From positions 1 to 60,636 of IMG/VR virus record IMGVR_UViG_3300019768_000005: a stretch of DNA of 60,636 bases. One strand, 5' to 3'. The position numbers and the translations under genes are program-made. The first letter of the stretch is position 1. Every line of letters begins with the position of its first letter. Source of the stretch: a virus. Of the stretch, positions 1 to 60,636 are shown piece by piece. Below the pieces are notes generated by a model. The model ran no database searches. It was not told where the DNA came from and saw only the letters and a list, made by a program, of their open reading frames with translations.

Positions 1-148
1 TCCTTTAAATTTGAAACAATTCACAATGTTTATCGTAAAATACGGGATCGATGACCTCTTGAATGAGATCAAGGCACAATTCCGTAGGCACTGTGAAGAG
101 CAAAAAACAGAAGAATTGATTGAAAGGTTTATTGATTCCAAGCCATAA
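1..148 (+). CDS. Hypothetical protein, C-terminal part (joins 60572..60636)
   Basis: An open frame from base 2 ends at TAA 146-148, just before a terminator. If the contig is circular, its frame continues exactly from the ATG at 60572, giving a 70-residue protein with a charged, helical C-terminal half. I recognise no family. It would be the last gene of the short plus-strand operon starting at 60155. An internal ATG at 26 exists but has no good ribosome binding site, which favours the joined reading. Confidence 0.65.
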   Translation, partial: PLNLKQFTMFIVKYGIDDLLNEIKAQFRRHCEEQKTEELIERFIDSKP

Positions 149-162
149 TAGTTAAAGCCGAT

Positions 163-198
163 AAAACCCCCACAGATTATCTCAGTGGGGGTTTTCTA
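163..198. terminator. Bidirectional intrinsic terminator
   Basis: An 11-bp perfect stem (163-173 with 185-195) is flanked by A on one side and T on the other, so it can act on both strands. It lies between converging genes ending at 148 (+) and 215 (-). Confidence 0.85.
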
Positions 199-214
199 TT
201 TGGATCTCCATAAA

Positions 215-520
215 TCAGAATGGAATATCATCGTCAGGAGGTTCTTGTTGATTGTTTTGTGGTTCGTGTCGACTCTGACCACCACTATTCCCTCCGTCAG
301 TATAAAAGACCTTTGCATTCCCCAAGATTGGCAATTTAACACCACCCTGTCGTTCTTCTTTAGTTACTGACTGCGAGATTATGCCATTGTCTCCATACTG
401 GCCTACATTTTCAGTGTCAATGAATGTAGTAAGATCTACATAGACACCTTTCGTTCCCTTGTAAAATCTACTCTTATCAAGCTTTGATACATCTATTCTT
501 AAATTCACACCTAATTTCAT
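215..520 (-). CDS. Single-stranded DNA-binding protein-like
   Basis: This 101-residue protein has an OB-fold-like beta-rich N-terminal part, a Gly/Gln/Asn-rich linker and the acidic hydrophobic tip EPPDDDIPF. Such a DDDIPF tip is the partner-binding signature of bacterial and phage SSBs. The N-terminal half resembles short phage SSBs, with the KVFY block near residue 70. Its role would be to coat ssDNA in replication and recombination. It is the last gene of the early minus-strand block and ends at a bidirectional terminator. The family assignment is by motif and my memory of phage SSBs. Confidence 0.75.
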   Translation of the reverse strand: MKLGVNLRIDVSKLDKSRFYKGTKGVYVDLTTFIDTENVGQYGDNGIISQSVTKEERQGGVKLPILGNAKVFYTDGGNSGGQSRHEPQNNQQEPPDDDIPF

Positions 521-522
521 GA

Positions 523-957
523 TTAATCCTTTTTTGATAAAGTTAGTTTTGACGGATAAGGCATATAAAGTTTTGGTTTAGAGTTAGGCCCGGTGATCAC
601 CTCGACTAAATACCCTGTATCATACCCACCTGGTATTTGATAACCATCAAACATACGCGTATGATTTTTAAATTCCTTATCAGCTATATTACACGGGTTA
701 CGCCCACTCTTAATTGATGATGAGCTCAAAACCCTGACAATTTTGCCTATTTTGGTTTTCGTTCTTCCGCTTGCCTGGCTTGTCCATGTTACCTTGTCGC
801 CCACACCAAATCCGTCTTTTTTTTCTTTTAAAACCCTCCATGCCACGGACATTACCCCCCAGCAGCAAAGTTGAGGCCGATGATTATCAGTCCCACCAAC
901 ATCTTCCAACATGCAAGGGAATTTCTTTGAGCATGTATCGCATATCCATTTGGTCAA
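523..957 (-). CDS. Hypothetical phage protein with GDKVTW motif (TTG start)
   Basis: The open frame can be read from a GTG at 996, but an AAGGAA ribosome binding site is well placed only for the TTG at 957, which gives 144 residues. The N-terminus has CxxC (CDTC) plus further cysteines, a possible zinc site. The middle carries GDKVTWTSQASG, a beta-barrel-like block seen in many small phage proteins of unknown function. It lies three bases upstream of the SSB-like gene, so they are probably translated together. The terminator at 987-1020 lies just upstream of the TTG. Confidence 0.7.
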   Translation of the reverse strand: MTKWICDTCSKKFPCMLEDVGGTDNHRPQLCCWGVMSVAWRVLKEKKDGFGVGDKVTWTSQASGRTKTKIGKIVRVLSSSSIKSGRNPCNIADKEFKNHTRMFDGYQIPGGYDTGYLVEVITGPNSKPKLYMPYPSKLTLSKKD

Positions 958-986
958 TTGATTTTCCTTTAGTTTTTGTAAAATGC

Positions 987-1020
987 AAAAGACCACCTTA
1001 ATTATTTATGGTGGTCTTTA
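987..1020 (-). terminator. Intrinsic terminator hairpin
   Basis: An 11-bp inverted repeat (987-997 with 1010-1020) with an A/T-rich loop has A and T runs on both flanks. It separates the 13-codon ORF from the gene starting at 957. Confidence 0.7.
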
Positions 1021-1058
1021 TTTAGCACTTTTCGGCTAATGCGCCGGAACCTGGAGTT

Positions 1059-1100
1059 TTAAATATTATTCAAATATTCTTTATTGGGAATCGGTTTCAT
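1059..1100 (-). CDS. Possible 13-residue peptide with a very strong ribosome binding site
   Basis: The ATG at 1098-1100 follows an AGGAGGTGAT Shine-Dalgarno sequence, one of the strongest in the window, but the frame closes after only 13 codons (MKPIPNKEYLNNI). A longer in-frame reading up to 1256 starts at TTG, has no good ribosome binding site and is an unlikely, very basic sequence. It may be a leader peptide, a remnant of a longer gene, or a short functional peptide. Confidence 0.35.
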   Translation of the reverse strand: MKPIPNKEYLNNI

Positions 1101-1225
1101 ATCATCACCTCCTTTCTGCTTACGACCTTTTTGTCGCGTTGTCCTCAAGGGCGTAGAGGCGCGCGCGTTGTGAAATGTAAAACCACGGTTGTGTAAATCC
1201 TTATTCCGTGGGCTTCTTTGATACA

Positions 1226-1254
1226 GATCAAACAATGTCCTTAACATTGCGATC
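1226..1254. repeat. Inverted repeat, terminator-like
   Basis: CAATGT and ACATTG arms flanked by GATC on both sides form a hairpin, followed on the plus strand by a seven-T run (about 1260-1266). No plus-strand gene is seen to need it. Confidence 0.45.
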
Positions 1255-1265
1255 AAGGCTTTTTT

Positions 1266-1412
1266 TCATAATGTTTCCATATTCTTTTTTTCTAAAAATT
1301 TCTTAATCAAATACCGGACAAAAGAACTTATACTGTGTCCGTTTTTCTCAGCCTCATTAACTAACTTCACTATATCATCTTTGTCAAGTTTTACTTGTAT
1401 CGTCTTCTTCAT
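1266..1412 (-). CDS. Ribbon-helix-helix DNA-binding protein
   Basis: This 48-residue protein begins MKKTIQVKLDKDDI and continues with two helices (about 12-24 and 28-42). That is the strand-helix-helix plan of Arc/CopG-type repressors, which bind DNA as dimers through the N-terminal strand. It follows a near-consensus promoter with two direct 8-bp repeats, so autoregulation is likely. There is no Shine-Dalgarno sequence, and the -10 box predicts a transcript starting at or next to the ATG, i.e. a leaderless message. Confidence 0.75.
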   Translation of the reverse strand: MKKTIQVKLDKDDIVKLVNEAEKNGHSISSFVRYLIKKFLEKKNMETL

Positions 1413-1419
1413 GTGTTAT

Positions 1420-1454
1420 ATCGTAGTTCAAAGTGTTTCGCTTGTCAAGTGTTT
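1420..1454 (-). promoter_or_regulatory. Promoter and direct-repeat operator of the RHH gene
   Basis: On the minus strand there is a -35 TTGACA (1443-1448), a 17-bp spacer and a -10 TACGAT (1420-1425). AAACACTT occurs twice, 16 bp apart (1431-1438 and 1447-1454), flanking and overlapping the -35 box. Half-sites spaced about 1.5 helical turns are plausible RHH targets. Confidence 0.75.
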
Positions 1455-1462
1455 ATTATCCA

Positions 1463-1711
1463 TTATAATCTAATCTGATCAACAATCTTTTTGTAAATTT
1501 CTTTTATTGTTGGCCAAGGTATCTGGTGCTTTTGCGTCCAATCTATCTCACCTCCACAGGCTTCGCATTCTTCGTCTGGCCCGTTAAAATAACAAGCTGA
1601 GCATGAGTGTTCAACTTCTACAAAGAACTCTCCGATTAACAGTTCCTTTGCGCCGCTTTCTGCTGTCAACTCTTTCGGTAGTATGATTTTATCATTTTGA
1701 CTTTCTGTCAT
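1463..1711 (-). CDS. Small zinc-ribbon-like phage protein
   Basis: This 82-residue protein carries CSACYFNGPDEECEACGG near residues 37-54 (a CxxC...CxxC metal site) and ends with an IPWPTIKEIYKK helix. This arrangement occurs in small phage proteins of unknown function. A ribosome binding site (CAGGAA) precedes the ATG, which lies a few bases after the stop of the interrupted gene 1716..1961. Confidence 0.65.
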   Translation of the reverse strand: MTESQNDKIILPKELTAESGAKELLIGEFFVEVEHSCSACYFNGPDEECEACGGEIDWTQKHQIPWPTIKEIYKKIVDQIRL

Positions 1712-1715
1712 ATCA

Positions 1716-1961
1716 TTATTCCTGTTTTATGTTTAAAATTGCGCGGTTGACTAATTCCGCTTCCTCTTTCATATCGAAGACCAAAACACCTATCTTATTC
1801 ACAGCTTCGGCGCATGCGTTGCGGGTCTCTCTGGCCTGCTGTTTGAGCATATCTGACAAACTTTCTACATAACGATCATTGTCAGCAAACCCATCTTCAA
1901 GCTTTCCTTCCGATATCCACCGCTAAATCCATTCCTTAGCTTTCTCTTCTGTTGTCTTCAT
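1716..1961 (-). pseudogene. Small coiled-coil protein gene interrupted by an amber codon
   Basis: A good ribosome binding site (GGAG) and ATG at 1961 open a frame closed by TAG at codon 13 (1923-1925). The same frame then stays open for 68 more codons of protein-like, helix-rich sequence (RWISEGKLEDGFADND and onward), ending at TAA 1716-1718 directly before the next gene. No good internal start follows the TAG. I read it as an 81-residue gene with a nonsense mutation, or an amber readthrough site. Confidence 0.6.
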
Positions 1962-1986
1962 CGTTTCTCCTATATCAGTTTAACTG

Positions 1987-2335
1987 CTATCTACCCCCCG
2001 GGAGGGTTAACATACCTTTAGCTAACTCCATTTTATCTGACCCTCTAAACTCAGCTCTATGTAAGAATCCAAAGAACACCACCTTTTCGGTGTTTAGTTC
2101 TTTTTTTTACCAGTAGATTTTCTACAACAAACTCTTCTGTTGTGTCGCTATGCCTCACAAGTATTCGGTTACCGCAACTGATTGAAATCTTCCCTGCGCT
2201 TGGGCCTTTCTCTGTTTGCTTATCGCTAAGAAATTCTACATAGTCCCCTGCGCTTGGGTATCCACCATGGCAACACGCCGATGGACGTACAAAACCTCTT
2301 TTTTTGCAAGATGCACACAAAATAAATTTATCCAT
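1987..2335 (-). pseudogene. Cys-containing phage protein with a frameshift in a poly-A run
   Basis: The ATG at 2335 has a GGGAGA ribosome binding site and opens MDKFILCASCKK, with CxxC and CC pairs and a GDYVEF beta block like that of the gene at 523..957. The frame reaches an A8 run (2101-2108 on the plus strand) and then an unlikely basic tail ending at 2057. Shifting one base there gives a natural continuation (KKELNTEKVVFFGFLHRAEF and onward) that stops at 1987-1989. An A7 run would restore the frame. It could be a mutation, a sequencing error in a homopolymer, or ribosomal slippage. Confidence 0.55.
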
Positions 2336-2336
2336 A

Positions 2337-2516
2337 TTATCTCCCATCCCCGATCCGTTTAATTACGTCATTTGCTTTCTTTAAATCAACCGCCATAAAC
2401 TTTAGCATCTCTGTTTTCTGCAAAGAAACTTTCAATAAGTCTTTATACGCCTGCTCCAAATCTTCCCTGGAAAGGCTTGATACATCAACCGTGGTGTGTT
2501 TAATAATTTTGCCCAA
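2337..2516 (-). CDS. Small helical hypothetical protein (TTG start)
   Basis: The frame extends upstream inside the helicase gene, but the plausible start is TTG at 2516, with AGGGGG six bases before it. This gives 59 residues rich in charged helices (REDLEQAYKDLLK), overlapping the last 17 bases of the DnaB gene. The function is unknown. Overlap suggests translational coupling with the helicase. Confidence 0.6.
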   Translation of the reverse strand: MGKIIKHTTVDVSSLSREDLEQAYKDLLKVSLQKTEMLKFMAVDLKKANDVIKRIGDGR

Positions 2517-4860
2517 CGCCAACCCCCTGGTGAAAATATGTTGTTTCGTGATGGAACATGATATTTTTGTCTGTGTATTTTGCGCCACTTCTGTTTTTTG
2601 CAAGATCTATAATTGCCATACCCTTCAACCCCTCTTTTTCCTCCTCAGAATCAGCATATTCTTCTGGCCTATGGATAAAAATTACAGCGTCTGCATCCTC
2701 TTCGATTTTACCTGATTGCTTTAAATCAGACAGTATCGGTCTTTTGTTACTCCTGGCCTTTAAATCCCGGTTTAGTTGTGCAAGCAAAACAATCGGTATT
2801 CCAAGTTCTTTTTTTAAAGATGATAGTCTTGTCGTATTTTCGGAATAACGAGTGGTTAAATCACTGCTGTTTACCTCCCGGTTACCGATCTGTGACAATT
2901 GATCAATAAAAAGTATCTCAGCACCTTTGTTTTTCATTCTGCGGCCTTTTCGCTCAACGTCTGATATATCCACCCCTCCCATGGAATCAATTTGGATATT
3001 GCTATTGTAATATACGCCTGCTGCATCATTCACCATTTGGTATTCTTGCATGTTAAGGCCTTTATACTGCCCGAATTTGGATGCGGTTACAGTTGATTCC
3101 ATGGACAATAATCTATCAATCATCTCAAATTCTGGCATTTCGATAGAGATTAACCCGGCATGAACGCCTGCCCGGTCAAGATTTTTTATCGCTGTCAATG
3201 CAAAAGATGTATTGTGCGTCACGGTAAAATCACCCAATAAGAACAAACCGTCACCGTCAAGCTCAAACCCGTAATAATCACCCTTGCCGATAGGAGAAAC
3301 ATTAACACCAGTGACTAAAACGTCTTTAATTTGCCTTCTCTCTCTTGCTACTTTTCTACCTAACTTGCACGGAATTTCACATGTCTGCCCTGAAATCAAA
3401 ATACGGTAGTATTTCTTTTTCTCAGTCCATCCTTGCGCCTTCTTAAATGACTCATTCAAGCTAACAAAGAAGCCCAATGACCTGGCAATAAAGGTTATGT
3501 CCTCTGCTAACTGTTTACTTTTTTGGATAATCTCATATGAATTTTTGTCTAAATGACCATCAGTGTCAATTATGCCAGCAAGCAAATCAACCCTGTCCAA
3601 AGCAGGCGCCGTTTTATATTTTTGAGGAATAAATAGGCATTTATCAAGGCCCAGCTTTCTTATTTTTTCAAGAAACGCATTTGGTTTTCCACCTGTCCGC
3701 CCGCTTGTTAGAAAATATGTCGGGCACCTTGTTCCGTTACTGTCTTGCTTTCTTATCCCAAGCCCTATTGATTTCCCGTATTCAACCCATGCGTTCTTTA
3801 TTTCTTCATCAGGGGTCGTAATCCCACCATGGTTAGAACTGTGGTTACCATCACCAAGCCATAATCCAAGTTCATATGGTGGAATTTCAAACACACTGTT
3901 TTTTTCATCAAAGACAACGCCAGTTTTCCAACCTTTTGCCTTTTCTTTGAATTTTTTATTAGACGCAAGGTACTCGTCAATAGAAATGTTTATTGTACTG
4001 CCGCCACGGAACCCATAAACATTGTGTTTTCCTGAAATCTTTAATGACAATATATGATCTTTATTAACAATATAATTATCACCTTTTTTTTGGTCCACGA
4101 GATATAAATCATCATATCCTTTAGCTGTCGACTGGACTGTCTTTGGCATGCTATCCGGACCCATAAGTTTATCTCCTGGCACAACGTCTTGAACCATTTT
4201 AACTGAACCATCGTACATGATGACAGGAGTGTCTAATCCAAGGCACTTTCCGGCACCAGGTCTTCCGGCCACAACTATCAACTTAGGTCCCTTTGTTTTA
4301 AGCCGTTTATCCAGGCCAGGGAATCCAAACCGAAGGAAGTTCTCAACTTGTGTTGTATTCGCAGCGTCGATACGTTCCATGTGTTCTTGAATTATGTCTC
4401 TAACATTTCGGATATCGTCTTCATGGCCAGACCCAGTAATTGCCAAAACTCCTTTCTGCGCATCGCTCAATATGTCATTCCCAAGTTTGTCAGAATGTAG
4501 GATTTCAGAGCAAACTTTTTTTATTTGCCTGGTTATTGAGCATTCCTTAATAATGTCCATGTATTGATTGATTTTAAAAAGAGGCGAATTATCAAGGATT
4601 TTAAGCATATCCATTTCTGTTAACGAACCGCCATCAGGAAAATCCTTTTTTGTTTGGTGACAAAAAGTAACAACATCAACAGGGTCTTTCCTTGAAAGCA
4701 TGTTCAGGATCGTTTTAAATGCGTTTCCGTGGCGTTTTGAATAAAAGTCATCCGGTTGTACTCGCATTTGATCAAAGAGGCTGTTTTGGGTAACTATGGA
4801 GCCTATAAGACTACATTCCGCGTCAATGTCATGGGCTGGGAGATCGTTGTTAAAATCCAT
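2500..4860 (-). CDS. dnaB: Replicative DnaB-type helicase with an intein
   Basis: This 786-residue precursor would become a 441-residue RecA-fold replicative helicase after loss of a 345-residue intein. The N-terminal DnaB domain (about 1-140) starts with AHDIDAECSLIGS. The Walker A loop GRPGAGK ends at residue 205 and is cut there by the intein, continuing with TSFALT at 551. Walker B-like LFIDQL, the arginine-finger region (KNRSG) and the SIEMP block follow. It unwinds DNA ahead of the phage fork. It lies behind the small loader-like gene and the replication initiator, overlapping the former, in unit A. The intein site is the conserved ATP-binding loop, so splicing is required for activity. 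Confidence 0.93.
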   Translation of the reverse strand: MDFNNDLPAHDIDAECSLIGSIVTQNSLFDQMRVQPDDFYSKRHGNAFKTILNMLSRKDPVDVVTFCHQTKKDFPDGGSLTEMDMLKILDNSPLFKINQYMDIIKECSITRQIKKVCSEILHSDKLGNDILSDAQKGVLAITGSGHEDDIRNVRDIIQEHMERIDAANTTQVENFLRFGFPGLDKRLKTKGPKLIVVAGRPGAGKCLGLDTPVIMYDGSVKMVQDVVPGDKLMGPDSMPKTVQSTAKGYDDLYLVDQKKGDNYIVNKDHILSLKISGKHNVYGFRGGSTINISIDEYLASNKKFKEKAKGWKTGVVFDEKNSVFEIPPYELGLWLGDGNHSSNHGGITTPDEEIKNAWVEYGKSIGLGIRKQDSNGTRCPTYFLTSGRTGGKPNAFLEKIRKLGLDKCLFIPQKYKTAPALDRVDLLAGIIDTDGHLDKNSYEIIQKSKQLAEDITFIARSLGFFVSLNESFKKAQGWTEKKKYYRILISGQTCEIPCKLGRKVARERRQIKDVLVTGVNVSPIGKGDYYGFELDGDGLFLLGDFTVTHNTSFALTAIKNLDRAGVHAGLISIEMPEFEMIDRLLSMESTVTASKFGQYKGLNMQEYQMVNDAAGVYYNSNIQIDSMGGVDISDVERKGRRMKNKGAEILFIDQLSQIGNREVNSSDLTTRYSENTTRLSSLKKELGIPIVLLAQLNRDLKARSNKRPILSDLKQSGKIEEDADAVIFIHRPEEYADSEEEKEGLKGMAIIDLAKNRSGAKYTDKNIMFHHETTYFHQGVGVGQNY
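3211..4245 (-). mobile_element. Intein with LAGLIDADG homing endonuclease in DnaB
   Basis: The element spans codons 206-550. It starts with Cys (CLGLDTPVIM), has the N-terminal splicing block with NKDH around intein residues 61-64, and ends FTVTHN before Thr551. The two LAGLIDADG-type motifs are LGLWLGDG (about 126-133) and LLAGIIDTDG (221-230), each with the acidic catalytic residue. All splicing residues (Cys1, block B His, C-terminal His-Asn, Thr+1) are present, so it looks active both for splicing and homing. Confidence 0.92.
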
Positions 4861-5104
4861 ATTTCTTCAAAACCTCATCTCTTGTTGTTGCCTCTGAATG
4901 ACTAAATATTACCGACGGGACCGGAAAAAATCTCTCGGTTTTTGCAATCTTTACGCAAGCCTTGGCAAATGATTCGTTTGACATCTCATCTTTCAATAAG
5001 TCGTAATAGATACGCGCACGGTCAACGTTGAAGTCATAGTTAAATATCAATTCAAGTTTTTTCATTTCGTCTTTGAATATAGTTTTATCTAAAAGTTGGC
5101 CCAT
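4850..5104 (-). CDS. Small helicase loader-like replication protein
   Basis: This 84-residue all-helical protein (DRARIYYDLLKDEMSNESFAKACVKI, read in two parts, then RFFPVPSVIF) matches the pattern of short domains found beside phage replication initiators and DnaB helicases. It overlaps both the initiator gene (16 bp) and the helicase gene (11 bp). From its place I infer a role in bringing DnaB to the origin. No AAA+ motifs are present, so this is a positional guess. Confidence 0.6.
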   Translation of the reverse strand: MGQLLDKTIFKDEMKKLELIFNYDFNVDRARIYYDLLKDEMSNESFAKACVKIAKTERFFPVPSVIFSHSEATTRDEVLKKYGF

Positions 5105-5898
5105 TTGTCCTCGTTTTGTTTTTTTGTAATGGTTTTATTATTGTTAAAATATTCAGGCTTAGGCTTAAGCCACTCCTCTTGCATCGTCCTTTCCAAGCAA
5201 TCAACCGGATCAAGCCCAGCCCTGATCAAATCACCTACGCTTGTTAATAGCCCATCTATACCTCTTGTTGTTTTATACCTGCTGCCTGCCGTGAGGCTCA
5301 TTCTGTATTTAATAAAAGAAATCAAGTCGCTTTGGTATTCAACAAAAGAAGTGCCGTTGATTTTCTCAATCAAATAATTCTCGAATTCTTTTTCCTTGGA
5401 AACCTTCTTTTCCCCTTGGGGGGTTAGGGGGGTATTTAGTTCTTTATTCTTTCTTTCTTCTCCTTCTTTAATAATGGCAAGACGCTCCTGGTCTGTTGCT
5501 GGTTGCTTCATTGGTCTGTTGCTGGTTGCTTCATTGGTCTGTTCGTAGTTTTTAGGGTCTTGGTAATAATCGTAATTACAGATAGTTATCATATTCCCCC
5601 TTGGACGCTTCGTTAGTGCTATCATGTGGTTGTTCATAAGACCCTTCATGCAGCCCTTCATCTGGCTCACAGTGTAACGCATTATTGTACATCCTTTATA
5701 CCACTTTAAATCATCCCTAATCTGTTGATATGACCGAAAAAGTTGCCCACGCTTAACAATGAAGCCATCATATTTTTGTTCAACATAATTTGCGTTTCGT
5801 AATAAATAAAACCATGTTTCTCTGGTTACAGGGGCTGAGTGTGAAATCCATGATTCATCTATGCACCTTGGCTGCAAAATGTATCCACCGTTAATCAT
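5089..5898 (-). CDS. Replication initiation / replisome organizer protein
   Basis: This 269-residue protein has an N-terminal winged-helix region (about 20-110; TWFYLLRNANY, FIVKRGQLFRSYQQI), typical of phage O-like and DnaD-like initiators, then a Gln/Thr/Lys-rich linker with two copies of ATSNRPMKQPATDQ-like wording, and a helical C-terminal domain. Such proteins bind the phage origin and recruit the helicase. The adjacent loader-like and DnaB genes support this. The start at 5898 is three codons after the TAG of the HTH gene. Confidence 0.75.
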   Translation of the reverse strand: MINGGYILQPRCIDESWISHSAPVTRETWFYLLRNANYVEQKYDGFIVKRGQLFRSYQQIRDDLKWYKGCTIMRYTVSQMKGCMKGLMNNHMIALTKRPRGNMITICNYDYYQDPKNYEQTNEATSNRPMKQPATDQERLAIIKEGEERKNKELNTPLTPQGEKKVSKEKEFENYLIEKINGTSFVEYQSDLISFIKYRMSLTAGSRYKTTRGIDGLLTSVGDLIRAGLDPVDCLERTMQEEWLKPKPEYFNNNKTITKKQNEDKWANF

Positions 5899-5911
5899 AG
5901 ATTAAGCCCTT

Positions 5912-6073
5912 CTACTTTATTTTTTTGAGATGGCGGTATACTGCTGGCAGTGACAAAGAAAGAGCATTTGCAATCTCAACACCTGTCGCATTCCTGTTTT
6001 TTTCAAAATAAGCTTTTACTTTTTCAAAATTCCTTTTTCCTGCATTTTTGCCTGTTTTTGGAATATACTTCAT
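5912..6073 (-). CDS. Small helix-turn-helix protein
   Basis: This 53-residue protein has a basic N-terminus, then FEKVKAYFEKNRNATGVEI and ALSLSLPAVYRHLKK, a clear helix-turn-helix with recognition helix SLPAVYRHLKKI. It shares length, layout and C-terminal HTH with the proteins at 7253..7426 and 11991..12173. Each lies in a different transcription unit behind a related promoter cassette. It sits between the first gene of unit A and the replication initiator, so it may regulate replication genes. Confidence 0.7.
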   Translation of the reverse strand: MKYIPKTGKNAGKRNFEKVKAYFEKNRNATGVEIANALSLSLPAVYRHLKKIK

Positions 6074-6077
6074 TTTT

Positions 6078-6332
6078 TTAAACCTTTTTGCGGTTAATAA
6101 ATAATTCTGCGTTACGAGCTTTTAGCGCCTGGCACGATTTCCGGTAATCAGTATATAATGGGCAGCTTCTACGTGAGGATCTACTTATAGGGCAATCAGG
6201 AGCGCAACAAATTTCACTGACACTTGATGGATGTGCGCAAAATTTTGCAACAGATCCATTTTCAAAATCTTTCGGCAAACCCAAAGACATCCAGAAACAA
6301 TCATTACTATTGATTATAATATCCCAAGTCAT
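6078..6332 (-). CDS. Cys-rich hypothetical protein
   Basis: This 84-residue protein has at least seven cysteines (ICCAPDCPISRSSRRSC and others), suggesting a metal site. I do not recognise the family. An AAGGA ribosome binding site precedes the ATG. It is the first gene after promoter cassette A, ahead of the HTH and replication genes. Confidence 0.65.
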   Translation of the reverse strand: MTWDIIINSNDCFWMSLGLPKDFENGSVAKFCAHPSSVSEICCAPDCPISRSSRRSCPLYTDYRKSCQALKARNAELFINRKKV

Positions 6333-6367
6333 CTTACTAATCCTTTTTGTTTAAATTATCATATTCG

Positions 6368-6435
6368 TTATATACCACGACAAAAAATATATTGCAAGAG
6401 AATAACCGGCTGCCGAAACAGCCGGGTTGTTTGTT
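6368..6435 (-). promoter_or_regulatory. Terminator-promoter cassette A
   Basis: In minus-strand order, a CCGGCTG/CAGCCGG hairpin (6406-6425) is followed by -35 TTGCAA (6392-6397), a 17-bp spacer and -10 TATATA (6369-6374). The 68 bp match cassette B (7457-7524) at 66 positions. It ends the radical SAM unit and starts the replication unit. Confidence 0.8.
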
Positions 6436-6443
6436 ATGTGTTG

Positions 6444-6602
6444 TTAAATATGAAAAGGAACAATACCGTCCCAATCGTAAGATAAAACGCCATTTGGATG
6501 ATATATTAATTCGAAGGCCTGGTCATTATTTAAAATACTTATTGGCTCTGTGACGCCATGTGAGGTATGCACGGTTATCCCACGGATAAACCTGGTGTGC
6601 AT
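6444..6602 (-). CDS. Small hypothetical protein downstream of the radical SAM gene
   Basis: This 52-residue frame starts three bases after the radical SAM stop and ends just before terminator A. The sequence (HGVTEPISILNNDQAFELI, then GVLSYDWDGIVPFHI) is protein-like and beta-rich, although the ribosome binding site (AGGA) is rather distant. Close coupling suggests it works with the radical SAM protein, perhaps as a substrate or partner. That is inference. Confidence 0.55.
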   Translation of the reverse strand: MHTRFIRGITVHTSHGVTEPISILNNDQAFELIYHPNGVLSYDWDGIVPFHI

Positions 6603-6605
6603 GCG

Positions 6606-7250
6606 TCAAACATATCCTGAAGACTCTTTGTTTATTATGCTATACCCTGATAGCTCCTTGTCAGTTGTAAGGTCATATATTTGGTCTGGGCTGCTTATCT
6701 CTCTAAACTTAACAGCGTATGCGTCTATGTCCCGGCACCAATCAATCATGGAATCTATGTCAAGGCCCTTAGTTACAACACAGTTTATAGTTACTGGTAT
6801 TCCGCACTTATGTGCCTTTAGAATAAAAGCTTTCATCTGTCTTGTAGTTTTAAACCCAGAATTAGTGTTTAATATACGACTATTACCAATAACATATGGT
6901 TTGTGCCTTGAAACATTTATAAAATCAACCATTCTGTCATTTATAATTTCATCAAGATCGAGTATCCCGAATCCATTGGTTGTTAAAACTACCTTTTCAA
7001 ATCGGTCTCTTAATATCCTTGCTGCTTTTGTTAAGTTTAAAATATCAAGAGTTGGCTCCCCTCCTGTGATACTCACCTGTTTGAATTTCTCAGGCAACCC
7101 ACCAACGACAAATTTAAGTTTTTCAAGCCAGGCTGATTTATCAAGTTCGGTATTCTGGTCATATTTATAAAAACAGAAATCACAAGAGGCATTGCACCCT
7201 CCTGGCATAATCACGCTGAAATTTGGATCATCTACTATAAAGTTTCTCAT
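6606..7250 (-). CDS. Radical SAM domain protein
   Basis: The cluster motif CNASCDFC (CxxxCxxC, near the N-terminus) binds a 4Fe-4S centre and is followed by SITGGEPTL, the SAM-binding GGEP motif. A TIM-barrel-like remainder ends near residue 214. The family makes a 5'-deoxyadenosyl radical. The substrate cannot be told here. Three ATGs (7256, 7253, 7250) follow AGAGGGG, and the last has the best spacing. It follows an HTH gene with overlapping stop and start, in the unit next to thymidylate synthase, so DNA or nucleotide modification is possible. It is shorter than QueE-type or PFL-activase enzymes I can compare from memory and lacks the extra cysteine clusters of SPASM proteins. Confidence 0.85.
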   Translation of the reverse strand: MRNFIVDDPNFSVIMPGGCNASCDFCFYKYDQNTELDKSAWLEKLKFVVGGLPEKFKQVSITGGEPTLDILNLTKAARILRDRFEKVVLTTNGFGILDLDEIINDRMVDFINVSRHKPYVIGNSRILNTNSGFKTTRQMKAFILKAHKCGIPVTINCVVTKGLDIDSMIDWCRDIDAYAVKFREISSPDQIYDLTTDKELSGYSIINKESSGYV

Positions 7251-7252
7251 CA

Positions 7253-7426
7253 TCATTCCCCTCTCTGAATAGCAACAACATGTTTTTTGACAGTAGGCCA
7301 TGTAAACCCAAGCGCCCTTGCGCAGTCTGCAATATTCCTTTCCGGGTTTAGCTCAAACCATTTCTTTATTCTTGCCCTGTTTTTTTTGGCGTAAATAATA
7401 CCGCCCGTACCGCGTCCGTTTTTCAT
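7253..7426 (-). CDS. Small helix-turn-helix protein (paralogue of 11991..12173)
   Basis: This 57-residue protein has a basic N-terminus and the HTH NIADCARALGFTWPTVKKHV, ending VAIQRGE. The protein at 11991..12173 has the matching end TDCSRALNLAWQTVKKHV, then VSIQKGE. In both, the stop codon overlaps the ATG of a large enzyme gene in a GGGGAATGAT context. A strong GGAGG site precedes the ATG. It is probably a transcription regulator of its own unit, driven by cassette B. Confidence 0.75.
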   Translation of the reverse strand: MKNGRGTGGIIYAKKNRARIKKWFELNPERNIADCARALGFTWPTVKKHVVAIQRGE

Positions 7427-7456
7427 AACTACCTCCTATTTAATGTTTGTATTTGA

Positions 7457-7524
7457 TTATATACCACGACAAAAAATATATTGCAAGAGAAAAACCGGCT
7501 GCCGAAACAACCGGGTTGTTTGTT
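7457..7524 (-). promoter_or_regulatory. Terminator-promoter cassette B
   Basis: A hairpin (7495-7514) ends the thymidylate synthase unit. Then come -35 TTGCAA (7481-7486), 17 bp and -10 TATATA (7458-7463), reading into the HTH gene at 7426. It differs from cassette A at only two of 68 positions. Confidence 0.8.
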
Positions 7525-7530
7525 TAAGAG

Positions 7531-8397
7531 TTAAACAGCAATGTCGAATTTAATTTTTGGGTGGTGCTGATATCCATGCAAAACAGTATCAGTGTACTCC
7601 CAATCAAAAATTGACGTGAAATTAGGTGTTTTTATGTTTGGAAGGTCTTTCGGCAATCTTTCAAGTTGATCTTTAATTCCATGTATGTGGTTTTTGTAAA
7701 TATGGGTGTCTCCAAGGAAGCCGATTAGCTTTCCTGGTTTAAATCCTGATTCCATGGCCAGGAGCGTTAGTAGAAGGCCGTAACTTGCAATGTTGAATGG
7801 CAGCCCCAGGGCAACGTCAACGGATCTCATGTTCCACATGAGATTGAGTCGCCCATTTATTACCGTGACCTGGAATGCATAATGGCATGGTGGGATGGCC
7901 ATGCGATAGAGTTGTTGTGGATTCCAAGCAGATACTATCATCCTACGGTCATCTGGATTGGTTTTAAGCGTGGCTACCAGGTTTTTAAGCTGATCCACAC
8001 CAGCATAAAATGGATCCTCGTCCCAACCCCGATATTCACTTCCGAAAAAACGCCACATAAACCCATAAATAGGTCCAAGATCACGTTCGGCCCTCATCCA
8101 TTTTTTTGTTTTTTCATCATTCTCGTAGGCAACCTTAGCGGGTGAGCACCAGTCATCCCAGATATGATTGTTTCTGTCCTGCAGCCACTTTTTATCCGTT
8201 ATGCCTTTGATGAAGAATTCCAATTCTGAGGAAACGAGTCTGAATGGAACATATTTACTGGTAAGCAATGGGAACCCCTCGGCCATGTCATGTTCAAACA
8301 TCGCCCCGGCAATGGCAATGGTGTTTACTCCGGTACGGTTTTCTTTGATTTGGCCCTGGTTAAGGACCTTCCTGGCTATTTGCTTATATGCTATCAT
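7531..8397 (-). CDS. thyA: Thymidylate synthase
   Basis: This is a full-length 288-residue ThyA-family enzyme that converts dUMP and methylene-tetrahydrofolate to dTMP. Visible motifs include RTG near residue 21, LGPIYGFMWR, MIVSAWNP, the catalytic cysteine in IPPCHYAFQ (about residue 171), RSVDVALGLPFNIASY and GDTHIYKNH. The Asn in PFNIASY, which selects dUMP, is kept, so I do not read it as a dCMP hydroxymethylase. The ATG at 8397 follows AAGGAGAT; a TTG two codons earlier is less likely. It would supply dTTP for phage DNA synthesis. Confidence 0.95.
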   Translation of the reverse strand: MIAYKQIARKVLNQGQIKENRTGVNTIAIAGAMFEHDMAEGFPLLTSKYVPFRLVSSELEFFIKGITDKKWLQDRNNHIWDDWCSPAKVAYENDEKTKKWMRAERDLGPIYGFMWRFFGSEYRGWDEDPFYAGVDQLKNLVATLKTNPDDRRMIVSAWNPQQLYRMAIPPCHYAFQVTVINGRLNLMWNMRSVDVALGLPFNIASYGLLLTLLAMESGFKPGKLIGFLGDTHIYKNHIHGIKDQLERLPKDLPNIKTPNFTSIFDWEYTDTVLHGYQHHPKIKFDIAV

Positions 8398-8412
8398 TCT
8401 CAATCTCCTTTT

Positions 8413-8640
8413 CTATTTTTTAATCAACCAAGCCTTTGGCCGTTTCGTGGGTGTTACGAACTCAACTGGTACGATAAGCTGCATACCGGCTAAACGTGTT
8501 TCTAACGTCGATACGTGTTCTTCCAGGGTGTGGATTTTTTCCATGGCAGCGATTTGCCTATCATCGAAATCTGACAATAGGTAAAAAGTGCAAGCAGTAT
8601 TAAATAATAAAAATATTATTAATAGCCTGTGTGGTGTCAT
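8413..8640 (-). CDS. Single-pass membrane protein with coiled coil
   Basis: This 75-residue protein has one N-terminal transmembrane segment (LLIIFLLFNTACTFYLL) and then a coiled coil (about 28-52). Its start overlaps the stop of the upstream gene in TAATG. The plan resembles an inner-membrane spanin or an anchored regulator, but it lies among early genes far from the endolysin, so I leave the role open. Confidence 0.65.
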   Translation of the reverse strand: MTPHRLLIIFLLFNTACTFYLLSDFDDRQIAAMEKIHTLEEHVSTLETRLAGMQLIVPVEFVTPTKRPKAWLIKK

Positions 8641-8933
8641 TATTCTTCCCACGTCCGCTTTATTGTGTCCAAAACAGCTTGGGCGTTTTCTTTTGTTTTT
8701 TTTAGTGTCCATGTTAAATATGCACTACCTTCTTCTTCGCAATATGTAACACCTTCTCCCCATTTTACTGGGCAATATTCGCAGCTTCCAGCTTCAAGAC
8801 AAGCATGACAAAAATAATGGGATATCACCTCATTACATAATTCACTGTGAACCTCCGCCCACTCTTCTTTATCGGATTCGTTGTCTACAATCCACTGCCA
8901 CATATCGATGCATTTTTGCTTGTTTGATTTCAT
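8640..8933 (-). CDS. Cys-rich hypothetical protein, paralogue of 17182..17484
   Basis: This 97-residue protein contains NKQKCIDMWQWIVDNESDK, then CHACLEAGSCEYCPVKWG (several cysteines) and a C-terminal helix KTKENAQAVLDTI. The plus-strand gene at 17182 encodes a clearly related protein with the same blocks. It is probably a zinc-binding protein of unknown role. A GGAGG site precedes the ATG, with a small hairpin at 8952-8972 just upstream. Confidence 0.75.
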   Translation of the reverse strand: MKSNKQKCIDMWQWIVDNESDKEEWAEVHSELCNEVISHYFCHACLEAGSCEYCPVKWGEGVTYCEEEGSAYLTWTLKKTKENAQAVLDTIKRTWEE

Positions 8934-8951
8934 TATTCCTCCTTTTGTTAC

Positions 8952-8972
8952 CCGTGGCCATATAGACCACGG
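8952..8972 (-). promoter_or_regulatory. Leader hairpin upstream of a ribosome binding site
   Basis: CCGTGG and CCACGG arms with a 9-base loop lie a few bases before the AAAGGAGG of the gene at 8933. It is a looser member of the hairpin family described at 13654-13669. Confidence 0.45.
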
Positions 8973-8989
8973 CTGTTGGTTGTTTCAGC

Positions 8990-9337
8990 CTATCCCATAG
9001 ACCATTTAATTAAATCTTGCTTGTTGGTAAACACAGGTATCCCTAACGAGCCAGCCTCTTTTATTTCAGCTAATGTTCCTGCGGAATCCTGCCACCCGGG
9101 TACAAGGAACACCGCATCTGATGCTTTGAGCCACTCTATTGAATATTTATAAAATTGCTCAATAGTGAAGTCTGCCTCTGGATTATCAATAATAAAAGAC
9201 GCATCGCTCCACGGGCAAAACGGATGAAACCCGATCTGGAATAGTTTGGCGCACATTTTCCTTCCAACTCCAATGTTTTTTAAAACGTCAATTACATTTC
9301 CAGCCGAATATGGTCCTGCTACGTAGATTCTTTTCAT
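8990..9337 (-). CDS. DUF4406 / nucleoside 2-deoxyribosyltransferase-like protein
   Basis: This 115-residue protein starts with the diagnostic KRIYVAGPYSAGN and keeps the acidic residues in FCPWSDASF and the SIEWLKASDAVFLVPGW block of the nucleoside deoxyribosyltransferase fold. Members of this clan handle nucleotides or nucleosides. The start overlaps the end of the helicase-methyltransferase gene by four bases. With thymidylate synthase nearby, a nucleotide-metabolism role is likely. The exact reaction is not known. Confidence 0.8.
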   Translation of the reverse strand: MKRIYVAGPYSAGNVIDVLKNIGVGRKMCAKLFQIGFHPFCPWSDASFIIDNPEADFTIEQFYKYSIEWLKASDAVFLVPGWQDSAGTLAEIKEAGSLGIPVFTNKQDLIKWSMG

Positions 9338-11994
9338 TTTATAGATGCCTCTTCGATAAAGTCAAAAAGAGACTTTTGATTTTGATTTCTCTCAAATGCT
9401 TCAAGGTATTTTACACCATCTTTAAAATATTCATGGTTTAGCTCACTCGCCATACCATATCTACCCATTTTAATGGCCATGTATGGGACCGTCATTATAC
9501 CGCCAAAAGGGTCAAATACGACATCTCCCTTGTTGCTGTATCTGTTAATTATTCTTTTAACAATATCCATCTGCAACGGGCAGATATGGTTGTTTTGGTT
9601 GCGTTTTGTTTGGCTTGTGTTTAATGTCAACATTCTATTTATGTCAGTCCAAACAGATGGGTCTTCGCTTTCAGGGGCGATACTCATAAATGTCGATGGA
9701 AGTTTCCCATGGTCGTCAACAACTTCACCGATCTTTATGTGTTCGTCATAATCATATATTTTTTCACGGCTGTATTTTTTAAATTCAGACACAAAATCAA
9801 GCGTGTTTAATTGCGTCATTTCATCTTGGCACAACAATCTATCTCCTGACGATTTCCAAAAAGCATGAGCGTCAACCTGCCACCGAGCGCGTGAATATTC
9901 TGTGTCTTTTTTAAAGTGGTGATATTCACCGCATTCATTACATAGCCACTTCCGTTCTTCTTCTTGACCATATAAAAGTGGCTCTTCGTTAAGATCTTCT
10001 GTTTTTATATCTTCGCATTTTTTGGGCACATGACCACAACTTGGGCATGCATGTTTTATTTTTTTTTGTTTTGATATAGGCTCATCTGCATATCCCTTAG
10101 TCCTGTCGGTTTGTGGTTTCCGAAATATCAGGATGTATTCCGGAGACCCTACACCCATTTTAGACCCATCTTTGCATTGCTCAGACCATCCAAGCCTATA
10201 TGTTTGATTGTTTTCCCTTACTACATCTGTAACAACTGTGATCATTCCGAGATAGTCAAACCCATGTTGCATCCCATGGAAAATGCATTCAGCGTGAAAT
10301 GGTGATACTGTCGGAGCACCCTTGCCTGTTACATTCCCGAAAAGGATTCTATCTTTTACGTGGCAGGCATATATCCTACCTGGTTTTAAAATCCTCACCA
10401 ACTCTGGAGTTAAATAATCCATCTGTTTCCAAAAATGGCCATTCGATGAAGTAAACCCAAAATCGTTATAAGATGGTGTATATTCGTAATGGTTCGCAAA
10501 TGGAATCGATGTATGTATAAGGCCAACAGACTCACTTCCTATTCGTCTTGTTTCGTCAACACAATCATTGTTAATGACACTGAAATTTTCACCTGAAACC
10601 TCATTCCTGTCAATGCCTATAGTTCTTTGCATGTCTTTAATGCGCGATGCGTTAGATAAGCCATATTTTTTAATAATATCTGTCATTTTATCAACCATTA
10701 CATCGTGTCTTTGCCACTTCTTTTTAAGCACTTCCAGGATACCTATTTCAGACGATGCGTAAATTATGTGGATGTGACACTCAGCAGTTTGTAAAAACCT
10801 GTAAATACGGTGGACAGCCTGGATGAAATCATTAAACTTAAATCCTATCCCAAGAAAAATAGAGTTATGGCAATATCTCTGGAAATTGCACCCTGATCCT
10901 GACAATATAGGTTTTGTTGCCAGGTGTTGAAATTTCCCGTTTGAAAAATCAATGATGCGCTGTTCACGAGTGTCCAAATCTTGTGAACCATAGACATCTT
11001 TCACAGTAGGAAGTGCTTTTTTTATAGCATGGCGCTCTATTTCTTGATCATGCCAGATAATAAAATGGTCTTCTGGATCTGCATTGATAATCTCGGCCAT
11101 TTTCTCGATACGATTATCAAGGGAATTACGTTTCTCCATGCTGGCAGCCTGCAAAGACATTGCAGCATCACCAAACATTAGAGTTTGACCATCCCTCTTA
11201 TCTATCCGTTCGATATCCCCTGATGCTACCTCATGATAATGGACATGCAATTTAGGTAAAATGTAACCATCATCAGGATATCCCAAATCAGATGGCTTTT
11301 GCAAAAAGATGGCCCACGATGAAACCCACAACCAGAACCGCTTTTCCATGTGCGGGTGGATTTGCAAATTATTTGCTTTTGTTGAATCTCGTTTAAAAAA
11401 CCTTGTGAGAGCCTGCCCTGTATCCATAACACCCAAGAAACCTGCATAGTGGATCAATTCTTTGTATCTGTTTGGAGATGGTGTGGCTGTAGCAACAAAA
11501 CGATATTTAACGCTTTTGAAAGCAGTCAAGAACGTCTGAAACGTCTTAGATCCATATGATCTCAAAACGCTGGCTTCATCCAGGCAAACTCCGTTGAATT
11601 GGTTTACATCCAAACGGAAATCTCTAACAGATTCATAATTTGTAATATAAATCCCTGGGCCGGATATTTCTTCTGTGCGCCGAATAAAAGTTATTTTAAT
11701 ACCAAGCTTTTCAGCGTCAATCTTAAATTCTTGCCTTACTCCCAAAGGTGCTATTATTAATTGATTACCGTGTTCTCGTTTGCCGATTATGCGCAATATT
11801 TCAAGCTGCATAAACGATTTTCCGAGCCCGAATGAAGCGAATATTGCACGGCAACCTCCGAGCAGCGACCATGACACAATATCCTTTTGATGAGGTTTTA
11901 ACAGTTGGTTTATTTCGTCTTGATTGATTTCAAACCCTGTTGAAATAGACACGTCTATTTTGTTTTCAAGAAACTTTTGATATTCCACGATCAT
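9334..11994 (-). CDS. Fused SNF2/DEAD-like helicase and DNA methyltransferase
   Basis: In this 886-residue protein, residues 1-440 form a superfamily 2 helicase: Walker A SFGLGKS (54-60), DEAS box (139-142), ATATPSPN motif III (168-175) and motif VI QAVHRIYR (392-399). Residues 470-870 form an amino-methyltransferase: motif IV-like TSIPF (495-499) and the SAM-binding DPFGG block (828-832), with a zinc ribbon inserted (C650, C653, C685, C688). Motif IV has Ile where N4/N6 enzymes normally have Pro (SPPY). The ATG at 11994 overlaps the stop of the HTH gene. It probably modifies phage DNA against host restriction, with the helicase moving along DNA. Confidence 0.85.
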   Translation of the reverse strand: MIVEYQKFLENKIDVSISTGFEINQDEINQLLKPHQKDIVSWSLLGGCRAIFASFGLGKSFMQLEILRIIGKREHGNQLIIAPLGVRQEFKIDAEKLGIKITFIRRTEEISGPGIYITNYESVRDFRLDVNQFNGVCLDEASVLRSYGSKTFQTFLTAFKSVKYRFVATATPSPNRYKELIHYAGFLGVMDTGQALTRFFKRDSTKANNLQIHPHMEKRFWLWVSSWAIFLQKPSDLGYPDDGYILPKLHVHYHEVASGDIERIDKRDGQTLMFGDAAMSLQAASMEKRNSLDNRIEKMAEIINADPEDHFIIWHDQEIERHAIKKALPTVKDVYGSQDLDTREQRIIDFSNGKFQHLATKPILSGSGCNFQRYCHNSIFLGIGFKFNDFIQAVHRIYRFLQTAECHIHIIYASSEIGILEVLKKKWQRHDVMVDKMTDIIKKYGLSNASRIKDMQRTIGIDRNEVSGENFSVINNDCVDETRRIGSESVGLIHTSIPFANHYEYTPSYNDFGFTSSNGHFWKQMDYLTPELVRILKPGRIYACHVKDRILFGNVTGKGAPTVSPFHAECIFHGMQHGFDYLGMITVVTDVVRENNQTYRLGWSEQCKDGSKMGVGSPEYILIFRKPQTDRTKGYADEPISKQKKIKHACPSCGHVPKKCEDIKTEDLNEEPLLYGQEEERKWLCNECGEYHHFKKDTEYSRARWQVDAHAFWKSSGDRLLCQDEMTQLNTLDFVSEFKKYSREKIYDYDEHIKIGEVVDDHGKLPSTFMSIAPESEDPSVWTDINRMLTLNTSQTKRNQNNHICPLQMDIVKRIINRYSNKGDVVFDPFGGIMTVPYMAIKMGRYGMASELNHEYFKDGVKYLEAFERNQNQKSLFDFIEEASIK

Positions 11995-12173
11995 TCCCCT
12001 TTTTGTATAGAAACAACATGTTTTTTTACTGTTTGCCAAGCCAAGTTCAAAGCCCTTGAACAATCAGTAACTGTTCTGCCTGGGTTTGATAAAAACCATC
12101 GTTTAACCCGCTCTCTATTCCGATTTGAAACTTCGCGCATTCCGCTTGTTTTATCGCTTTTAACGTCTATCAT
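11991..12173 (-). CDS. Small helix-turn-helix protein (paralogue of 7253..7426)
   Basis: This 60-residue protein ends with the HTH TDCSRALNLAWQTVKKHV and VSIQKGE, nearly the same ending as the HTH protein at 7253. A good AAGGAG site precedes the ATG. It is the first gene after cassette C and overlaps the start of the helicase-methyltransferase gene, so it is probably a local regulator of that unit. Confidence 0.75.
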   Translation of the reverse strand: MIDVKSDKTSGMREVSNRNRERVKRWFLSNPGRTVTDCSRALNLAWQTVKKHVVSIQKGE

Positions 12174-12211
12174 CTAATGCTCCTTTTGATATTGATTTCG
12201 TATTCGAATTA

Positions 12212-12285
12212 TATATAGCATGGCAAAAAATATATTACAATGTTTTAAAACAGATGTTACCGAAATTCATTTCGGTAACATCTGT
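12212..12285 (-). promoter_or_regulatory. Terminator-promoter cassette C
   Basis: A 16-bp stem hairpin (12250-12265 with 12270-12285) is followed on the minus strand by TTTT, then -35 TTGTAA (12235-12240), a 17-bp spacer and -10 TATATA (12212-12217). The promoter matches cassettes A and B, including the spacer core TATATTTTTTG, but the hairpin sequence is different. Confidence 0.8.
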
Positions 12286-12293
12286 TCCGTTGG

Positions 12294-12698
12294 TTATTCA
12301 CCACACCATCTTTGATATATTTCATAAGATTCCTCATGGTCAACATCATCCGGGTAAAAATCAAGGCAATTTTGGGCGGCGTAAATAACCGAATCAAGTA
12401 TATCGTGCCTGTCTGGATTGCATTTTGAATAAATGTCAGTTAATCCAGCTATAAGCATTGATAGTATCTCTTGTGGCTCCATAGGCTTTGATAATAGGCA
12501 CCCAACTGCATCAACTATTTTTTCAACTTTTTTCTTGGAAGATGTTGAAGATGGGTATTCCCCGCAAGCCTCGTATCCGGCAATTCTTAGGGATTCTCCT
12601 GATCCCCTTATGTTTTCTGTTTCTCCTGTGAGTCTGATGCGTTCTGCGACTGCCGCAGATAGTGACAGTGTTGCAAATACTTTTGTGGTTGTGTTCAT
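12294..12698 (-). CDS. Hypothetical protein
   Basis: This 134-residue protein starts at ATG 12698 after GGAGAAAAATAAT. Its Ser/Thr-rich N-terminal part (KVFATLSLSAAVAERIRL) is followed by helical, acidic sequence ending YQRWCGE. The reading frame stays open further upstream inside the next gene, which I take as chance. No family is recognised. It ends before terminator C. Confidence 0.65.
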   Translation of the reverse strand: MNTTTKVFATLSLSAAVAERIRLTGETENIRGSGESLRIAGYEACGEYPSSTSSKKKVEKIVDAVGCLLSKPMEPQEILSMLIAGLTDIYSKCNPDRHDILDSVIYAAQNCLDFYPDDVDHEESYEIYQRWCGE

Positions 12699-12699
12699 A

Positions 12700-12885
12700 T
12701 TATTTTTCTCCGTTGCGTTTGTTTTCGCGTATTTGCCAGTCACGTCTCGCCTGGCAGTCGCCTTGACAATAAATTTCTGGTCCAGAACGTGGCATATGCT
12801 TAAACCACGTTTGGCCGAAACATTGACCGGTCTGTTTATCGCGCGCCGGGCAATAGTTGTCATATTGCGTTTTTGAATTTTTCAT
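12700..12885 (-). CDS. Small Cys-containing protein
   Basis: This 61-residue basic protein has four cysteines (YCPARDKQTGQCFGQTW, then IYCQGDCQARRDW), a likely zinc site. It overlaps the gene upstream by 26 bases and its stop is one base from the next ATG. The function is unknown. Confidence 0.6.
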   Translation of the reverse strand: MKNSKTQYDNYCPARDKQTGQCFGQTWFKHMPRSGPEIYCQGDCQARRDWQIRENKRNGEK

Positions 12886-13264
12886 ATCGCTGGCACCCCA
12901 AACACGGAAGTTTCTTTTTACGTTTTTTTACAATAATATCAGTCATACACTGAGACCTGTGCATGCAATCCCAAGCATCCTCTGATGCCTTAGTTTCCTT
13001 TAATACCTGCTCTATGTGGCTCTTATCACCATGCCGCTGTTTGTGTTTTGCTATCTTGTTTTGTTCGGCAAGTCTTATTTTTCGGCAGGCAGGGCACCTT
13101 GTCGTATTTGAGTTTTTTGCCTTAACTTCCGCTCCACAATCTTCGCAATTTGTTACAAAAAAAGCTTGCCGGCCAGCTTTGATGCACGGGCAGCGATAAG
13201 TCCCTTTTATTCTGAGCCTTTCGTCTGCTGTAATCTTACAACCACAGGTCATTTCGTATAGCAT
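12860..13264 (-). CDS. Zinc-ribbon protein
   Basis: This 134-residue protein has several Cys pairs: TCGCK and CPC near the start, NCEDCGAEVK with RCPACRK (a four-Cys ribbon at about 39-62) and a C-terminal LPCLGCQRYEKF. The start at 13264 has the AAGGGG site; an earlier in-frame ATG (13285) lies inside the upstream HTH gene. It is coupled to the HTH gene through TGAAATG. It may bind DNA or RNA. Confidence 0.65.
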   Translation of the reverse strand: MLYEMTCGCKITADERLRIKGTYRCPCIKAGRQAFFVTNCEDCGAEVKAKNSNTTRCPACRKIRLAEQNKIAKHKQRHGDKSHIEQVLKETKASEDAWDCMHRSQCMTDIIVKKRKKKLPCLGCQRYEKFKNAI

Positions 13265-13265
13265 T

Positions 13266-13445
13266 TCATTCCCCTTTTTTCTCATCCCTCAGTCGTTTAA
13301 TATTTATCGTTGCCGCGCCACCAGGGCACCTATATCCAAGCTCGTAATGTTCCACGGTGCGACCGGATACGCCGATCAGTTTACCGAAATCTGATCTGTT
13401 TAACCCCAACTTCCGCCGTATTGCTCTTATTTCGTCTTTGTTCAT
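13266..13445 (-). CDS. XRE-family helix-turn-helix regulator
   Basis: This 59-residue protein begins NKDEIRAIRRKLGLNRSDF and continues GKLIGVSGRTVEHYELG, the five-helix Cro/C1-type fold with a textbook HTH. It is short, as many phage Cro proteins are. The AAGG site overlaps the end of the upstream membrane protein gene. It could control early transcription with or against the regulator at 16831. Confidence 0.8.
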   Translation of the reverse strand: MNKDEIRAIRRKLGLNRSDFGKLIGVSGRTVEHYELGYRCPGGAATINIKRLRDEKKGE

Positions 13446-13447
13446 TT

Positions 13448-13636
13448 TTAAGGCCTTTTATCGGCTTGCCCTGGTATAGTTGGTTGTTCTTCGCTTTTTG
13501 TTAGAGATATACTACCAGGGAAAATAAAGGCAAAAAGAGGCCATAGACTATGGGTAAAATATATTGCAAGACACACCCCTGCTGATGTTGCAACCCATGC
13601 TAATCCGTAAGCTAAATATGCCATTTCATCTGCCAT
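13448..13636 (-). CDS. Small membrane protein
   Basis: This 62-residue protein has two hydrophobic segments (YLAYGLAWVATSAGVCLAIY and LWPLFAFIF) and a polar C-terminal tail. The ATG at 13636 follows AAAAGGAGAA, with a GAAA-capped hairpin just upstream. No family is recognised. Confidence 0.65.
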   Translation of the reverse strand: MADEMAYLAYGLAWVATSAGVCLAIYFTHSLWPLFAFIFPGSISLTKSEEQPTIPGQADKRP

Positions 13637-13653
13637 GTCGATTCTCCTTTTGT

Positions 13654-13669
13654 GCCCGGTTTCCCGGGC
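13654..13669 (-). promoter_or_regulatory. GNRA-capped leader hairpin
   Basis: On the minus strand GCCCGG-GAAA-CCGGGC forms a perfect 6-bp stem with a GNRA tetraloop, followed by ACAAAAGGAGAA and the ATG. It is the clearest of a family of short hairpins placed before ribosome binding sites in this genome. Confidence 0.65.
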
Positions 13670-13707
13670 GTTAGCTGTTAAAAATACATCTCGATATAAC
13701 ATTTTAT

Positions 13708-14109
13708 TTATTTTTTTCTATTCTCATGATTCAAGTTAGGCAAGCTCCAATCTGCGGCCATGTATCTACATCCTGGGCACATAAACAGTTCTTGGGTACA
13801 TCCGTGACACCCTCCGTGGAATAAAGGACGTTTAATTTCTTTATTCTCAGATAACAAAACGTTCACAGTGGAAGCTTGCCTATCGTCGGCTTTCGTTATT
13901 TTGGTCTGTTTGAATTTAATGATGTCAGTATCTTTACCGGCAGCATGAAGAAAACCATCCAACACAACCTTTTCAACGGATCCGCGCATGTATTGGATAG
14001 ATGCAATTGCAAGCATCTCAAAAAATTCAATCCGTGATTCTTCATCCATTTTACGCGCAACCGTCAATACATTTTTAATTTCCATTTCTACCGACTTCCT
14101 TTTGTCCAT
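13708..14109 (-). CDS. Hypothetical protein with C-terminal Cys motif
   Basis: This 133-residue protein has a helical N-terminal part (about 1-75) and CHGCTQELFMCPGCRYMAAD near 100-120, a four-Cys zinc knuckle-like site. It starts after AAAGGAGAACG. It is the second gene of the unit driven by the palindrome promoter at 14416. Confidence 0.7.
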   Translation of the reverse strand: MDKRKSVEMEIKNVLTVARKMDEESRIEFFEMLAIASIQYMRGSVEKVVLDGFLHAAGKDTDIIKFKQTKITKADDRQASTVNVLLSENKEIKRPLFHGGCHGCTQELFMCPGCRYMAADWSLPNLNHENRKK

Positions 14110-14124
14110 AACGTTCTCCTTTGT

Positions 14125-14140
14125 GCCAGGTTTTCCCGGC
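14125..14140 (-). promoter_or_regulatory. Leader hairpin (GCCGGG-AAAA-CCTGGC)
   Basis: A 6-bp stem with one G-U pair and a four-A loop precedes ACAAAGGAGAACG and the ATG at 14109. It has the same layout as the hairpin at 13654. Confidence 0.6.
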
Positions 14141-14153
14141 GGTTTGGTTTTTA

Positions 14154-14372
14154 TTAAGTCACGCTAACAAGAACAACACCACCCTTTTTTACATAGAAGT
14201 TAAAAAGTTTCTTCCCGCGCGGCTTCCTGCATTTACCTGTTGCGGAATTTACTTCCTTCCCGACTATGTTTTTTGTTTGGATTGTCTCAACGATAAATGC
14301 TGTTTTACAATTTTCGTATGTAAGCTCGATACTGTTATCTTTTTTTGTCAGTGTGGTTTCTTCGGTGTGCAT
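14154..14372 (-). CDS. Hypothetical protein, first gene after the palindrome promoter
   Basis: This 72-residue basic protein (KCRKPRGKKLFNFYVKK near residues 47-63) appears beta-rich. An AAGGGG site precedes the ATG. The position directly behind a tightly built promoter-operator suggests high, regulated expression. No family is recognised. Confidence 0.65.
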   Translation of the reverse strand: MHTEETTLTKKDNSIELTYENCKTAFIVETIQTKNIVGKEVNSATGKCRKPRGKKLFNFYVKKGGVVLVSVT

Positions 14373-14415
14373 GTTGTATCCCCTTTGTTAGTGTTTTCAC
14401 CTCAACCTGACAAAC

Positions 14416-14444
14416 ACTATACATACCTCAATGAGGTATGTCAA
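14416..14444 (-). promoter_or_regulatory. Promoter with a perfect 21-bp operator palindrome
   Basis: On the minus strand -35 TTGACA (14439-14444) and -10 TATAGT (14416-14421) are 17 bp apart. A perfect palindrome (14421-14441; ACATACCTCA, one centre base, TGAGGTATGT) fills the spacer and touches both boxes. A dimeric repressor bound there would block polymerase. Confidence 0.85.
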
Positions 14445-14484
14445 CACCTTTTAAATAAATTGTAAAAATAAAACTTTGCAGATT

Positions 14485-14517
14485 AAAAAAGCCCAACCGG
14501 TTATGGATGGGCTTTTG
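14485..14517. terminator. Intrinsic terminator
   Basis: A 12-bp stem with one mismatch (14487-14498 with 14505-14516) has an A run and TTTT on its flanks. It ends the unit coming from 14749 before the palindrome promoter. Confidence 0.8.
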
Positions 14518-14542
14518 CTGGCGTCACGAAAATGGTTTCGGG

Positions 14543-14749
14543 TTATTTAGATTCGCGCTCAAACATGTCACAGACAGAATTTGGCTTAACCATAAAGTCG
14601 CCAATTTTACACCTCAGTTTTTTTTCTGTATCATATCCCCACCTATCTTTGTAAATAGTAGATCTAAAGTTCTTACAAACACGACATCTTCTTTGCAACG
14701 GCTTGACTTGATAGTTTTGTGCTTTCTTAGCTTCTAATGTTTTGCTCAT
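14543..14749 (-). CDS. Small Cys4 zinc-finger-like phage protein
   Basis: This 68-residue protein has CRVCKNF (about 22-28), then LRCKIGDFMVKPNSVCDMFE (about 45-64). CxxC...C...C with GDF and a final CDxFE is a pattern common in small phage proteins. A metal-binding role is likely and the function is unknown. Confidence 0.7.
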   Translation of the reverse strand: MSKTLEAKKAQNYQVKPLQRRCRVCKNFRSTIYKDRWGYDTEKKLRCKIGDFMVKPNSVCDMFERESK

Positions 14750-14763
14750 TGATTATTCCTTTT

Positions 14764-14994
14764 TTAAATTGATGTAGTAATCTCAGGTATTTTATTATAC
14801 ATATCAATGATCTCCTTAAGATCTGAACCTTTAGCTATTACATGAGAAAAGTGTTTAAGCTCAAACCACACCCTTTTTGTCGCAACTCGGACAACAATCT
14901 CAATAGATTTATTATGTCCGTTACCGTAGCTGCCAAACAGCAGTGTTCTTGCTTCAAACTCATCTAACATTTCAACTGATATCTTGTCTTTCAT
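14764..14994 (-). CDS. Hypothetical protein
   Basis: This 76-residue protein has an acidic N-terminus, a beta-rich middle (IEIVVRVATKRVWFELK) and a C-terminal helix. Its ATG overlaps the TGA of the gene upstream (ATGA). No family is recognised. Confidence 0.65.
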   Translation of the reverse strand: MKDKISVEMLDEFEARTLLFGSYGNGHNKSIEIVVRVATKRVWFELKHFSHVIAKGSDLKEIIDMYNKIPEITTSI

Positions 14995-15188
14995 TCTTCA
15001 TTGTCCTTATCAAATTTTTTGTAAAAAGTTATTATTGTGTTTGTGGTGCCTTGTGTTCTGTTTATATAATCCTGTATCCTCGTGATGTCTTTCCCTGATG
15101 TTATTTGCTTGTCACGAATTATTTCTGCGTTTCCATAGCCAAGGTCATTGTCTTCGATAAAAGTGTACGATACGAAATACTTAAAAAT
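14991..15188 (-). CDS. Conserved small phage protein with apparent ATT start
   Basis: The frame encodes 65 residues (FKYFVSYTFIEDNDLGYGNA, then KDITRIQDYINR and TIITFYKKF), resembling a widespread small phage family with KFFVSYxF and a GNxxI block. There is no ATG, GTG or TTG at the expected place. An AAAGGGGTGA ribosome binding site is spaced six bases before ATT at 15188, so either ATT is the start or a former ATG has mutated. Confidence 0.6.
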   Translation of the reverse strand: MFKYFVSYTFIEDNDLGYGNAEIIRDKQITSGKDITRIQDYINRTQGTTNTIITFYKKFDKDNEE

Positions 15189-15201
15189 ACGACGTCACCC
15201 C

Positions 15202-15244
15202 TTTATTCTGCATTTATTCTGCAAAGTTTAAATTTTATTCTGCA
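15202..15244. repeat. Three 11-bp direct repeats
   Basis: TTTATTCTGCA occurs at 15202-15212, 15213-15223 and 15234-15244, just after the stop of the HTH-fusion gene and before the ribosome binding site of the ATT-start gene. They could be protein-binding iterons. Confidence 0.7.
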
Positions 15245-15625
15245 TTAGATAGTTTCAGGCACGGCCCTGCATCCAGAATAATAAGCCTCTAATGTCCGTG
15301 GCGATATTCCCAGGTGTTCTGCAAATTCCTTAAGTGATAATCTAAGCCACTCCTGCCGGTCTTTTAATTTCTCAACTCGCTGATGCTCCACAATGCTCCT
15401 GCCGTGCGCTCTATGCTTCGCAAACGCCTTTGCTGCGGTCATGGTATGAAAGCCTCTAAAGTAGCCGTTCCTGGTGTCCGTGACTGTACATCTATAAGAG
15501 TAATGATCAATGGTTAATTTTGTTGGGCCAACATACGCAACCCAATCACCCTCGTCATGTGAAAAAATAAGATCGTGTACGCCTCGCAAACCTCCTGTTT
15601 GTCGTATTTTGGTTTTTTTAATCAT
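15245..15625 (-). CDS. Protein with C-terminal helix-turn-helix
   Basis: In this 126-residue protein, residues 1-75 are beta-rich and aromatic (GDWVAYVGPTKLTIDHYSY), with FRGFHTMTAAKAFAKHR. Residues 95-126 (LSLKEFAEHLGISPRTLEAY) form an HTH with a very short end. It may be an unusual DNA-binding protein. The three direct repeats lie directly after its stop. The start overlaps the end of the upstream gene. Confidence 0.65.
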   Translation of the reverse strand: MIKKTKIRQTGGLRGVHDLIFSHDEGDWVAYVGPTKLTIDHYSYRCTVTDTRNGYFRGFHTMTAAKAFAKHRAHGRSIVEHQRVEKLKDRQEWLRLSLKEFAEHLGISPRTLEAYYSGCRAVPETI

Positions 15626-15809
15626 TTAGCAACCCCTTTCTATCGTAGAAATCAATAATAGATTTGAATGTGTGGTGCTGCATTTCTATGGCTTTTGAAT
15701 GATCTTCATTGTCTCTTATCATTACAACATTTTCATATATTTCAAATTCATATCCAAACAGATACAGGCTACCTATTTTATTACCAGTTTGGTGTTTTGT
15801 TTCTTTCAT
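15618..15809 (-). CDS. Hypothetical protein
   Basis: This 63-residue protein has beta strands (IGSLYLFGYEFEIYENVVMI) and a C-terminal helix, ending eight bases inside the next gene. It is unrecognised, but overlap and composition support it. Confidence 0.6.
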   Translation of the reverse strand: MKETKHQTGNKIGSLYLFGYEFEIYENVVMIRDNEDHSKAIEMQHHTFKSIIDFYDRKGLLND

Positions 15810-15852
15810 CTTTCACCTTGTCGTATTTTGTGGTTTTTACTTGTCGTTGCGC

Positions 15853-16062
15853 TCAAACATTTTTAGTTTTTGCTGCAAGATAGCCAATGGCCATAGGCAA
15901 TACAGAAACAACAATGGGAATCAATATGGCATCATACCAGTAGACTGGCGCTACTTCCGTAGGTGGACTTGCTACGTAGTCAATTACTGCAACAAACCAA
16001 GATGTAACATACAATAAACACATAAAAATTGTTGGGTTGATTCTACTAAATAATTTTTTCAT
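15853..16062 (-). CDS. Two-pass membrane protein
   Basis: This 69-residue protein has two transmembrane segments (TIFMCLLYVTSWFVAVI and AILIPIVVSVLPMAIGYLA) and a Lys-rich C-terminus. The ATG at 16062 is preceded by GGAGATTT. It resembles small holin-like or superinfection-exclusion membrane proteins in shape only. Confidence 0.65.
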   Translation of the reverse strand: MKKLFSRINPTIFMCLLYVTSWFVAVIDYVASPPTEVAPVYWYDAILIPIVVSVLPMAIGYLAAKTKNV

Positions 16063-16063
16063 G

Positions 16064-16201
16064 TTATTTAAATCTCCGATACAAAAACTGCCTAACATCT
16101 TTATCTATCCGCTTGTTATACTTGCCCCACTCTTCTGGGGTCATTTTTCTTGCTATCCCTGGGTGGACTTTTACCGGCTTGGCCTCTTTTGTTTTTTTCA
16201 T
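16064..16201 (-). CDS. Small basic protein
   Basis: This 45-residue protein starts at ATG 16201 behind AAGGAGG, which overlaps the end of the HNH gene. It contains HPGIARKMTPEEWGKYNKR and a basic end. The function is unknown. Confidence 0.6.
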   Translation of the reverse strand: MKKTKEAKPVKVHPGIARKMTPEEWGKYNKRIDKDVRQFLYRRFK

Positions 16202-16202
16202 T

Positions 16203-16829
16203 TTAAGCCTCCTTTTTAGTCTTTTTTTTGCGTAATTTGATAACTGTTGTTTCAATAGCTTTTTCCACACTCCACCCTCTTGACAATCTCTTTCTTAAAG
16301 TAGAGTGATTTATTCCAAACCTTTCGGATATTGTGATCAATAAAACACGTTCGCCGCGATATGTTATAAACCGGTTGCTTCTCATATTCCTTTGGTTTTC
16401 TTTCCGGCTAGACCATTTGCAATTAGATTTGTAATAACCACAATTATTATTAATCCTGTCTATCTGCGCACCAACAAATGGCTTCATGCCCATATCAGAC
16501 AAGAATGATTCAAATTTTTCCCATCTTTTGCAAACAGATATCCCTCTACCACCGTAATCAATAAACCTCTTATCTTTTTCATTATTACATCTATGAATCA
16601 TTGACCTCCAAGTTTTATATTCAGAGGTATTAGACATAAGATGTTTAGAGTTCCTTTTTATAAGGACTTCTCTTAAATAACATCCACAACTTTTTGTTTC
16701 TCCTTTTATTAGGTGGTCCATTCTTACCTCTTTTTCATTGCCGCATTCACACACAACAGAAACATACCGTTTCCTTTGTATGTCCATGTTTGTGACTGTC
16801 AACCTTCCAAATACGTCTCCTATCTTCAT
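16203..16829 (-). CDS. HNH-type homing endonuclease-like protein
   Basis: This 208-residue protein begins MKIGDVFGRLTV and has a zinc site CECGNEK with KSCGC (about 28-52). The nuclease core includes the YGGRGI block, GAQIDRINNNCGYY and SNCKWSSRKENQ. The C-terminal part has an HTH (TISERFGINHSTLRKRLSRG) and WSVEKAIE. This family is spread by phages as free-standing homing genes. It lies directly behind the Cro-like gene (TAGTATG), apparently inserted in the regulator operon. Confidence 0.85.
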   Translation of the reverse strand: MKIGDVFGRLTVTNMDIQRKRYVSVVCECGNEKEVRMDHLIKGETKSCGCYLREVLIKRNSKHLMSNTSEYKTWRSMIHRCNNEKDKRFIDYGGRGISVCKRWEKFESFLSDMGMKPFVGAQIDRINNNCGYYKSNCKWSSRKENQRNMRSNRFITYRGERVLLITISERFGINHSTLRKRLSRGWSVEKAIETTVIKLRKKKTKKEA

Positions 16830-16830
16830 A

Positions 16831-17031
16831 CTATTCCATCCTTGCAGGGTCGCAAAGAACTGATTTTGGTATTCCAAGTTTACGCAATTTTTTAAACACA
16901 GCCGGATTAATAGGCCTTTTACCAGTATTCCATCCGGACATGGTTTGTGCCGTAACCCCCAGGACCTTTGCAGCTTCTCCTAATGACATCATAGCCTCTT
17001 CCCTAAGTGCTTTTTTCAGTGCTGTTTCCAT
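16831..17031 (-). CDS. Cro/YdaS-like regulator
   Basis: This 66-residue protein has the HTH SLGEAAKVLGVTAQTMSGWN followed by GKRPINPAVFKKLRKLGIP, the plan of Cro/YdaS-type phage repressors that bind as dimers. It is transcribed away from the plus-strand recombination operon across a region with two promoters and repeated TAACT half-sites. It is the best candidate for the early genetic switch. Confidence 0.8.
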   Translation of the reverse strand: METALKKALREEAMMSLGEAAKVLGVTAQTMSGWNTGKRPINPAVFKKLRKLGIPKSVLCDPARME

Positions 17032-17044
17032 AACAATCTTCCTT

Positions 17045-17147
17045 TTTAAGTTAAAATCTAACTAAACATAATTTAACTAAAAATTAAAGTCAACTTAAAA
17101 TAAATTTAAAAATAACAGTTGACATCCTGTCCGGTACGGCATATGTT
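17045..17147. promoter_or_regulatory. Divergent promoter-operator region
   Basis: Minus strand: -35 TTGACT (17088-17093), 17 bp, -10 TATGTT (17065-17070), towards the Cro-like gene. Plus strand: -35 TTGACA (17119-17124), 17 bp, -10 TATGTT (17142-17147). AGTTA-5-TAACT (17049-17063) and two TAACTAAA copies 15 bp apart (17059, 17074) overlap the minus promoter, fitting autoregulation by the HTH protein. Confidence 0.75.
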
Positions 17148-17181
17148 TGTCGTGCGGTTAACTTTTAATTTTGGAGGCGTT

Positions 17182-17484
17182 ATGGTGGACAAAACAAACA
17201 GACAAAAATGCATAGAAATGTGGCAATGGATAGTCGACAACGAATCTGATAAAGAGGCTTGGGCGGACGAGCACCCGGAAGAGGCTAAAGTGATTGCAGA
17301 ATATGTATATTGCCACGCATGCCTTGAAGCAAAAAACTACTGCAATCATTGTCCGGTGTTGTGGGGTTGTGAAAACGCCTGTTGCAGTCAAGGCAGTCCA
17401 TATATGGCATGGCTTAATGATAGAACAAAAGAAAATGCCAAAGCGGTTTTGGATGTGATCGATAGAACTTGGGAGGAAAAATGA
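17182..17484 (+). CDS. Cys-rich protein, paralogue of 8640..8933
   Basis: This 100-residue protein shares QKCIEMWQWIVDNESDK, a CHACLEAKNYCNHCPVLWG Cys cluster and the final helix TKENAKAVLDVIDRTWEE with the minus-strand protein at 8640. The ATG at 17182 follows GGAGG; upstream in-frame codons lie within the promoter. It is the first gene of the plus operon and overlaps the RecE-like gene. Confidence 0.8.
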   Translation: MVDKTNRQKCIEMWQWIVDNESDKEAWADEHPEEAKVIAEYVYCHACLEAKNYCNHCPVLWGCENACCSQGSPYMAWLNDRTKENAKAVLDVIDRTWEEK

Positions 17485-18284
17485 AACCAGGAATATACAA
17501 AGATTTATCGAACAAAGATTACCACTTGGCGAAGGGGCTTAACGTATCAAAGCTTAAGACGTTTGATATTAGCCCGGGTCTGATTAAATGGGCCAATGAT
17601 TGCCCTGAATATCCTGAGAAAAAAAAAGTTTTTGATATAGGAAACGCTGCACATACTATGGTTCTTGAGCCATTGAAATTTAATGAACGATACGCGGTTG
17701 AACCTGCTGTTAATAAGCGGACTAATGCAGGCAAGTTCATTATCTATGATTTCCTTGCTGAGAATTCGAATAAGACCATTTTGACCGCAGCCGAACATAG
17801 ACAGATTGATCTTATGTCAAGGTCTGTCTATGCGCATCCTGACGCACGCAGGATTATTGAAAATCAGGTGGGTGCAGAAATATCCATTTTTGCCAAGGAC
17901 GAAGACGGGCAAATGATGAAGATCCGGTTAGATATGGAATCAAGGATAAATGGCAAGCGGATTGTACTTGACCTGAAAACAATTGATAAGATAGAAAACA
18001 TATCAAAAGCTATCAACGAACGCGGGTATAATATCCAAGAGGCGTTTTATAGAGAAGTATACAAAATGCACCATGGCGTTTATCCGGATTTTTTCCTATT
18101 TTGCTTTATTGGGAAAGCCGTAGAGTTGGGCAGGTATCCATGCCGAATTGGTGAGCTATGTCAGGCTGACAAGGATGATGGATACAGAAAAATGAACGCT
18201 TTGGTGAGTGAATATAAGTCGTGCAAGGCATCTGGTAACTGGCCGGGGATTCAGACTTTTTCGAGATATAAATGGGCTAAATAA
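17481..18284 (+). CDS. RecE-like exonuclease (PD-(D/E)XK)
   Basis: This 267-residue protein has GNAAHTMVLEP (His near 58), a catalytic core with IRLDMES (Asp151) and VLDLKTID (Asp164, Lys166), and QEAFY (Gln186 to Tyr190), the QxxxY motif of RecE/AddB-type nucleases. Such enzymes degrade one strand of dsDNA 5' to 3' and feed an annealing protein. The RecT-like gene two places downstream agrees. Start at ATG 17481 behind GGGAGGAAAA. Confidence 0.85.
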   Translation: MKPGIYKDLSNKDYHLAKGLNVSKLKTFDISPGLIKWANDCPEYPEKKKVFDIGNAAHTMVLEPLKFNERYAVEPAVNKRTNAGKFIIYDFLAENSNKTILTAAEHRQIDLMSRSVYAHPDARRIIENQVGAEISIFAKDEDGQMMKIRLDMESRINGKRIVLDLKTIDKIENISKAINERGYNIQEAFYREVYKMHHGVYPDFFLFCFIGKAVELGRYPCRIGELCQADKDDGYRKMNALVSEYKSCKASGNWPGIQTFSRYKWAK

Positions 18285-18298
18285 AGAAGGAAATTAAA

Positions 18299-18487
18299 AT
18301 GAGTGAACAAGACAGGAAGTCTATATTACTTAAAGCGGCATATGATATTTTAAAGAAATGCAACTCAGGGCCATATGTATAAAATGCGTTAGAAGTTACT
18401 GCTATCTGGGACGATGCCGAGTGCGATGGATATTGCCTAATGGAAGAGATAGCAGATGAACTTGATTTAATCGAAGGTAATTTTTAA
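18299..18487 (+). pseudogene. Small phage protein gene interrupted by TAA
   Basis: ATG 18299 follows AGAAGGAAAT. The frame meets TAA at codon 28 (18380-18382) and then stays open for 34 more codons, NALEVTAIWDDAECDGYCLM and EEIADELDL, matching the CDGYCL block of a common small phage family. The intact protein would have 62 residues. It lies between the RecE-like and RecT-like genes. Confidence 0.65.
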
Positions 18488-18507
18488 TAAGTCTAAACGG
18501 AGGTAGT

Positions 18508-19446
18508 ATGAAAAACGAAATCACAGCAATTGATCAAGTATCAAACGAAATTGACTATGTGGTAGAGCAATGTTTGCCAATAACAAATCAGCAGGCAGCC
18601 AACTTTTCGCAGGCCCTGGTATTGGCAAAGGGTGTAAAGCGTTTACGGGAGATATTCCAGACAAATAAAGATATCCAGGAAAACGTAATGGCTATGGTTA
18701 ATACAAACCTTGGATTTATGACAGACCGCACACCAGATGCAATAAGAAATAGCAAGAACAAGAAGAAGGAGCTTGTACCGTATACATACAGCGAAATATC
18801 AGAATGTTGTATTGAGGCAATGTTGAACGGATATCGTATAACAAACAACGAGTTTAACATCATTACAGGTAGGTTTTATGCTGCCAAGAATGGTAAACAC
18901 AGGAGGATAGTAGAAAATGAAAAAATTTCGAACTTCAAATTTAGCCACACGCCACCATTGTTTTGTACAGAAGAGCGCAAGGGGTACAACGGTATGGAAA
19001 CTGTACAGGTAGCAAAAGTGCAGTGCTTTGCATCATGGATGCAAGATGGAAATATAGTAATCTTGGGCGACGACAGAGACAAGCTTGTTTTTAAAATAAA
19101 AGTCAATTACGGCATGGGAGATGATGGAGTGGTTGGCAAGGCATTAAGCAAGCTTTTTACCAGGGTGCTGATGAGACTCGATGGAAATATCATCCCAGAA
19201 TCAACAGACATTGAACCATCAATTGATTTAAGCCCAGACCCAAACAAACTGCTTAATGGTCCCAAAATAGAATATAAGGATATCCAAGAAAACCCACTAC
19301 ACAAAACAGAAGCCTGGAAGAGGTACGCTGAATCCCGTGAAATTGACCCGGTGTTTGCGGCCACTATGCCGGAGCCTACAACAGAAAAGCAATGCGAGGA
19401 AGCAACAAAGGCCATCAACCAGAATATTGACAAGAATATTTCTTAA
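18508..19446 (+). CDS. RecT-like single-strand annealing protein
   Basis: This 312-residue protein has the RecT-type core: PYTYSEISECCIEAMLNGYR, then NEFNIITGRFYAAKNG and a beta-rich middle with DKLVFKIKVNYGMGDDG. These proteins coat and anneal ssDNA in phage recombination. Its place right after a RecE-like nuclease supports the pairing. The C-terminal tail is polar and variable. A GGAGG site precedes the ATG. Confidence 0.8.
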   Translation: MKNEITAIDQVSNEIDYVVEQCLPITNQQAANFSQALVLAKGVKRLREIFQTNKDIQENVMAMVNTNLGFMTDRTPDAIRNSKNKKKELVPYTYSEISECCIEAMLNGYRITNNEFNIITGRFYAAKNGKHRRIVENEKISNFKFSHTPPLFCTEERKGYNGMETVQVAKVQCFASWMQDGNIVILGDDRDKLVFKIKVNYGMGDDGVVGKALSKLFTRVLMRLDGNIIPESTDIEPSIDLSPDPNKLLNGPKIEYKDIQENPLHKTEAWKRYAESREIDPVFAATMPEPTTEKQCEEATKAINQNIDKNIS

Positions 19447-19452
19447 AACTTA

Positions 19453-19477
19453 GGCCAGGGACCGGTAGGTCCTGGCC
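19453..19477 (+). promoter_or_regulatory. Leader hairpin before the membrane protein gene
   Basis: GGCCAGG (19453-19459) pairs with CCTGGCC (19471-19477), with further inner pairs. AAAGGATAACA and the ATG follow. There is no T run, so it is more like a leader element than a terminator. Confidence 0.5.
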
Positions 19478-19490
19478 GTAAAGGATAACA

Positions 19491-19655
19491 ATGGATTGGA
19501 ATAAGATCGGTGTGTTTATGGTTGCGTTGCAAATTGTTTGCACTCTTATTCTCGCAGGTGTTGCTGTTTTTTTGGAAGATGGGGTTTTAGGGTTAGTTCG
19601 TTATATATTCCTGCTGATATTGTTCTCTATTGGCTCTTATTTAATAACCACTTGA
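19491..19655 (+). CDS. Small two-pass membrane protein
   Basis: This 54-residue protein has two hydrophobic segments (VFMVALQIVCTLILAGVAVF and YIFLLILFSIGSYLI). AAAGGATAAC precedes the ATG. The stop overlaps the -35 box of the next promoter. The function is unknown. Confidence 0.6.
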   Translation: MDWNKIGVFMVALQIVCTLILAGVAVFLEDGVLGLVRYIFLLILFSIGSYLITT

Positions 19656-19680
19656 CAATCAATACATATTGGCATACAAA
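19652..19680 (+). promoter_or_regulatory. Candidate promoter
   Basis: TTGACA (19652-19657), a 17-bp spacer and TACAAA (19675-19680) lie upstream of the coiled-coil gene. The -35 box is perfect and the -10 box is weak. Confidence 0.5.
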
Positions 19681-19734
19681 GGAATAGAATTTAACCACAA
19701 CGGACGATAACTTTTATTTAACAAGGACAATCGA

Positions 19735-20967
19735 ATGAATGATTTAGTAACAACATCCACACAATTAAAGATTTATGACATCCAGGAATCAGTCCTTTCA
19801 GAATTCCGAGAAGCAGAGAAAATCAAGTGCGAAGATTCAGAAAGCCGGAAGATGCTTGGGAAATTCCGGGCTGATGCGAAGTCAATTAGGTCAAAAGTTG
19901 AAAAGGCAAGGTTAGCTAAAAACCGGGAACAGACGACATTAAACAACGATGCAGCAAAAGCTATAAACGACAGGCTCACTGCAAGCATTGACGCATATGA
20001 CGCCGAAATCAAACCCTATGATCAAATTGCTATCGACAAGGCTAACGAACGCAAACGGGAAGAAAAGAAGAGGATTGAGGCAATTGCAGAGCAACTTGAA
20101 AGCCTTACAAAGCTTTGTGCAACAGCTATGGAGTTTAACATTTCATCCGATCACATCCGTTTCCGAATTGAAATGATTTCAAACTTTGTTGTCGATGAAG
20201 AAACATTTCAGGATAGCTTTGGTCAGGCGGATATATTAAAGATATCAGGTTTGGCCCAGGCTAAGGCTGCGCTAGAATCAAGGATAAAATGGGAAGAACA
20301 GCAGGCCGAAAACGAACGCATCCGGATCGAGAATGAAGCAAAGGAGAAAGAGCTTGAGGATGAAAAAGAGAAAATCCGTATTGAGAATGAAAAAAGGCAG
20401 GCTGAACTTGACCGGATAGAAAAAGACCGTGAGGAAAAGGCCAGGTTTGCTCGCGAAGAATCAACCAGAAAAGAGGCAGAGGCAAAGGCAAAGGCAGATA
20501 AGGAATCGGCAGAGCTAAAGGCTAAGGAGGAAGCAATAAAGGCCCGTGAAGATGCAGTAAAAGAAAAAGAAAGGGCAGCTGCGGCCAAAGCAGAACTTGA
20601 AAAGAGAATTGCATGGGCAACGGAAATGTTTGAAGCAAAAGAAATTGAAATTGAAGAACGGCGTCAATCAGATTGGTGCGATGCCATAAAAGAAAACGAT
20701 ATCTTCGATGCTGCGTGGTCAATTGCAAAAGATATTGATTGTGAAATCAAGAAAGAAGCGCTCAAATCTGATGCTGAACGGGCCAAGATGGTTGCTGCTG
20801 ATAAAAAGATAATCCAGTCAGCCGTAACCAATATAGACACTTTGCTTTCAGGCGTTGTTCGGCCTAAATGCAACACCGATTATGCCGAAGCGATTATGCT
20901 TGAATTGCATGAGTCAATTAAGGTTGCTTTGGATGTCGCAGAAAAATCAGGAAATATCCTTGTTTAG
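19735..20967 (+). CDS. Long coiled-coil protein of the recombination operon
   Basis: In this 410-residue protein, residues 1-110 (FREAEKIKCEDSESRKMLGK and onward) resemble the N-terminus of phage proteins found beside RecT-type genes (DUF1351-like). Residues 185-300 are a nearly continuous Glu/Lys/Arg/Ala coiled coil with repeated ERIRIENEAKEKE and EKIRIENEKRQAE wording. The C-terminal part is globular. It may be an accessory of recombination or nucleoid binding. Confidence 0.75.
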   Translation: MNDLVTTSTQLKIYDIQESVLSEFREAEKIKCEDSESRKMLGKFRADAKSIRSKVEKARLAKNREQTTLNNDAAKAINDRLTASIDAYDAEIKPYDQIAIDKANERKREEKKRIEAIAEQLESLTKLCATAMEFNISSDHIRFRIEMISNFVVDEETFQDSFGQADILKISGLAQAKAALESRIKWEEQQAENERIRIENEAKEKELEDEKEKIRIENEKRQAELDRIEKDREEKARFAREESTRKEAEAKAKADKESAELKAKEEAIKAREDAVKEKERAAAAKAELEKRIAWATEMFEAKEIEIEERRQSDWCDAIKENDIFDAAWSIAKDIDCEIKKEALKSDAERAKMVAADKKIIQSAVTNIDTLLSGVVRPKCNTDYAEAIMLELHESIKVALDVAEKSGNILV

Positions 20968-21019
20968 CAAAACATGTTGGTTTTCTAACCGGATATCATA
21001 TTATTATTGAGAGGACTAT

Positions 21020-21265
21020 ATGAAATTATCAACAGATGAAATCAACCTTGTCAGACAGTGGTTCAATGCTGTCCAAGACCTCAACCCTAAATACATGCAA
21101 AAAGCAGATTATAAGTTATATCTAAAAGTGTTGGATGCTTACAAACAGCCTATCAATAAGGGAAATGCAACTGAACGCTACGGGGAGATTTGTGATTTAG
21201 ACTGTGAACATGTCTACCGTGGTAAATGTAGCTGGCGTGGTCTTTGTGGGCTTCGCGTCCGCTGA
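21020..21265 (+). CDS. Small Cys-containing protein
   Basis: This 81-residue protein has a helical first half and a C-terminal YGEICDLDCEHVYRGKCSW cluster with four cysteines. GAGAGG precedes the ATG. Probably metal-binding; unknown role. Confidence 0.65.
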   Translation: MKLSTDEINLVRQWFNAVQDLNPKYMQKADYKLYLKVLDAYKQPINKGNATERYGEICDLDCEHVYRGKCSWRGLCGLRVR

Positions 21266-21294
21266 TGTCCATATTCTTTTTCTTAGGAGCATAA

Positions 21295-21498
21295 ATGAGC
21301 ATTGTAAGAGATAATTTAATGACACGACCAGGATACTCCCCATACTGCGGAAATTCAACCGGGCATTGTCCGTTGCCCCGAACGCATTTCGAAGGTGAAC
21401 AATTCGTATGTAAACACTGTGGTTGGAGGTCTGAATTTCCGAAAGACTTTATTGATTGTTACAAACGGGAGTGGGGCTTTGAACACGAAAAAGAATAA
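21295..21498 (+). CDS. Small zinc-ribbon protein
   Basis: This 67-residue protein has YCGNSTGHCPLPRTHF and FVCKHCGWRSEFPKDF, a split Cys4 ribbon. TTAGGAGC precedes the ATG. Unknown role. Confidence 0.65.
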   Translation: MSIVRDNLMTRPGYSPYCGNSTGHCPLPRTHFEGEQFVCKHCGWRSEFPKDFIDCYKREWGFEHEKE

Positions 21499-21587
21499 AA
21501 ACATACACACGTATATCGCTACTCTCAACGGTGATGTACGTCATTATCTATCGGACAAGCCGGTTAGCGAGCCGGGAAAGAGGAAAA

Positions 21588-21851
21588 ATGGAAAAGCTTG
21601 CAAAAATTTTTGAGACAGACAAAGTAGGACAAATCCTGGTGAAAGTTGATGCTGATGAAAACTCAAAGCCAGAAGTAAGATATTTCTTTTCTCCAAAAGA
21701 TATGGGTGTTTGCTCAATGGCTGTAACATTTGATGACTCTGATTCTGGATGGAATTCAGCAGATAAACTTTTTGATAAGACAAATGAAGAGCAAGCCTTA
21801 AAAGTTATATGTGAGATCATGGATAAGATCGCGGAGCAAATCAGCAAATAA
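21588..21851 (+). CDS. Hypothetical protein
   Basis: This 87-residue protein (EKLAKIFETDKVGQILVKVD, then YFFSPKDMGVCSMAV) seems an alpha/beta domain. ATG 21588 has AAGAGGAAAA; the frame's earlier ATG codons lack a site. Such small proteins of unknown role are common in phage early regions. Confidence 0.65.
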   Translation: MEKLAKIFETDKVGQILVKVDADENSKPEVRYFFSPKDMGVCSMAVTFDDSDSGWNSADKLFDKTNEEQALKVICEIMDKIAEQISK

Positions 21852-21941
21852 CACAATTAACCAGGATATTGCTACGACCACCGGTTATCGTGGGCATTAA
21901 CCATCAAGCCCTTGGCAAGGCGTTAAACTGCCTGGAGAACC

Positions 21942-22151
21942 ATGAAAAACATGCTAAATTGCAGAATGCTGGCAGAAGCAACAGGCAGAACGCCTGCGTC
22001 TATCAAAAACATTGCATCTCAGATCCCAGGGTCGAATAAAGATTTGGGTATTTGGGTCTTCCCAGAATCGGCAATCAAATGGGTAAACGAACGTAAGTCT
22101 GGAGCTCCATGCGGTAAACGTAATGGTCGTTGGAATGGTGGGAATGGATGA
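21942..22151 (+). CDS. Excisionase-like / MerR-type HTH protein
   Basis: This 69-residue protein has LAEATGRTPASIKNIASQI followed by DLGIWVFPESAIKWV, the winged helix-turn-helix layout of Xis and DUF-type phage DNA-binding proteins. GGAG precedes the ATG. The stop overlaps the start of the RusA-like gene. With no integrase seen, a role other than excision is possible. Confidence 0.65.
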   Translation: MKNMLNCRMLAEATGRTPASIKNIASQIPGSNKDLGIWVFPESAIKWVNERKSGAPCGKRNGRWNGGNG

Positions 22152-22621
22152 TATTTATTCCTGGCAACGTCCCAAGTTCGAAAAACTCAAAAATCGCAAC
22201 AACCGTAGGTAACGGTGAAAGTTCAAAAACTGTTTTACTGCATTCAAAAACAGTTAAAAAATACCTGCGTAATCTTGGGATACAGAGGCTTTCATCAAAA
22301 ACAGGTATTACCGGATATGTCACAAGACCGAACATATTTAAACAGCACATAGATGGTTTTTTTGAAGGAGTAGAGTATCCTTGTGTGCTTGGGTTTAATT
22401 TTGTGAGGAATTCCTATCGCAAGTTTGATTTTATAAACGCCTGCCAGATTCTATGCGATCTTTTTGTTGCACACGGATACATAGAGGACGACGACATGAA
22501 ACACCTGATACCAATCCCGATGATGATTAACGGATCATATTATTCTGTTTGCAAGGAGAAACCTGGTGTTCACCTGGCAATTATAGAAAAACCGATCGAA
22601 CAAATTAACTATACGATATAA
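22148..22621 (+). CDS. RusA-like Holliday junction resolvase
   Basis: This 157-residue protein begins MIFIPGNVPSSKNSK, has a basic beta-rich middle and ends with KFDFINACQILCDLF and GYIEDDDMKHLIPIP. The spaced aspartates (KFDF, EDDD) and the order of blocks match RusA-family endonucleases, which cut four-way junctions made in recombination and replication. It follows the RecE/RecT genes. Start at ATG 22148, which overlaps the preceding stop. Confidence 0.7.
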   Translation: MIFIPGNVPSSKNSKIATTVGNGESSKTVLLHSKTVKKYLRNLGIQRLSSKTGITGYVTRPNIFKQHIDGFFEGVEYPCVLGFNFVRNSYRKFDFINACQILCDLFVAHGYIEDDDMKHLIPIPMMINGSYYSVCKEKPGVHLAIIEKPIEQINYTI

Positions 22622-22631
22622 GGACAAATAA

Positions 22632-23240
22632 ATGATGTCAAAAGACGCGAGAAGTTGCGAGACGTGCTGGAGAAACGATGGAACATGTAGTATGTGTGAT
22701 GGTTGTGACCGGCATTCTTTGTGGGAGCCTAAGTTGCGTTCGGCTGCCACCCCCGAGCCTATGTCTAAACCTGGAATTGATGACGTTTTGCCAGAGGTTA
22801 TAAAAGACCTTAACGCAAGGGACTCAATTGGTCGTGTAAAATACGGCACAACATTACAGACTCACAATGGTCGTGATGCCTTAAATGATGCGTACCAAGA
22901 AAGTCTTGATCAATCAATGTATCTAAAACAAGAAATTATGAATCGTGACGGGTCTTTTAAAGACAAAATCGCAGAATGGGCAAACGATCGCAACCTTTAC
23001 GATGTTGCAACGCCTTTTTCTCAAATGAAGAAACTTTTTGAAGAAACTATTGAATGGATCGCAGAGGTTGAATCAGGTAACCGTGAAGCTGAGATGATGG
23101 AAATGGGAGATATGAAGGTTGTCCTTCAAAATATGTGTAATTTTCGAGGTTATTCTCTGGATGAATGTGGGTGGATGGCGTATCGTAAAATTAAAGACCG
23201 CACTGGCCACACTGAGAACGGAACATTTGTGAAGGATTAA
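22632..23240 (+). CDS. Zinc-finger, DUF5664-like and MazG-like NTP pyrophosphohydrolase fusion
   Basis: This 202-residue protein has a Cys cluster CETCWRNDGTCSMCDGC (8-24), then LPEVIKDLNARDSIGRVKYG and NGRDALNDAYQE (about 54-95) as in dATP/dGTP pyrophosphohydrolase N-terminal domains, then a MazG-type all-alpha domain with EETIEW (about 142-147) and EMGDMK. MazG enzymes cut nucleoside triphosphates to monophosphates. The fusion of two such helical units with a zinc site suggests control of the nucleotide pool. RusA precedes it by 10 bp. Confidence 0.75.
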   Translation: MMSKDARSCETCWRNDGTCSMCDGCDRHSLWEPKLRSAATPEPMSKPGIDDVLPEVIKDLNARDSIGRVKYGTTLQTHNGRDALNDAYQESLDQSMYLKQEIMNRDGSFKDKIAEWANDRNLYDVATPFSQMKKLFEETIEWIAEVESGNREAEMMEMGDMKVVLQNMCNFRGYSLDECGWMAYRKIKDRTGHTENGTFVKD

Positions 23241-23243
23241 CAG

Positions 23244-23420
23244 GTGAAACCAAAACACTGCAAAGGATGCGATTATCATAACAACGCCGGTCACGGCAAA
23301 GGGACAGCTCTTGGGATGTCAAGGTTTAACAATTGGTGTTGCTATTACGGTAAATTTGCCCCTGCTGTTGTCGGATGGTGCAAAAACAAAGGTGGACACT
23401 CTAAAAATGAGAGGAAATAA
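23244..23420 (+). CDS. Small Cys/His protein (GTG start)
   Basis: This 58-residue protein (KHCKGCDYHNN, then RFNNWCCYYGK and GWCKNKGGH) has five or more Cys, probably zinc-binding, in a pattern seen in other small phage proteins. GTG 23244 follows AAGGATTAACAG. Confidence 0.6.
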   Translation: MKPKHCKGCDYHNNAGHGKGTALGMSRFNNWCCYYGKFAPAVVGWCKNKGGHSKNERK

Positions 23421-23422
23421 GA

Positions 23423-23578
23423 ATGGAAATATTGGTTGTTGGTAAAGGGGCAATTACAACACATGGCGATATGATGGTTACATCGTCCGCTGATGCTTAT
23501 GTTGAGCTTTATTCAAAGGTTATATATGCAGCAATGGCAGGCAACTTGTCTATTGATTTTGTTGATTCTGATATATAG
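23423..23578 (+). CDS. Small hypothetical protein
   Basis: This 51-residue protein (EIL VVGKGAITTHGDMMVTSS, alpha/beta) begins three bases after the preceding stop. It ends before a terminator. No family is recognised. Confidence 0.6.
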   Translation: MEILVVGKGAITTHGDMMVTSSADAYVELYSKVIYAAMAGNLSIDFVDSDI

Positions 23579-23591
23579 TTAATACAAAAAG

Positions 23592-23627
23592 AAAACCCGG
23601 AAGGCACTATGCCAACCGGGCTTTAAA
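23592..23627 (+). terminator. Nested hairpin terminator
   Basis: CCCGG (23596-23600) pairs with CCGGG (23616-23620), with an inner GGC/GCC stem. A related nested hairpin, with CCCGGAAGG and CCAACCGGG, lies at about 47774-47801. A-rich and T-rich flanks make it plausible on either strand. Confidence 0.6.
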
Positions 23628-23735
23628 AAAACTACAAAGGAAGAACGAATGAATTTAATTAATATCATTACGTTTTACTCTTTGTCAATAAAAAATATTG
23701 ATTTTAACCGAATTTAAATAAAACAGATAGGTGCT

Positions 23736-23900
23736 ATGATATTATTCAGACAAGGCGGGATATACAATAATACGATTTGTGGAGTTAAATATATCAAAAT
23801 AGCAATAAGAAACCCATTCCCAGAAGGTTTTTTCTTTTATAGTAAATTCAGGAACAAGATTAAGACGGTCAGATTTTTTAATTGCCTTACTGTTATATGA
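23736..23900 (+). CDS. Small hypothetical protein
   Basis: This 54-residue basic, aromatic protein (QGGIYNNTICGVKYIKIAI) starts at ATG 23736 behind AGGTGCT. The 23628-23735 interval holds only a 22-codon ORF with a good ribosome binding site (23649). The call rests on composition and start context. Confidence 0.45.
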   Translation: MILFRQGGIYNNTICGVKYIKIAIRNPFPEGFFFYSKFRNKIKTVRFFNCLTVI

Positions 23901-23920
23901 ATAAAGGGAGATAATCCAAA

Positions 23921-24313
23921 ATGAAAGAACAATACGGATGCCAAGCACATTACTGCTATTTAACCGGACCGAGATCAGGGATGTGTACAAACAGCGGGTG
24001 TGCATGCCTTAAAAGCTTACCTACTGGGATCAGGCTTGCTATTGAGCGCAGGATACTTGGGCTTGAGGCTAATGTCAATAAATTGGAAGCTCAGGCCGAA
24101 AAGAATCAAAGAGAATATCAGAAATACGAATTCTGCAAGGCGGTTGATTGTGCTTCTTTGCTGTGCGATCAAAACGGAGTATATCATTGCATACGATCTA
24201 ACAAAATGTGCCAACATACGGCCAAAGAGATACACCACTGGCTGAAAGAAAACGGGTTTAAGATTGTTAAGGAAACTAATCATGAAAAACAAGCTCAGAG
24301 TACTTGTTGTTAA
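23921..24313 (+). CDS. Cys-rich hypothetical protein
   Basis: This 130-residue protein has at least ten cysteines in three groups (YGCQAHYCYLTG, MCTNSGCACLKS, FCKAVDCASLLC) around a helical coiled region (about 40-68). Probably several zinc sites. The start is the ATG after AAAGGGAGATAATCCAAA. It overlaps the next gene by 32 bases. Confidence 0.65.
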   Translation: MKEQYGCQAHYCYLTGPRSGMCTNSGCACLKSLPTGIRLAIERRILGLEANVNKLEAQAEKNQREYQKYEFCKAVDCASLLCDQNGVYHCIRSNKMCQHTAKEIHHWLKENGFKIVKETNHEKQAQSTCC

Positions 24314-24542
24314 CGAAAAAACAGCATTGGATAGCATTCTGAGTGATGTTTTTACTTTCGGCTCTTTATTCGGAGGATTCTTTTTAAATCATTACTTTCT
24401 TGGCGGGTCTATTGTTTTGCATATCATGTTTGCTGTAATGTTTTTGATATTAATATCAAGCCATTATGGCAAAAAAATTAAAACAATGAACTGTGAAGAA
24501 GCATTAGAATATTTGAGTAGATTACGCGACAAAGAGAAATAA
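24282..24542 (+). CDS. Two-pass membrane protein
   Basis: This 86-residue protein has transmembrane segments at about 32-45 (FGSLFGGFFLNHYFLGG) and 46-65 (IVLHIMFAVMFLILISS) with a charged C-terminal helix. AAGGAAAC precedes ATG 24282. It is the last gene of the plus recombination operon, before a bidirectional terminator. Confidence 0.65.
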   Translation: MKNKLRVLVVNEKTALDSILSDVFTFGSLFGGFFLNHYFLGGSIVLHIMFAVMFLILISSHYGKKIKTMNCEEALEYLSRLRDKEK

Positions 24543-24560
24543 TTCAACAATTGTTTTTGA

Positions 24561-24595
24561 ATAAAGCCCCATGAAATAGCACATGGGGCTTATAT
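24561..24595. terminator. Bidirectional intrinsic terminator
   Basis: A 10-bp stem AAGCCCCATG/CATGGGGCTT (24564-24573 with 24582-24591) lies between converging genes ending at 24542 (+) and 24601 (-). Confidence 0.8.
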
Positions 24596-24600
24596 GAATT

Positions 24601-25101
24601 TTATTCATATCCGCGATTGTATTCTTCTGCAAGGAAATTGTTGTAATACGCCATGGCCCCGGGATCTGCGGCAAGTTTTGTAATTTCGCTGATAACGCCG
24701 TGAATCTCTGTAAATTCTTTCTGACATTTGTTTCTGACATAAACCATGTACTGCTTTGTTACCTCTGCGCCACGCTCTGCGGCTGCGGATATCATTGCGT
24801 CAAGATTGGCTAACATTTTTTTTTCTAAATCTACGATGATTTTTAAAGCTGCCGGGTTTGCCGGGCCATGGGTTGGTGCAGGTTGTGCAGAGTAAACCAC
24901 GCCATTTTTGTTTTCATTCTGGATGTAATCAGCGATACAGGCTGACAACTCATACCGTTCCATTTTTTCAGCACGCAAAAAGTCAGCTATGCCGTTATCA
25001 TTTGCCGCGATAAAATCCCTCATACAAGCCTTGTATTGCCCGCCAATCATGATAAGCGAGTTCATTACGGTGTTCAGGTCTTTTAGACATTCTGGGGTCA
25101 T
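24601..25101 (-). CDS. Hypothetical helical protein at the end of the late operon
   Basis: This 166-residue, mostly helical protein is Ala-rich, with a Pro/Ala/Asn linker near residues 72-85. No family is recognised. It is the last gene of the late minus operon and directly abuts the zinc-ribbon gene. Confidence 0.65.
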   Translation of the reverse strand: MTPECLKDLNTVMNSLIMIGGQYKACMRDFIAANDNGIADFLRAEKMERYELSACIADYIQNENKNGVVYSAQPAPTHGPANPAALKIIVDLEKKMLANLDAMISAAAERGAEVTKQYMVYVRNKCQKEFTEIHGVISEITKLAADPGAMAYYNNFLAEEYNRGYE

Positions 25102-25469
25102 TATATTCTCCCTGTTTTTCTCTCTTCGGTTAGTTTTTTAACATAATCAGTTACAATTGCAGATTTTATAAATGCTTTTTTTGCACAAGCAGGGTTAGCA
25201 CAGACTGCGATGCCTTTTGGGGCAGTATCCTTATTGACCATAATTGAATCCAAGCCACAATTGGGGCACCTAAAAATAAAACCAGACCATTCGCCCATAC
25301 GGTTTGGTATCATGTAGATGTCAGTAACTGTTGTGATTGTCTCGCCAAAATTGTGCGGATCTTCTGTCTTGTCAGGAACTGAATGTACTGGGCAAGGGGC
25401 GGTCATAAACTTCCCGCATGTGCATCCCTCTATTTTTTCCGCAACTTCTGACTTTTCTTTTTCAGACAT
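25101..25469 (-). CDS. Zinc-ribbon hypothetical protein
   Basis: This 122-residue protein has CTCGKFMTAPCPVHS (16-30), FRCPNCG (about 67-73) and VCANPACAKK (89-98), three Cys groups with the last two forming a ribbon. Unknown function. Confidence 0.65.
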   Translation of the reverse strand: MSEKEKSEVAEKIEGCTCGKFMTAPCPVHSVPDKTEDPHNFGETITTVTDIYMIPNRMGEWSGFIFRCPNCGLDSIMVNKDTAPKGIAVCANPACAKKAFIKSAIVTDYVKKLTEERKTGRI

Positions 25470-25488
25470 TTAAAAACCTTTTTTGATG

Positions 25489-25510
25489 GCCCCCTTTTTA
25501 CGGGGGGCCG
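25489..25510. repeat. GC-rich hairpin between late genes
   Basis: GGCCCCC/GGGGGGCC arms surround a TTTTTAC loop, upstream of the gene at 25469. No T run follows on the minus strand, so it may be a leader structure rather than a terminator. Confidence 0.5.
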
Positions 25511-25543
25511 ATTTGACTTGATCCCTCAAGACCTTTGCCGTGG

Positions 25544-25819
25544 TTATTTTGCCTTTGCCTTAACGGCTTTTGCTGCCGCTTCTGGCTCTGGTTCCAGGAC
25601 AGGCTCCGGGCAAGCGCCGCATGTTCCACCAGCATTTAAAATGCCTGGGCAGGCGTTACGGCTTACGTTGATCGTGTTATCATTGAGGCACATGTCGATT
25701 TTTGTTCCCGGTTCGTCTCCGCAGCATCGTTCGTCGCAACCTCCGCATACAGCGCCTTGCGCTTTCATCGTTGATACGCAGCTTTTCGGAACTTCAATCG
25801 TCTGGTCCTCATAACACAT
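25544..25819 (-). CDS. Cys-rich protein made of two repeats
   Basis: This 91-residue protein carries two copies of a module C-x-D/N-x-T-I-x-V-x4-C...G-x2-C-G-x-C (about 2-26 and 44-70), then an acidic and Ala/Lys tail. First copy: CYEDQTIEVPKSC and VCGGC; second: CLNDNTINVSRNAC and TCGAC. The cysteines could bind metal or form disulfides. It overlaps no gene and follows the Gly-rich protein; a virion or cell-surface role is possible. Confidence 0.7.
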   Translation of the reverse strand: MCYEDQTIEVPKSCVSTMKAQGAVCGGCDERCCGDEPGTKIDMCLNDNTINVSRNACPGILNAGGTCGACPEPVLEPEPEAAAKAVKAKAK

Positions 25820-25858
25820 GATCACTTCTTCACCGGTTTGGCCAGGGCAGTGGTCAGT

Positions 25859-26437
25859 TCAGGAGGGGCAAGGAGTAGAACATCCAGTAACACAACCACA
25901 TGCAATGCGTGTTTCAAGGGCAGTAATCATTGCGTTTTTCTCGCCGATCTCTTTGTTAGCATCGAGCTTGGCATCAATCGCGGATAGTCTGGCCTGGACT
26001 GAGCCGTTATCAACTGCCTGTTGTTTTGAAAGTTCGGCAAATTTTTCAATTGTTAAGATTTTTGCGTCACAGCAACACTTATCTGCAACTCTGGCGTTAT
26101 TTGCGATTTCACGCTCGATATCTCTCAGCCGGTCACCGTTTCTAAGTTCAGCCTGAAACTGACCGTCTTTGATTGAATCGAACCGAAGGATGTTTCTTGT
26201 TTCGGAATTCTGGTCGCTGATGCGGTCAAGGTTTGCACCAAGACCAGCCTCAAGGCAACGAGTCTCTGCTTTTGTTACTTCATTGTTGCGATTGATTCTA
26301 ACAGCGTTTGATCCCATATCGGCGAAAGGGGAACCATAGTAACCACCACCCCACTGACCGCCGCCACGACCACCAAAACCACCACCGCTCATTGCTGCTG
26401 TAAGTACCGCATCGCTTGTGCTAAAGCCATTATCCAT
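25859..26437 (-). CDS. Gly-rich and coiled-coil hypothetical protein
   Basis: This 192-residue protein has a Gly-rich segment (GGGFGGRGGGQWGGG, 18-32), then a helical part with ADKCCCDAK (about 117-125) and a long C-terminal helix ending CGCVTGCSTPCPS. Similar proteins with a CCC motif occur near phage lysis genes, with no known role. AAGGAG precedes the ATG. Confidence 0.65.
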   Translation of the reverse strand: MDNGFSTSDAVLTAAMSGGGFGGRGGGQWGGGYYGSPFADMGSNAVRINRNNEVTKAETRCLEAGLGANLDRISDQNSETRNILRFDSIKDGQFQAELRNGDRLRDIEREIANNARVADKCCCDAKILTIEKFAELSKQQAVDNGSVQARLSAIDAKLDANKEIGEKNAMITALETRIACGCVTGCSTPCPS

Positions 26438-26470
26438 GTTTTTTGCTCCTTGTGTGATGGAGCATAAAAG

Positions 26471-26510
26471 AAAAGCCCCATCAAGTAAAATATACTCAAT
26501 GGGGCCATGT
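26471..26510 (-). terminator. Candidate terminator
   Basis: AGCCCCAT (26474-26481) pairs with ATGGGGCC (26499-26506, seven pairs), and TTTTCTTTT follows on the minus strand. It lies between the coiled-coil gene and the Gly-rich gene, where a promoter for the latter is not evident. Confidence 0.6.
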
Positions 26511-26581
26511 GGCGCAACTGAATGAAGTTAGGGCGGCAACTGTTTAATATGCGGGCCTGTAAATAATTATATTATATACAG

Positions 26582-26788
26582 CTAAACAGGGCTTTTGTAA
26601 ACACGTTTTATTCTTTCAAGGCTGCTTTTTATCAATTTCATGCCACGTTTTAGAGATGTGTTGGTTTCTTTTAGGCTTTTAGAGCCTTCAATACCAGGTA
26701 TTGTAGTACCTATCCCGCGGTCTATAGCTTCGATGAAACAGTTTAATTTTTCTTCTATACGTGACACCCTGGATTTTAAATCCGTCAT
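26582..26788 (-). CDS. Small coiled-coil protein
   Basis: This 68-residue basic helical protein (TDLKSRVSRIEEKLNCFIEA and more) starts at ATG 26788; the upstream in-frame TTG is also possible. No transmembrane segment. It is next to the endolysin genes, but its role is not known. Confidence 0.55.
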   Translation of the reverse strand: MTDLKSRVSRIEEKLNCFIEAIDRGIGTTIPGIEGSKSLKETNTSLKRGMKLIKSSLERIKRVYKSPV

Positions 26789-26811
26789 AAGATACACTGT
26801 CCTCAAAATTA

Positions 26812-27381
26812 TTATTGCGTTTTATTAATATATTCTTCTATGTGCGTCAAGAGATGATCTTTCATTCGTCCAAAAACATCCCACCACTTTTTATCCCTTG
26901 GCAAAACAACAACTTTGGTTATTCTGTGCACAAACCGGCTCCATCCTATTTTGACCACAACATCATCATCATCTATAAATATAACAGTTTTATGGTTTTC
27001 TTTTGTATCTGTAAAGCCCATTGATGGGCAAAAAGCAACACAATATTCTGCGCATAAAAGTTCTTGCAAATAAATCCCAGTCGGGCCTGATTTTGAATGA
27101 CATGTTATTAATAATGGCATTCCTGGAGTCCGGATAAAAGTCTTTAATATCCTTTGTGCTGAAACATAAGACCCGTATTTAACACCATCTTTTTGCAAAA
27201 ACAGGAAGTTCCAAAACCAATCAATTATGCCGTTTGTGCCAGGTATTGCTAAAACTTGTAATGCCTCTTTATTATACTCCGTTTTATATACCGACCATTG
27301 CGTGCTACCGACTGAATTTGATGGGATTTTATAGGCTTTCTGCAAAAAGTCGACTGATATTTTGTATAATTCTTTATTCAT
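26812..27381 (-). CDS. Class 3 lipase-like alpha/beta hydrolase
   Basis: This 189-residue protein has LAIPGTNGIIDWFWNF (44-59), like the RGT..DW oxyanion region of class 3 lipases, and LLITCHSKSGPTGIY (90-104), where His95-Ser96 fits the nucleophile elbow (usually GHSLGG). VIFIDDDD and HLLTHIEEY could supply the acid and His. It overlaps the M15 peptidase gene by four bases, so it probably acts in host lysis, e.g. on outer-membrane lipid. This is an inference from motifs; the elbow is not canonical. Confidence 0.6.
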   Translation of the reverse strand: MNKELYKISVDFLQKAYKIPSNSVGSTQWSVYKTEYNKEALQVLAIPGTNGIIDWFWNFLFLQKDGVKYGSYVSAQRILKTFIRTPGMPLLITCHSKSGPTGIYLQELLCAEYCVAFCPSMGFTDTKENHKTVIFIDDDDVVVKIGWSRFVHRITKVVVLPRDKKWWDVFGRMKDHLLTHIEEYINKTQ

Positions 27382-27788
27382 AAGTCACCTGATAATAAAT
27401 AAGTTTTTTCTGCAATAAAACCACGTTTAGGACTCCACAATGAGAAGGGAGAGTTTCTGCAATCAATGTGCAGCCACGATATATCAACTTCAAGAAACGA
27501 AATATAAGGAAAGTCCTGTTTGTTGTTTATTATGTGCATCCTTATTTCCTCTGGATCATATTTGTCAGAATGAAGATCCAGAGCCCTCCCAAATTTATGC
27601 TGAGATGTTTTAGATCCGGTTGTTCTGAAACCACACTGCGTAAGCCCACGGCCGTTAACCCACAAAGGTCCAAATAAATATCTCAAATTATCCGCAGAAA
27701 TCAAGATACGGTCATCAAAATATTTCCAGCCTTTGGGGAAGTTTTTTGGGAAGCATTCATTTAAATTAAAATATTTAGGTTTATACAT
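27378..27788 (-). CDS. Peptidase M15-type endolysin
   Basis: This 136-residue protein has SQHKFGRALDLHSDKY (62-77) and DISWLHIDC (102-110): the SxHxxGxAxD and HxD zinc ligands (His64, Asp71, His107) of M15 D-Ala-D-Ala peptidases such as VanX- or Ply-type endolysins. It would cut peptide crosslinks in the host wall. There is no signal peptide, so it needs a holin, which I could not identify with confidence. Confidence 0.8.
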   Translation of the reverse strand: MYKPKYFNLNECFPKNFPKGWKYFDDRILISADNLRYLFGPLWVNGRGLTQCGFRTTGSKTSQHKFGRALDLHSDKYDPEEIRMHIINNKQDFPYISFLEVDISWLHIDCRNSPFSLWSPKRGFIAEKTYLLSGDL

Positions 27789-27796
27789 ATCAATGT

Positions 27797-27991
27797 TTAA
27801 ACCTCGTCACACATGCTTTTTTGATACTCAGCTAAATCTTCTTGCCACTGGTCAGGTAAAGCCCATGTTTCAATGTAGAAATCTATCTTTTCTGGATCTT
27901 CAAATACTGTCCTTACAATATCACCATTCATGATAAACCATCCAGGAACTGGGAGTTTAAGCATAACTAACTCAGATTTTTTTGCTTCCAT
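27797..27991 (-). CDS. Hypothetical protein
   Basis: This 64-residue protein has a beta-rich N-terminal half (VPGWFIMNGDIVRTVF) and acidic helical end. It overlaps the stop of the small gene upstream. Probably part of the fibre or lysis region; unrecognised. Confidence 0.55.
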   Translation of the reverse strand: MEAKKSELVMLKLPVPGWFIMNGDIVRTVFEDPEKIDFYIETWALPDQWQEDLAEYQKSMCDEV

Positions 27992-28095
27992 TTTACCTGC
28001 GCAATTATCCTATTTTTAAACAATTCAATAGCTTTTTCTTTTAACCAATCTGGCGTCTTTCTGTTGCGCTTCCTTCTGTCTTTTTTGCATTCCAT
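27967..28095 (-). CDS. Small basic protein
   Basis: This 42-residue, very basic protein (DRRKRNRKTPDWLKEKAIEL) begins at the base next to the stop of the DUF4376-like gene and overlaps the next gene. Tight packing supports it. The function is unknown. Confidence 0.5.
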   Translation of the reverse strand: MECKKDRRKRNRKTPDWLKEKAIELFKNRIIAQVKWKQKNLS

Positions 28096-28521
28096 CTATC
28101 CCGGCCAGCCGGTTGAAATATCTGTGTTAATATCTACCTTCAGCGCTTCGATTAATTCCATTTCCCTGGTATGGCAGGCCTGGACGTGATTAAAAAGGGC
28201 TGTGCCGATTGATGTCATCGTCGCTGCATCCAACTGCACATACCCATCGCTGGTTTTGAAATTAATTATCGCTCCGGGGTTCTGCGTTACCCCCATGACT
28301 GCCCCGTCAATTTTCCGCTGGTCTTCCTTGTCTGTGCCTATAAATGTGCCGTCCTGGAGAGTGAATCCCCCGAACTCTTTTTGCTCTCTATATGCTTTGA
28401 GCGCTTGTTTTTTTCTCTCCAGCTCACCAGATAACCATTTTAATTCTTTTGCAATAGCAATCGACTCTTCCTCTATAGTAAAAGGAATCTGTCCATTCTT
28501 TGTCGCTTTACATCTTGTCAT
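28096..28521 (-). CDS. DUF4376-like tail fibre accessory protein
   Basis: This 141-residue protein has an N-terminal coiled coil (about 17-48), then FGGFTLQDGTFIGTDKEDQR, AVMGVTQNPG and TSDGYVQLDA, and ends with a HVQACHTREMELIEAL helix, the plan of DUF4376 proteins encoded next to tail fibres. It is likely a fibre assembly or tip protein. It overlaps the fibre gene by four bases. Confidence 0.7.
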   Translation of the reverse strand: MTRCKATKNGQIPFTIEEESIAIAKELKWLSGELERKKQALKAYREQKEFGGFTLQDGTFIGTDKEDQRKIDGAVMGVTQNPGAIINFKTSDGYVQLDAATMTSIGTALFNHVQACHTREMELIEALKVDINTDISTGWPG

Positions 28522-29600
28522 TTTACACCATAAAGTTTAAAAGTCCCAGAAATAGTCCCAGAATCAGGCTCTATTTTTAATGCCGTAATGGGTGTGGTGC
28601 TATCCCATTTCGCGACCCCGTTGTACCCACTAACAGTTGTACTTGATGCTGAGTTTGAAACACTTAATTGTGATTGTATAAATGATCTATATGAACTCGC
28701 AGGTTCACCTATACTTATAGATATTCTTGCTCCCGTCCCGGTTCCGCCAACAAGACCCAGCAACAACCTGCTATCAGATTCATCGTTAGTTATAGTCAAC
28801 GTCGTACTATTACTGGCCTGCTTTGCTAATGTTGTTCTATAATTTGACGATTGGTAGGTTGGCCCCGTGCCTGTGCCAACAGTTAAGCCCACAGGGTTGC
28901 TGTTCAAGCTGGTATGAAAATTGTCAGACTCTATAATATATTTATCATAAGTACCGTCTATATCATCTTCAAAAACCACCGCACTCGCTGCTGTTGCCGT
29001 GACAGAGTAAAGCAAAGTCCTGTACTCACTCCCGCCAGTATCTCCCTTTGCACCCTGGCTACCGGATAGAGAAATACCCCAATCTGCAAATGTGCCAGAC
29101 CCGCCCGTATTAGTAACATTTACAATCAGCGTGGTGCCGGAATAGCTGGTCACCGCCCCGTGCATATAATTATCCGAATCGGCGTCGCTGATGATGGAAA
29201 CGAATTGGCCGGCAGCAAATTGTTTCCCTGTTTGAACAGTAAATGTCTTTGATCCTGTTCCAATTGTCACACTGGTGGTGCTTGTCGCGATAATCGCATT
29301 TGCATAGCTCGCCGCTATAGCCGCGTCATCCTCTGCTGAGCTTGCCGAACTTGCCGCATTGCTTGCGCTTTGATTTACCTCTGATGCAACCGTATTCATT
29401 TCTGTGGCTACATCGTTTATATTGCCAGCGACTGCATTGATTTGCGTTCTAACTGTATTAATCTCTGTCGCGTTGTCGTCCATCTCATCCATGCGCGTTT
29501 GAACGTCTGAATTAAAAGATGCCGTCCCTCGTACAGGTGTTGTCGTGTACCCTGTGACAGACTGGTCAACTGTACCAACTTCGGTTGTGATCGTTGTCAT
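28518..29600 (-). CDS. Tail fibre protein
   Basis: This 360-residue protein has N-terminal heptad-like helices (NTVRTQINAVAGNINDVATE), an Ala/Ser-rich stretch (NAASSASSAEDDAAIAASYA), a GSQGAKGDTG collagen-like turn (about 180-190) and a beta-rich C-terminal domain (210-360). This order is typical of trimeric fibres that bind the host surface. Confidence 0.8.
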   Translation of the reverse strand: MTTITTEVGTVDQSVTGYTTTPVRGTASFNSDVQTRMDEMDDNATEINTVRTQINAVAGNINDVATEMNTVASEVNQSASNAASSASSAEDDAAIAASYANAIIATSTTSVTIGTGSKTFTVQTGKQFAAGQFVSIISDADSDNYMHGAVTSYSGTTLIVNVTNTGGSGTFADWGISLSGSQGAKGDTGGSEYRTLLYSVTATAASAVVFEDDIDGTYDKYIIESDNFHTSLNSNPVGLTVGTGTGPTYQSSNYRTTLAKQASNSTTLTITNDESDSRLLLGLVGGTGTGARISISIGEPASSYRSFIQSQLSVSNSASSTTVSGYNGVAKWDSTTPITALKIEPDSGTISGTFKLYGVK

Positions 29601-30511
29601 TAAATCATACCCCTCATTGCGAATGATATTCTACTATATTTTATGGATGGGATTGATATCCTGACTTTAGACGGAAAACCGTAAAAAATAAAAGACTCAT
29701 AATTTAACCCATCGTTATTAAAATCATAAATAGCAACTTTACCCCTGTTATTTATCAAAGTTCTCCTTGCTGCGTCTAATATTTCATTCCCTACCCAAAC
29801 TTTTAAACTCCCTACGTCAGAATAGTTGCCAGGGATCATTTTAACCGCCCCTGTTGTTTCGCTTTCGTATTTATACGAATAATCATTAAATCCTATTTCC
29901 GGGTCATATGTGGTTCCTCCGATCTCGTATGCATGTCCAATTGCAAGGACTCCACAGGCCGTGTCAGACAACGAATTAACAAATGTAACGGACAATCTCG
30001 CAGTAGAAGACACGAGATATGGAAATTCCCAAACTGCCCTTTTTTTATATACAGCCGGGCTAAAAAACCACTCATCGTAATCGGTAGGGGCTGAAGAGTC
30101 CATATCTATTGTTTCGGTTGCTTGCGTAATGCCATCTTCAATCAATGAGAATGTAATCTCGGTCGCATCGCAATTGAAAATCCCTACATAATCGCTTTCA
30201 TTTGCATCCACAGCAACTGTAAATGACGTTGTGTTAGTTGTTTGAGTGTTCATATATTCGTCAAACATCAGCCACCTATCGGTTGCCCCAAGGTCTGTCC
30301 ATTTTGTAATGTCTGTACCTGGAGTCGCTGTATTTGAATCTGCTATAGATTGATATACTTTGTGTGGCGTCGACCCTGTATAATAAACAACATCCCCATT
30401 CGCATATGTCCCGGCCGACCATTCTCCGTTTGCTGTTGCAGATCCTCCATATTGATCTTCCGGAATGGTGGACGAAGTCAGATCGATATCTTTCAGAGTA
30501 ACTATTTTCAT
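29600..30511 (-). CDS. Distal tail / baseplate protein with carbohydrate-binding-like module
   Basis: This 303-residue protein contains NGEWSAGTYANGDVVYYTGS (28-47), a CBM5/12-like W..G.Y..GD.V block, then beta-rich repeats and SLKVWVGNEILDAARRTLIN. It lies between the tape measure and fibre genes with short overlaps, the usual place of distal tail proteins. Confidence 0.75.
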   Translation of the reverse strand: MKIVTLKDIDLTSSTIPEDQYGGSATANGEWSAGTYANGDVVYYTGSTPHKVYQSIADSNTATPGTDITKWTDLGATDRWLMFDEYMNTQTTNTTSFTVAVDANESDYVGIFNCDATEITFSLIEDGITQATETIDMDSSAPTDYDEWFFSPAVYKKRAVWEFPYLVSSTARLSVTFVNSLSDTACGVLAIGHAYEIGGTTYDPEIGFNDYSYKYESETTGAVKMIPGNYSDVGSLKVWVGNEILDAARRTLINNRGKVAIYDFNNDGLNYESFIFYGFPSKVRISIPSIKYSRISFAMRGMI

Positions 30512-33500
30512 GCGGCCTCGGTTTTGAATGGTAAGTTGCCCATGGTGTTTCGATCAAAAATATCTAATAGGTCTTCCATGGATTCTTTCTTGTCACCGGA
30601 CAAATTAAGCATTGTCCAAAGCACTTCATATATTTTGTCAAGTCTGTTTTTCACACCTTGCATTTGACTATCCGGTGTTACATGCTCAGCTTGTCCTCCT
30701 TCGCCAATTAAAGAAAAAGTTGGTTTATATACTGTCCCGCCATCTGCAAAAGCTGGTATTTCACCGGAAGCAAGAGCAGCATTTAAAAAAGCCTCTTCAA
30801 AATTGCTTAAATCAACGGAGTCGGTTGGATCAATAAGCGAATTAACCCAATAATCAATTCCTGCGGGCTTACCGGCTCTACCCAGTTTTGACCAAAACAT
30901 ATTTTTAACTATTGATTCATAATCTATCCCGCTACCCACAATAGATAATTCGCCTTGCTCCACGGCAGCATTTCTAAACGCTTCCTTAAAATTGCTTAAA
31001 TCAACAGGGTCTGAATCGTCCATCAAAGAATTAACCCAATAGTCAATTCCTGCGGGCTTACCGGCGCGTCCAAGCTCTGACATAAACGTCTGCTTTACAA
31101 GTGTTTCGTAAGAGCTTCTGACAGTATCATCAAGGGTTTTCGTTGAATCTCCTTGGGTTGCTGTGTTGTAATCACTCGTAGCGGTCTCTAAAGTTTTTTG
31201 AGCATCAATGTATTGCTGTTTTGCTTGCTCAAGACTCATTGTTAACAAATTATTCGTCCCGGAAATTTCTTCCAGGATGGCACCCAAAGAATCGATTTGC
31301 GTTTGATAATAAACTTGACTTTCTTCTAAGATTGCATTTTGCGCATACAATCCGTATACTGTATCTTCCGTTTTATCGATCTGGACATTTGCAATGTTTT
31401 GTGATGTGTTTAAAATTTCTTGAACGTAACCGAGCGCTTTGATTTGATCAAGCTCATTGACGTTCATTTTTTGCGATAGATCTAAATATTCCTTGCTTAC
31501 CGTCGGCAGGTTTGCAAGGGCGCTTTGAACTTCACTTTGATCGGTCGAATAAAGGCCCTGTACCGTTGCGTCAAGTAAGCTCTTTGCGTATGATAGTTGA
31601 TATTCTGGGGATGCAGATCCACTTGATAACACAAGATCTGATTGAAAACCCGCAATTTCATCTTTCAGCGTTTTAAAAGAGTCTAATAGATCTTCGTTCT
31701 CACTTATCAGGTCCCCTTTCGCGTCAATCTCTTCCTGTATTTGATCATAAATAGTCTCATATTGATCTATCTCTGCATTCAAAGCATCTGTGTATACATC
31801 TTTAGCCTCGGAAAGCGAATTGGTGGCATCATTTAATGATTCTGATAACTCGGAATTTGCGAGTAGCTCTAACTGATATTTATAGGCTTTATTAAGATCA
31901 TCAAGTGGAATCCCTAAATCCTTAGCGCTGCGAACCTGCTCTTTATACCATGTGTCCAGATCTCTTAACCCTTGAGCATATTCTGACATAGTAGTTCCAA
32001 CTAAGATGTCATCAATGTCGCTACGGAAGTTTTCCTTCAAAACCTCTATTTGATAACTGTAAGCCTCGTTTAGCTTCTCAAGGGATACGCCAAGATCATC
32101 CGCTGTTGATTTTTGTTCTTCGTACCACTCGCTTAATGATTTTAGATCTTTCCCGTATTCGGATAATGCACCCTCTGTTAAAATATCGCTGATAGTTGAG
32201 TTAAATGATTCAACTTCTTCCAGATATTTGTAATATTCGGTTGCTCCGCTTGATAAAGACATCAATATTGTAAATAACCGCTTGCCACTATCGGTTGTAA
32301 CATCTAACCCTTCAACCAGTTCCCGAAGAGCTTCTTTCGTTTTTGGGAATCCAACACTCGAATCAACGGATTGAATAGACTTCGTAGCATTATCAAAAAA
32401 TGATGATTGCTGTTCGAATGTGAAATAAAATGCTTCATAAAATGATTCTACGCTCTTCTGAAAAGCCTCAAGATCACCACTTAAATCTGCAATGTCTTGG
32501 CTTAAATCTATGGCCTCTGTTGCGGTTACACTAAAAGACACCCCGAGCTTATCAAAGGCATTTTCAATGATTGCTTTTGTTGAAACAAGCCGTATGGCCG
32601 CTTCATACATTCCTTCGTCAATTTCTTGGTATGGCTTTACAACATCGTAAAATAAATCCTCAGTCATGGTATCTGCGACTTCGGAAAAAACGTTGTTCAA
32701 TGCCTCTTCAATTTCTTTCCCCTCAAGATCCATTAGATTTATTTTACCAAGGTCAAAAACATATTGTTCTGCTGCGTCAACAGTATATCCAAGAGATTCA
32801 GCAAGATTGATTGAAATATCAGAAAAGGAATCTAAAACACTTTGAAAGTATTTTGATATGTCATCATCTACTGCTTGTAACTTTGTCTCAGTCCATGATT
32901 TATCGGAATGGAACCAGCCACCTTCTTCTTCCACTTTGACATCTTGATATGATTGTACGAGCAAATCTTGGCCAATTGTATATGGATCAATTTTAAAGCC
33001 AGATCCGATTAGTTTTTTACTTTGTCCACCTCCAAATATATTGCCTGCCAAACCACCCAATAGATCATTCGCAAAACCACCAAGCATTCCACCAATCCCA
33101 TCTAAAAGAATCATGGAATAGTTTTGAATAAACTTATCTATTTTTTCATCTTCAAACACAGATTCAGCGCCACCAGCGAAGAATCCCTCTGAGATCCCAA
33201 AATACTGGGCGGAAAAATCACCATAGCTCCTAACTACACTCGACGCTAACGCAGTGATATTTTTATTAAGATCGTTCATCTCGTAATAAATATCAACAAG
33301 AGTTGAGTATTGTTCGGCCTCAATATCCTGCAAAAACTCCATTGAATTGGATACAGATTCGCTCATTGCTGATTCATCGCCCAATACAGTTCCAGTGCCG
33401 CTTACAAGGCCTACTCTTTGAGGTTCACCCCCACCTCCACCCCCACCACCACTACTAAAATCAATATTGGCAATAGAAAGTACTCCGGATATAACCGCAG

Positions 33501-35835
33501 TCATCGCAGCTATACGGGCAAAAGCAGTATAAGGGTCACCTGTCCCCTGCTGTGCGACAGCACCAACTGCAATCATCAAATTCTTTTGGACCAGCATCCC
33601 CATTTCTACAGCGTATGCTGCCTTTGATGCAGCCGAAGCTATTTCCTGCTGCTTTGATCCCTCTTCATAAAGTGATGCGATGGATGATAAATTTGATGAG
33701 ATTTGGGAAAATGATTCTTCTCTATTCTCCATTTCTTTCATGGCCGTTTCTTCATTTAAGGACTGGATCTCTTTGTTCTTCCACTCCTCTGCTAAGACCA
33801 TGTCCCCTCCGAGTTCTTCATATTTCGCTACATATTTTTCTAATTCTAAAAGTTGCTTTTCGTATGGAGACTCTATTAAATCTACTTCCATTTGTTCGCG
33901 CATAGTTTTTTCTTTTTCAGCCCTACGTTCTTCTTGTCTCCTTGCTTTTTCTTCTTCGGATATTTTTTTATCTTGAATCTTTAGCCACTCATAAAAAAAC
34001 CAGTCTTCGAGTTCGAGTTGAGATATCAATCCTTGTTCTACAAGTTTTTCGCGCTCATCATAAGATGCATCAAGCGCCTTTTCCTGATAATCAGCGCTTG
34101 AAAGCGTGGCTTTGTCGTAGTCTGCGTAGAATGATTCTATTTCAGATATCTGTTTTTTATAATCAAACGTATCAATCCCAGTAAATGATTCAGTTAATTC
34201 TTTGTTTGCTTTTATTGCCGGCACTACACCAGTTTTTATATATTTGTCATATCCTTCTGTTTGCTCGTTAATTGACTTCGTAACAGATTGAGTGCCAAAG
34301 TTTACTGCGTCAAACTGCATAATCAACAACTTAAGCTCATTTGTGCTTGATGTTATATATGTCCCCCATGATATATACCCCTGTGTTGCAAGGGCTAATG
34401 CCTGGGAGTTTATGGCAATGTTTTTTGTTGTATCACCGAATATTTTACCTAAAAACTTAACTGACTTTGCCATTTCGCCAATATATGACGGTAAATCGTT
34501 CCTTATAAATTCTTTGTTCTCAGTTGTCCATGTTCTAAAATCGTTTATTATATCAATAACAGCAGGAGCAAGGCCTGAGCCTATACTTGCTGCTATTTCA
34601 TCAACAGCATTCCAGGCAAATGTTATTTGAGACTTAAAACTTTCTGTTGCTTTTATTGATTCTTCCATTAACGCCGTAGAATTTTCAACTTCTGAGTTAG
34701 CTAATTCAAAAGCTTTTTCTAATTCTTCAACATTAGAAACAAGAGGTGTTAGTCCCTTAATTTGTTCTACTCCTGTCATGCCAAACTTTTCAAGCAGAGT
34801 TATGGCAGATTCTCCAGAATCAACCATCTTGCTCATGCCTTTTATCCATGCGTTAAAAACAACAGAAGAGTCAGTTTTAAAAGTTTTCTTAATTTGTTCG
34901 CCGGTCATGCCTGTTGTTTCCTGCAAATACTCAAACTTTTCACCACCGGATATAATAGATTTCTCTATTTCTACCATAGACCTACCTATTGCAGATCCTG
35001 ATAGCTCAGCTTGTGCCCCCATCGATTTTAAAGCTGCACCATATGCTGTAGACGCAGCGGCAGAGACTTCAAACGCAGATACGCTTCTTGAAATTTCTGA
35101 CGCCATTTGAACTATTTCTGATTCAGATGCTGCCATATTGTTACCCAATGCAACAATTACAGAACCGAGTTCGTCAACGCTATCAACAGTTTCGCCGGAA
35201 ACGTTTATAATTCTGGCAAGTGCTTTTGCCCCATCTTCTCCGACTAAATCAGTAGTCAATTGCAATCTTGCAACGGTATCTGTAAAAAGAGTGATATTAT
35301 CGACTCCCTTAACTCCAAGCTGGCCTGCTGCCGCTGCAATTTCAAGCAAAGAGTCCCTCGCTACAGGGATTTTGTTTGCCATGTCAAGCAAATTATTTTT
35401 AAGGGAAATCATTTCTGAATCAGTGGCGTTTGTTGTTTTCTGAATACCGATTAACCCAGAATCCAAATCTGAAAATTCTGACAATGATTTTGCTGAAATT
35501 GCAGCGACAGACGCCATTGCAGCACCTAATGCTACGATACTGCTTGTACTTAATTGGACCGAGGGCGCAAGCGTTTTTAGGGCTCCACCGTAATCCCCTA
35601 TGCTCGCTTTAAGCTTAACTGTTTCAAGCCTGGTAAGATTTATTGACTTGTTAAGGTTATCAAAAGACTTTTTAGCCTTTTCAGCCTTAAGTCCTTTATC
35701 CATTCTGGCTTCAAGCCGCTCGAACTCCTTTTCGTTTTTTACGGCCTGAGACCCAAGGGCGGCAAGGTCTTTTTTTAACTGACGTGACGAACGCTCAGAA
35801 TCACCAGTATCAAGTACTATTTTTAAACCGGGCAT
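30508..35835 (-). CDS. Tail tape measure protein
   Basis: This 1775-residue protein, the largest here, sets tail length (roughly 250-270 nm at 0.15 nm per residue, a known rule of thumb). The N-terminal coiled coil is followed by the TP901-type domain (about 120-400; GIQKTTNATDSEMISLKNNL, AAAAGQLGVKG, GRSMVEIEK). Two 55-residue repeats (about 1210-1320; LSEWYEEQKSTADDLGV / LDTWYKEQVRSAKDLGI) and two DUF4214-like repeats near the C-terminus (LGRAGKPAGIDYWVNSL twice) follow. Start overlaps the chaperone stop (TAATG). Confidence 0.95.
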   Translation of the reverse strand: MPGLKIVLDTGDSERSSRQLKKDLAALGSQAVKNEKEFERLEARMDKGLKAEKAKKSFDNLNKSINLTRLETVKLKASIGDYGGALKTLAPSVQLSTSSIVALGAAMASVAAISAKSLSEFSDLDSGLIGIQKTTNATDSEMISLKNNLLDMANKIPVARDSLLEIAAAAGQLGVKGVDNITLFTDTVARLQLTTDLVGEDGAKALARIINVSGETVDSVDELGSVIVALGNNMAASESEIVQMASEISRSVSAFEVSAAASTAYGAALKSMGAQAELSGSAIGRSMVEIEKSIISGGEKFEYLQETTGMTGEQIKKTFKTDSSVVFNAWIKGMSKMVDSGESAITLLEKFGMTGVEQIKGLTPLVSNVEELEKAFELANSEVENSTALMEESIKATESFKSQITFAWNAVDEIAASIGSGLAPAVIDIINDFRTWTTENKEFIRNDLPSYIGEMAKSVKFLGKIFGDTTKNIAINSQALALATQGYISWGTYITSSTNELKLLIMQFDAVNFGTQSVTKSINEQTEGYDKYIKTGVVPAIKANKELTESFTGIDTFDYKKQISEIESFYADYDKATLSSADYQEKALDASYDEREKLVEQGLISQLELEDWFFYEWLKIQDKKISEEEKARRQEERRAEKEKTMREQMEVDLIESPYEKQLLELEKYVAKYEELGGDMVLAEEWKNKEIQSLNEETAMKEMENREESFSQISSNLSSIASLYEEGSKQQEIASAASKAAYAVEMGMLVQKNLMIAVGAVAQQGTGDPYTAFARIAAMTAVISGVLSIANIDFSSGGGGGGGGEPQRVGLVSGTGTVLGDESAMSESVSNSMEFLQDIEAEQYSTLVDIYYEMNDLNKNITALASSVVRSYGDFSAQYFGISEGFFAGGAESVFEDEKIDKFIQNYSMILLDGIGGMLGGFANDLLGGLAGNIFGGGQSKKLIGSGFKIDPYTIGQDLLVQSYQDVKVEEEGGWFHSDKSWTETKLQAVDDDISKYFQSVLDSFSDISINLAESLGYTVDAAEQYVFDLGKINLMDLEGKEIEEALNNVFSEVADTMTEDLFYDVVKPYQEIDEGMYEAAIRLVSTKAIIENAFDKLGVSFSVTATEAIDLSQDIADLSGDLEAFQKSVESFYEAFYFTFEQQSSFFDNATKSIQSVDSSVGFPKTKEALRELVEGLDVTTDSGKRLFTILMSLSSGATEYYKYLEEVESFNSTISDILTEGALSEYGKDLKSLSEWYEEQKSTADDLGVSLEKLNEAYSYQIEVLKENFRSDIDDILVGTTMSEYAQGLRDLDTWYKEQVRSAKDLGIPLDDLNKAYKYQLELLANSELSESLNDATNSLSEAKDVYTDALNAEIDQYETIYDQIQEEIDAKGDLISENEDLLDSFKTLKDEIAGFQSDLVLSSGSASPEYQLSYAKSLLDATVQGLYSTDQSEVQSALANLPTVSKEYLDLSQKMNVNELDQIKALGYVQEILNTSQNIANVQIDKTEDTVYGLYAQNAILEESQVYYQTQIDSLGAILEEISGTNNLLTMSLEQAKQQYIDAQKTLETATSDYNTATQGDSTKTLDDTVRSSYETLVKQTFMSELGRAGKPAGIDYWVNSLMDDSDPVDLSNFKEAFRNAAVEQGELSIVGSGIDYESIVKNMFWSKLGRAGKPAGIDYWVNSLIDPTDSVDLSNFEEAFLNAALASGEIPAFADGGTVYKPTFSLIGEGGQAEHVTPDSQMQGVKNRLDKIYEVLWTMLNLSGDKKESMEDLLDIFDRNTMGNLPFKTEAA

Positions 35836-36544
35836 TATTTTTTTTGCGCCTCCATGATCATTGGATATGCTACATCTTCGATCATTAAAACCTTCTCAAA
35901 ATCATCGAGATACGCCCCAGATATCTCGCACAGCGACCGAACTTCTGATACTTTTAATCTTTGATGCACAACCGACATACCTACTGACAACTCTCTATGC
36001 CGGTTGCACCTCTGCCAAATAGATAAAGCTAATCTATTCTTGTTATTTAAATCGCTGGGTTTCCCGCAAGCTTCGCAATCCGGCTCCAATCCATCTATTT
36101 CATGAGCCGACCAGCAATCGTCACAGTCGGCTTTATGAGGATTAAATTCCCAGGAAACCCAGTCAGTTAGTTTTTTACGGTCTTGACTTCTTCCTCTTCC
36201 CTTGCGTTACCGATATTTTCGATTTCTTCCAGGATGTACGTGCAAATATCCTCGTTCTCCTTCATATTCGCAAGGGCGCGTTTGTTCTCGCTGTTACACT
36301 CTGGATTACCGGCAATACCTTTCCATGACTTTACCTGGATGTCAATCTTATCTACCATCAACTCCAAAAAATCAATTACCTCGGCATATTCAGCTTTTGA
36401 TCCTTTATTTTTTTTGACTTTTTTGGAATGGGTGTGCTTTTCAATTAGGTCTCTGAGCTGTTCTTTTGTCATAGGTACAACTTCAAACTTTGCGCCCATG
36501 TACTCAATTTCGTGTTTGATTTCTTTTGTGACCAACTTTAACAT
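35835..36544 (-). CDS. Tail assembly chaperone, long form by -1 frameshift
   Basis: The short frame ends AAG ACC GTA AAA AAC TAA. A slip by -1 at A AAA AAC (36170-36176) joins a frame open for 111 codons, starting LTDWVSWEFNPHKADCDDCW and including EPDCEACGKPSDLNN, giving a 236-residue product. The extension has two CxxC pairs (CDDC, CEAC) and is only partly visible as an ATG-started ORF at 36089. This is the G/GT arrangement of siphovirus tail chaperones upstream of the tape measure. Confidence 0.85.
36167..36544 (-). CDS. Tail assembly chaperone, short form
   Basis: This 125-residue helical acidic and basic protein (NKRALANMKENEDICTYI) lies between tail tube and tape measure. It shares its N-terminal 123 residues with the frameshift product. 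As in lambda gpG, it would coat the tape measure during tail assembly. Confidence 0.85.
   Translation of the reverse strand: MLKLVTKEIKHEIEYMGAKFEVVPMTKEQLRDLIEKHTHSKKVKKNKGSKAEYAEVIDFLELMVDKIDIQVKSWKGIAGNPECNSENKRALANMKENEDICTYILEEIENIGNAREEEEVKTVKN
36170..36176 (-). promoter_or_regulatory. -1 ribosomal slippery heptamer A AAA AAC
   Basis: The heptamer sits in the correct phase directly before the UAA of the short frame. Both tRNAs can re-pair on AAA AAA. Confidence 0.8.
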
Positions 36545-36568
36545 GTTTTCATCCCCGTATTATTTATT

Positions 36569-36630
36569 CCCCGGTTAAAAATGACGGAAATGGGCCGGGG
36601 AAACCCAAGTTCGGCTTGTGCCTATCCGTC
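36569..36630 (-). other. Interleaved hairpins between tail tube and chaperone genes
   Basis: CCCCGG (36569-36574) can pair with CCGGGG (36595-36600), and GACGGA (36583-36588) with TCCGTC (36625-36630). The two stems interleave, so the RNA could fold into a pseudoknot or two alternative hairpins. Confidence 0.45.
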
Positions 36631-36639
36631 AATAAAAAA

Positions 36640-37779
36640 TTATGTAAAGACTATCGTTGCCGAATCTTCACCTGTATCACCCAACGCTGTTCCAGAAATA
36701 GTCAGAGACACAGTAGGAGAAGATGATTGAACCTGTGGAACCTCAAGCTCAACGTAAGGCAAGTTAATCGTGCAAGTCTTCCCTGCCCCGTTTGCAATTG
36801 AGATTATTACCGCTGTTTTAACGTTTTGTGTTGCGTTATAAAAATAGCTTAGATCATTTTCCCTGAATAAAACGCTTGGTGAAAATGTGATATTTCTTTG
36901 ATCTTCGACATATTCTTCAACGTATCCAGATGATGTGATTTCGTCCGTTTGCCATGCTACAGGCGAGTTAATTGTCACATCTGTTGATTTTAAGGCCTTT
37001 GTTGATCCGTCGAATGAAATGGTAGTGTCTTTGTTTTCAAGGACGGATCCTACTGGCGTAAAAGTCGGCAGAAATCCTTTAATAACGGCTCCGTCATCAC
37101 AAGTGATACTGTCTGCCATGGTCAACGTGTCTGTGTCATAGTCAACAGACACAATTTTATATCCGGCATCGGTGTTAGTATCAGATCCAATCTGAACATA
37201 TCCACCAGCGATGAATTTCTTTGCATCGTCAACAATAACCTCTGTATCCGCAGATACGGCACCGGCAACGGCATCGGTACCGACCCAACCCCTAACCATG
37301 AATCCACCCGAAAAATCAACCTTTGCACCACCAGTTGTCGACATTGACAACTTTCCGGATTCTGCACATGCGCCTGTACCGAAGAAAACAGTATGACCCT
37401 TCTTCATCCAGATCGTAAAACTTGGCTTTTCCTTCGCTTGCGCGTATGTCACTGATGTGGCAGGCGAAATAGTTTCAAGTCCCTGCAAAGATTTAAAAAG
37501 AACACCGCCCATTGGTGCCGTTCCAGCAGTTCCTGACGGCCGCAAGTAAATCGGAATACTCCACGTACCAGCCCCGGTCTGATCCTGAATTCGGTCCAAA
37601 ACATCAAGGGAATCAACGATTTCCTCTGAATTTGTAAAAGACGGCTGCTGATTAATATCCGCGTCACCAGCCGAAACAACCATCTGTGCTGCCGTTGTGG
37701 GGAAAACGGCTGTCCCTTTTGTGCTTTCCTCGACGCAAAAAACAATCTGCTCACGCGCCTTTGCTACTGTATTAGTCAT
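36640..37779 (-). CDS. Major tail tube protein
   Basis: This 379-residue beta-rich protein has the phage tail-tube plan, with an extra domain at about 170-235 (ADTEVIVDDAKKFIAGGYVQ). It lies between tail completion and chaperone genes and there is no sheath gene, so the tail is non-contractile. Confidence 0.8.
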   Translation of the reverse strand: MTNTVAKAREQIVFCVEESTKGTAVFPTTAAQMVVSAGDADINQQPSFTNSEEIVDSLDVLDRIQDQTGAGTWSIPIYLRPSGTAGTAPMGGVLFKSLQGLETISPATSVTYAQAKEKPSFTIWMKKGHTVFFGTGACAESGKLSMSTTGGAKVDFSGGFMVRGWVGTDAVAGAVSADTEVIVDDAKKFIAGGYVQIGSDTNTDAGYKIVSVDYDTDTLTMADSITCDDGAVIKGFLPTFTPVGSVLENKDTTISFDGSTKALKSTDVTINSPVAWQTDEITSSGYVEEYVEDQRNITFSPSVLFRENDLSYFYNATQNVKTAVIISIANGAGKTCTINLPYVELEVPQVQSSSPTVSLTISGTALGDTGEDSATIVFT

Positions 37780-37780
37780 T

Positions 37781-38179
37781 TTAACTCTCCGTTATTACAG
37801 AAAATGGTATTGTAACTTGGTGATGATTCGCTTGTAAGTCGTTATCAACTCCAAGAAATTCGGTATGGGGCATGATATCCCCGATTTCACACACCACACC
37901 GCCTATGTCCTTGCGAAAAAAAAGTTCCTCAATCGCCCCTGAATATGCTTCTCCCTGGATTGTGCCCGCTCCCAAAACTGTGAATACATTGATTTTAAAA
38001 ATACCGACGCGATTAGACGCACCTCCTATTTCCAAAGAGGTATTTCCACCAGGCAAAAAATAAGATTCTATATATGGCAAGTCCGGCTGTTGGTCTTGAG
38101 ACACCCGCCTGATGCTTGTATGATCCCAATTAGCGTCAAGATAATCCGATATCGTCGTGTTTATTTCATGAGGCTTCAT
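37781..38179 (-). CDS. Tail terminator / completion protein
   Basis: This 132-residue alpha/beta protein (LPYIESYFLPGGNTSLEIGG, then GIFKINVFTVLGAG) has the layout of gpU-like or DUF4128 tail terminators. It overlaps the neck protein gene and is two bases from the tail tube gene. Confidence 0.75.
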   Translation of the reverse strand: MKPHEINTTISDYLDANWDHTSIRRVSQDQQPDLPYIESYFLPGGNTSLEIGGASNRVGIFKINVFTVLGAGTIQGEAYSGAIEELFFRKDIGGVVCEIGDIMPHTEFLGVDNDLQANHHQVTIPFSVITES

Positions 38180-38637
38180 GCTGGCTCAAGTCCCTCAAAT
38201 TTAGCTAATTCTTTGTTGAAGTGGTTTGAAAAATCAGCGAGAGAGAGAGCGACAAAACCGACAGGGGCTTGTGTGGACGTCCCGTTTTCAAGTTGCTCGA
38301 TATACTCAATATTGTTGTATATGATGACTTGGTTATCGCTGATTCCGAAAGAAAATCCGTCCATTTCTTTACCGGCAAATTGGCCTATCATCGAGTCTCT
38401 GATATCTTTAGGCCAGCCCCCTTCAGGAGGCTCTGTAGATAGCTTGGTTGAGCCAGTTGAGATTCCCCAAGAAGCGGCAGCCCTTCCGGTGTCACGAGGG
38501 CATCGCCTGACGACCTCTCTGTAAAGATCAAGGCATGACTTCCTTATTACTTTCTCAACATTTTTAGTTGCGTAATCAGCAATGGCATTTAATGATTTTA
38601 CAAACTCTGCTGCATTGCCAGTGACATCGTTCATCAT
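38176..38637 (-). CDS. HK97 gp10-like neck/tail protein
   Basis: This 153-residue protein has DLYREVVRRCPRDTGRAAAS (37-56), the VP-x-DTG-x-L/A block of gp10-type minor tail proteins, and YIEQLENGTSTQAPVGFVAL. The start overlaps the HNH stop (ATGATG). Confidence 0.8.
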   Translation of the reverse strand: MMNDVTGNAAEFVKSLNAIADYATKNVEKVIRKSCLDLYREVVRRCPRDTGRAAASWGISTGSTKLSTEPPEGGWPKDIRDSMIGQFAGKEMDGFSFGISDNQVIIYNNIEYIEQLENGTSTQAPVGFVALSLADFSNHFNKELAKFEGLEPA

Positions 38638-39206
38638 GATAAGGCCTGCCTTCCGTGATTTTCGTGATATCCCAGTGACGCTTCTGCTTTTTGCCTTGCT
38701 ACGGCTGCATCTTCAAATAGGTCGAAATACCCAAGGTGTTTTCGCCTGTTTTTTCCGCCGATATATGCAACCCACTTATCCATCCCTTTGTGCCAACCAA
38801 CGCCTACTGAACCTGAAATGTTGTTCTTTTGCATACTGTGGTTTTGGGCATTTTCAAGCTTCGATGCAGACCTTAAGTTAGCCCATGCATTGTTCAAACC
38901 CACACCATCGATATGGTCCACATCGCATTCAGGGAAAGAACCTTCCATATATAGAAATGCAAGCCTGTGGGTCTTGTATATTTTTCCAAAGACTTTTACC
39001 TTTCGATATCCGATTAGCGGGGCATCTTGATACTCAACCCACCCGGCAACATTCCCTGCATTTTTTTTATTCCATGCGTTACATGTTCTATGTGGAATCA
39101 CACAATGCTGGAACATATCAACCGTACGTAGATTCCACGTAAATACGCCTGTGAATGGGTTGTAATCTAAAACTTCCTTCAACAATTCTTGAGTAAGTTC
39201 AATCAT
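38634..39206 (-). CDS. HNH homing endonuclease with AP2 domain
   Basis: This 190-residue protein has an HNH core GYRKVKVFGKIYKTHRLAFL, DVDHIDGVGLNNAWANLR and SASKLENAQNHS, then an AP2-type DNA-binding domain (GVGWHKGMDKWVAYIGG, HLGYF). It is inserted neatly between two neck genes with overlapping starts and stops, as free-standing homing genes do. Confidence 0.9.
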   Translation of the reverse strand: MIELTQELLKEVLDYNPFTGVFTWNLRTVDMFQHCVIPHRTCNAWNKKNAGNVAGWVEYQDAPLIGYRKVKVFGKIYKTHRLAFLYMEGSFPECDVDHIDGVGLNNAWANLRSASKLENAQNHSMQKNNISGSVGVGWHKGMDKWVAYIGGKNRRKHLGYFDLFEDAAVARQKAEASLGYHENHGRQALS

Positions 39207-39571
39207 GTCCGCACCTGGATGTTAAAGAGCAAAGGAACGTTGCCGGGGGATAACGGATATATATTGATAACCTCCTGGGTATCTGATCCTATTAAAACCT
39301 GATATGTCGTATCAAGATCAGTCGGAAGGCCGTAAGCTGGTGTGACCAATAAACAATCACCAATTTGTATAATTGTTCCATCCACTTCTCGTATGTCGTA
39401 TTCTTTGCGTATTGCGTATGTTTCGACATTGACAGGGTCTGTCTTGCCAACCCACTCCATGGTGTCCGGGTCAAATTCCCCTGGACTACCTGGCAGGCTT
39501 ACTGTTACAGCAAAGCCCTCAGACTTTATATCATTATAAATAGATAACTGTTCTGCTGCCCAATCAGTCAT
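39203..39571 (-). CDS. Head-tail connector / neck protein
   Basis: This 122-residue protein starts with an N-terminal helix, then VTVSLPGSPGEFDPDTMEW and a beta-rich part with IIQIGDCLLVTP. The position between head adaptor and gp10-like genes supports a neck role. Confidence 0.7.
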   Translation of the reverse strand: MTDWAAEQLSIYNDIKSEGFAVTVSLPGSPGEFDPDTMEWVGKTDPVNVETYAIRKEYDIREVDGTIIQIGDCLLVTPAYGLPTDLDTTYQVLIGSDTQEVINIYPLSPGNVPLLFNIQVRT

Positions 39572-39573
39572 AG

Positions 39574-40032
39574 TTAACCCCTTTCAAGCCTTACATTAAC
39601 ACTTGATGTGATGTAAGGAGCCAAAAGCATATCAACTCCGCGAAACCGCTTCCAAGCAGGCGCATTTGATCGGTAAACTTTTTTGATTGCGCCCCCAATC
39701 TCTTTGCTGGAAATATAGTCGTCATTTGTTAATGCAGGGGTCAAAACACCCGGCACTTTAAGCTCTTCAAGCGACAATAGGATATGCGCTTTGGTTATGT
39801 CTTCCGGCTGTTCTACGGAAAGGCTAAATGCTTCACCGATCCATGGCAATGTTTTGAGGTAATCCCAAGCCCTTTGAAGAGCTTGGGATTTTGCGTCATC
39901 TGTACCAGTCCATGTTGAATTACCACGGTCTTCGTGGTATGTATCAGCGGAGTCAACCGTTGCCTGCTCCCAATAATCATCAATATCTATTCTTAAAGAA
40001 ACTGGCCCGACATATTCAAATGGATAAAACAT
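39574..40032 (-). CDS. DnaT-like head-tail adaptor
   Basis: This 152-residue protein has the helix SQALQRAWDYLKTLPWIGEA (48-67), acidic middle and YRSNAPAWKRFRGVDMLLAPY. Such DnaT-like or gp6-like proteins sit after the capsid gene in many siphoviruses and join head and tail. Confidence 0.75.
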   Translation of the reverse strand: MFYPFEYVGPVSLRIDIDDYWEQATVDSADTYHEDRGNSTWTGTDDAKSQALQRAWDYLKTLPWIGEAFSLSVEQPEDITKAHILLSLEELKVPGVLTPALTNDDYISSKEIGGAIKKVYRSNAPAWKRFRGVDMLLAPYITSSVNVRLERG

Positions 40033-40047
40033 ACAAAGTCCCTTATG

Positions 40048-40224
40048 TTAAATAGATGGTACTTCGCCGGATTGCGAAGCTTTGCTATTGCTTGCTGGTT
40101 TAGCTTTTTTTTTCACTTCAACCTCACCCATAGCCCATCCGCCGGAATCCACCATTTCTCTCGCATCTATGGCTTCAACAGTTTTGATATCGCCTGTTTT
40201 AAGATCTGTTACTTTTTGCTTCAT
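40048..40224 (-). CDS. Small hypothetical protein
   Basis: This 58-residue protein (MKQKVTDLKTGDIKTVEAID, then a Lys-rich tail) is packed between structural genes. The tail has eight Lys-Lys-type codons. Role unknown; perhaps head-related. Confidence 0.6.
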   Translation of the reverse strand: MKQKVTDLKTGDIKTVEAIDAREMVDSGGWAMGEVEVKKKAKPASNSKASQSGEVPSI

Positions 40225-40232
40225 AATTTATC

Positions 40233-40628
40233 CTATGCCAGAGTTACTCCGAATTCATCTAAAACCACCCATTTTGTAGAATTAGAAATTAATGTAAGCG
40301 TTTCTCCGGCTGCATTAAAAGTTGCTGTGGTCGCCGCTGACCCACCTGCCACATTTGTTAGTGCCAAGGTGACCGCATTAGTGCTTGTCGTCCCAGTCAT
40401 TTCAATAACCATCGTTTGGCATCCACGGATTGGAGCTGCAAGGGTCACTGCATAAGTGGATGTAGCAGGTCCTGTGATCTTAACGTGGCAAGCATCTGTT
40501 GAGATTGCATCAGCTTCGGTTATTTCCTGTACTGAGCCAATAACATCTGTAATAGCAGTCTCTTTACGTTTAATAACACCTATGGCTGGCTTGTCGTATG
40601 TCTCAATATATCCTGATGTTGTTCTCAT
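40233..40628 (-). CDS. Head decoration-like protein
   Basis: This 131-residue Thr/Ala/Val-rich beta protein (VTLALTNVAGGSAATTATFN) lies after the capsid and is compatible with a decoration or capsid-fibre protein. The call is by position. Confidence 0.6.
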   Translation of the reverse strand: MRTTSGYIETYDKPAIGVIKRKETAITDVIGSVQEITEADAISTDACHVKITGPATSTYAVTLAAPIRGCQTMVIEMTGTTSTNAVTLALTNVAGGSAATTATFNAAGETLTLISNSTKWVVLDEFGVTLA

Positions 40629-40637
40629 CGGATGCCC

Positions 40638-41090
40638 TTAAACCTGGATTGCGTAGGCAGAGTAATTGATGCCGGTTGCAATAGTTCCGGCAACGACAGT
40701 ATAAATCCTGATATACCTGTAATATGTGCCGTCATTTTCGTTATCAAAATACAGCTTGTATCGTCCGGTTGAATCGTCTTTGTTGCAATCCGTGCGCTTT
40801 ACTTCAGCAGCGCTCAAATTGATGGATGCAAGGTCGGCAATAGTTGCCGCTGTGAAATCAGTATCAGGAGAACCCTGAATCACGATGTCGTAAATCTCAT
40901 CGTTTGATGCAATTTCCAGGGCAGATACATCCAAGATCATACATCCCTTAAACAGTCCTGTGCCTACATCAACATATTTTGCGGCGCTGTCTACCTGCGC
41001 GGCTGCTGATGCAGCGACAAGCCCTGCGTCTTTAAATTCAAGCTCCGAGTCAAAAGTTCCTGTCGGTCGTGTTTTTACTCCAGTAGCCAT
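40638..41090 (-). CDS. Capsid-associated protein
   Basis: This 150-residue protein begins ATGVKTRPTGTFDSELEFKD and is beta-rich (YDIVIQGSPDTDFTAATIAD). It directly follows the major capsid gene, the usual place of decoration or stabilising proteins. Confidence 0.65.
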   Translation of the reverse strand: MATGVKTRPTGTFDSELEFKDAGLVAASAAAQVDSAAKYVDVGTGLFKGCMILDVSALEIASNDEIYDIVIQGSPDTDFTAATIADLASINLSAAEVKRTDCNKDDSTGRYKLYFDNENDGTYYRYIRIYTVVAGTIATGINYSAYAIQV

Positions 41091-41104
41091 TTTTTATTCC
41101 TTTC

Positions 41105-42031
41105 CTATGCCGTTACGGCTGCGTTTTTAACTCCGCGCAAACGCGCGGCTGCTCTGCCGTGATACATGCTGATACCGGCATACCATTCAACTCTTGTCCT
41201 CATAGCTGGCTTGTTTTGTAATTCTCCGAGGTCTCTTGCTTCAATAGTTTTATTCTGGATACCCTGCAATTTGCCTGGCATCATTGATACACAATAAATT
41301 GAGCATGCTGTAGCAGTCGATCCGCCCGACCCAACTTCTGTGAATGGCAAGATGTCGCTATCTTCATTGTCCTTGTCAAGCACCAAAATTGGTAAACCTG
41401 AATAGGTCTGGATCGGTTTGCCCCAGTTGTCTTTTTCTGTTACCAGAAACCCACCGATTGACGTTGAACGAGAAGCTGTTGTAATTCTCCTGACTAACGT
41501 CTTGTTGAAAAGCAAATGAGTCGGGTCGTCAACTGCCTGTATCAATTCGTCAAGCTTTTCCAGGGATAGGGCGTCACCGCCGTCAGTTGATCCAGCTTCA
41601 ATGAGCTGGCTTCCTGTCAGCCTTACCTGAAGGCCATCAAATTCCCTCGGGTCTGATTCCTGGTCTCCTTTGATAAAAGCTTTTGTCCATGCCAGCGCAA
41701 GTGATTTAGCCTTCATCTCTTCTTGTACGGATCTTTGACCCATACCCATCGTGTCTATAATAAATTTATCTACATCAAGGTCACCACCTGCGATGACAAG
41801 TGGTTCAATTTGCGGGTTAATGATTCCAGTAGATTCAGTATAAGACTCATTGATACCACGAAATCCAACACCTGGGAGAGTTTCCTCTCTGTTGTACTTC
41901 ATCGCTGATCCCATGATATTGTCAAAGCCAAGGTTAGCCAATACTGGAGATGATTTTGCATACATTTCTATTACGGCAGATTGAACTGGGTCTTGAATCC
42001 TTTTCAGCGCCTCGAGCAGTGTTAGTGCCAT
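41105..42031 (-). CDS. Major capsid protein
   Basis: This 308-residue HK97-fold-like protein has NLGFDNIMGSAMKYNREETL and GFRGINESYTESTGIINPQI (early E-loop region), and ALAWTKAFIKGD at about 110-121. It follows a scaffold and precedes neck genes. Position and length make the call firm, though the fold is recognised only by pattern. Confidence 0.85.
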   Translation of the reverse strand: MALTLLEALKRIQDPVQSAVIEMYAKSSPVLANLGFDNIMGSAMKYNREETLPGVGFRGINESYTESTGIINPQIEPLVIAGGDLDVDKFIIDTMGMGQRSVQEEMKAKSLALAWTKAFIKGDQESDPREFDGLQVRLTGSQLIEAGSTDGGDALSLEKLDELIQAVDDPTHLLFNKTLVRRITTASRSTSIGGFLVTEKDNWGKPIQTYSGLPILVLDKDNEDSDILPFTEVGSGGSTATACSIYCVSMMPGKLQGIQNKTIEARDLGELQNKPAMRTRVEWYAGISMYHGRAAARLRGVKNAAVTA

Positions 42032-42044
42032 TGTTTATAGTTCC

Positions 42045-42725
42045 TTAAAATGATTTTACGCCCCGCGAATAATCAAGCCGTTCGGTTGGAGTCATCTTTG
42101 ATATATCCGCGTTGCCGGGTTTATGTACTCCAGGCGGTGTACCTCCACCACCAGGAATGCCAGGGAAATACCTGGGCTTCAATTCCTTGAAATCTTTTGA
42201 ATAAAAATCTGTTAGCGTCTTTGCCGTCGGGTCTCCGTCATCGTCCACGACTACAATGTTGCCTTCGTCGTCAAGCTTACGGTTTTTTGCAGTAATCAAA
42301 AGCACGTCGTCAATGTCTTCCGGGATCACCCCGGCGTCAAGTGCTGCTTTTCTGGCTTCGCGGTCAAGATGGAATTTGTGGAGTTTTTGCTCAAGGTCTT
42401 TCGCCTTTGATTCTCCCTCTTCCTTGATACGTGCAATTTCAGCGTCCCTTTTTTTCAGGGAATTTTCGTATCTCTCTTTTTCTGTCAAGCCTTCTTCATG
42501 TGCCTTCAACATGTCGGCGTATTTTTCAGGGTCTACGTTTTTAAATCTTGCAAGGTTCTTTGCGGCCAACTCTTTGGCTTCACGCTCTTTTTGAAGAGCA
42601 GATTTTAAACCGGATACGTCTGGCATCTCAACATCTCGTTGAAACTTGCCGTCAACTTCAGTCCAATTTGCTTTTTCATCATCTGGAACGTTGTCCAGAT
42701 TTTCAATGATTTCAAGTATCGCCAT
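42045..42725 (-). CDS. Scaffold protein (GP20-like)
   Basis: This 226-residue protein has a long charged coiled coil (about 40-128; SALQKEREAKELAAKNLARF), then an acidic segment and a Gly/Pro-rich part and ends with MTPTERLDYSRGVKSF. Phage minor capsid scaffold proteins have this order. It is directly upstream of the capsid gene and behind its own promoter. Confidence 0.85.
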   Translation of the reverse strand: MAILEIIENLDNVPDDEKANWTEVDGKFQRDVEMPDVSGLKSALQKEREAKELAAKNLARFKNVDPEKYADMLKAHEEGLTEKERYENSLKKRDAEIARIKEEGESKAKDLEQKLHKFHLDREARKAALDAGVIPEDIDDVLLITAKNRKLDDEGNIVVVDDDGDPTAKTLTDFYSKDFKELKPRYFPGIPGGGGTPPGVHKPGNADISKMTPTERLDYSRGVKSF

Positions 42726-42817
42726 TTTTTTAAGCCTCTCGCTTTGGTCGGCACCGTCTCGGAATCCAACCTATTTTTTTAATTGATACTACTTCTATCC
42801 TATATTACCTTTAGCGC

Positions 42818-42846
42818 AGTTTAATAATAAGTAATACGTATGTCAA
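42818..42846 (-). promoter_or_regulatory. Promoter for scaffold/capsid genes
   Basis: On the minus strand TTGACA (42841-42846), a 17-bp spacer and TAAACT (42818-42823) give a plausible promoter. A 90-base leader precedes the scaffold ATG. Confidence 0.65.
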
Positions 42847-42905
42847 GTTAATTTGTGGTTTAACTTTGTGGAATAACTTTTTTCTTACTTTTTTTGAAAA
42901 AGGTA

Positions 42906-42934
42906 TTGACTTGATTTGTAGGTGGGTGTATAGT
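42906..42934 (+). promoter_or_regulatory. Promoter of the plus-strand cargo island
   Basis: TTGACT (42906-42911), 17 bp and TATAGT (42929-42934) read into the small genes from 42979. The two divergent promoters use most of the 253-base gap. Confidence 0.75.
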
Positions 42935-42978
42935 TTGATTATTGAGTGAGCGAAAAACAAACCACAAAGGGAAAAGCC

Positions 42979-43203
42979 ATGACAAATGTAAAAACATTAC
43001 ACGCAAAAACAGAAGACGATTTCAAAAAACTTGATAGAATTATTGACAGTCTTACAAAAGAAGTTGTCGAATCAGTCAAGGGTTCAAAAGATTTTGTAAT
43101 AACGACGGCTTGCTTTATCGACGATGAATTTGTTTTAGTTAGCGAATATGATATAAACGAGTCTTTTTATAATTCGCTTAAAAAAGCTGCTTTAGCGATA
43201 TAA
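42979..43203 (+). CDS. Small hypothetical protein
   Basis: This 74-residue alpha/beta protein (DDFKKLDRIIDSLTKEVVES) starts at ATG 42979 behind AAAGGGAAAAG; a GTG at 42946 is only a dozen bases after the -10 box. First gene of the island. Confidence 0.6.
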   Translation: MTNVKTLHAKTEDDFKKLDRIIDSLTKEVVESVKGSKDFVITTACFIDDEFVLVSEYDINESFYNSLKKAALAI

Positions 43204-43214
43204 AACACCAAACA

Positions 43215-43231
43215 GCCCCGGCAACCGGGGC
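43215..43231 (+). promoter_or_regulatory. Leader hairpin
   Basis: GCCCCG pairs with CGGGGC around a GCAAC loop, followed by TAAAGGATGACGGA and the ATG at 43251. Same layout as other leader hairpins. Confidence 0.6.
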
Positions 43232-43250
43232 ATAACTAAAGGATGACGGA

Positions 43251-43397
43251 ATGGAATACAAAATGATCAAAGCAGGAGAAGAAAGCACAATCAAAGAAAC
43301 CGAAGCAATCGAAATCATCGGCAGCAAGAATGGCCTTGAGATCGCTAAAGAAGGATTGTCTTTTGTGCAGGATGATATTGAAATCTTTTTTGAATAA
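43251..43397 (+). CDS. Small acidic protein
   Basis: This 48-residue protein (EAIEIIGSKNGLEIAKEGLS) is helical and acidic. AAAGGATG precedes the ATG and a hairpin lies upstream. Role unknown. Confidence 0.6.
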   Translation: MEYKMIKAGEESTIKETEAIEIIGSKNGLEIAKEGLSFVQDDIEIFFE

Positions 43398-43436
43398 ACC
43401 CAACCAGCCGGGATGCGGGCACAAAGGAACGAAGCA

Positions 43437-43637
43437 ATGGAGTGGATTGATATAAAAGTAAAAAAGCCTGATACAAAAGAGCCTGTTGTATACGCAAGGC
43501 CAAACATAAACGGCGGTTACCATGTAGGTATAGCTTATTGGGTGATTGGTAAGAAATGGAACCCTGAGATGGAATCAGTCAATTCGCCTGAGGGGTTCAC
43601 ACACTGGATACCCCTACCAGAACCGCCAAAACAATAA
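43437..43637 (+). CDS. DUF551 protein
   Basis: This 66-residue protein begins MEWIDIKVKKPDTKEPVVYA and ends HWIPLPEPPKQ; W-I-x-V-x-x-x-P and HWxPLPEPP are diagnostic of DUF551, common in phages and of unknown role. ATG 43437 has AAGGAAC. Confidence 0.8.
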   Translation: MEWIDIKVKKPDTKEPVVYARPNINGGYHVGIAYWVIGKKWNPEMESVNSPEGFTHWIPLPEPPKQ

Positions 43638-43643
43638 ACCAAA

Positions 43644-43662
43644 GCACTGTCAACCGTGGTGC
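43644..43662 (+). promoter_or_regulatory. Leader hairpin
   Basis: GCAC/GTGC arms with inner G-U pairs and a CAACC loop precede AAAAAAGGAGAAACAA and the ATG at 43679. Confidence 0.5.
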
Positions 43663-43678
43663 AAAAAAGGAGAAACAA

Positions 43679-43999
43679 ATGACTGACACAACTTATGAAA
43701 AAATTGGAACAACGATCACCATCGAGTCGAAAAAAGAAGACGGTATCAAGCTTTGTCTGTTACACCCCTTGGAAGTTTTCTGGCTCAACAAAAAAGCATA
43801 TATGATGACAAATTTGCAGGATGCAAGCTTGCCCCTTGTTGTAAGTTTGTCAGATGGATCAGCCGTGGCCATGAGCCCAGATTGCAAAGTTTTTCCTGTT
43901 GAGGCAGAAGTCGTTGTCTCGTCTCGTCCTGTAAAAGAGATTCGTCCTTTTTTTGAAAAACGAGAGGTGTCTATTAACTGGTATTTAGAGGAGAAGTAA
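43679..43999 (+). CDS. Hypothetical protein
   Basis: This 106-residue beta-rich protein (KLCLLHPLEVFWLNKKAYMM) has AAGGAGAA before the ATG. No family is recognised. Confidence 0.6.
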   Translation: MTDTTYEKIGTTITIESKKEDGIKLCLLHPLEVFWLNKKAYMMTNLQDASLPLVVSLSDGSAVAMSPDCKVFPVEAEVVVSSRPVKEIRPFFEKREVSINWYLEEK

Positions 44000-44002
44000 A
44001 AG

Positions 44003-44155
44003 ATGCAGTTTATTGATATTCTTAGGGTTGCGTTGTGTTAGATAATAGTGATCAGCATATTAAAAAGTATTAAGGAAAAGAATACGAATGCATTCTGTGG
44101 ATAGACCGTTGCTGGGATTGAGTGGTTGGAGTTATATTTAAGGATACAATCTTAA
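44003..44155 (+). pseudogene. Possible small gene with two amber codons
   Basis: ATG 44003 follows AGGAGAAG. The frame has TAG at 44039-44041 and 44102-44104 and ends at TAA 44153-44155. Between them it reads IIVISILKSIKEKNTNAFCG and TVAGIEWLELYLRIQS, which looks like a one-helix membrane protein. It may be a decayed gene, or an interval with no gene. Otherwise I see nothing else in 44000-44182. Confidence 0.3.
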
Positions 44156-44182
44156 ATAATATCAACAAAACAAGGATGAGTT

Positions 44183-44341
44183 ATGAAGAATTATTTTGTG
44201 CAGATTATAGAATATGAAAATGATAGGGTTGTAGAAATAATGGGACCATTTGCAGAAATAAAGGCTGTAAAAGTTGATGATGGTGTCAACATAAACCTAA
44301 ATCATGAGAAGTATTACACTATTATAGTTGAGGATGAGTAG
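44183..44341 (+). CDS. Small hypothetical protein
   Basis: This 52-residue beta-rich acidic protein (KNYFVQIIEYENDRVVEI) has AAGGATG before the ATG. The stop is three bases before the next gene. Confidence 0.6.
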   Translation: MKNYFVQIIEYENDRVVEIMGPFAEIKAVKVDDGVNINLNHEKYYTIIVEDE

Positions 44342-44344
44342 TCA

Positions 44345-44539
44345 ATGTTAAAAGAGAACAGAATACCTAAATGCCCATTTTGCAACGGTCGTGTAATTTA
44401 CACCGAGTGTGATTATGAAATAAGGCAACCAGATATAGTTCAATGTGTTGGCGAATGTTTCTTTGAAATAATGTGTGATTATGAAAAAGGGAAATCGCTT
44501 GAATGGTATATGAACGCCTTTAAGCACAAGAAACAATAA
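44345..44539 (+). CDS. Lar-like zinc-ribbon protein
   Basis: This 64-residue protein has KCPFCNGRVIYTECDYE and QCVGECFFEIMCD, then a C-terminal helix SLEWYMNAFKH. The CPFC start and W-x-x-x-A-F-x-H end resemble Lar restriction-alleviation proteins (CPFCG ... A..WN.R), which act against host type I restriction. It is a weak match. Confidence 0.6.
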   Translation: MLKENRIPKCPFCNGRVIYTECDYEIRQPDIVQCVGECFFEIMCDYEKGKSLEWYMNAFKHKKQ

Positions 44540-44558
44540 AACAAAGGAGAAGTAAAAA

Positions 44559-44768
44559 ATGGAATACCTAAACATCAAAAACCTGAAAGAACCTGGTTAT
44601 TACTGGTGGCTGCCTATGTGTGATGTAAAAAGCCCTGAAAATGAAAAATGTTGGACTATAATTAATTTCCACCCCCTCCATTCTCATCGTGAAAAGTCTG
44701 GAATAGTTTGTGGCCCAATAGTGGCTCCTGTTTGTTCTCCGATTGATTTAAATAAACACCTTAAATAG
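44559..44768 (+). CDS. Hypothetical protein
   Basis: This 69-residue protein (KNLKEPGYYWWLPMCDVKSP, aromatic, several His) has AAAGGAGAAG before the ATG. Unrecognised. Confidence 0.55.
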   Translation: MEYLNIKNLKEPGYYWWLPMCDVKSPENEKCWTIINFHPLHSHREKSGIVCGPIVAPVCSPIDLNKHLK

Positions 44769-44815
44769 AATGCCAACCAGACCCAGGTAAGTCGATAAAC
44801 TGCCTGAAAGGAATC

Positions 44816-45004
44816 ATGGAAGAAATAGAATCGTACACCCACGGCGGGAAACGACAAAAGGCAGGCCGGAAGACCAAGCCCGACAAGAAGGTGCCGTATT
44901 GCACTAAGGTAAGGCCAGATCAGCGTGAATGGCTCAGGATGCGTAACGGGTCAAAAGAGATAGAAGTACTCATAGACGGCGCAATGTTGCGCGAAAAAGA
45001 ATAA
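44816..45004 (+). CDS. Small basic DNA-binding-like protein
   Basis: This 62-residue protein begins GGKRQKAGRKTKPDKKVPY, like the GGxRxGAGRP tail of phage DNA-binding proteins, then a helical part RPDQREWLRMRNGSKEIEVL. May bind DNA. AAAGGAAT precedes the ATG. Confidence 0.6.
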   Translation: MEEIESYTHGGKRQKAGRKTKPDKKVPYCTKVRPDQREWLRMRNGSKEIEVLIDGAMLREKE

Positions 45005-45032
45005 ATTAAAAGAAACGTAAGGAACAGCAAAA

Positions 45033-45380
45033 ATGAAGAAAACGCTAACAGCAATACTGGTAATGGCAATCGTATTTGTAATGGTAGCTTTTGCATACGC
45101 AGGGGATGTGAAATACACAAAGAAAACCTACATCGCGTCGATTTGGGAACATCAGCTCGACAAGGCTTGCGAAGTTTCTTCGAATGATGACAAAGTTGCA
45201 TTTATGAGTATGATAAATAACAAGCTGGTGTTCGTGATGAAAGAAGGAATTCCGGTTTATATCGTAGAATACAGCTTTCCTGGCAAGATAAAAATCAGGC
45301 CTCACGGATCTTTTTCTGAATTTTGGACTCTTTCCGAAGCTGTCCAAAACGATAAGCCTAATCAAACAGAAACTAAATAA
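45033..45380 (+). CDS. Secreted protein with signal peptide
   Basis: This 115-residue protein has a classic Sec signal (MKKTLTAILVMAIVFVMVAF, AYAG, cleavage near residue 23) and a mature beta-rich domain with two Cys-free strands (KKTYIASIWEHQLDKACEV). It is likely exported to the periplasm. Such cargo can change host surface or block other phages; no family is recognised. AAGGAACAGC precedes the ATG. Confidence 0.7.
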   Translation: MKKTLTAILVMAIVFVMVAFAYAGDVKYTKKTYIASIWEHQLDKACEVSSNDDKVAFMSMINNKLVFVMKEGIPVYIVEYSFPGKIKIRPHGSFSEFWTLSEAVQNDKPNQTETK

Positions 45381-45391
45381 ACATCAAAACC

Positions 45392-45428
45392 AAACCGCTG
45401 GACTATTTAATTATAGCCCGGCGGTTTT
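45392..45428. terminator. Bidirectional terminator
   Basis: AAACCGC (45392-45398) pairs with GCGGTTT (45421-45427) around an A/T loop, between the converging genes ending at 45380 (+) and 45438 (-). Confidence 0.75.
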
Positions 45429-45437
45429 CTGTTTGTT

Positions 45438-45923
45438 TTATTTCTTTTCAAATCCGAACGAAAGCATATCTATTGTTACCAAAACCTCTTGGCCAGATTC
45501 TGTGTTTACCAAACTAATTTTATCAACGGTTATATAGTCTACCGTGAATTCTTCGTCAGATGGTATATTGTCTCTGCTATTATTGTATATGTTTGTTTTT
45601 ACCGGGTACTTATTTATATAAACATCTTCCATTTTATTCCATCCTTTTGTGTCTCCCCAAGAACCGTAAATATAGGCAGCAAAATTATTTTTTGCGTATT
45701 CTATAAACGATTCCTCGATTTCATTTGATAGATCTTCAAGCGATTGTTTAAACGTCTTTTTGGGTTCTTGTTTGGCTTTCAATTTTGATAATTCTTTTTG
45801 GCTATATATAAAGTGTACTTCCTGTGCAACTTCAAACGCAACTTGCTTCAATGCAAGGTACAATGACTTGCTGTCCGGCATTCCTAAATCGCGCATTATC
45901 TGTTTAAATCTTCCGTCATCCAT
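45438..45923 (-). CDS. Hypothetical protein
   Basis: This 161-residue protein has a helical N-terminal half (SLYLALKQVAFEVAQEVHF and a charged part) and an acidic beta-rich C-terminal half. Unrecognised. Confidence 0.6.
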   Translation of the reverse strand: MDDGRFKQIMRDLGMPDSKSLYLALKQVAFEVAQEVHFIYSQKELSKLKAKQEPKKTFKQSLEDLSNEIEESFIEYAKNNFAAYIYGSWGDTKGWNKMEDVYINKYPVKTNIYNNSRDNIPSDEEFTVDYITVDKISLVNTESGQEVLVTIDMLSFGFEKK

Positions 45924-45924
45924 G

Positions 45925-46116
45925 TCATTCTCCTTTTTGCTTGGCTATTATTTTAAGGCAGTTCTTGCAGGTAACCTTGCTTTTATCTGTTGTGTGGCGT
46001 CCACTATCTGGCTTGTGATTATCCTGAAACGACATGCCACAAATTGTAATGGTATGTCGCCCGCTCATCGGACCAAAGAAGAACTTCCCGTTGTTGTAAT
46101 GGATCACTTTTTTCAT
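45925..46116 (-). CDS. Small Cys/His protein
   Basis: This 63-residue protein has GPMSGRHTITICGMSFQD and KVTCKNCLKIIAKQ, probable zinc ligands. ATG 46116 overlaps the TGA of the short ORF upstream. Role unknown. Confidence 0.6.
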   Translation of the reverse strand: MKKVIHYNNGKFFFGPMSGRHTITICGMSFQDNHKPDSGRHTTDKSKVTCKNCLKIIAKQKGE

Positions 46117-46184
46117 AATGCGACCCCAAAATATTTTAATAGTTGCAAACAATCCAAACTTGTGGTACTAATTAAATCAGTCAT
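46113..46184 (-). CDS. 23-residue peptide with strong ribosome binding site
   Basis: ATG 46184 follows AAAGGAAGAACT. Its stop (TGA in ATGA) overlaps the next ATG, so it may be a coupling leader peptide. Sequence: MTDLISTTSLDCLQLLKYFG and three more. Confidence 0.45.
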   Translation of the reverse strand: MTDLISTTSLDCLQLLKYFGVAL

Positions 46185-46208
46185 AGTTCTTCCTTTGTTT
46201 TGTGGTTG

Positions 46209-46230
46209 CCCGGCAGGTTCGCTTGCCGGG
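46209..46230. promoter_or_regulatory. Hairpin upstream of a ribosome binding site
   Basis: CCCGGCA/TGCCGGG forms a 7-bp stem with an 8-base loop. On the minus strand CAACCACAAAACAAAGGAAG follows before the ATG; on the plus strand it is followed by TTTTTC and would also terminate. Confidence 0.55.
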
Positions 46231-46237
46231 TTTTTCT

Positions 46238-46423
46238 TTAATCACTAAGAGACCATACTTTACTTCCGTCATGGCTATCAATAATATGAGCCCATTCGAT
46301 ACGCTGTTCTTCTTTTTCCAACACAGCCTTTAAATGGCTAACGCTGTCACCATCGCTAATTAAATCATCCCATCCCCCATCAAGGTAATAACACTCACCA
46401 CCAAATAACAAATATCTTTTCAT
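46238..46423 (-). CDS. Small conserved phage protein
   Basis: This 61-residue protein (KRYLLFGGECYYLDGGWDDL) matches a frequent phage family with a YLLFGGxxYYxxGGWxD start. Unknown role. Confidence 0.65.
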   Translation of the reverse strand: MKRYLLFGGECYYLDGGWDDLISDGDSVSHLKAVLEKEEQRIEWAHIIDSHDGSKVWSLSD

Positions 46424-46453
46424 GTCGCTAACCCCTTTTAATCTAACACTTAT

Positions 46454-46801
46454 TTATCTTGATATTGAAATAGTTGCATTCGGATATTGAATACACGCAT
46501 TTAAATATTCCTCAACCCAAGGTACAAAATGATCGTATAATCCCCAACCGTTTTTAGCATTAAATTGTTTAAAATATTCAGGGTCTTTATTTAGCCTATC
46601 AAGACCATCTTTCAATGGCTTTATGATATCTGACGCCTTTGATATGTTTAATTCTTCTGGTCGCCAACAATGGTAATAAATACCGGCCTTGTCAGCCATT
46701 GTATTTAAATTGTGAGTTATGTTTGAATCAAATACAGTAATGTTTTCCGTTTCTTTATTGCCGGTATCTGCTTTTACCACCAAATATACATCTAAACTCA
46801 T
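46454..46801 (-). CDS. Conserved phage protein
   Basis: This 115-residue protein (MSLDVYLVVK, FDSNITHNLNTMADKAGIYY, WRPEELNI, FNAKNGWGLYDHFVPWVEEY) matches a widely found phage protein of unknown function. It is read from a promoter-hairpin unit just upstream (46816-46914), so its message may start with the hairpin. Confidence 0.75.
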   Translation of the reverse strand: MSLDVYLVVKADTGNKETENITVFDSNITHNLNTMADKAGIYYHCWRPEELNISKASDIIKPLKDGLDRLNKDPEYFKQFNAKNGWGLYDHFVPWVEEYLNACIQYPNATISISR

Positions 46802-46815
46802 AGCACCTCCAAATA

Positions 46816-46879
46816 AAAAACCCCGAAAGATTGGCTGCTTGTGAAGAAACTGTATCTTACACCAATCTGACGGGGTCGA
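46816..46879 (-). ncRNA. Candidate small RNA or attenuator leader
   Basis: CCCCGAAAGATTGG (46821-46834) pairs with CCAATCTGACGGGG (46862-46875), with one or two mismatches, around a 27-base loop, ending in TTTTTTA on the minus strand. A promoter (46886-46914) would start RNA next to it. A terminated RNA of about 65 nt, or regulated readthrough into the gene at 46801, is possible. Confidence 0.45.
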
Positions 46880-46885
46880 GTTAAT

Positions 46886-46914
46886 TTTATACTACAATTT
46901 CATATCACAAGCAA
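46886..46914 (-). promoter_or_regulatory. Promoter for the hairpin RNA
   Basis: TTGCTT (46909-46914), a 17-bp spacer and TATAAA (46886-46891) on the minus strand. The transcript would start near 46879. Confidence 0.65.
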
Positions 46915-46929
46915 GTTTATTATATCACA

Positions 46930-47733
46930 TCACCCAACAATCGCAACCGTATAGAACAGATCCATAAAGGTATCTTCGTACCAGTGCGGCTGTGTTTCCC
47001 GTGGGTTGCTCGGACTTGTGTCGTTCTGGCCGTATTTCAGGCCGTATTCTGTGATCGAATTGTACTTCTTGATCTGGCCCTTGTACCCGGTCCTTGTTTT
47101 GACTTCCAGGATTCCATTCCCAATCAAAAGTCTATTAAAAACCCGAGCGCTGATCCCACACTCATTCTTTTTAAGCAGATCCGTGGCCGAGAACGTTGCC
47201 CTTACATTCTCTACGTATTCGGGCAGCATGGCGGTAGACACTCAAATTTCACAATGCAACTTTTTAGCGCACCCAAGATATGACACATCGCTCATTTTTA
47301 AATGGTTCTTTAAGTGGCCCAGGGCAACATACCCAATATCAAGCTGCTCTTTTTTGTCTGATGGGATTGGCAAAGATTTGGCCTGTTTTTCCATGAGAAG
47401 GAAATAATCTCTGGCCTCATTCCCACGGGCTGTTTGCTCAGCCATTGAAACTTTCTTCGCCGTGTCTTGGGTCAAGGCATAGTCTTTTCGGTTATGCCCT
47501 CCGCGACCTGTTTGCTTGACAGAATTATCAAGCAAAATAAAGTCCTGGTTTTCTTGAAAAAATGGATTCTCAATCACCTTTAACTTTACCCAGTTTGCAA
47601 ATTCCTGCTTACTACCAAGGAAAGAATGCAGCTCCCTGGCATCAACAGAATTGACAGACTCTTCCCCGATAGTCGCTGATTTGATTTTTACTTGATTTGA
47701 AATTGATGTTGTGGTATTACTTTGGATAGTCAT
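46930..47733 (-). pseudogene. AntA/KilAC-type antirepressor split by TGA
   Basis: The first 163 codons (47733-47242) hold an AntA/B antirepressor domain (SVNSVDARELHSFLG, NWVKLKVIENPFF, TAKKVSMAEQTARGNEARDY). A TGA at 47242-47244 is followed in the same frame by 103 codons (FSATDLLKKNECGISARVFN, RETQPHWYED) that match the usual C-terminal part of such antirepressors. There is no ribosome binding site before the GTG at 47241. Intact, the 267-residue protein would inactivate a repressor. Confidence 0.75.
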
Positions 47734-47818
47734 TCGATTTAAACCTCATCTTGAATTGTTTGATATGGCCCGGTTGGATGTGCAGTCCTTCCGGGTTTGG
47801 TTGATTATTAACGCTTAT

Positions 47819-48229
47819 TTAACCTTCTTCGGTATGCTCATGAACAAAGCCACCCTTAATAGTAAATGTTTTCTCATCGGATGCCTTCATCATGTATGTT
47901 TTTATTTTTAAACACTTTTCTTGTCTATGCCCAAGTAAGCGTTTTATTTTACCTGGACTATACATGAACCAATCTGTATCCTTTATTATAAATTTATCGG
48001 TATGTTTTGTTATATCTACGCCAAACATTGTATCAATAGGATCGTGTGCCACAAAGGTTCGTTCGAGCCCATGAATCACAACATCATCCCCAGCATAACA
48101 AACAACAACGTCTGTCAAAAAATGGTGTTGGTATGGCAGATATGCAAAGTCTCCGGTATACAGCACCGGCGTTTTTCTTGTGTTTGAGCCAAGCACTAAA
48201 TAGGCTTTATCGTATCTATGCTCTATCAT
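47819..48229 (-). CDS. Hypothetical protein
   Basis: This 136-residue beta-rich protein (YLPYQHHFLTDVVVCYAGDD) is unrecognised. AAGGATG precedes the ATG. The 85-base gap below it holds a CCCGG...CCGGG hairpin. Confidence 0.6.
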   Translation of the reverse strand: MIEHRYDKAYLVLGSNTRKTPVLYTGDFAYLPYQHHFLTDVVVCYAGDDVVIHGLERTFVAHDPIDTMFGVDITKHTDKFIIKDTDWFMYSPGKIKRLLGHRQEKCLKIKTYMMKASDEKTFTIKGGFVHEHTEEG

Positions 48230-48315
48230 TCGGACACATCCTTAATGACATCAATTACACCACCACACCACTTAATCTGCTGAATCGGAGTTCCGTCGGA
48301 ATACTTTTTATTCAA
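48226..48315 (-). CDS. Small peptide with TTG start
   Basis: This 29-codon ORF (NKKYSDGTPIQQIKWCGG and more) starts at TTG 48315 overlapping the stop of the T5orf172 gene, and its stop overlaps the next ATG. It may be a real coupled peptide or a fragment of a longer protein. Confidence 0.4.
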   Translation of the reverse strand: MNKKYSDGTPIQQIKWCGGVIDVIKDVSE

Positions 48316-49085
48316 AATTCAATCCCGTTATTAGCAAACTCATATGATTCTTGGAGAAGGCTCTTTATATCATTTTCATGGAATGAAATATTTTCAGTCT
48401 CGTATCTTTTATAGATTGCTGCACAAAGGGCATTATTCGTATTATAGCCTGTGGATTTTCTCTTGATATCTACAGCTGATAAAATCATACCAAGAATATA
48501 ATGTATCTTGTTATTAACCAAAGTAACAGCAGTCATGGATTTGCTGTCAAATACAGCATCATTTTTGTTTTCAATGCAACCTAAGAACATACTCAACACA
48601 GCATCATATTTCTTTAAAGCAATTAAATACCCACGACAGCGGGAATATAACTGATTGAATGAATCTTCCGTCAATAAATTAAGTAAGCATTCACTATTAG
48701 CCTCTTTTTTATATATCGGCTTCGATTCGAAGTAAGAATTTTCAATAAAGGTCGTTGCTTGTTCTATCGTTATATCAAACCATTCACCTATAATTTTTTT
48801 ATATGAGAAATGCTTGTGTGCAAGGTTTTCTATTTCACTATAGTTTGAACATGGTATTGAAATAAAGGCCTTCTCTAAACATAGGCCTCCTTGCATAGTT
48901 ATATTTGCAAGCCTTGCCGCAGGCTCTTTTGTTTTGCCTATCTTAACACGATTTTCAGTTGATATTGCGTAAACGTATCCAAAACTTTTTGACGTTGTTT
49001 CTTTAAACTTTAATGTCTTTAATAGATATTTACGAACGGAGTCTTGATCTGAAATTGATTTTGTGGTAATTACTTGAATAGTCAT
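48312..49085 (-). CDS. T5orf172/GIY-YIG-like domain protein
   Basis: This 257-residue protein has the GIY-YIG-related T5orf172 block GYVYAISTENRVKIGKTKE (36-54), RLANI and IENLAHKHFSYKKIIGEWFD (about 87-106). Such domains accompany phage antirepressors. Its first residues MTIQVITTKSISDQ echo MTIQSNTTTSISNQ of the antirepressor at 47733, indicating a shared start module. The helical C-terminal part is unrecognised. Confidence 0.75.
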   Translation of the reverse strand: MTIQVITTKSISDQDSVRKYLLKTLKFKETTSKSFGYVYAISTENRVKIGKTKEPAARLANITMQGGLCLEKAFISIPCSNYSEIENLAHKHFSYKKIIGEWFDITIEQATTFIENSYFESKPIYKKEANSECLLNLLTEDSFNQLYSRCRGYLIALKKYDAVLSMFLGCIENKNDAVFDSKSMTAVTLVNNKIHYILGMILSAVDIKRKSTGYNTNNALCAAIYKRYETENISFHENDIKSLLQESYEFANNGIEF

Positions 49086-49113
49086 GGATTTTAATCCCTT
49101 TCATTAAAGTTTG

Positions 49114-49189
49114 TGATCAGAGCCTGGAAGACACCCACTGTCTTTCAGGCTTGTTTGTTTATACTATCATATCAGATACAGCATATCAA
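49114..49189 (-). promoter_or_regulatory. Promoter-leader RNA element, copy 2
   Basis: Minus strand: TTGATA (49184-49189), 17 bp, TAGTAT (49161-49166), then a GCCTG/CAGGC hairpin (49122-49150) with a GTGGG loop and TGATCA-type end. It is homologous over its full length to copy 1 (49951-50024) but stem bases differ in a compensated way. Confidence 0.7.
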
Positions 49190-49190
49190 T

Positions 49191-49922
49191 CTAAGAACAT
49201 TGAAGTTCATGATACTTGCACCCGGCTTTCTTGTGTATCGCCTTGTGGCAATCGCGGCAAAGCGTCACGCAGCAATCAGGGTCATTGGCCGTCATTGGGT
49301 TTTGCGTGGCCGGTACGGTGTGGTGGCAGTGCAAATACTCCGTTGAACAGCATTTCTGGCAAGTGTAATCGTCGCGCTTTAAAACGAGTTGGCGTAGGGA
49401 TGGGTTGGATTCTCTTGAAGATGCCTTTTTATATCCTTTTGGGTAATTTCTTCTTTTATAGGTTGGGCAAGATTCTTTACACCCATGTGAACAATATAAT
49501 CTACATTCTCCAAAACCGTTTTTATTTATAGACCGCAATCTGTCCCTAACTGATTGTATAGTAGGTGTAAACTCACGTCCACAATAGGCACATTTTACTA
49601 TAAGCAATCCAGCTTTACCATGGTTACATTTTTCATAAACACATAAGTTCACAGATACAGGATCACTGTATTTAGCCATGCGTTTCACATGTTTTTTTTG
49701 TTTCTGCTTTTCAGTTGTTGAATTTTCTACATAATATTTTTTCCTATATTCGCGGTAACATGACTTGCATTGTGATTTTAAAAGGCTACCATTTTTCCCA
49801 AAAAACTCCAAGGTGTCCGGAAGAGTAAATCCGCATTTCGTGCAGGTCTTGGTCTTTTGATCAGGTGAGTTTAAATATGATTGCGGTACGGCAGTCGGTG
49901 TGTTAATATTCGAATCAGTCAA
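49191..49922 (-). CDS. HNH endonuclease with zinc fingers
   Basis: This 243-residue protein has three N-terminal Cys modules (CTKCGF, CKSCYREY, then CAYCGREF) and a C-terminal HNH core (LVLKRDDYTCQKC, HCHHTVPA, DCCVTLCRDCHKAIH). It is likely a homing endonuclease. GGAGG precedes the start. It follows leader copy 1. Confidence 0.85.
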   Translation of the reverse strand: MTDSNINTPTAVPQSYLNSPDQKTKTCTKCGFTLPDTLEFFGKNGSLLKSQCKSCYREYRKKYYVENSTTEKQKQKKHVKRMAKYSDPVSVNLCVYEKCNHGKAGLLIVKCAYCGREFTPTIQSVRDRLRSINKNGFGECRLYCSHGCKESCPTYKRRNYPKGYKKASSRESNPSLRQLVLKRDDYTCQKCCSTEYLHCHHTVPATQNPMTANDPDCCVTLCRDCHKAIHKKAGCKYHELQCS

Positions 49923-49950
49923 GGTTCAACCTCCTTCAAAGGTTTTATTT

Positions 49951-50024
49951 TGATCAGAGCTCGGACGATCCCCACGATCTCCGGGCTTGTTTCTTACAGT
50001 ACCATACCAAATACAAGATATCAA
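49951..50024 (-). promoter_or_regulatory. Promoter-leader RNA element, copy 1
   Basis: Minus strand: TTGATA (50019-50024), 17 bp, TACTGT (49996-50001), then a hairpin (49959-49986) with arms GCCCGGA-GATC and GATC-TCCGAGC around GTGGG, and TGATCA. Homologous to copy 2. Confidence 0.7.
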
Positions 50025-50038
50025 CCGTCAAGTAATGC

Positions 50039-50067
50039 TTGACAGTTCGAAATAAAAATTATATTCT
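50039..50067 (+). promoter_or_regulatory. Promoter for the tRNA-like RNA
   Basis: TTGACA (50039-50044), 17 bp and TATTCT (50062-50067). It diverges from leader copy 1. There is no plus-strand protein gene behind it. Confidence 0.6.
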
Positions 50068-50074
50068 ATTATTC

Positions 50075-50213
50075 CATTGCGGTTGTGGGGCGTTACTTTT
50101 GGCTATATAGATCGGCCCCTTGTGAGCCCACAACCGCATTGCTGGAAAAATAGACAAGCGCCAATGGTTTGGGTATGAATATACGCGGGTTCGATTCCGG
50201 TATCCGATACCAA
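50075..50213 (+). ncRNA. Structured RNA with tRNA-like 3' end
   Basis: A 12-bp inverted repeat (50078-50089 with 50127-50138) is followed by GCGGGTTCGATTCCGGT and ATCCGATACCA (50186-50212), which read as a T-arm (one mismatch) plus acceptor 3' strand and CCA. I find no full cloverleaf; only ATCGG at 50111-50115 could pair with CCGAT. It may be a degenerate tRNA, a tRNA-mimic or an att-like fragment. The 294-base gap between genes holds nothing else. Confidence 0.4.
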
Positions 50214-50216
50214 TTC

Positions 50217-50603
50217 TTATTTAGCAACCTGAATCTGTTCTGTCGTTCGCCTTTCGTCACGATCAAGCAAAACAAGGATAGACCCATTTATTTTCGATAC
50301 GCTACTGTTCATCTTCCTGATATCTTTTTGAGTTGTGTCAATGCTTTGTAAAATTTGGGTGACCGAAGTTTCGATCCTGGCAACCTTATTATCAACGTCA
50401 CGAATGCTTATCTGGTTCGCCATGATCCTGCCGTTATGCTCACGACCTATCCGGTCAATGTCTTTTTGGGCGTGTGATACTTCTGATTTTGCGCTCCAAG
50501 TAAAAAATAAAGCTGCAAAAAATAATGGGATTAGAATAGGGATAATTGATTTAGAAAAATACTGGCAGATAGTTGATATTGTGGATGAATTAGAGTTTGA
50601 CAT
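50217..50603 (-). CDS. Membrane-anchored coiled-coil protein
   Basis: This 128-residue protein has one transmembrane segment (IIPILIPLFFAALFFTW, 20-36) and then a coiled coil with MNSSVSKINGSILVLLD. Its plan is that of spanin-like or holin-associated proteins; the role is unknown. It follows the MuF gene. Confidence 0.65.
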   Translation of the reverse strand: MSNSNSSTISTICQYFSKSIIPILIPLFFAALFFTWSAKSEVSHAQKDIDRIGREHNGRIMANQISIRDVDNKVARIETSVTQILQSIDTTQKDIRKMNSSVSKINGSILVLLDRDERRTTEQIQVAK

Positions 50604-50616
50604 ATGTACCTTGTGC

Positions 50617-51708
50617 TTAGTTAATTAGACCTATGTAATTACCGTCTTTGTCTTTTTTTAAGAGTTTTACCACGCCATTTTTATCAGACAAGTCTTTAAT
50701 TTTAATTTTTCCGGACTTCCAAAGTTTATACCTGTTAGGCCCAAGAAAATCCATTTGATACTTTTTATCCCTTGATTTAAGGAATCCTTCAAAGTCTCCA
50801 ACAAATTGACCTGCTTCAATTATTTTTCTTTTATCACCACGTTCAGTGTACGGGCGAATATTGCTTTTAAGTTCGTCTATATCCAAACCAAGATTTTTAT
50901 AAGTATCTGTCTTGGGTAAAAGAAAACATCGGCAGCGGGGATGAATTGGAGCTGTTGGATGGGGTTCATTTAAATCCCAGACCCTTCCATCGAGCGATGC
51001 GCATATCATGCAAGTGCCTCGGCCATGTATAGTTGACACTTCAAGCGTTGCACTCCATTCGACACGTTTTACGATATCTGAGTTTGCTTTATAAACAGCT
51101 TCGGCGGCATCGTTATTTATTGACGCAATATAAGTCCTAACAAGCGTTTCCGCATCGGTTTTGATGACACCAAAGGCCTCTTCCATATGCTTAACAATCT
51201 TGTCCGTGCTAAGACCCTGAAGAGTATCTGCAATAATAGCCGTTTGAAGTTCATCTGCTATCCTGAGTTCAAATGTATCCTTAACCCAATCCTCAAGCAA
51301 CTTGCCACCAACCGGAGTTGACACCACCATGGCCCGAAGCTGATCAGGCGAAACAGCAGAAAAGTTGAACCCAACCGTCTCCGCAAGCTTCCCATCAAAC
51401 GAAAGCATGTTGTCGTATTTTTGAAAAGAATATTCCCCGGCCACGACAGACGCATCTATAATGTCGCTGGATAGCTTGGCTTGGATGCCGAATGTCAACC
51501 GGTTAAGTTCTTCCAGGACCTCAAATTCCCGGGCCTTAGACGTAAACACCCCGGCAAGATCAGCAACATCATCAAACAGTTGTTCCCGCGCAATATCCAA
51601 CGCCTTCTGGATCTGGACCAACGAGGCGTCGGTGTATTGCTCTATTCGGTACTGCTGCTCTATATTGCGATAAAGCAGCAATAGGTCTTTGTATTCGTCA
51701 CCTGTCAT
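50617..51708 (-). CDS. MuF-type head morphogenesis protein
   Basis: In this 363-residue protein, residues 190-270 hold TYIASINNDAAEAVYKANSD, WSATLE, CMICASLDGRVW and APIHPRCRCFLLPK, the signature of phage Mu gpF/SPP1 gp7 minor head proteins (zinc-binding CxxC...HPRCRC). The helical N-terminal part contacts the portal. It lies downstream of portal genes. Confidence 0.9.
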   Translation of the reverse strand: MTGDEYKDLLLLYRNIEQQYRIEQYTDASLVQIQKALDIAREQLFDDVADLAGVFTSKAREFEVLEELNRLTFGIQAKLSSDIIDASVVAGEYSFQKYDNMLSFDGKLAETVGFNFSAVSPDQLRAMVVSTPVGGKLLEDWVKDTFELRIADELQTAIIADTLQGLSTDKIVKHMEEAFGVIKTDAETLVRTYIASINNDAAEAVYKANSDIVKRVEWSATLEVSTIHGRGTCMICASLDGRVWDLNEPHPTAPIHPRCRCFLLPKTDTYKNLGLDIDELKSNIRPYTERGDKRKIIEAGQFVGDFEGFLKSRDKKYQMDFLGPNRYKLWKSGKIKIKDLSDKNGVVKLLKKDKDGNYIGLIN

Positions 51709-51812
51709 TTTTCAAAAATAACGCCTTTTGCTGCCGCATCTAATATTCTGTCCGCTGGAAGGTCGAGCCTTGTAACTCCACCTATTTCGATAATATTTGT
51801 ATTTTGATCCAC
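51705..51812 (-). CDS. Small structural-region protein (GTG start)
   Basis: This 35-residue protein (NTNIIEIGGVTRLDLPADRI) matches a common small phage protein with VTRLDLPADRVL. GTG 51812 follows GAGGGGACTTG; the frame further up lies inside the upstream gene. It overlaps the MuF start. Confidence 0.6.
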   Translation of the reverse strand: MDQNTNIIEIGGVTRLDLPADRILDAAAKGVIFEK

Positions 51813-51813
51813 A

Positions 51814-52110
51814 TCAAGTCCCCTCAATATAAAATTTTTGCTTAAATATTTCACCGGCAGCATAAGAACCATCGCTGAACCGAACATGTGCCCAAAACTT
51901 CCAGGTGCCTGGTTTGTCAATGTCGTCTTCAGATGTTACTCTATAAGTTATTTCTCCTGTCGAGTCGTCTGATGACACAGCGTTAAATTCCCCTGTTGTT
52001 GTTAAATCTGGTTTTACATATTTTATTACCAATGCCGTTGCCCCTGTAATATCTTGCCCAACAGTGGCTACTAAATCCAACGCTGTTTGTCCTACGAAGA
52101 CTTTTCCCAT
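51814..52110 (-). CDS. Beta-rich structural protein
   Basis: This 98-residue protein (VKPDLTTTGEFNAVSSDDST, KPGTWKFWAHVRFSDG) has an immunoglobulin-like beta pattern found in small virion proteins. Position in the head cluster agrees. Confidence 0.65.
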   Translation of the reverse strand: MGKVFVGQTALDLVATVGQDITGATALVIKYVKPDLTTTGEFNAVSSDDSTGEITYRVTSEDDIDKPGTWKFWAHVRFSDGSYAAGEIFKQKFYIEGT

Positions 52111-52112
52111 AC

Positions 52113-52304
52113 TTAATCACCTATATTGCTGTCAAATTCAATTCTTTTCGTTATGTAGCTATCAAAATAGATTGACATTGTGATAATACTATCAAATTCT
52201 ACAACCTCGCGCCAGGTCGAAACAATAACGTCTCCATATTCCGGAAAATAATTTTCAGAAAAATAAGATTCGGCAATATAATTGCCTTGGATGTATCCTG
52301 ACAT
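52113..52304 (-). CDS. Small aromatic protein
   Basis: This 63-residue protein (GYIQGNYIAESYFSENYF) has a Tyr/Asn/Phe-rich start seen in other phage structural clusters. Overlaps the long structural gene by one base. Confidence 0.6.
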   Translation of the reverse strand: MSGYIQGNYIAESYFSENYFPEYGDVIVSTWREVVEFDSIITMSIYFDSYITKRIEFDSNIGD

Positions 52305-54049
52305 TATTCACCGTCCAAAGCAATTGCGGTTCTATTGCCGCTTTCATCGACCGTTGCCGTTATCCTGTTTTTATCATCTGCGGAACTCCTAAAATTAATA
52401 GTATTTGTTCCGCCTCCAGTAGATTTACCGGCAGCGAATGCAAAAATGATGCGCAACATCTCTTGCAAGTCATATCCACCATCTGTAACTCCTGCAATAA
52501 GATCGGCAACAGACATATTATTCAAGGCTGATATCTGAGACGGAATAGTAGTCCCTGTGTTTGTCAAAATATCGGAAATTTTCAAATCTAAAGCAGACTC
52601 TGTGGCTGTAATGGCTGACTCTACGTCTGATTGATCGGCTGGATCAACCGGTAGGTTGTCTGTCTTAGCCCTGATAGCATCAATAATAACATCCAATGCG
52701 GCAACCTCTGCGCTCGTTGATACACTTGACACATCTGCTTTGTATGTTGATGCGTCGTCACTGTGAGCAATATCACCAGTTACATTTAGCTTGTCAATGT
52801 ATCCTGCCCTAACAGATGTTAATCTTGATATCAATGTATCAATGTTTGTAGCCACTGTGCTCAAACTGTCCGATGTTGCAAAACCAGTAGCCGTTGCCCA
52901 TGACCCTTGATTTGTCTGTAGATCGTTTGTGTCTGCTACAATAGCTGCAAGCTTTGTGGAGTTGGTGTCAATCTCTGATCGGATTTCTTCAGCCGATGGC
53001 GCAGACCCTGCGGCACCAGTTATCCAAGCAGCATCACCACGATCCCTTATAGCCTCCAAAGAATCTGTTTCCCCAGAAAAAGTTGTGCCTTTAACATCAT
53101 TTAAATGGTTTATGATTGTTGTTTGATTAGACGCACTTGCCAACGTAGACACATCTGCTTTGTAATCGCTTACAGACTCAGAAGGTATGAGGTTTTGATT
53201 TTTTGCCCCAAACGTTCCTGCCGTTGTGTGTCCAGAAATGGCCTCGTCCCAAACAGCGTCAGCCAAAACAGAGACATCAACGCCTCCAGATGATGCGGTA
53301 GCGAGTGCAATTCCAGCCGTGCCAGCGGTAGTGTGACCGCTAAGGAGTTCATCCCAAACAGCATCAGATATTGATGTTGGGCTTATTGCGTCAATCAAAG
53401 CCTTTAATGCCCCAAGCCCATCTGTTGCGTTGCTAAGGTCGGCCTGGATACCATCAACAACAGTGTCAACTGTGGATAGATTTACAGCCTGAGCAATAGA
53501 CGTCAAAGCTCCTGAGTCGGGTAAATTATCGGTAGTAGCCTTAATGCCATCAATCAACGTATCAATAGATGCCAGCAAACCTGGGATCGTTGTACCGCTA
53601 TCCTCTAAAATTGCCGACAATTGTGTTGAATTAGCGTCAATGTGGGCTGTTATCTCAGACGTTGTCGGAGGGGTTGTGGTGTTCGCGCCATAATCAGCTA
53701 AAGCAATATCACACTGAGCGTTAACATCATCTGTTGATACATCATTAAGCAACCCGATCGCAGAATAAGCGTCACCTGTCTGTGGGGTTGTGGTGTAAAT
53801 ATTGACTGTTTGAACAAAAGCGCCCGAAATAGACATAGTAAAAGCAATATGTGCATAATTCGTTTCTGCTTGAGTTGGAATATATGACCAAACACCATTC
53901 CCCTCATGGACAGATGTCCCTGAACCTGTTGCCTGTGTGCCTCCATCGCCTAAGACATAAACAGTCGGGGTCCCGGATGTGATAATGCTTCCGTCTGTTG
54001 TCGATAGCATTTCGAAACAAATACTCTGATCGCCTGTATTTTTTATCAT
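52304..54049 (-). CDS. Large virion protein with helical repeats
   Basis: This 581-residue protein has a beta-rich N-terminal domain (about 1-90), then repeated helical units (IDANSTQLSAILEDSGTTIP and later copies; DAVWDELLSGHTTAGTAG and DAVWDEAISGHTTAGTFG), ending with GGGTNTINFRSSADDKNRIT. Long repeats of the DxVWDE..SGHTTAGT type are common in phage structural proteins. May form fibre-like parts of the virion. Confidence 0.75.
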   Translation of the reverse strand: MIKNTGDQSICFEMLSTTDGSIITSGTPTVYVLGDGGTQATGSGTSVHEGNGVWSYIPTQAETNYAHIAFTMSISGAFVQTVNIYTTTPQTGDAYSAIGLLNDVSTDDVNAQCDIALADYGANTTTPPTTSEITAHIDANSTQLSAILEDSGTTIPGLLASIDTLIDGIKATTDNLPDSGALTSIAQAVNLSTVDTVVDGIQADLSNATDGLGALKALIDAISPTSISDAVWDELLSGHTTAGTAGIALATASSGGVDVSVLADAVWDEAISGHTTAGTFGAKNQNLIPSESVSDYKADVSTLASASNQTTIINHLNDVKGTTFSGETDSLEAIRDRGDAAWITGAAGSAPSAEEIRSEIDTNSTKLAAIVADTNDLQTNQGSWATATGFATSDSLSTVATNIDTLISRLTSVRAGYIDKLNVTGDIAHSDDASTYKADVSSVSTSAEVAALDVIIDAIRAKTDNLPVDPADQSDVESAITATESALDLKISDILTNTGTTIPSQISALNNMSVADLIAGVTDGGYDLQEMLRIIFAFAAGKSTGGGTNTINFRSSADDKNRITATVDESGNRTAIALDGE

Positions 54050-54879
54050 TGGATTATCCTCGTTGGTTTTGAGGCGTTTAGTGCTGCTAAGTTAAAAGTT
54101 GGTATATCACCGCTCGGAATAAAATACGTGCGGAATGTTGGGGGTTGGATTAGGGCGTACGGGTTGTCGTACAAGTATGACACCTGACCATTGGACAAAT
54201 AACCATTATATACAAGCAACGAACTTATCGTAGCGTTTAGATAAACTGACTTGCCCGGGTTGTATAACACATATGTGGTAACAGCGCTATCTGTGATGGT
54301 CCCGTTGACTACATACGATGGTGACATCCTGTCGTTATAAATATGCCGCAGGTTGTCACCATCCCATGTAAAACCAAGCATAACCTGCTGTTTGGTTTTG
54401 ATTTCCCCGAAAGAAAAGTCGTTGGCGGCGGTCCATCCGTTAACCCCTGTCGTACCCAACAAGTTCCTGACTGTTCCTGAACTACTGTCCTGGATACCGG
54501 CACTGATTGAGTTGTCAGCCTTGAATATCGTACTTGCCTCAGTTACAACTGAATGTAGCGTTACGAGCGCAACAATTGACAACTTAGATAAACCGTTTGT
54601 GTTTGTTACAAACGAAGGGTTTTGTAACAAACTATCATCTACAGCATTACCGAAACCGTCAAACCCCCAGTCACCCGCCGCAACAGACATTGTTGTATAA
54701 GGTACGCCTGATATTACAGACCTGGCGTCACCAACAAACTCCCACATTGGATAGTATGCAATTATATTCCCCCCAAGCATACCCATCTGCTCGCAGTTGT
54801 TGACCACACTGTGTTCGACCAAGCTACCAGGACCCCACTGCTTGGGCCTTTGCTTCCACAAACCTCGCAGGAAAGTCAT
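54046..54879 (-). CDS. LamG/concanavalin-like virion protein
   Basis: This 277-residue beta-rich protein (FGEIKTKQQVMLGFTWDGDN, SVYLNATISSLLVYNG) has the pattern of lectin-like LamG domains that bind sugars. Its Trp/Gly-rich start (LRGLWKQRPKQWGPGSL) is also seen in phage surface proteins. Confidence 0.65.
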   Translation of the reverse strand: MTFLRGLWKQRPKQWGPGSLVEHSVVNNCEQMGMLGGNIIAYYPMWEFVGDARSVISGVPYTTMSVAAGDWGFDGFGNAVDDSLLQNPSFVTNTNGLSKLSIVALVTLHSVVTEASTIFKADNSISAGIQDSSSGTVRNLLGTTGVNGWTAANDFSFGEIKTKQQVMLGFTWDGDNLRHIYNDRMSPSYVVNGTITDSAVTTYVLYNPGKSVYLNATISSLLVYNGYLSNGQVSYLYDNPYALIQPPTFRTYFIPSGDIPTFNLAALNASKPTRIIQ

Positions 54880-55283
54880 TACTGAGCCTGCGGCAAAATC
54901 GGTACAATATTGAGCGACGCGGTAAATCCTACGTCTTCCGCAGCTATCGCAATTCGTGACAATTTATCCGGATAAAAAAGTGGTCCCAAGGGATATTCTC
55001 CTGTTTCCGCAGATGGTATTTTTACGTTCAACGATCCTGTATCAAACTTTGCCGGTGTGCCTGTCGATGCTCCGGAATAATACAGCCTGCAAATAGCATC
55101 ACCTCCTGTGTGTGCTGTGACGTTAACAAAGCATTGATACGCATGTGCCCCTGCACAATTGCCAGTAAGCGTATTGTCAAGCGTAACGCAACCAGTTGTA
55201 TCAAGTGCAGCGTCTGCGGTAAGGGCAATTGACGATTGGGCTTCAATACTAGAATCGTAAATAATAGGTATTCGCGTTGCCAT
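54879..55283 (-). CDS. Virion-associated protein
   Basis: This 134-residue Ala/Thr/Gly-rich beta protein (VTLDNTLTGNCAGAHAYQCF) is likely structural by position. Confidence 0.6.
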   Translation of the reverse strand: MATRIPIIYDSSIEAQSSIALTADAALDTTGCVTLDNTLTGNCAGAHAYQCFVNVTAHTGGDAICRLYYSGASTGTPAKFDTGSLNVKIPSAETGEYPLGPLFYPDKLSRIAIAAEDVGFTASLNIVPILPQAQ

Positions 55284-55717
55284 TATTCAAAATCCTCCAA
55301 GGTAATTTTCCGATCAAAAAGTTCTTCGGACCTGGACTTCAACACCTCTCCTTTGCGCATGAGCCTATTATATTCATCATCAGTTCCTACCCCTACAAGG
55401 TTTAAGCTTTTTAGTAAATCTCGTACTGGCTCAAGTGATAGGTTTATGCCTTTACCCTCGACTTCATCCATGATCATCTTTATGTCTTGTCCTAATTGAG
55501 TTGTTCCTGACATAAACTCTCTTAGTGCAATCCTGGACGGCTGGCTAAGATAAATTATGAATAAATCGCTTTTTGATATCATCACTGGTTCTATTGATAT
55601 CACCCACGATTCAACACTGGCAGACCCAGGTTTATTCAGTGCCTCAATAATTATTCTAGGGCTCGCACCGGTAAGTTCTGGATGCAAGTCTATTTCTGTT
55701 TGTAATCCTTCAAGCAT
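55283..55717 (-). CDS. Head-region protein
   Basis: This 144-residue protein has SWVISIEPVMISKSDLFIIY and IMDEVEGKGINLSLEPVRDL. Unrecognised; probably a head or adaptor component. Confidence 0.6.
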   Translation of the reverse strand: MLEGLQTEIDLHPELTGASPRIIIEALNKPGSASVESWVISIEPVMISKSDLFIIYLSQPSRIALREFMSGTTQLGQDIKMIMDEVEGKGINLSLEPVRDLLKSLNLVGVGTDDEYNRLMRKGEVLKSRSEELFDRKITLEDFE

Positions 55718-55745
55718 GTCTTTAAAATCCTTTGTTCTGTTTCAT

Positions 55746-55922
55746 TTAAACGCCCCGGCTATGGCTTCTTAATTTAACTTCATCAAATATATGATTGCCA
55801 TTCATCTCTCCAAGCCATGAAATATCTATATCAGTAATGGCAACCCCGGTTTTATCTTCATAGTCTTCTATTAGCTTCTTGAGTTCCTTTAAAAAGAGCC
55901 TTGTGCTGTCTTGTTTTTCCAT
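55746..55922 (-). CDS. Small helical protein
   Basis: This 58-residue protein (FLKELKKLIEDYEDKTGVAI, then DIDISWLGEMNG) starts at ATG 55922, five bases after the preceding stop. Unknown role. Confidence 0.6.
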   Translation of the reverse strand: MEKQDSTRLFLKELKKLIEDYEDKTGVAITDIDISWLGEMNGNHIFDEVKLRSHSRGV

Positions 55923-55926
55923 ATAT

Positions 55927-56172
55927 TCAACCGTTATCCTTATTACCGTTTTCGCATGGGAACATATATTTAAATTCATCAAATTTTGACGTATCCACAC
56001 CAAAACAGTTGGCCATGAACATTGCGGCAGCTATATTTGCTGCTTTGTTTTCCACTCCATTGTCATATGCTGCCATGGCTAAATCGCAATGCCATCCCCA
56101 TGCATAAGATTTATCATCCTTCAAAGCATTTGTAATTGCAGTCATTGCCTGTTCAATACTTAAATCTTCCAT
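55927..56172 (-). CDS. Conserved small phage protein
   Basis: This 81-residue protein (AWGWHCDLAMAAYDNGVENK, NIAAAMFMANCFGVDTSKF) matches a common phage protein with an NxAAA.FM.NCFG.D block. The function is unknown. Confidence 0.7.
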   Translation of the reverse strand: MEDLSIEQAMTAITNALKDDKSYAWGWHCDLAMAAYDNGVENKAANIAAAMFMANCFGVDTSKFDEFKYMFPCENGNKDNG

Positions 56173-56188
56173 ACATCCCCCGTTATTT

Positions 56189-57595
56189 TCAAGTCAAAAA
56201 TGTAGACCCGATGCCACCAAAGCTGCTACCCTCGTTTGCAATGGCTGCCGCAATCTCTACCGGGTCCGCGTTCTCGTTGATCAACCCTCGACGTTTCATT
56301 TCGTCAATAACAGTAGTCCTGTCCAATATGCTTAATTTAAATGCATTTAGTAATGTGTTTGTATCAAAGTTTTGCAATGCAAGACTAAAATCAGTATTAA
56401 CAACCGCGCCACCCTTGAATTCAACGCCAAGCATCTCACACATAAAGCCAAGCGCCGTGTTTAATACATCCTGACACTCCATTGCCGTTGCGTTTAAAAA
56501 GCTGCCTGTTTTGGCCCCTGTTAATGCCTTCTCAGTTGCTGTTATGTTGCCGGATCTATCGTTTGCTATTAGATCGAGCCCCCACAAGGACATTAACGTC
56601 TCAATCCTGTCAAGGTCGGTCCATCCGTCCCCTATCGCTTTCCCTGAATGCTCAACATACATTAACTCGCCAAACTCGCTGCTTGAAAGTATTAAATTAC
56701 TCGGGGCTATTACAACCTTTCCATTTTCATCAACGTCGAGCATTTTGGCGAATAAAATAGGCACCCTGCAAAAGTGTAAAATATTATTCTGATCGCTGGA
56801 TGATACCCAGTGCTGCTGGTTTAGCTCTGCAAGGCCTGTCAACGGAGGTTTAGATGTGAACTCAGATATTTTTTTGCCTGTGAATAGGCTCGCCAGGCAG
56901 ATTTTATTTAGCGGAGTAGATCCAGAGTCATGTAAAACAAACTCATCTTTTTTGCTCTCCCGGTAAACTTCCCACCTGCCTGGATAAACTGCCCTGATTT
57001 GGTCTATCTCTTTAACATCAAAAGCACCATCATCTTCCTTTACTGTTTCTTTTATTCTGATTTGTGCAAGCTCCATATCTGGTCCGAGCTTATACCCAAT
57101 CAGATTCCCGGCTGGCACATGGACAAAATAAGGACGCCTACCAAGCTTGTTGTCTTGGCTTTTGTTCGTTTTGATTTCGTTCCCGTCATCGTCTTTGGGT
57201 AGAGGTTGAACATCAACGAATATATGGCCAGTTCCGTTAATGATAGCCCATTCAAAAAAATCCCTTGAGAATCTGGTCAAATTACGCTTTAAAAGGTCCA
57301 CGTTGTCCATCAGGTCAATTACTTCTTTTGGCGTGTCTTCCTGGAATGTAACCGGTTTGTCGAACACCTCACCACCCAGAATTGAGATTGTCCGCTCATA
57401 CCCACCAAACAAAAAAGACCTTAAAAGCCTTGCTTGATAATCCTTTGTGCCCTCGCGCTCTTCTTGCGGTAAAAATTCTTGGGCTGCATCTCGCATAGCC
57501 TGTGTGCCGCCCATCAGCGCATGTGGCAATGCAAGCGTTTTCATTAACTCGGTATATTCTTTGGCTGGTATTGACGGATCTTGCTTATCTACCAT
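56189..57595 (-). CDS. Portal protein (DUF4055-like)
   Basis: This 468-residue protein (QEEREGTKDYQARLLRSFLF, NGTGHIFVDVQPLP, LSLWGLDLIANDRSGNITAT) matches DUF4055 portal-type proteins found between terminase and MuF genes. It forms the dodecameric DNA gate in the head. ATG 57595 has a GTGGGAAAA leader; a GTG three codons earlier is possible. Confidence 0.85.
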   Translation of the reverse strand: MVDKQDPSIPAKEYTELMKTLALPHALMGGTQAMRDAAQEFLPQEEREGTKDYQARLLRSFLFGGYERTISILGGEVFDKPVTFQEDTPKEVIDLMDNVDLLKRNLTRFSRDFFEWAIINGTGHIFVDVQPLPKDDDGNEIKTNKSQDNKLGRRPYFVHVPAGNLIGYKLGPDMELAQIRIKETVKEDDGAFDVKEIDQIRAVYPGRWEVYRESKKDEFVLHDSGSTPLNKICLASLFTGKKISEFTSKPPLTGLAELNQQHWVSSSDQNNILHFCRVPILFAKMLDVDENGKVVIAPSNLILSSSEFGELMYVEHSGKAIGDGWTDLDRIETLMSLWGLDLIANDRSGNITATEKALTGAKTGSFLNATAMECQDVLNTALGFMCEMLGVEFKGGAVVNTDFSLALQNFDTNTLLNAFKLSILDRTTVIDEMKRRGLINENADPVEIAAAIANEGSSFGGIGSTFLT

Positions 57596-57792
57596 TTTTC
57601 CCACGCTCCCATTTCCACAAACCCACCTTCTGAATTAAATTCAAACAATATTTCTTGGTTGCTTTGGGTCTGTTTACCGTTAATACTTGGGCTTAAACAA
57701 ATAAACAGTTCAGACGGCTTTGACAGCTCAACTGATTTATATTCAACGCCCAATTCATTAAAAGTGTTTTTCAGTTTTTCCAGGTCAGTCAT
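57589..57792 (-). CDS. Tandem paralogue 3 (MTDxE family)
   Basis: This 67-residue protein (TDLEKLKNTFNELGVEYKSV, EFNSEGGFVEMGAW) is one of three tandem copies. Its TAATG start overlaps copy 2. The stop overlaps the portal start region. Confidence 0.75.
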   Translation of the reverse strand: MTDLEKLKNTFNELGVEYKSVELSKPSELFICLSPSINGKQTQSNQEILFEFNSEGGFVEMGAWEKW

Positions 57793-57986
57793 TATTTCCA
57801 AGCTCCCATTTTCACGAACTTCCCTTGCTCATCGAACTCAAAATCTGTATAAAACAACGAAAACCCAGACACCTTTTTAGATCCTTCTTTGCAACAAACA
57901 AAGACATCGTCGTGTTCGTCCCTTTCCACAGAGAACTCAACCCCGAATTCATCAAGCAGTCCTTTTAGTTTTTCAAAATCTGTCAT
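57792..57986 (-). CDS. Tandem paralogue 2 (MTDxE family)
   Basis: This 64-residue protein (TDFEKLKGLLDEFGVEFSVE, FEFDEQGKFVKMGAW) shares the start, GVE block and FxFDxxGKFxKM end with its neighbours. Confidence 0.75.
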   Translation of the reverse strand: MTDFEKLKGLLDEFGVEFSVERDEHDDVFVCCKEGSKKVSGFSLFYTDFEFDEQGKFVKMGAWK

Positions 57987-58174
57987 TATTCATGAATCCA
58001 CATTTTAATAAATTTACCGCTAAAATCAAATTCAAAGCTTGCCGATCCTTCGCCGCTGACCATGTCCATGCCTGATTCGCATTCTACTATGACTGCACTC
58101 CTGCTATAATTATAGCATTTCGATTCGACACCGGAATCAGTTAGCATTTGCTTAAATCTTTCAAAGTCAGTCAT
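57986..58174 (-). CDS. Tandem paralogue 1 (MTDxE family)
   Basis: This 62-residue protein (TDFERFKQMLTDSGVESKCY, FEFDFSGKFIKMWIHE) begins three bases after the terminase stop. The family also occurs singly in other bacteria and phages (from memory); its role is unknown. Confidence 0.75.
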   Translation of the reverse strand: MTDFERFKQMLTDSGVESKCYNYSRSAVIVECESGMDMVSGEGSASFEFDFSGKFIKMWIHE

Positions 58175-58176
58175 TA

Positions 58177-59571
58177 TTATAGCCTCATTGATTGTGTTGT
58201 TGGCGGCATACGTTTCTTGATCGGGAATTTTGCGTTTAGATAATACCTTATCGCCGTTCCGATGTCTTGAACCCCTTCAGTGTCTCGCTCTTCGTGAAAC
58301 ACAGACCCCTTTTTTAACTGTATAGTCCCTAATTTGTCTATGGTCTTGCACTTCTCAGGGTTCACAAAAAACGATCTCTTGCCTGTTGCGTCAAGTATTT
58401 TGGCTCTTACTGCATTTTGCCCATTCTTTATAGGCCCGTTTTCCCTTGGGACTTTCATATATACTTTAAACCCAGCCTCCTCAAGCAGCTTTTTGAGTAT
58501 CAAGTAGTTTGATTCAAGCCCATGTTTCGCCCCTTTGTTCCCGTCTGCGTCACCATATATATATACAGGACATTTGGTGTGTTCCTTGTACCTCTCAATA
58601 AATTCAAGCCCTGCCATTTTAGCGTCAGCGCCACTTATCACAAATTCATCAACTGCATAAACGTCGTCGCCGTACTCTTGCAAAACACCAGAGCATAACG
58701 GAACAAAGTTGAAATCATGCGTCCAGATTATAGGCCTGCCTGGATCAAACACTTTGTCCGTGTGGTTTTCTTTTCCATAATTTGCGTATACATAAGATCC
58801 TGGATCACTACTACCATATTTATTGAGTATGAAGACATTAACCCATTCGATTGGCTTTCCTGCGATCTGTTTAAAATAATAATCTATGCCTATAACATGG
58901 TTCTTTATGTTTTCAGCTTCAGGGTTTTCTATAAACTCAGGCTCTTTTGTGGTACCGATATTAATAAGGGCTGGCGGTTGGTCAAAAAACTCCCAATCGC
59001 TTGGCTTTTCTGTTTCAGCCATCTTATACCACCAATTTGCTTCATCAGGTGAATTGGTGTCCATAATAACACCGGACCAATTAAAGCCGCCCATGCTTTT
59101 TGATGGATATCTGTTAACCCTACCCGTACCCATAGAGACATGCGTGTAGTCAATCTCAGATGCCTCATTAAACCATATACCGGTAAACTCAAGTGATTTT
59201 AGTTTTTTAACATCTTTGGGATGATCAAGGGCTAAGAATATAAGTTCGCATTCAACGACAGTCCCATCTTTTAAAGGAAATGTCATAACGCCTTGAATGG
59301 GGTGCCCATATGATATCTTTGTTACGCTGTCAAACCAGTCAAGCCACGTTGATATGGTGGTTGTTCTAAGCTCCCCATATGTCCCACGTACTATGCCCCA
59401 TTTTGATTTACGCTTTCCTTCAAAGGCCGTTTGATTGATTGATTTTAAAAGGATTTCCATGCAACACCCGACGCTTTTCCCACTACCGATACTACCACGC
59501 AGTCCTCGAACAAATGCATTTGACTTATGAAAACTTCTAATCGTTGGTTCGGCTTTGTAGTTTATATCCAC
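58177..59571 (-). CDS. Terminase large subunit
   Basis: This 464-residue protein has Walker A GSIGSGKS (26-33), Walker B GIWFNEAS (131-138) and a RNase H-like nuclease with Asp286 (HDFNFVPL) and GDADGNKG (340-347). It packages DNA and cuts concatemers. It overlaps no gene but lies three bases after the small subunit. Confidence 0.95.
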   Translation of the reverse strand: MDINYKAEPTIRSFHKSNAFVRGLRGSIGSGKSVGCCMEILLKSINQTAFEGKRKSKWGIVRGTYGELRTTTISTWLDWFDSVTKISYGHPIQGVMTFPLKDGTVVECELIFLALDHPKDVKKLKSLEFTGIWFNEASEIDYTHVSMGTGRVNRYPSKSMGGFNWSGVIMDTNSPDEANWWYKMAETEKPSDWEFFDQPPALINIGTTKEPEFIENPEAENIKNHVIGIDYYFKQIAGKPIEWVNVFILNKYGSSDPGSYVYANYGKENHTDKVFDPGRPIIWTHDFNFVPLCSGVLQEYGDDVYAVDEFVISGADAKMAGLEFIERYKEHTKCPVYIYGDADGNKGAKHGLESNYLILKKLLEEAGFKVYMKVPRENGPIKNGQNAVRAKILDATGKRSFFVNPEKCKTIDKLGTIQLKKGSVFHEERDTEGVQDIGTAIRYYLNAKFPIKKRMPPTTQSMRL

Positions 59572-59573
59572 CG

Positions 59574-59906
59574 CTAATCGCCTAAATCAATGTTGAACAC
59601 TATTTGTTCTTTTTCTTCCGAGTCCTTGCTTGATTCTTTCTCTCGGTAACCACGATTTTTACCCTGACACTTCAAATACCAAATAATGGCACCCAAATCT
59701 TCGTCTTTTATTTTCTGAATTAGTTTATGTTCCGACAGGTCAAGATAAGACTCCCGTATTTCCAACAACGTCCTCTGTAACTGTGGACTTTTTTGAATCC
59801 TTGCATAGATAGCTTGATATGTAACACCAAGCTTCTTGGCTGCGTATGTGGTGAATCCACCTGTGGCCCTTAAAGCTGCATCTATTTCCCCTATCGACAA
59901 AGACAT
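59574..59906 (-). CDS. Terminase small subunit
   Basis: This 110-residue protein has an HTH (FTTYAAKKLGVTYQAIYARI, 18-37), a helical middle and an acidic end. It binds the packaging site. It is the first late gene. Confidence 0.85.
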   Translation of the reverse strand: MSLSIGEIDAALRATGGFTTYAAKKLGVTYQAIYARIQKSPQLQRTLLEIRESYLDLSEHKLIQKIKDEDLGAIIWYLKCQGKNRGYREKESSKDSEEKEQIVFNIDLGD

Positions 59907-60034
59907 TTTTTATATATAAACTTTCTTAATCATAGCATAAAGATTAAATGTTGATAAACTTACCAAGCCCCATGACCATTTGCATGTGAGAACATCCCGG
60001 CTGAATACATAAAATTAATCAAATAAACACCCCT

Positions 60035-60063
60035 TTTATACAGCACATTTAAAAAAAATGCAA
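60035..60063 (-). promoter_or_regulatory. Late promoter for the terminase operon
   Basis: TTGCAT (60058-60063), a 17-bp spacer and TATAAA (60035-60040) on the minus strand, with a 120-base leader before the small terminase ATG at 59906. Confidence 0.7.
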
Positions 60064-60080
60064 AACTATTGTTTTTATTG

Positions 60081-60109
60081 TTGACAACCTATGCTTGTTA
60101 GTATATATT
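60081..60109 (+). promoter_or_regulatory. Promoter of the short plus operon
   Basis: TTGACA (60081-60086), 17 bp and TATATT (60104-60109) read into the gene at 60155. The two promoters diverge across 59907-60154. Confidence 0.8.
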
Positions 60110-60154
60110 GAACTTAAGAGTGAGACAAAAACCACTAACAAAGGAGAAAAAGAA

Positions 60155-60403
60155 ATGGAAGAATTAGCAATGTTGGCTGTAGAAAAAATCAATGGTTATA
60201 GATCAAACAAAACAATAATGGATTTTGTAACAAAAGAAGCGAGGGAGAAGGTTGCCGCAGAGATCAGAGCAGAATACAAAGGCGGCACAACCTATAAGGC
60301 TGTAGAGCTTTTGGAAATAAGACACCAGAATATTAAAGATCGGGTGAATACATACATTGACGCAGGCCTTGTTGGCTGTTACATGGCATCATTCGCACAA
60401 TAA
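60155..60403 (+). CDS. Hypothetical helical protein
   Basis: This 82-residue helical protein (EELAMLAVEKINGYRSNKTI) starts at ATG 60155 behind CAAAGGAG. The earlier in-frame TTG lies in the promoter. Unrecognised. Confidence 0.65.
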   Translation: MEELAMLAVEKINGYRSNKTIMDFVTKEAREKVAAEIRAEYKGGTTYKAVELLEIRHQNIKDRVNTYIDAGLVGCYMASFAQ

Positions 60404-60411
60404 ACCCAAAA

Positions 60412-60427
60412 GCCCGGGCAACCTGGC
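60412..60427 (+). promoter_or_regulatory. GNRA-type leader hairpin
   Basis: GCCCGG-GCAA-CCTGGC (one mismatch) precedes AACAAAGGAGAACAG and the GTG at 60446. Nearly the same leader as at 14125-14140. Confidence 0.6.
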
Positions 60428-60445
60428 AACAAAGGAGAACAGATT

Positions 60446-60568
60446 GTGAAAAAAGTAATACCAACATTAGGATTTATAGCAGGCCTTTTAATGGCCGGAT
60501 CAGAAGGCCCAATATACATAAATTTTATCGGCCTTGGCGTTTTTTTATTAAGCTGCAAGGAGATATAA
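60446..60568 (+). CDS. Small membrane-type protein (GTG start)
   Basis: This 40-residue protein (KKVIPTLGFIAGLLMAGSEG, then YINFIGLGVFLLSCKEI) has two hydrophobic stretches. GTG 60446 follows CAAAGGAGAA. Unknown role. Confidence 0.55.
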   Translation: MKKVIPTLGFIAGLLMAGSEGPIYINFIGLGVFLLSCKEI

Positions 60569-60571
60569 AGA

Positions 60572-60636
60572 ATGGAATTTATAGCAACAATAGAAGACTC
60601 ATTTTTTGAATATGAAGTCAAGGCTTACATCACGAA
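60572..60636 (+). CDS. Hypothetical protein, N-terminal part (joins 1..148)
   Basis: ATG 60572 follows GGAGATATAAAG. Twenty-one codons (EFIATIEDSFFEYEVKAYIT) run to the edge; the two left-over bases continue in frame into base 1 of the window. Confidence 0.65.
   Translation, partial: MEFIATIEDSFFEYEVKAYIT

Follow-up and report, generated by a model that had tools for sequence, protein, structure and literature searches.

A phage moron is a gene with its own promoter and terminator, and the radical SAM unit of the virus described here resembles one in lying between two terminator-promoter repeats. The start-associated sequences (SAS) and extended SAS of Cluster K mycobacteriophages are, like the cassettes reported below, a repeated non-coding element placed before several unrelated genes, in some cases with upstream inverted repeats (PMC3203893). 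The Cluster A mycobacteriophage stoperators, named in PMC9283540, are likewise repeated transcription-acting sites spread between phage genes. Our cassettes are also similar to extended -10 sigma70 promoters, including the epsilonproteobacterial type, in the TG one base before a TATA-type -10, the weak -35, the T-rich upstream DNA and a leader of 20-50 nt (PMC3656092). The TG 5' of the -10 and the base composition of the spacer matter for polymerase binding and for the response to supercoiling, and AT-rich spacers alter promoter behaviour (PMC8695583), while the normal Campylobacter promoter, by the C. jejuni consensus, joins periodic A/T-rich upstream DNA to TGxTATAAT (PMC3656092); thus, a conserved T-rich spacer alone does not require a regulator. 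A search of the open literature for repeated phage terminator-promoter cassettes found no direct precedent with the terms tried.

The window, i.e., the whole stretch of DNA analysed, is an entire virus record of 60,636 bases with a GC content of about 40% and without tRNAs, and its genes for portal (phrog_145), terminase, head morphogenesis, major head and tape measure proteins are marks of a tailed phage. The portal and major head proteins have distant relatives (<60% identity) in phages of many hosts, including the Pseudomonas phages PaMx28 and AAT-1. From about 17.0 kb to 0.2 kb the genes lie mainly on the minus strand, leading away from a divergent control region with an XRE-type HTH at 17.03-17.12 kb, and the three cassettes, here called A, B and C, are located within this leftward early region of about 17 kb in the same minus-strand orientation as the surrounding genes. 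The divergent region (17031-17160) comprises the leftward XRE-type HTH gene, a rightward TTGACA-type promoter and repeated TTAACTA-like words between them. Paralogous small Cys-rich proteins (MWQWIVDNESDKE...) are encoded on opposite strands at 8640-8933 (-) and 17119-17484 (+).

The pattern TTGYAATATATTTTTTGYCRTGSTATATA was found on the minus strand at 6369-6397 (promoter A), 7458-7486 (promoter B) and 12212-12240 (promoter C), each time with a hairpin 5' and a start codon 31-38 nt 3', and did not occur in shuffled sequence. Promoter A reads TTGCAA-TATATTTTTTGTCGTGG-TATATA with the extended -10 TG directly 5' of TATATA, promoter B is the same across the whole 29-mer, and promoter C reads TTGTAA-TATATTTTTTGCCATGC-TATATA and is followed by a leader containing TTCGAATACGAA. 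All three sites share one order, namely an upstream stop codon, the hairpin, TTGYAA-17-TATATA with TG, a leader with RBS, and the start. With up to 3 mismatches allowed, the 29-mer TTGYAATATATTTTTTGNCNTGNTATATA has exactly three occurrences in the window and none in 100 dinucleotide shuffles, which bears out the positions that the first-pass annotation had given for a hairpin followed by TTG(C/T)AA-17-TATATA; the 11-mer core alone, with 1 mismatch allowed, does not stand out from chance (9 occurrences in the window vs 5.4 expected). The window holds 25 TGnTATAWW sites, and a strong upstream hairpin together with an RBS and start just downstream was seen at A, B and C only. A candidate fourth copy at 13556-13595 was rejected, since only its end TTGCAATATATTTT matches and it lies inside a coding region with no -10, and TTTGTCGTG near 17147 (+) was set aside as a 9-mer of which about 0.5 are expected by chance. 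One further terminator-promoter boundary, the fourth, differs in type; it is present in a single copy at 14416-14502 (-), where a terminator-like GCCCA...TGGGCTTTTTT is followed by TTGACA-17-TATAGT; the spacer of this predicted promoter (14416-14444) overlaps the near-perfect palindrome ACATACCTCATTGAGGTATGT, a likely operator within the promoter.

The hairpins themselves are less uniform than the promoters. Hairpin A (6406-6425, minus strand) is terminator-like, lies 5' of promoter A and folds at -14.7 kcal/mol (z -3.3), and hairpin B (7495-7514, minus strand) has an 8-bp stem at -12.3 kcal/mol (z -2.4) in a 68-bp block with two differences from that of A; both are of one kind with a UUCG loop. 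Hairpin C (approximately 12246-12288, minus strand) is stronger, with a perfect 19-bp stem at -26.0 kcal/mol (z -7.3), and is unrelated to them in sequence; the earlier description of three repeated cassettes needs correction in that their hairpins do not form one family. A search of the window against Rfam returned no match, and a simple terminator scan passed A and B, with C absent from its output. The hairpins are stable and the putative terminator tails TTATTCTCTT, TTTTTCTCTT and TTTTAAAACA are interrupted; the interrupted T-tails of A and B make their strength as terminators uncertain.

The TGn directly 5' of the TATA-type -10 is TGGTATATA in A and B and TGCTATATA in C; in the 17-nt register the -10 hexamer is TATATA, without the consensus final T, and TATAAT or TATAAC appears only 2-4 nt further on at a variable distance. 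Judged from these letters, the cassettes are best read as a terminator plus an extended -10 (TGnTATATA) promoter of the sigma70 type, and they would work like that type, with a strength made uncertain by the missing T at the last -10 position and an exact class that is uncertain as well, having been assigned by the sigma70-type consensus, from which that of the host may differ. We put at about 70% the probability that they are operon boundaries, each made of a hairpin and a host-read extended -10 promoter linked to a small HTH gene and copied within the genome. At each boundary in the long early region the hairpin would end or attenuate the transcript arriving from upstream, and the host housekeeping RNA polymerase would read the extended -10 together with the weak -35 (TTGYAA) and the AT-rich 17-nt spacer, restarting transcription roughly 25-30 nt 5' of the next gene.

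The gene content behind the promoters agrees with the earlier proposal that predicted terminator-promoter boundaries split the early genes into a replication (A), a radical SAM (B) and a helicase-methyltransferase (C) unit, all on the minus strand. Unit A starts with an 84-aa ORF without a family match (6078-6332), followed by a small HTH protein of 53 aa (5912-6073), a DnaD-like helicase loader (5089-5898; phrog_2514, E=1e-18) and a DnaB-type replicative helicase (2500-4860), whose large internal insertion of roughly 340 residues after the Walker A motif (GAGKC...VTHNT) is intein-like by sequence. In unit B the first gene encodes a small HTH protein of 57 aa (7253-7426), its stop overlapping the start of the next gene, which encodes a radical SAM protein (6606-7301; PF04055, E=2e-14); a search for this protein in viral contigs confirmed none. 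Unit C comprises the gene for a 60-aa HTH protein (11991-12173), a fusion of an SNF2-like helicase with a DNA N6-N4 methyltransferase (9334-12063), small genes, and lastly thymidylate synthase (ThyA, 7531-8403; PF00303, E=3e-90). The long-ORF starts of the radical SAM gene (7253-7301) and the helicase-methylase gene (11991-12063) run into the HTH genes, and translation of the two genes probably begins at the ATGs that overlap the stops of the HTH genes (GGGGAATGATG and GGGGAATGATC, respectively).

A paralogous small HTH gene is thus present in each unit, first in B and C and second in A, which is an addition to the earlier observation. The B and C proteins are 49-51% identical, and that of A shares 33-35% with the others, being strongly diverged within the HTH itself. 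No curated family model matches these proteins of about 53-60 residues confidently. The AlphaFold model of the C protein is a three-helix HTH (mean pLDDT 80), with which Foldseek finds many winged-helix and HTH domains, none below E 0.2; from fold and sequence, a DNA-binding role is likely. Searches for the HTH elsewhere gave 46 pattern matches in genome contigs, none of them confirmed, and weak matches only in phage and plasmid records (E 0.2-0.9).

Cassettes A and B are near-exact repeats of 68 bp (6368-6435 and 7457-7524, minus strand) that cover the terminator and the promoter as far as the -10. A repeat comparison confirmed the reported match of 66/68 bases and found its edges to be abrupt: the identity ends at TATATAA, and the leaders, first genes and HTH genes differ. 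The two copies are direct repeats flanking the radical SAM unit, 1,089 bp from start to start, and they are recent or homogenised, because the promoters are nearly identical while the HTH proteins are only about a third identical. The genome accordingly holds two independent versions of the core only. One could suppose that all the conservation reflects recent copying, i.e., that recombination duplicated a promoter fragment, the radical SAM unit having inserted between A and B in the manner of a moron, and that the copies have had no time to diverge. This is in line with the extent and edges of the A/B repeat, with the differing genes adjoining it and with its placement around a 1-kb unit, 68 bp being enough for homologous recombination in principle. 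For A and B it coincides with the operon-boundary explanation; it competes with it for C, which it does not explain, as the hairpin and HTH gene of C are strongly diverged (56% nucleotide identity for the gene) while its promoter is 86% identical, and the GC content of the radical SAM unit (0.381) is like that of its neighbours (0.39-0.40). We regard recent copying alone as a tentative alternative, with the odds somewhat against it.

A distant relative recognised by several proteins, the 53.8-kb contig IMGVR_UViG_3300002220_000428 (G001), is the one informative relative in this comparison. Its HTH protein is 59% identical to that of C, and in a single copy it has the layout of stop codon, hairpin (-11.7 kcal/mol), TTGACTTTTTATTTTGCTTTGGTATATATAAT, a 37-nt leader, the HTH gene and then a DnaD-like replication gene, with TGGTATATA again directly 5' of the -10. 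In this distant relative, no radical SAM gene is named within 5 kb downstream of the HTH gene. The presence of the spacer core in related phages was a check set beforehand, and the outcome was divided: the G001 spacer TTTTATTTTGCTTTGG is partly alike (T-rich, TTTTGC, TG), and it is 16 nt instead of 17 and does not keep the core. Its promoter matches that of C at 21/28 positions plus a gap, and when the -35 and spacer part was shuffled, an equally good match arose in 32/1000 cases for C and 173/1000 for A/B. Of 2.9 million viral contigs, one alone had the exact core with the -10, namely IMGVR_UViG_3300019764_000018; it agrees with the window at every one of the 8,974 bases compared and does not extend to A or B. 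The core without the -10 (TTGNAATATATTTTTTGNCNTG) occurs in four other viral contigs, as one orthologous antisense stretch within a DNA-polymerase-like ORF that has no TATA box, and was dismissed as chance. The best match in a BLAST search of the 68-bp block against phages had an E of about 6. Neither core nor HTH was found in the helicase-methylase relatives (L005-L015, L017), the HTH was not found in a DnaD relative (L023), with none upstream by eye, and the relatives of the 101-aa gene at 215-520 (L031-L036) gave no HTH in a record-wide search run without an internal positive control. In two related contigs (L006, 1614-1740; L007, 1-130), a sequence that is tRNA-Leu-like by resemblance lies directly 5' of the helicase-methyltransferase gene.

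These sequence comparisons support the view that a promoter-HTH module was duplicated or homogenised. The module would be the promoter linked to the small HTH gene, probably once single and placed before the replication genes as in G001, and now present in three copies. B and C would go back to an old duplication that included their HTH gene and is about as old as the split from G001, because the HTH distances are nearly equal (B-C 51%, B-G001 57%, C-G001 57-59%). A recent event, probably recombination, would have copied or homogenised the promoters of A and B, leaving the radical SAM unit between the 68-bp direct repeats, from where recombination between A and B would excise it cleanly.

The first-pass annotation had argued that the spacer is conserved beyond the need of a promoter and that a shared regulator may bind it. 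The promoters of B and C are identical at 25/29 positions compared with 96/171 (56%) in the HTH genes (p = 6e-4), and the promoter is probably under selection because its identity exceeds that of the genes. Outside TTG, TG and TATATA, however, the match is only 14/18, with p about 0.05 at the 56% background of the HTH genes and 0.19 at 65%, and the 11/11 match of the core was picked after being seen. Therefore, a constraint at the level of the promoter is supported, and a dedicated spacer site is not.

A spacer-binding regulator is possible as far as the sequence goes. In its full form this idea is a phage regulon, in which at least one of the small HTH proteins would bind the core TATATTTTTTGYCRTG and jointly repress or activate the three promoters in a shared autoregulatory circuit. 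The HTH genes stand directly behind promoters B and C, one gene behind A, and directly behind the single promoter of G001, and the three-helix model is confident; the B and C proteins are also about as far apart (51%) as from G001 (57%), yet promoters B and C agree at 25/29 ungapped positions against 21/28 plus a gap for C and G001, a hint of co-evolution within one genome, with 4 vs 7 differences too few for proof. The core, on the other hand, contains no operator-type palindrome and no inverted or direct repeat that we could see, in contrast to the promoter at 14416-14444 with its textbook operator, and is not kept in G001, A and B are recent copies of each other, the HTH of A has strongly diverged, and the Foldseek matches stay above E 0.2. 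The earlier argument from the spacer to a shared regulator was consequently not upheld, its link to the small HTH proteins survives as one of position, and we consider the regulon unlikely.

A sub-case of the operon-boundary explanation would account fully for the spacer, namely a host promoter class in which a T-rich region replaces a strong -35, as in Campylobacter (PMC3656092), so that the T-run is a requirement of the polymerase. All four promoters, that of G001 included, carry the T-run and TGnTATATA, and both the effect of AT-rich spacers (PMC8695583) and the C. jejuni consensus (PMC3656092) agree with such a class. The other predicted promoter of the phage, at 14416-14444, is of the classic type, however, and the exact core including the -10, a strict pattern, was found in none of 84,980 genomes. 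Compared with Campylobacter, the T-run is also shifted upstream by about 6 nt, and we judge this class improbable.

The operon-boundary explanation suggests how a phage may break a long early operon into parts, namely by making copies of a single stop-and-restart signal along with a very small HTH gene. A bolder and, in our estimate, improbable view would see the promoter and the tiny HTH as a self-regulating module copied three times before different early functions, the similarity of its promoters being maintained because they co-evolve with cross-acting HTH paralogues or are homogenised around them. The locus offers a small testable circuit of three promoters that are nearly identical and the three HTH paralogues, along with a relative carrying a single copy of both, and if binding by the HTH proteins is real, the circuit would reveal how a regulator and its promoter, once duplicated, remain matched or diverge.

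Compared with the described systems, the SAS is a 13-bp element that adjoins the start codon, occurs in many copies per genome and is conserved across Cluster K, whereas here three copies consist of a hairpin and a promoter and their core is not conserved in relatives. Stoperators are binding sites of the immunity repressor and end elongation at numerous genomic positions, in contrast to hairpins with promoters and no known repressor site in our phage. Unlike a moron, the radical SAM unit is situated inside the early region with a GC content like that of its neighbours, and no relative lacking just that unit was found. The cassette promoters differ from extended -10 sigma70 promoters in a 17-nt spacer that is nearly invariant among the copies, in TATATA instead of TATAAT and in a T-run that does not adjoin the -10. 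Repeated operon boundaries in phages are a known kind of arrangement, and what is unusual here is that the link to a very small HTH gene recurs.
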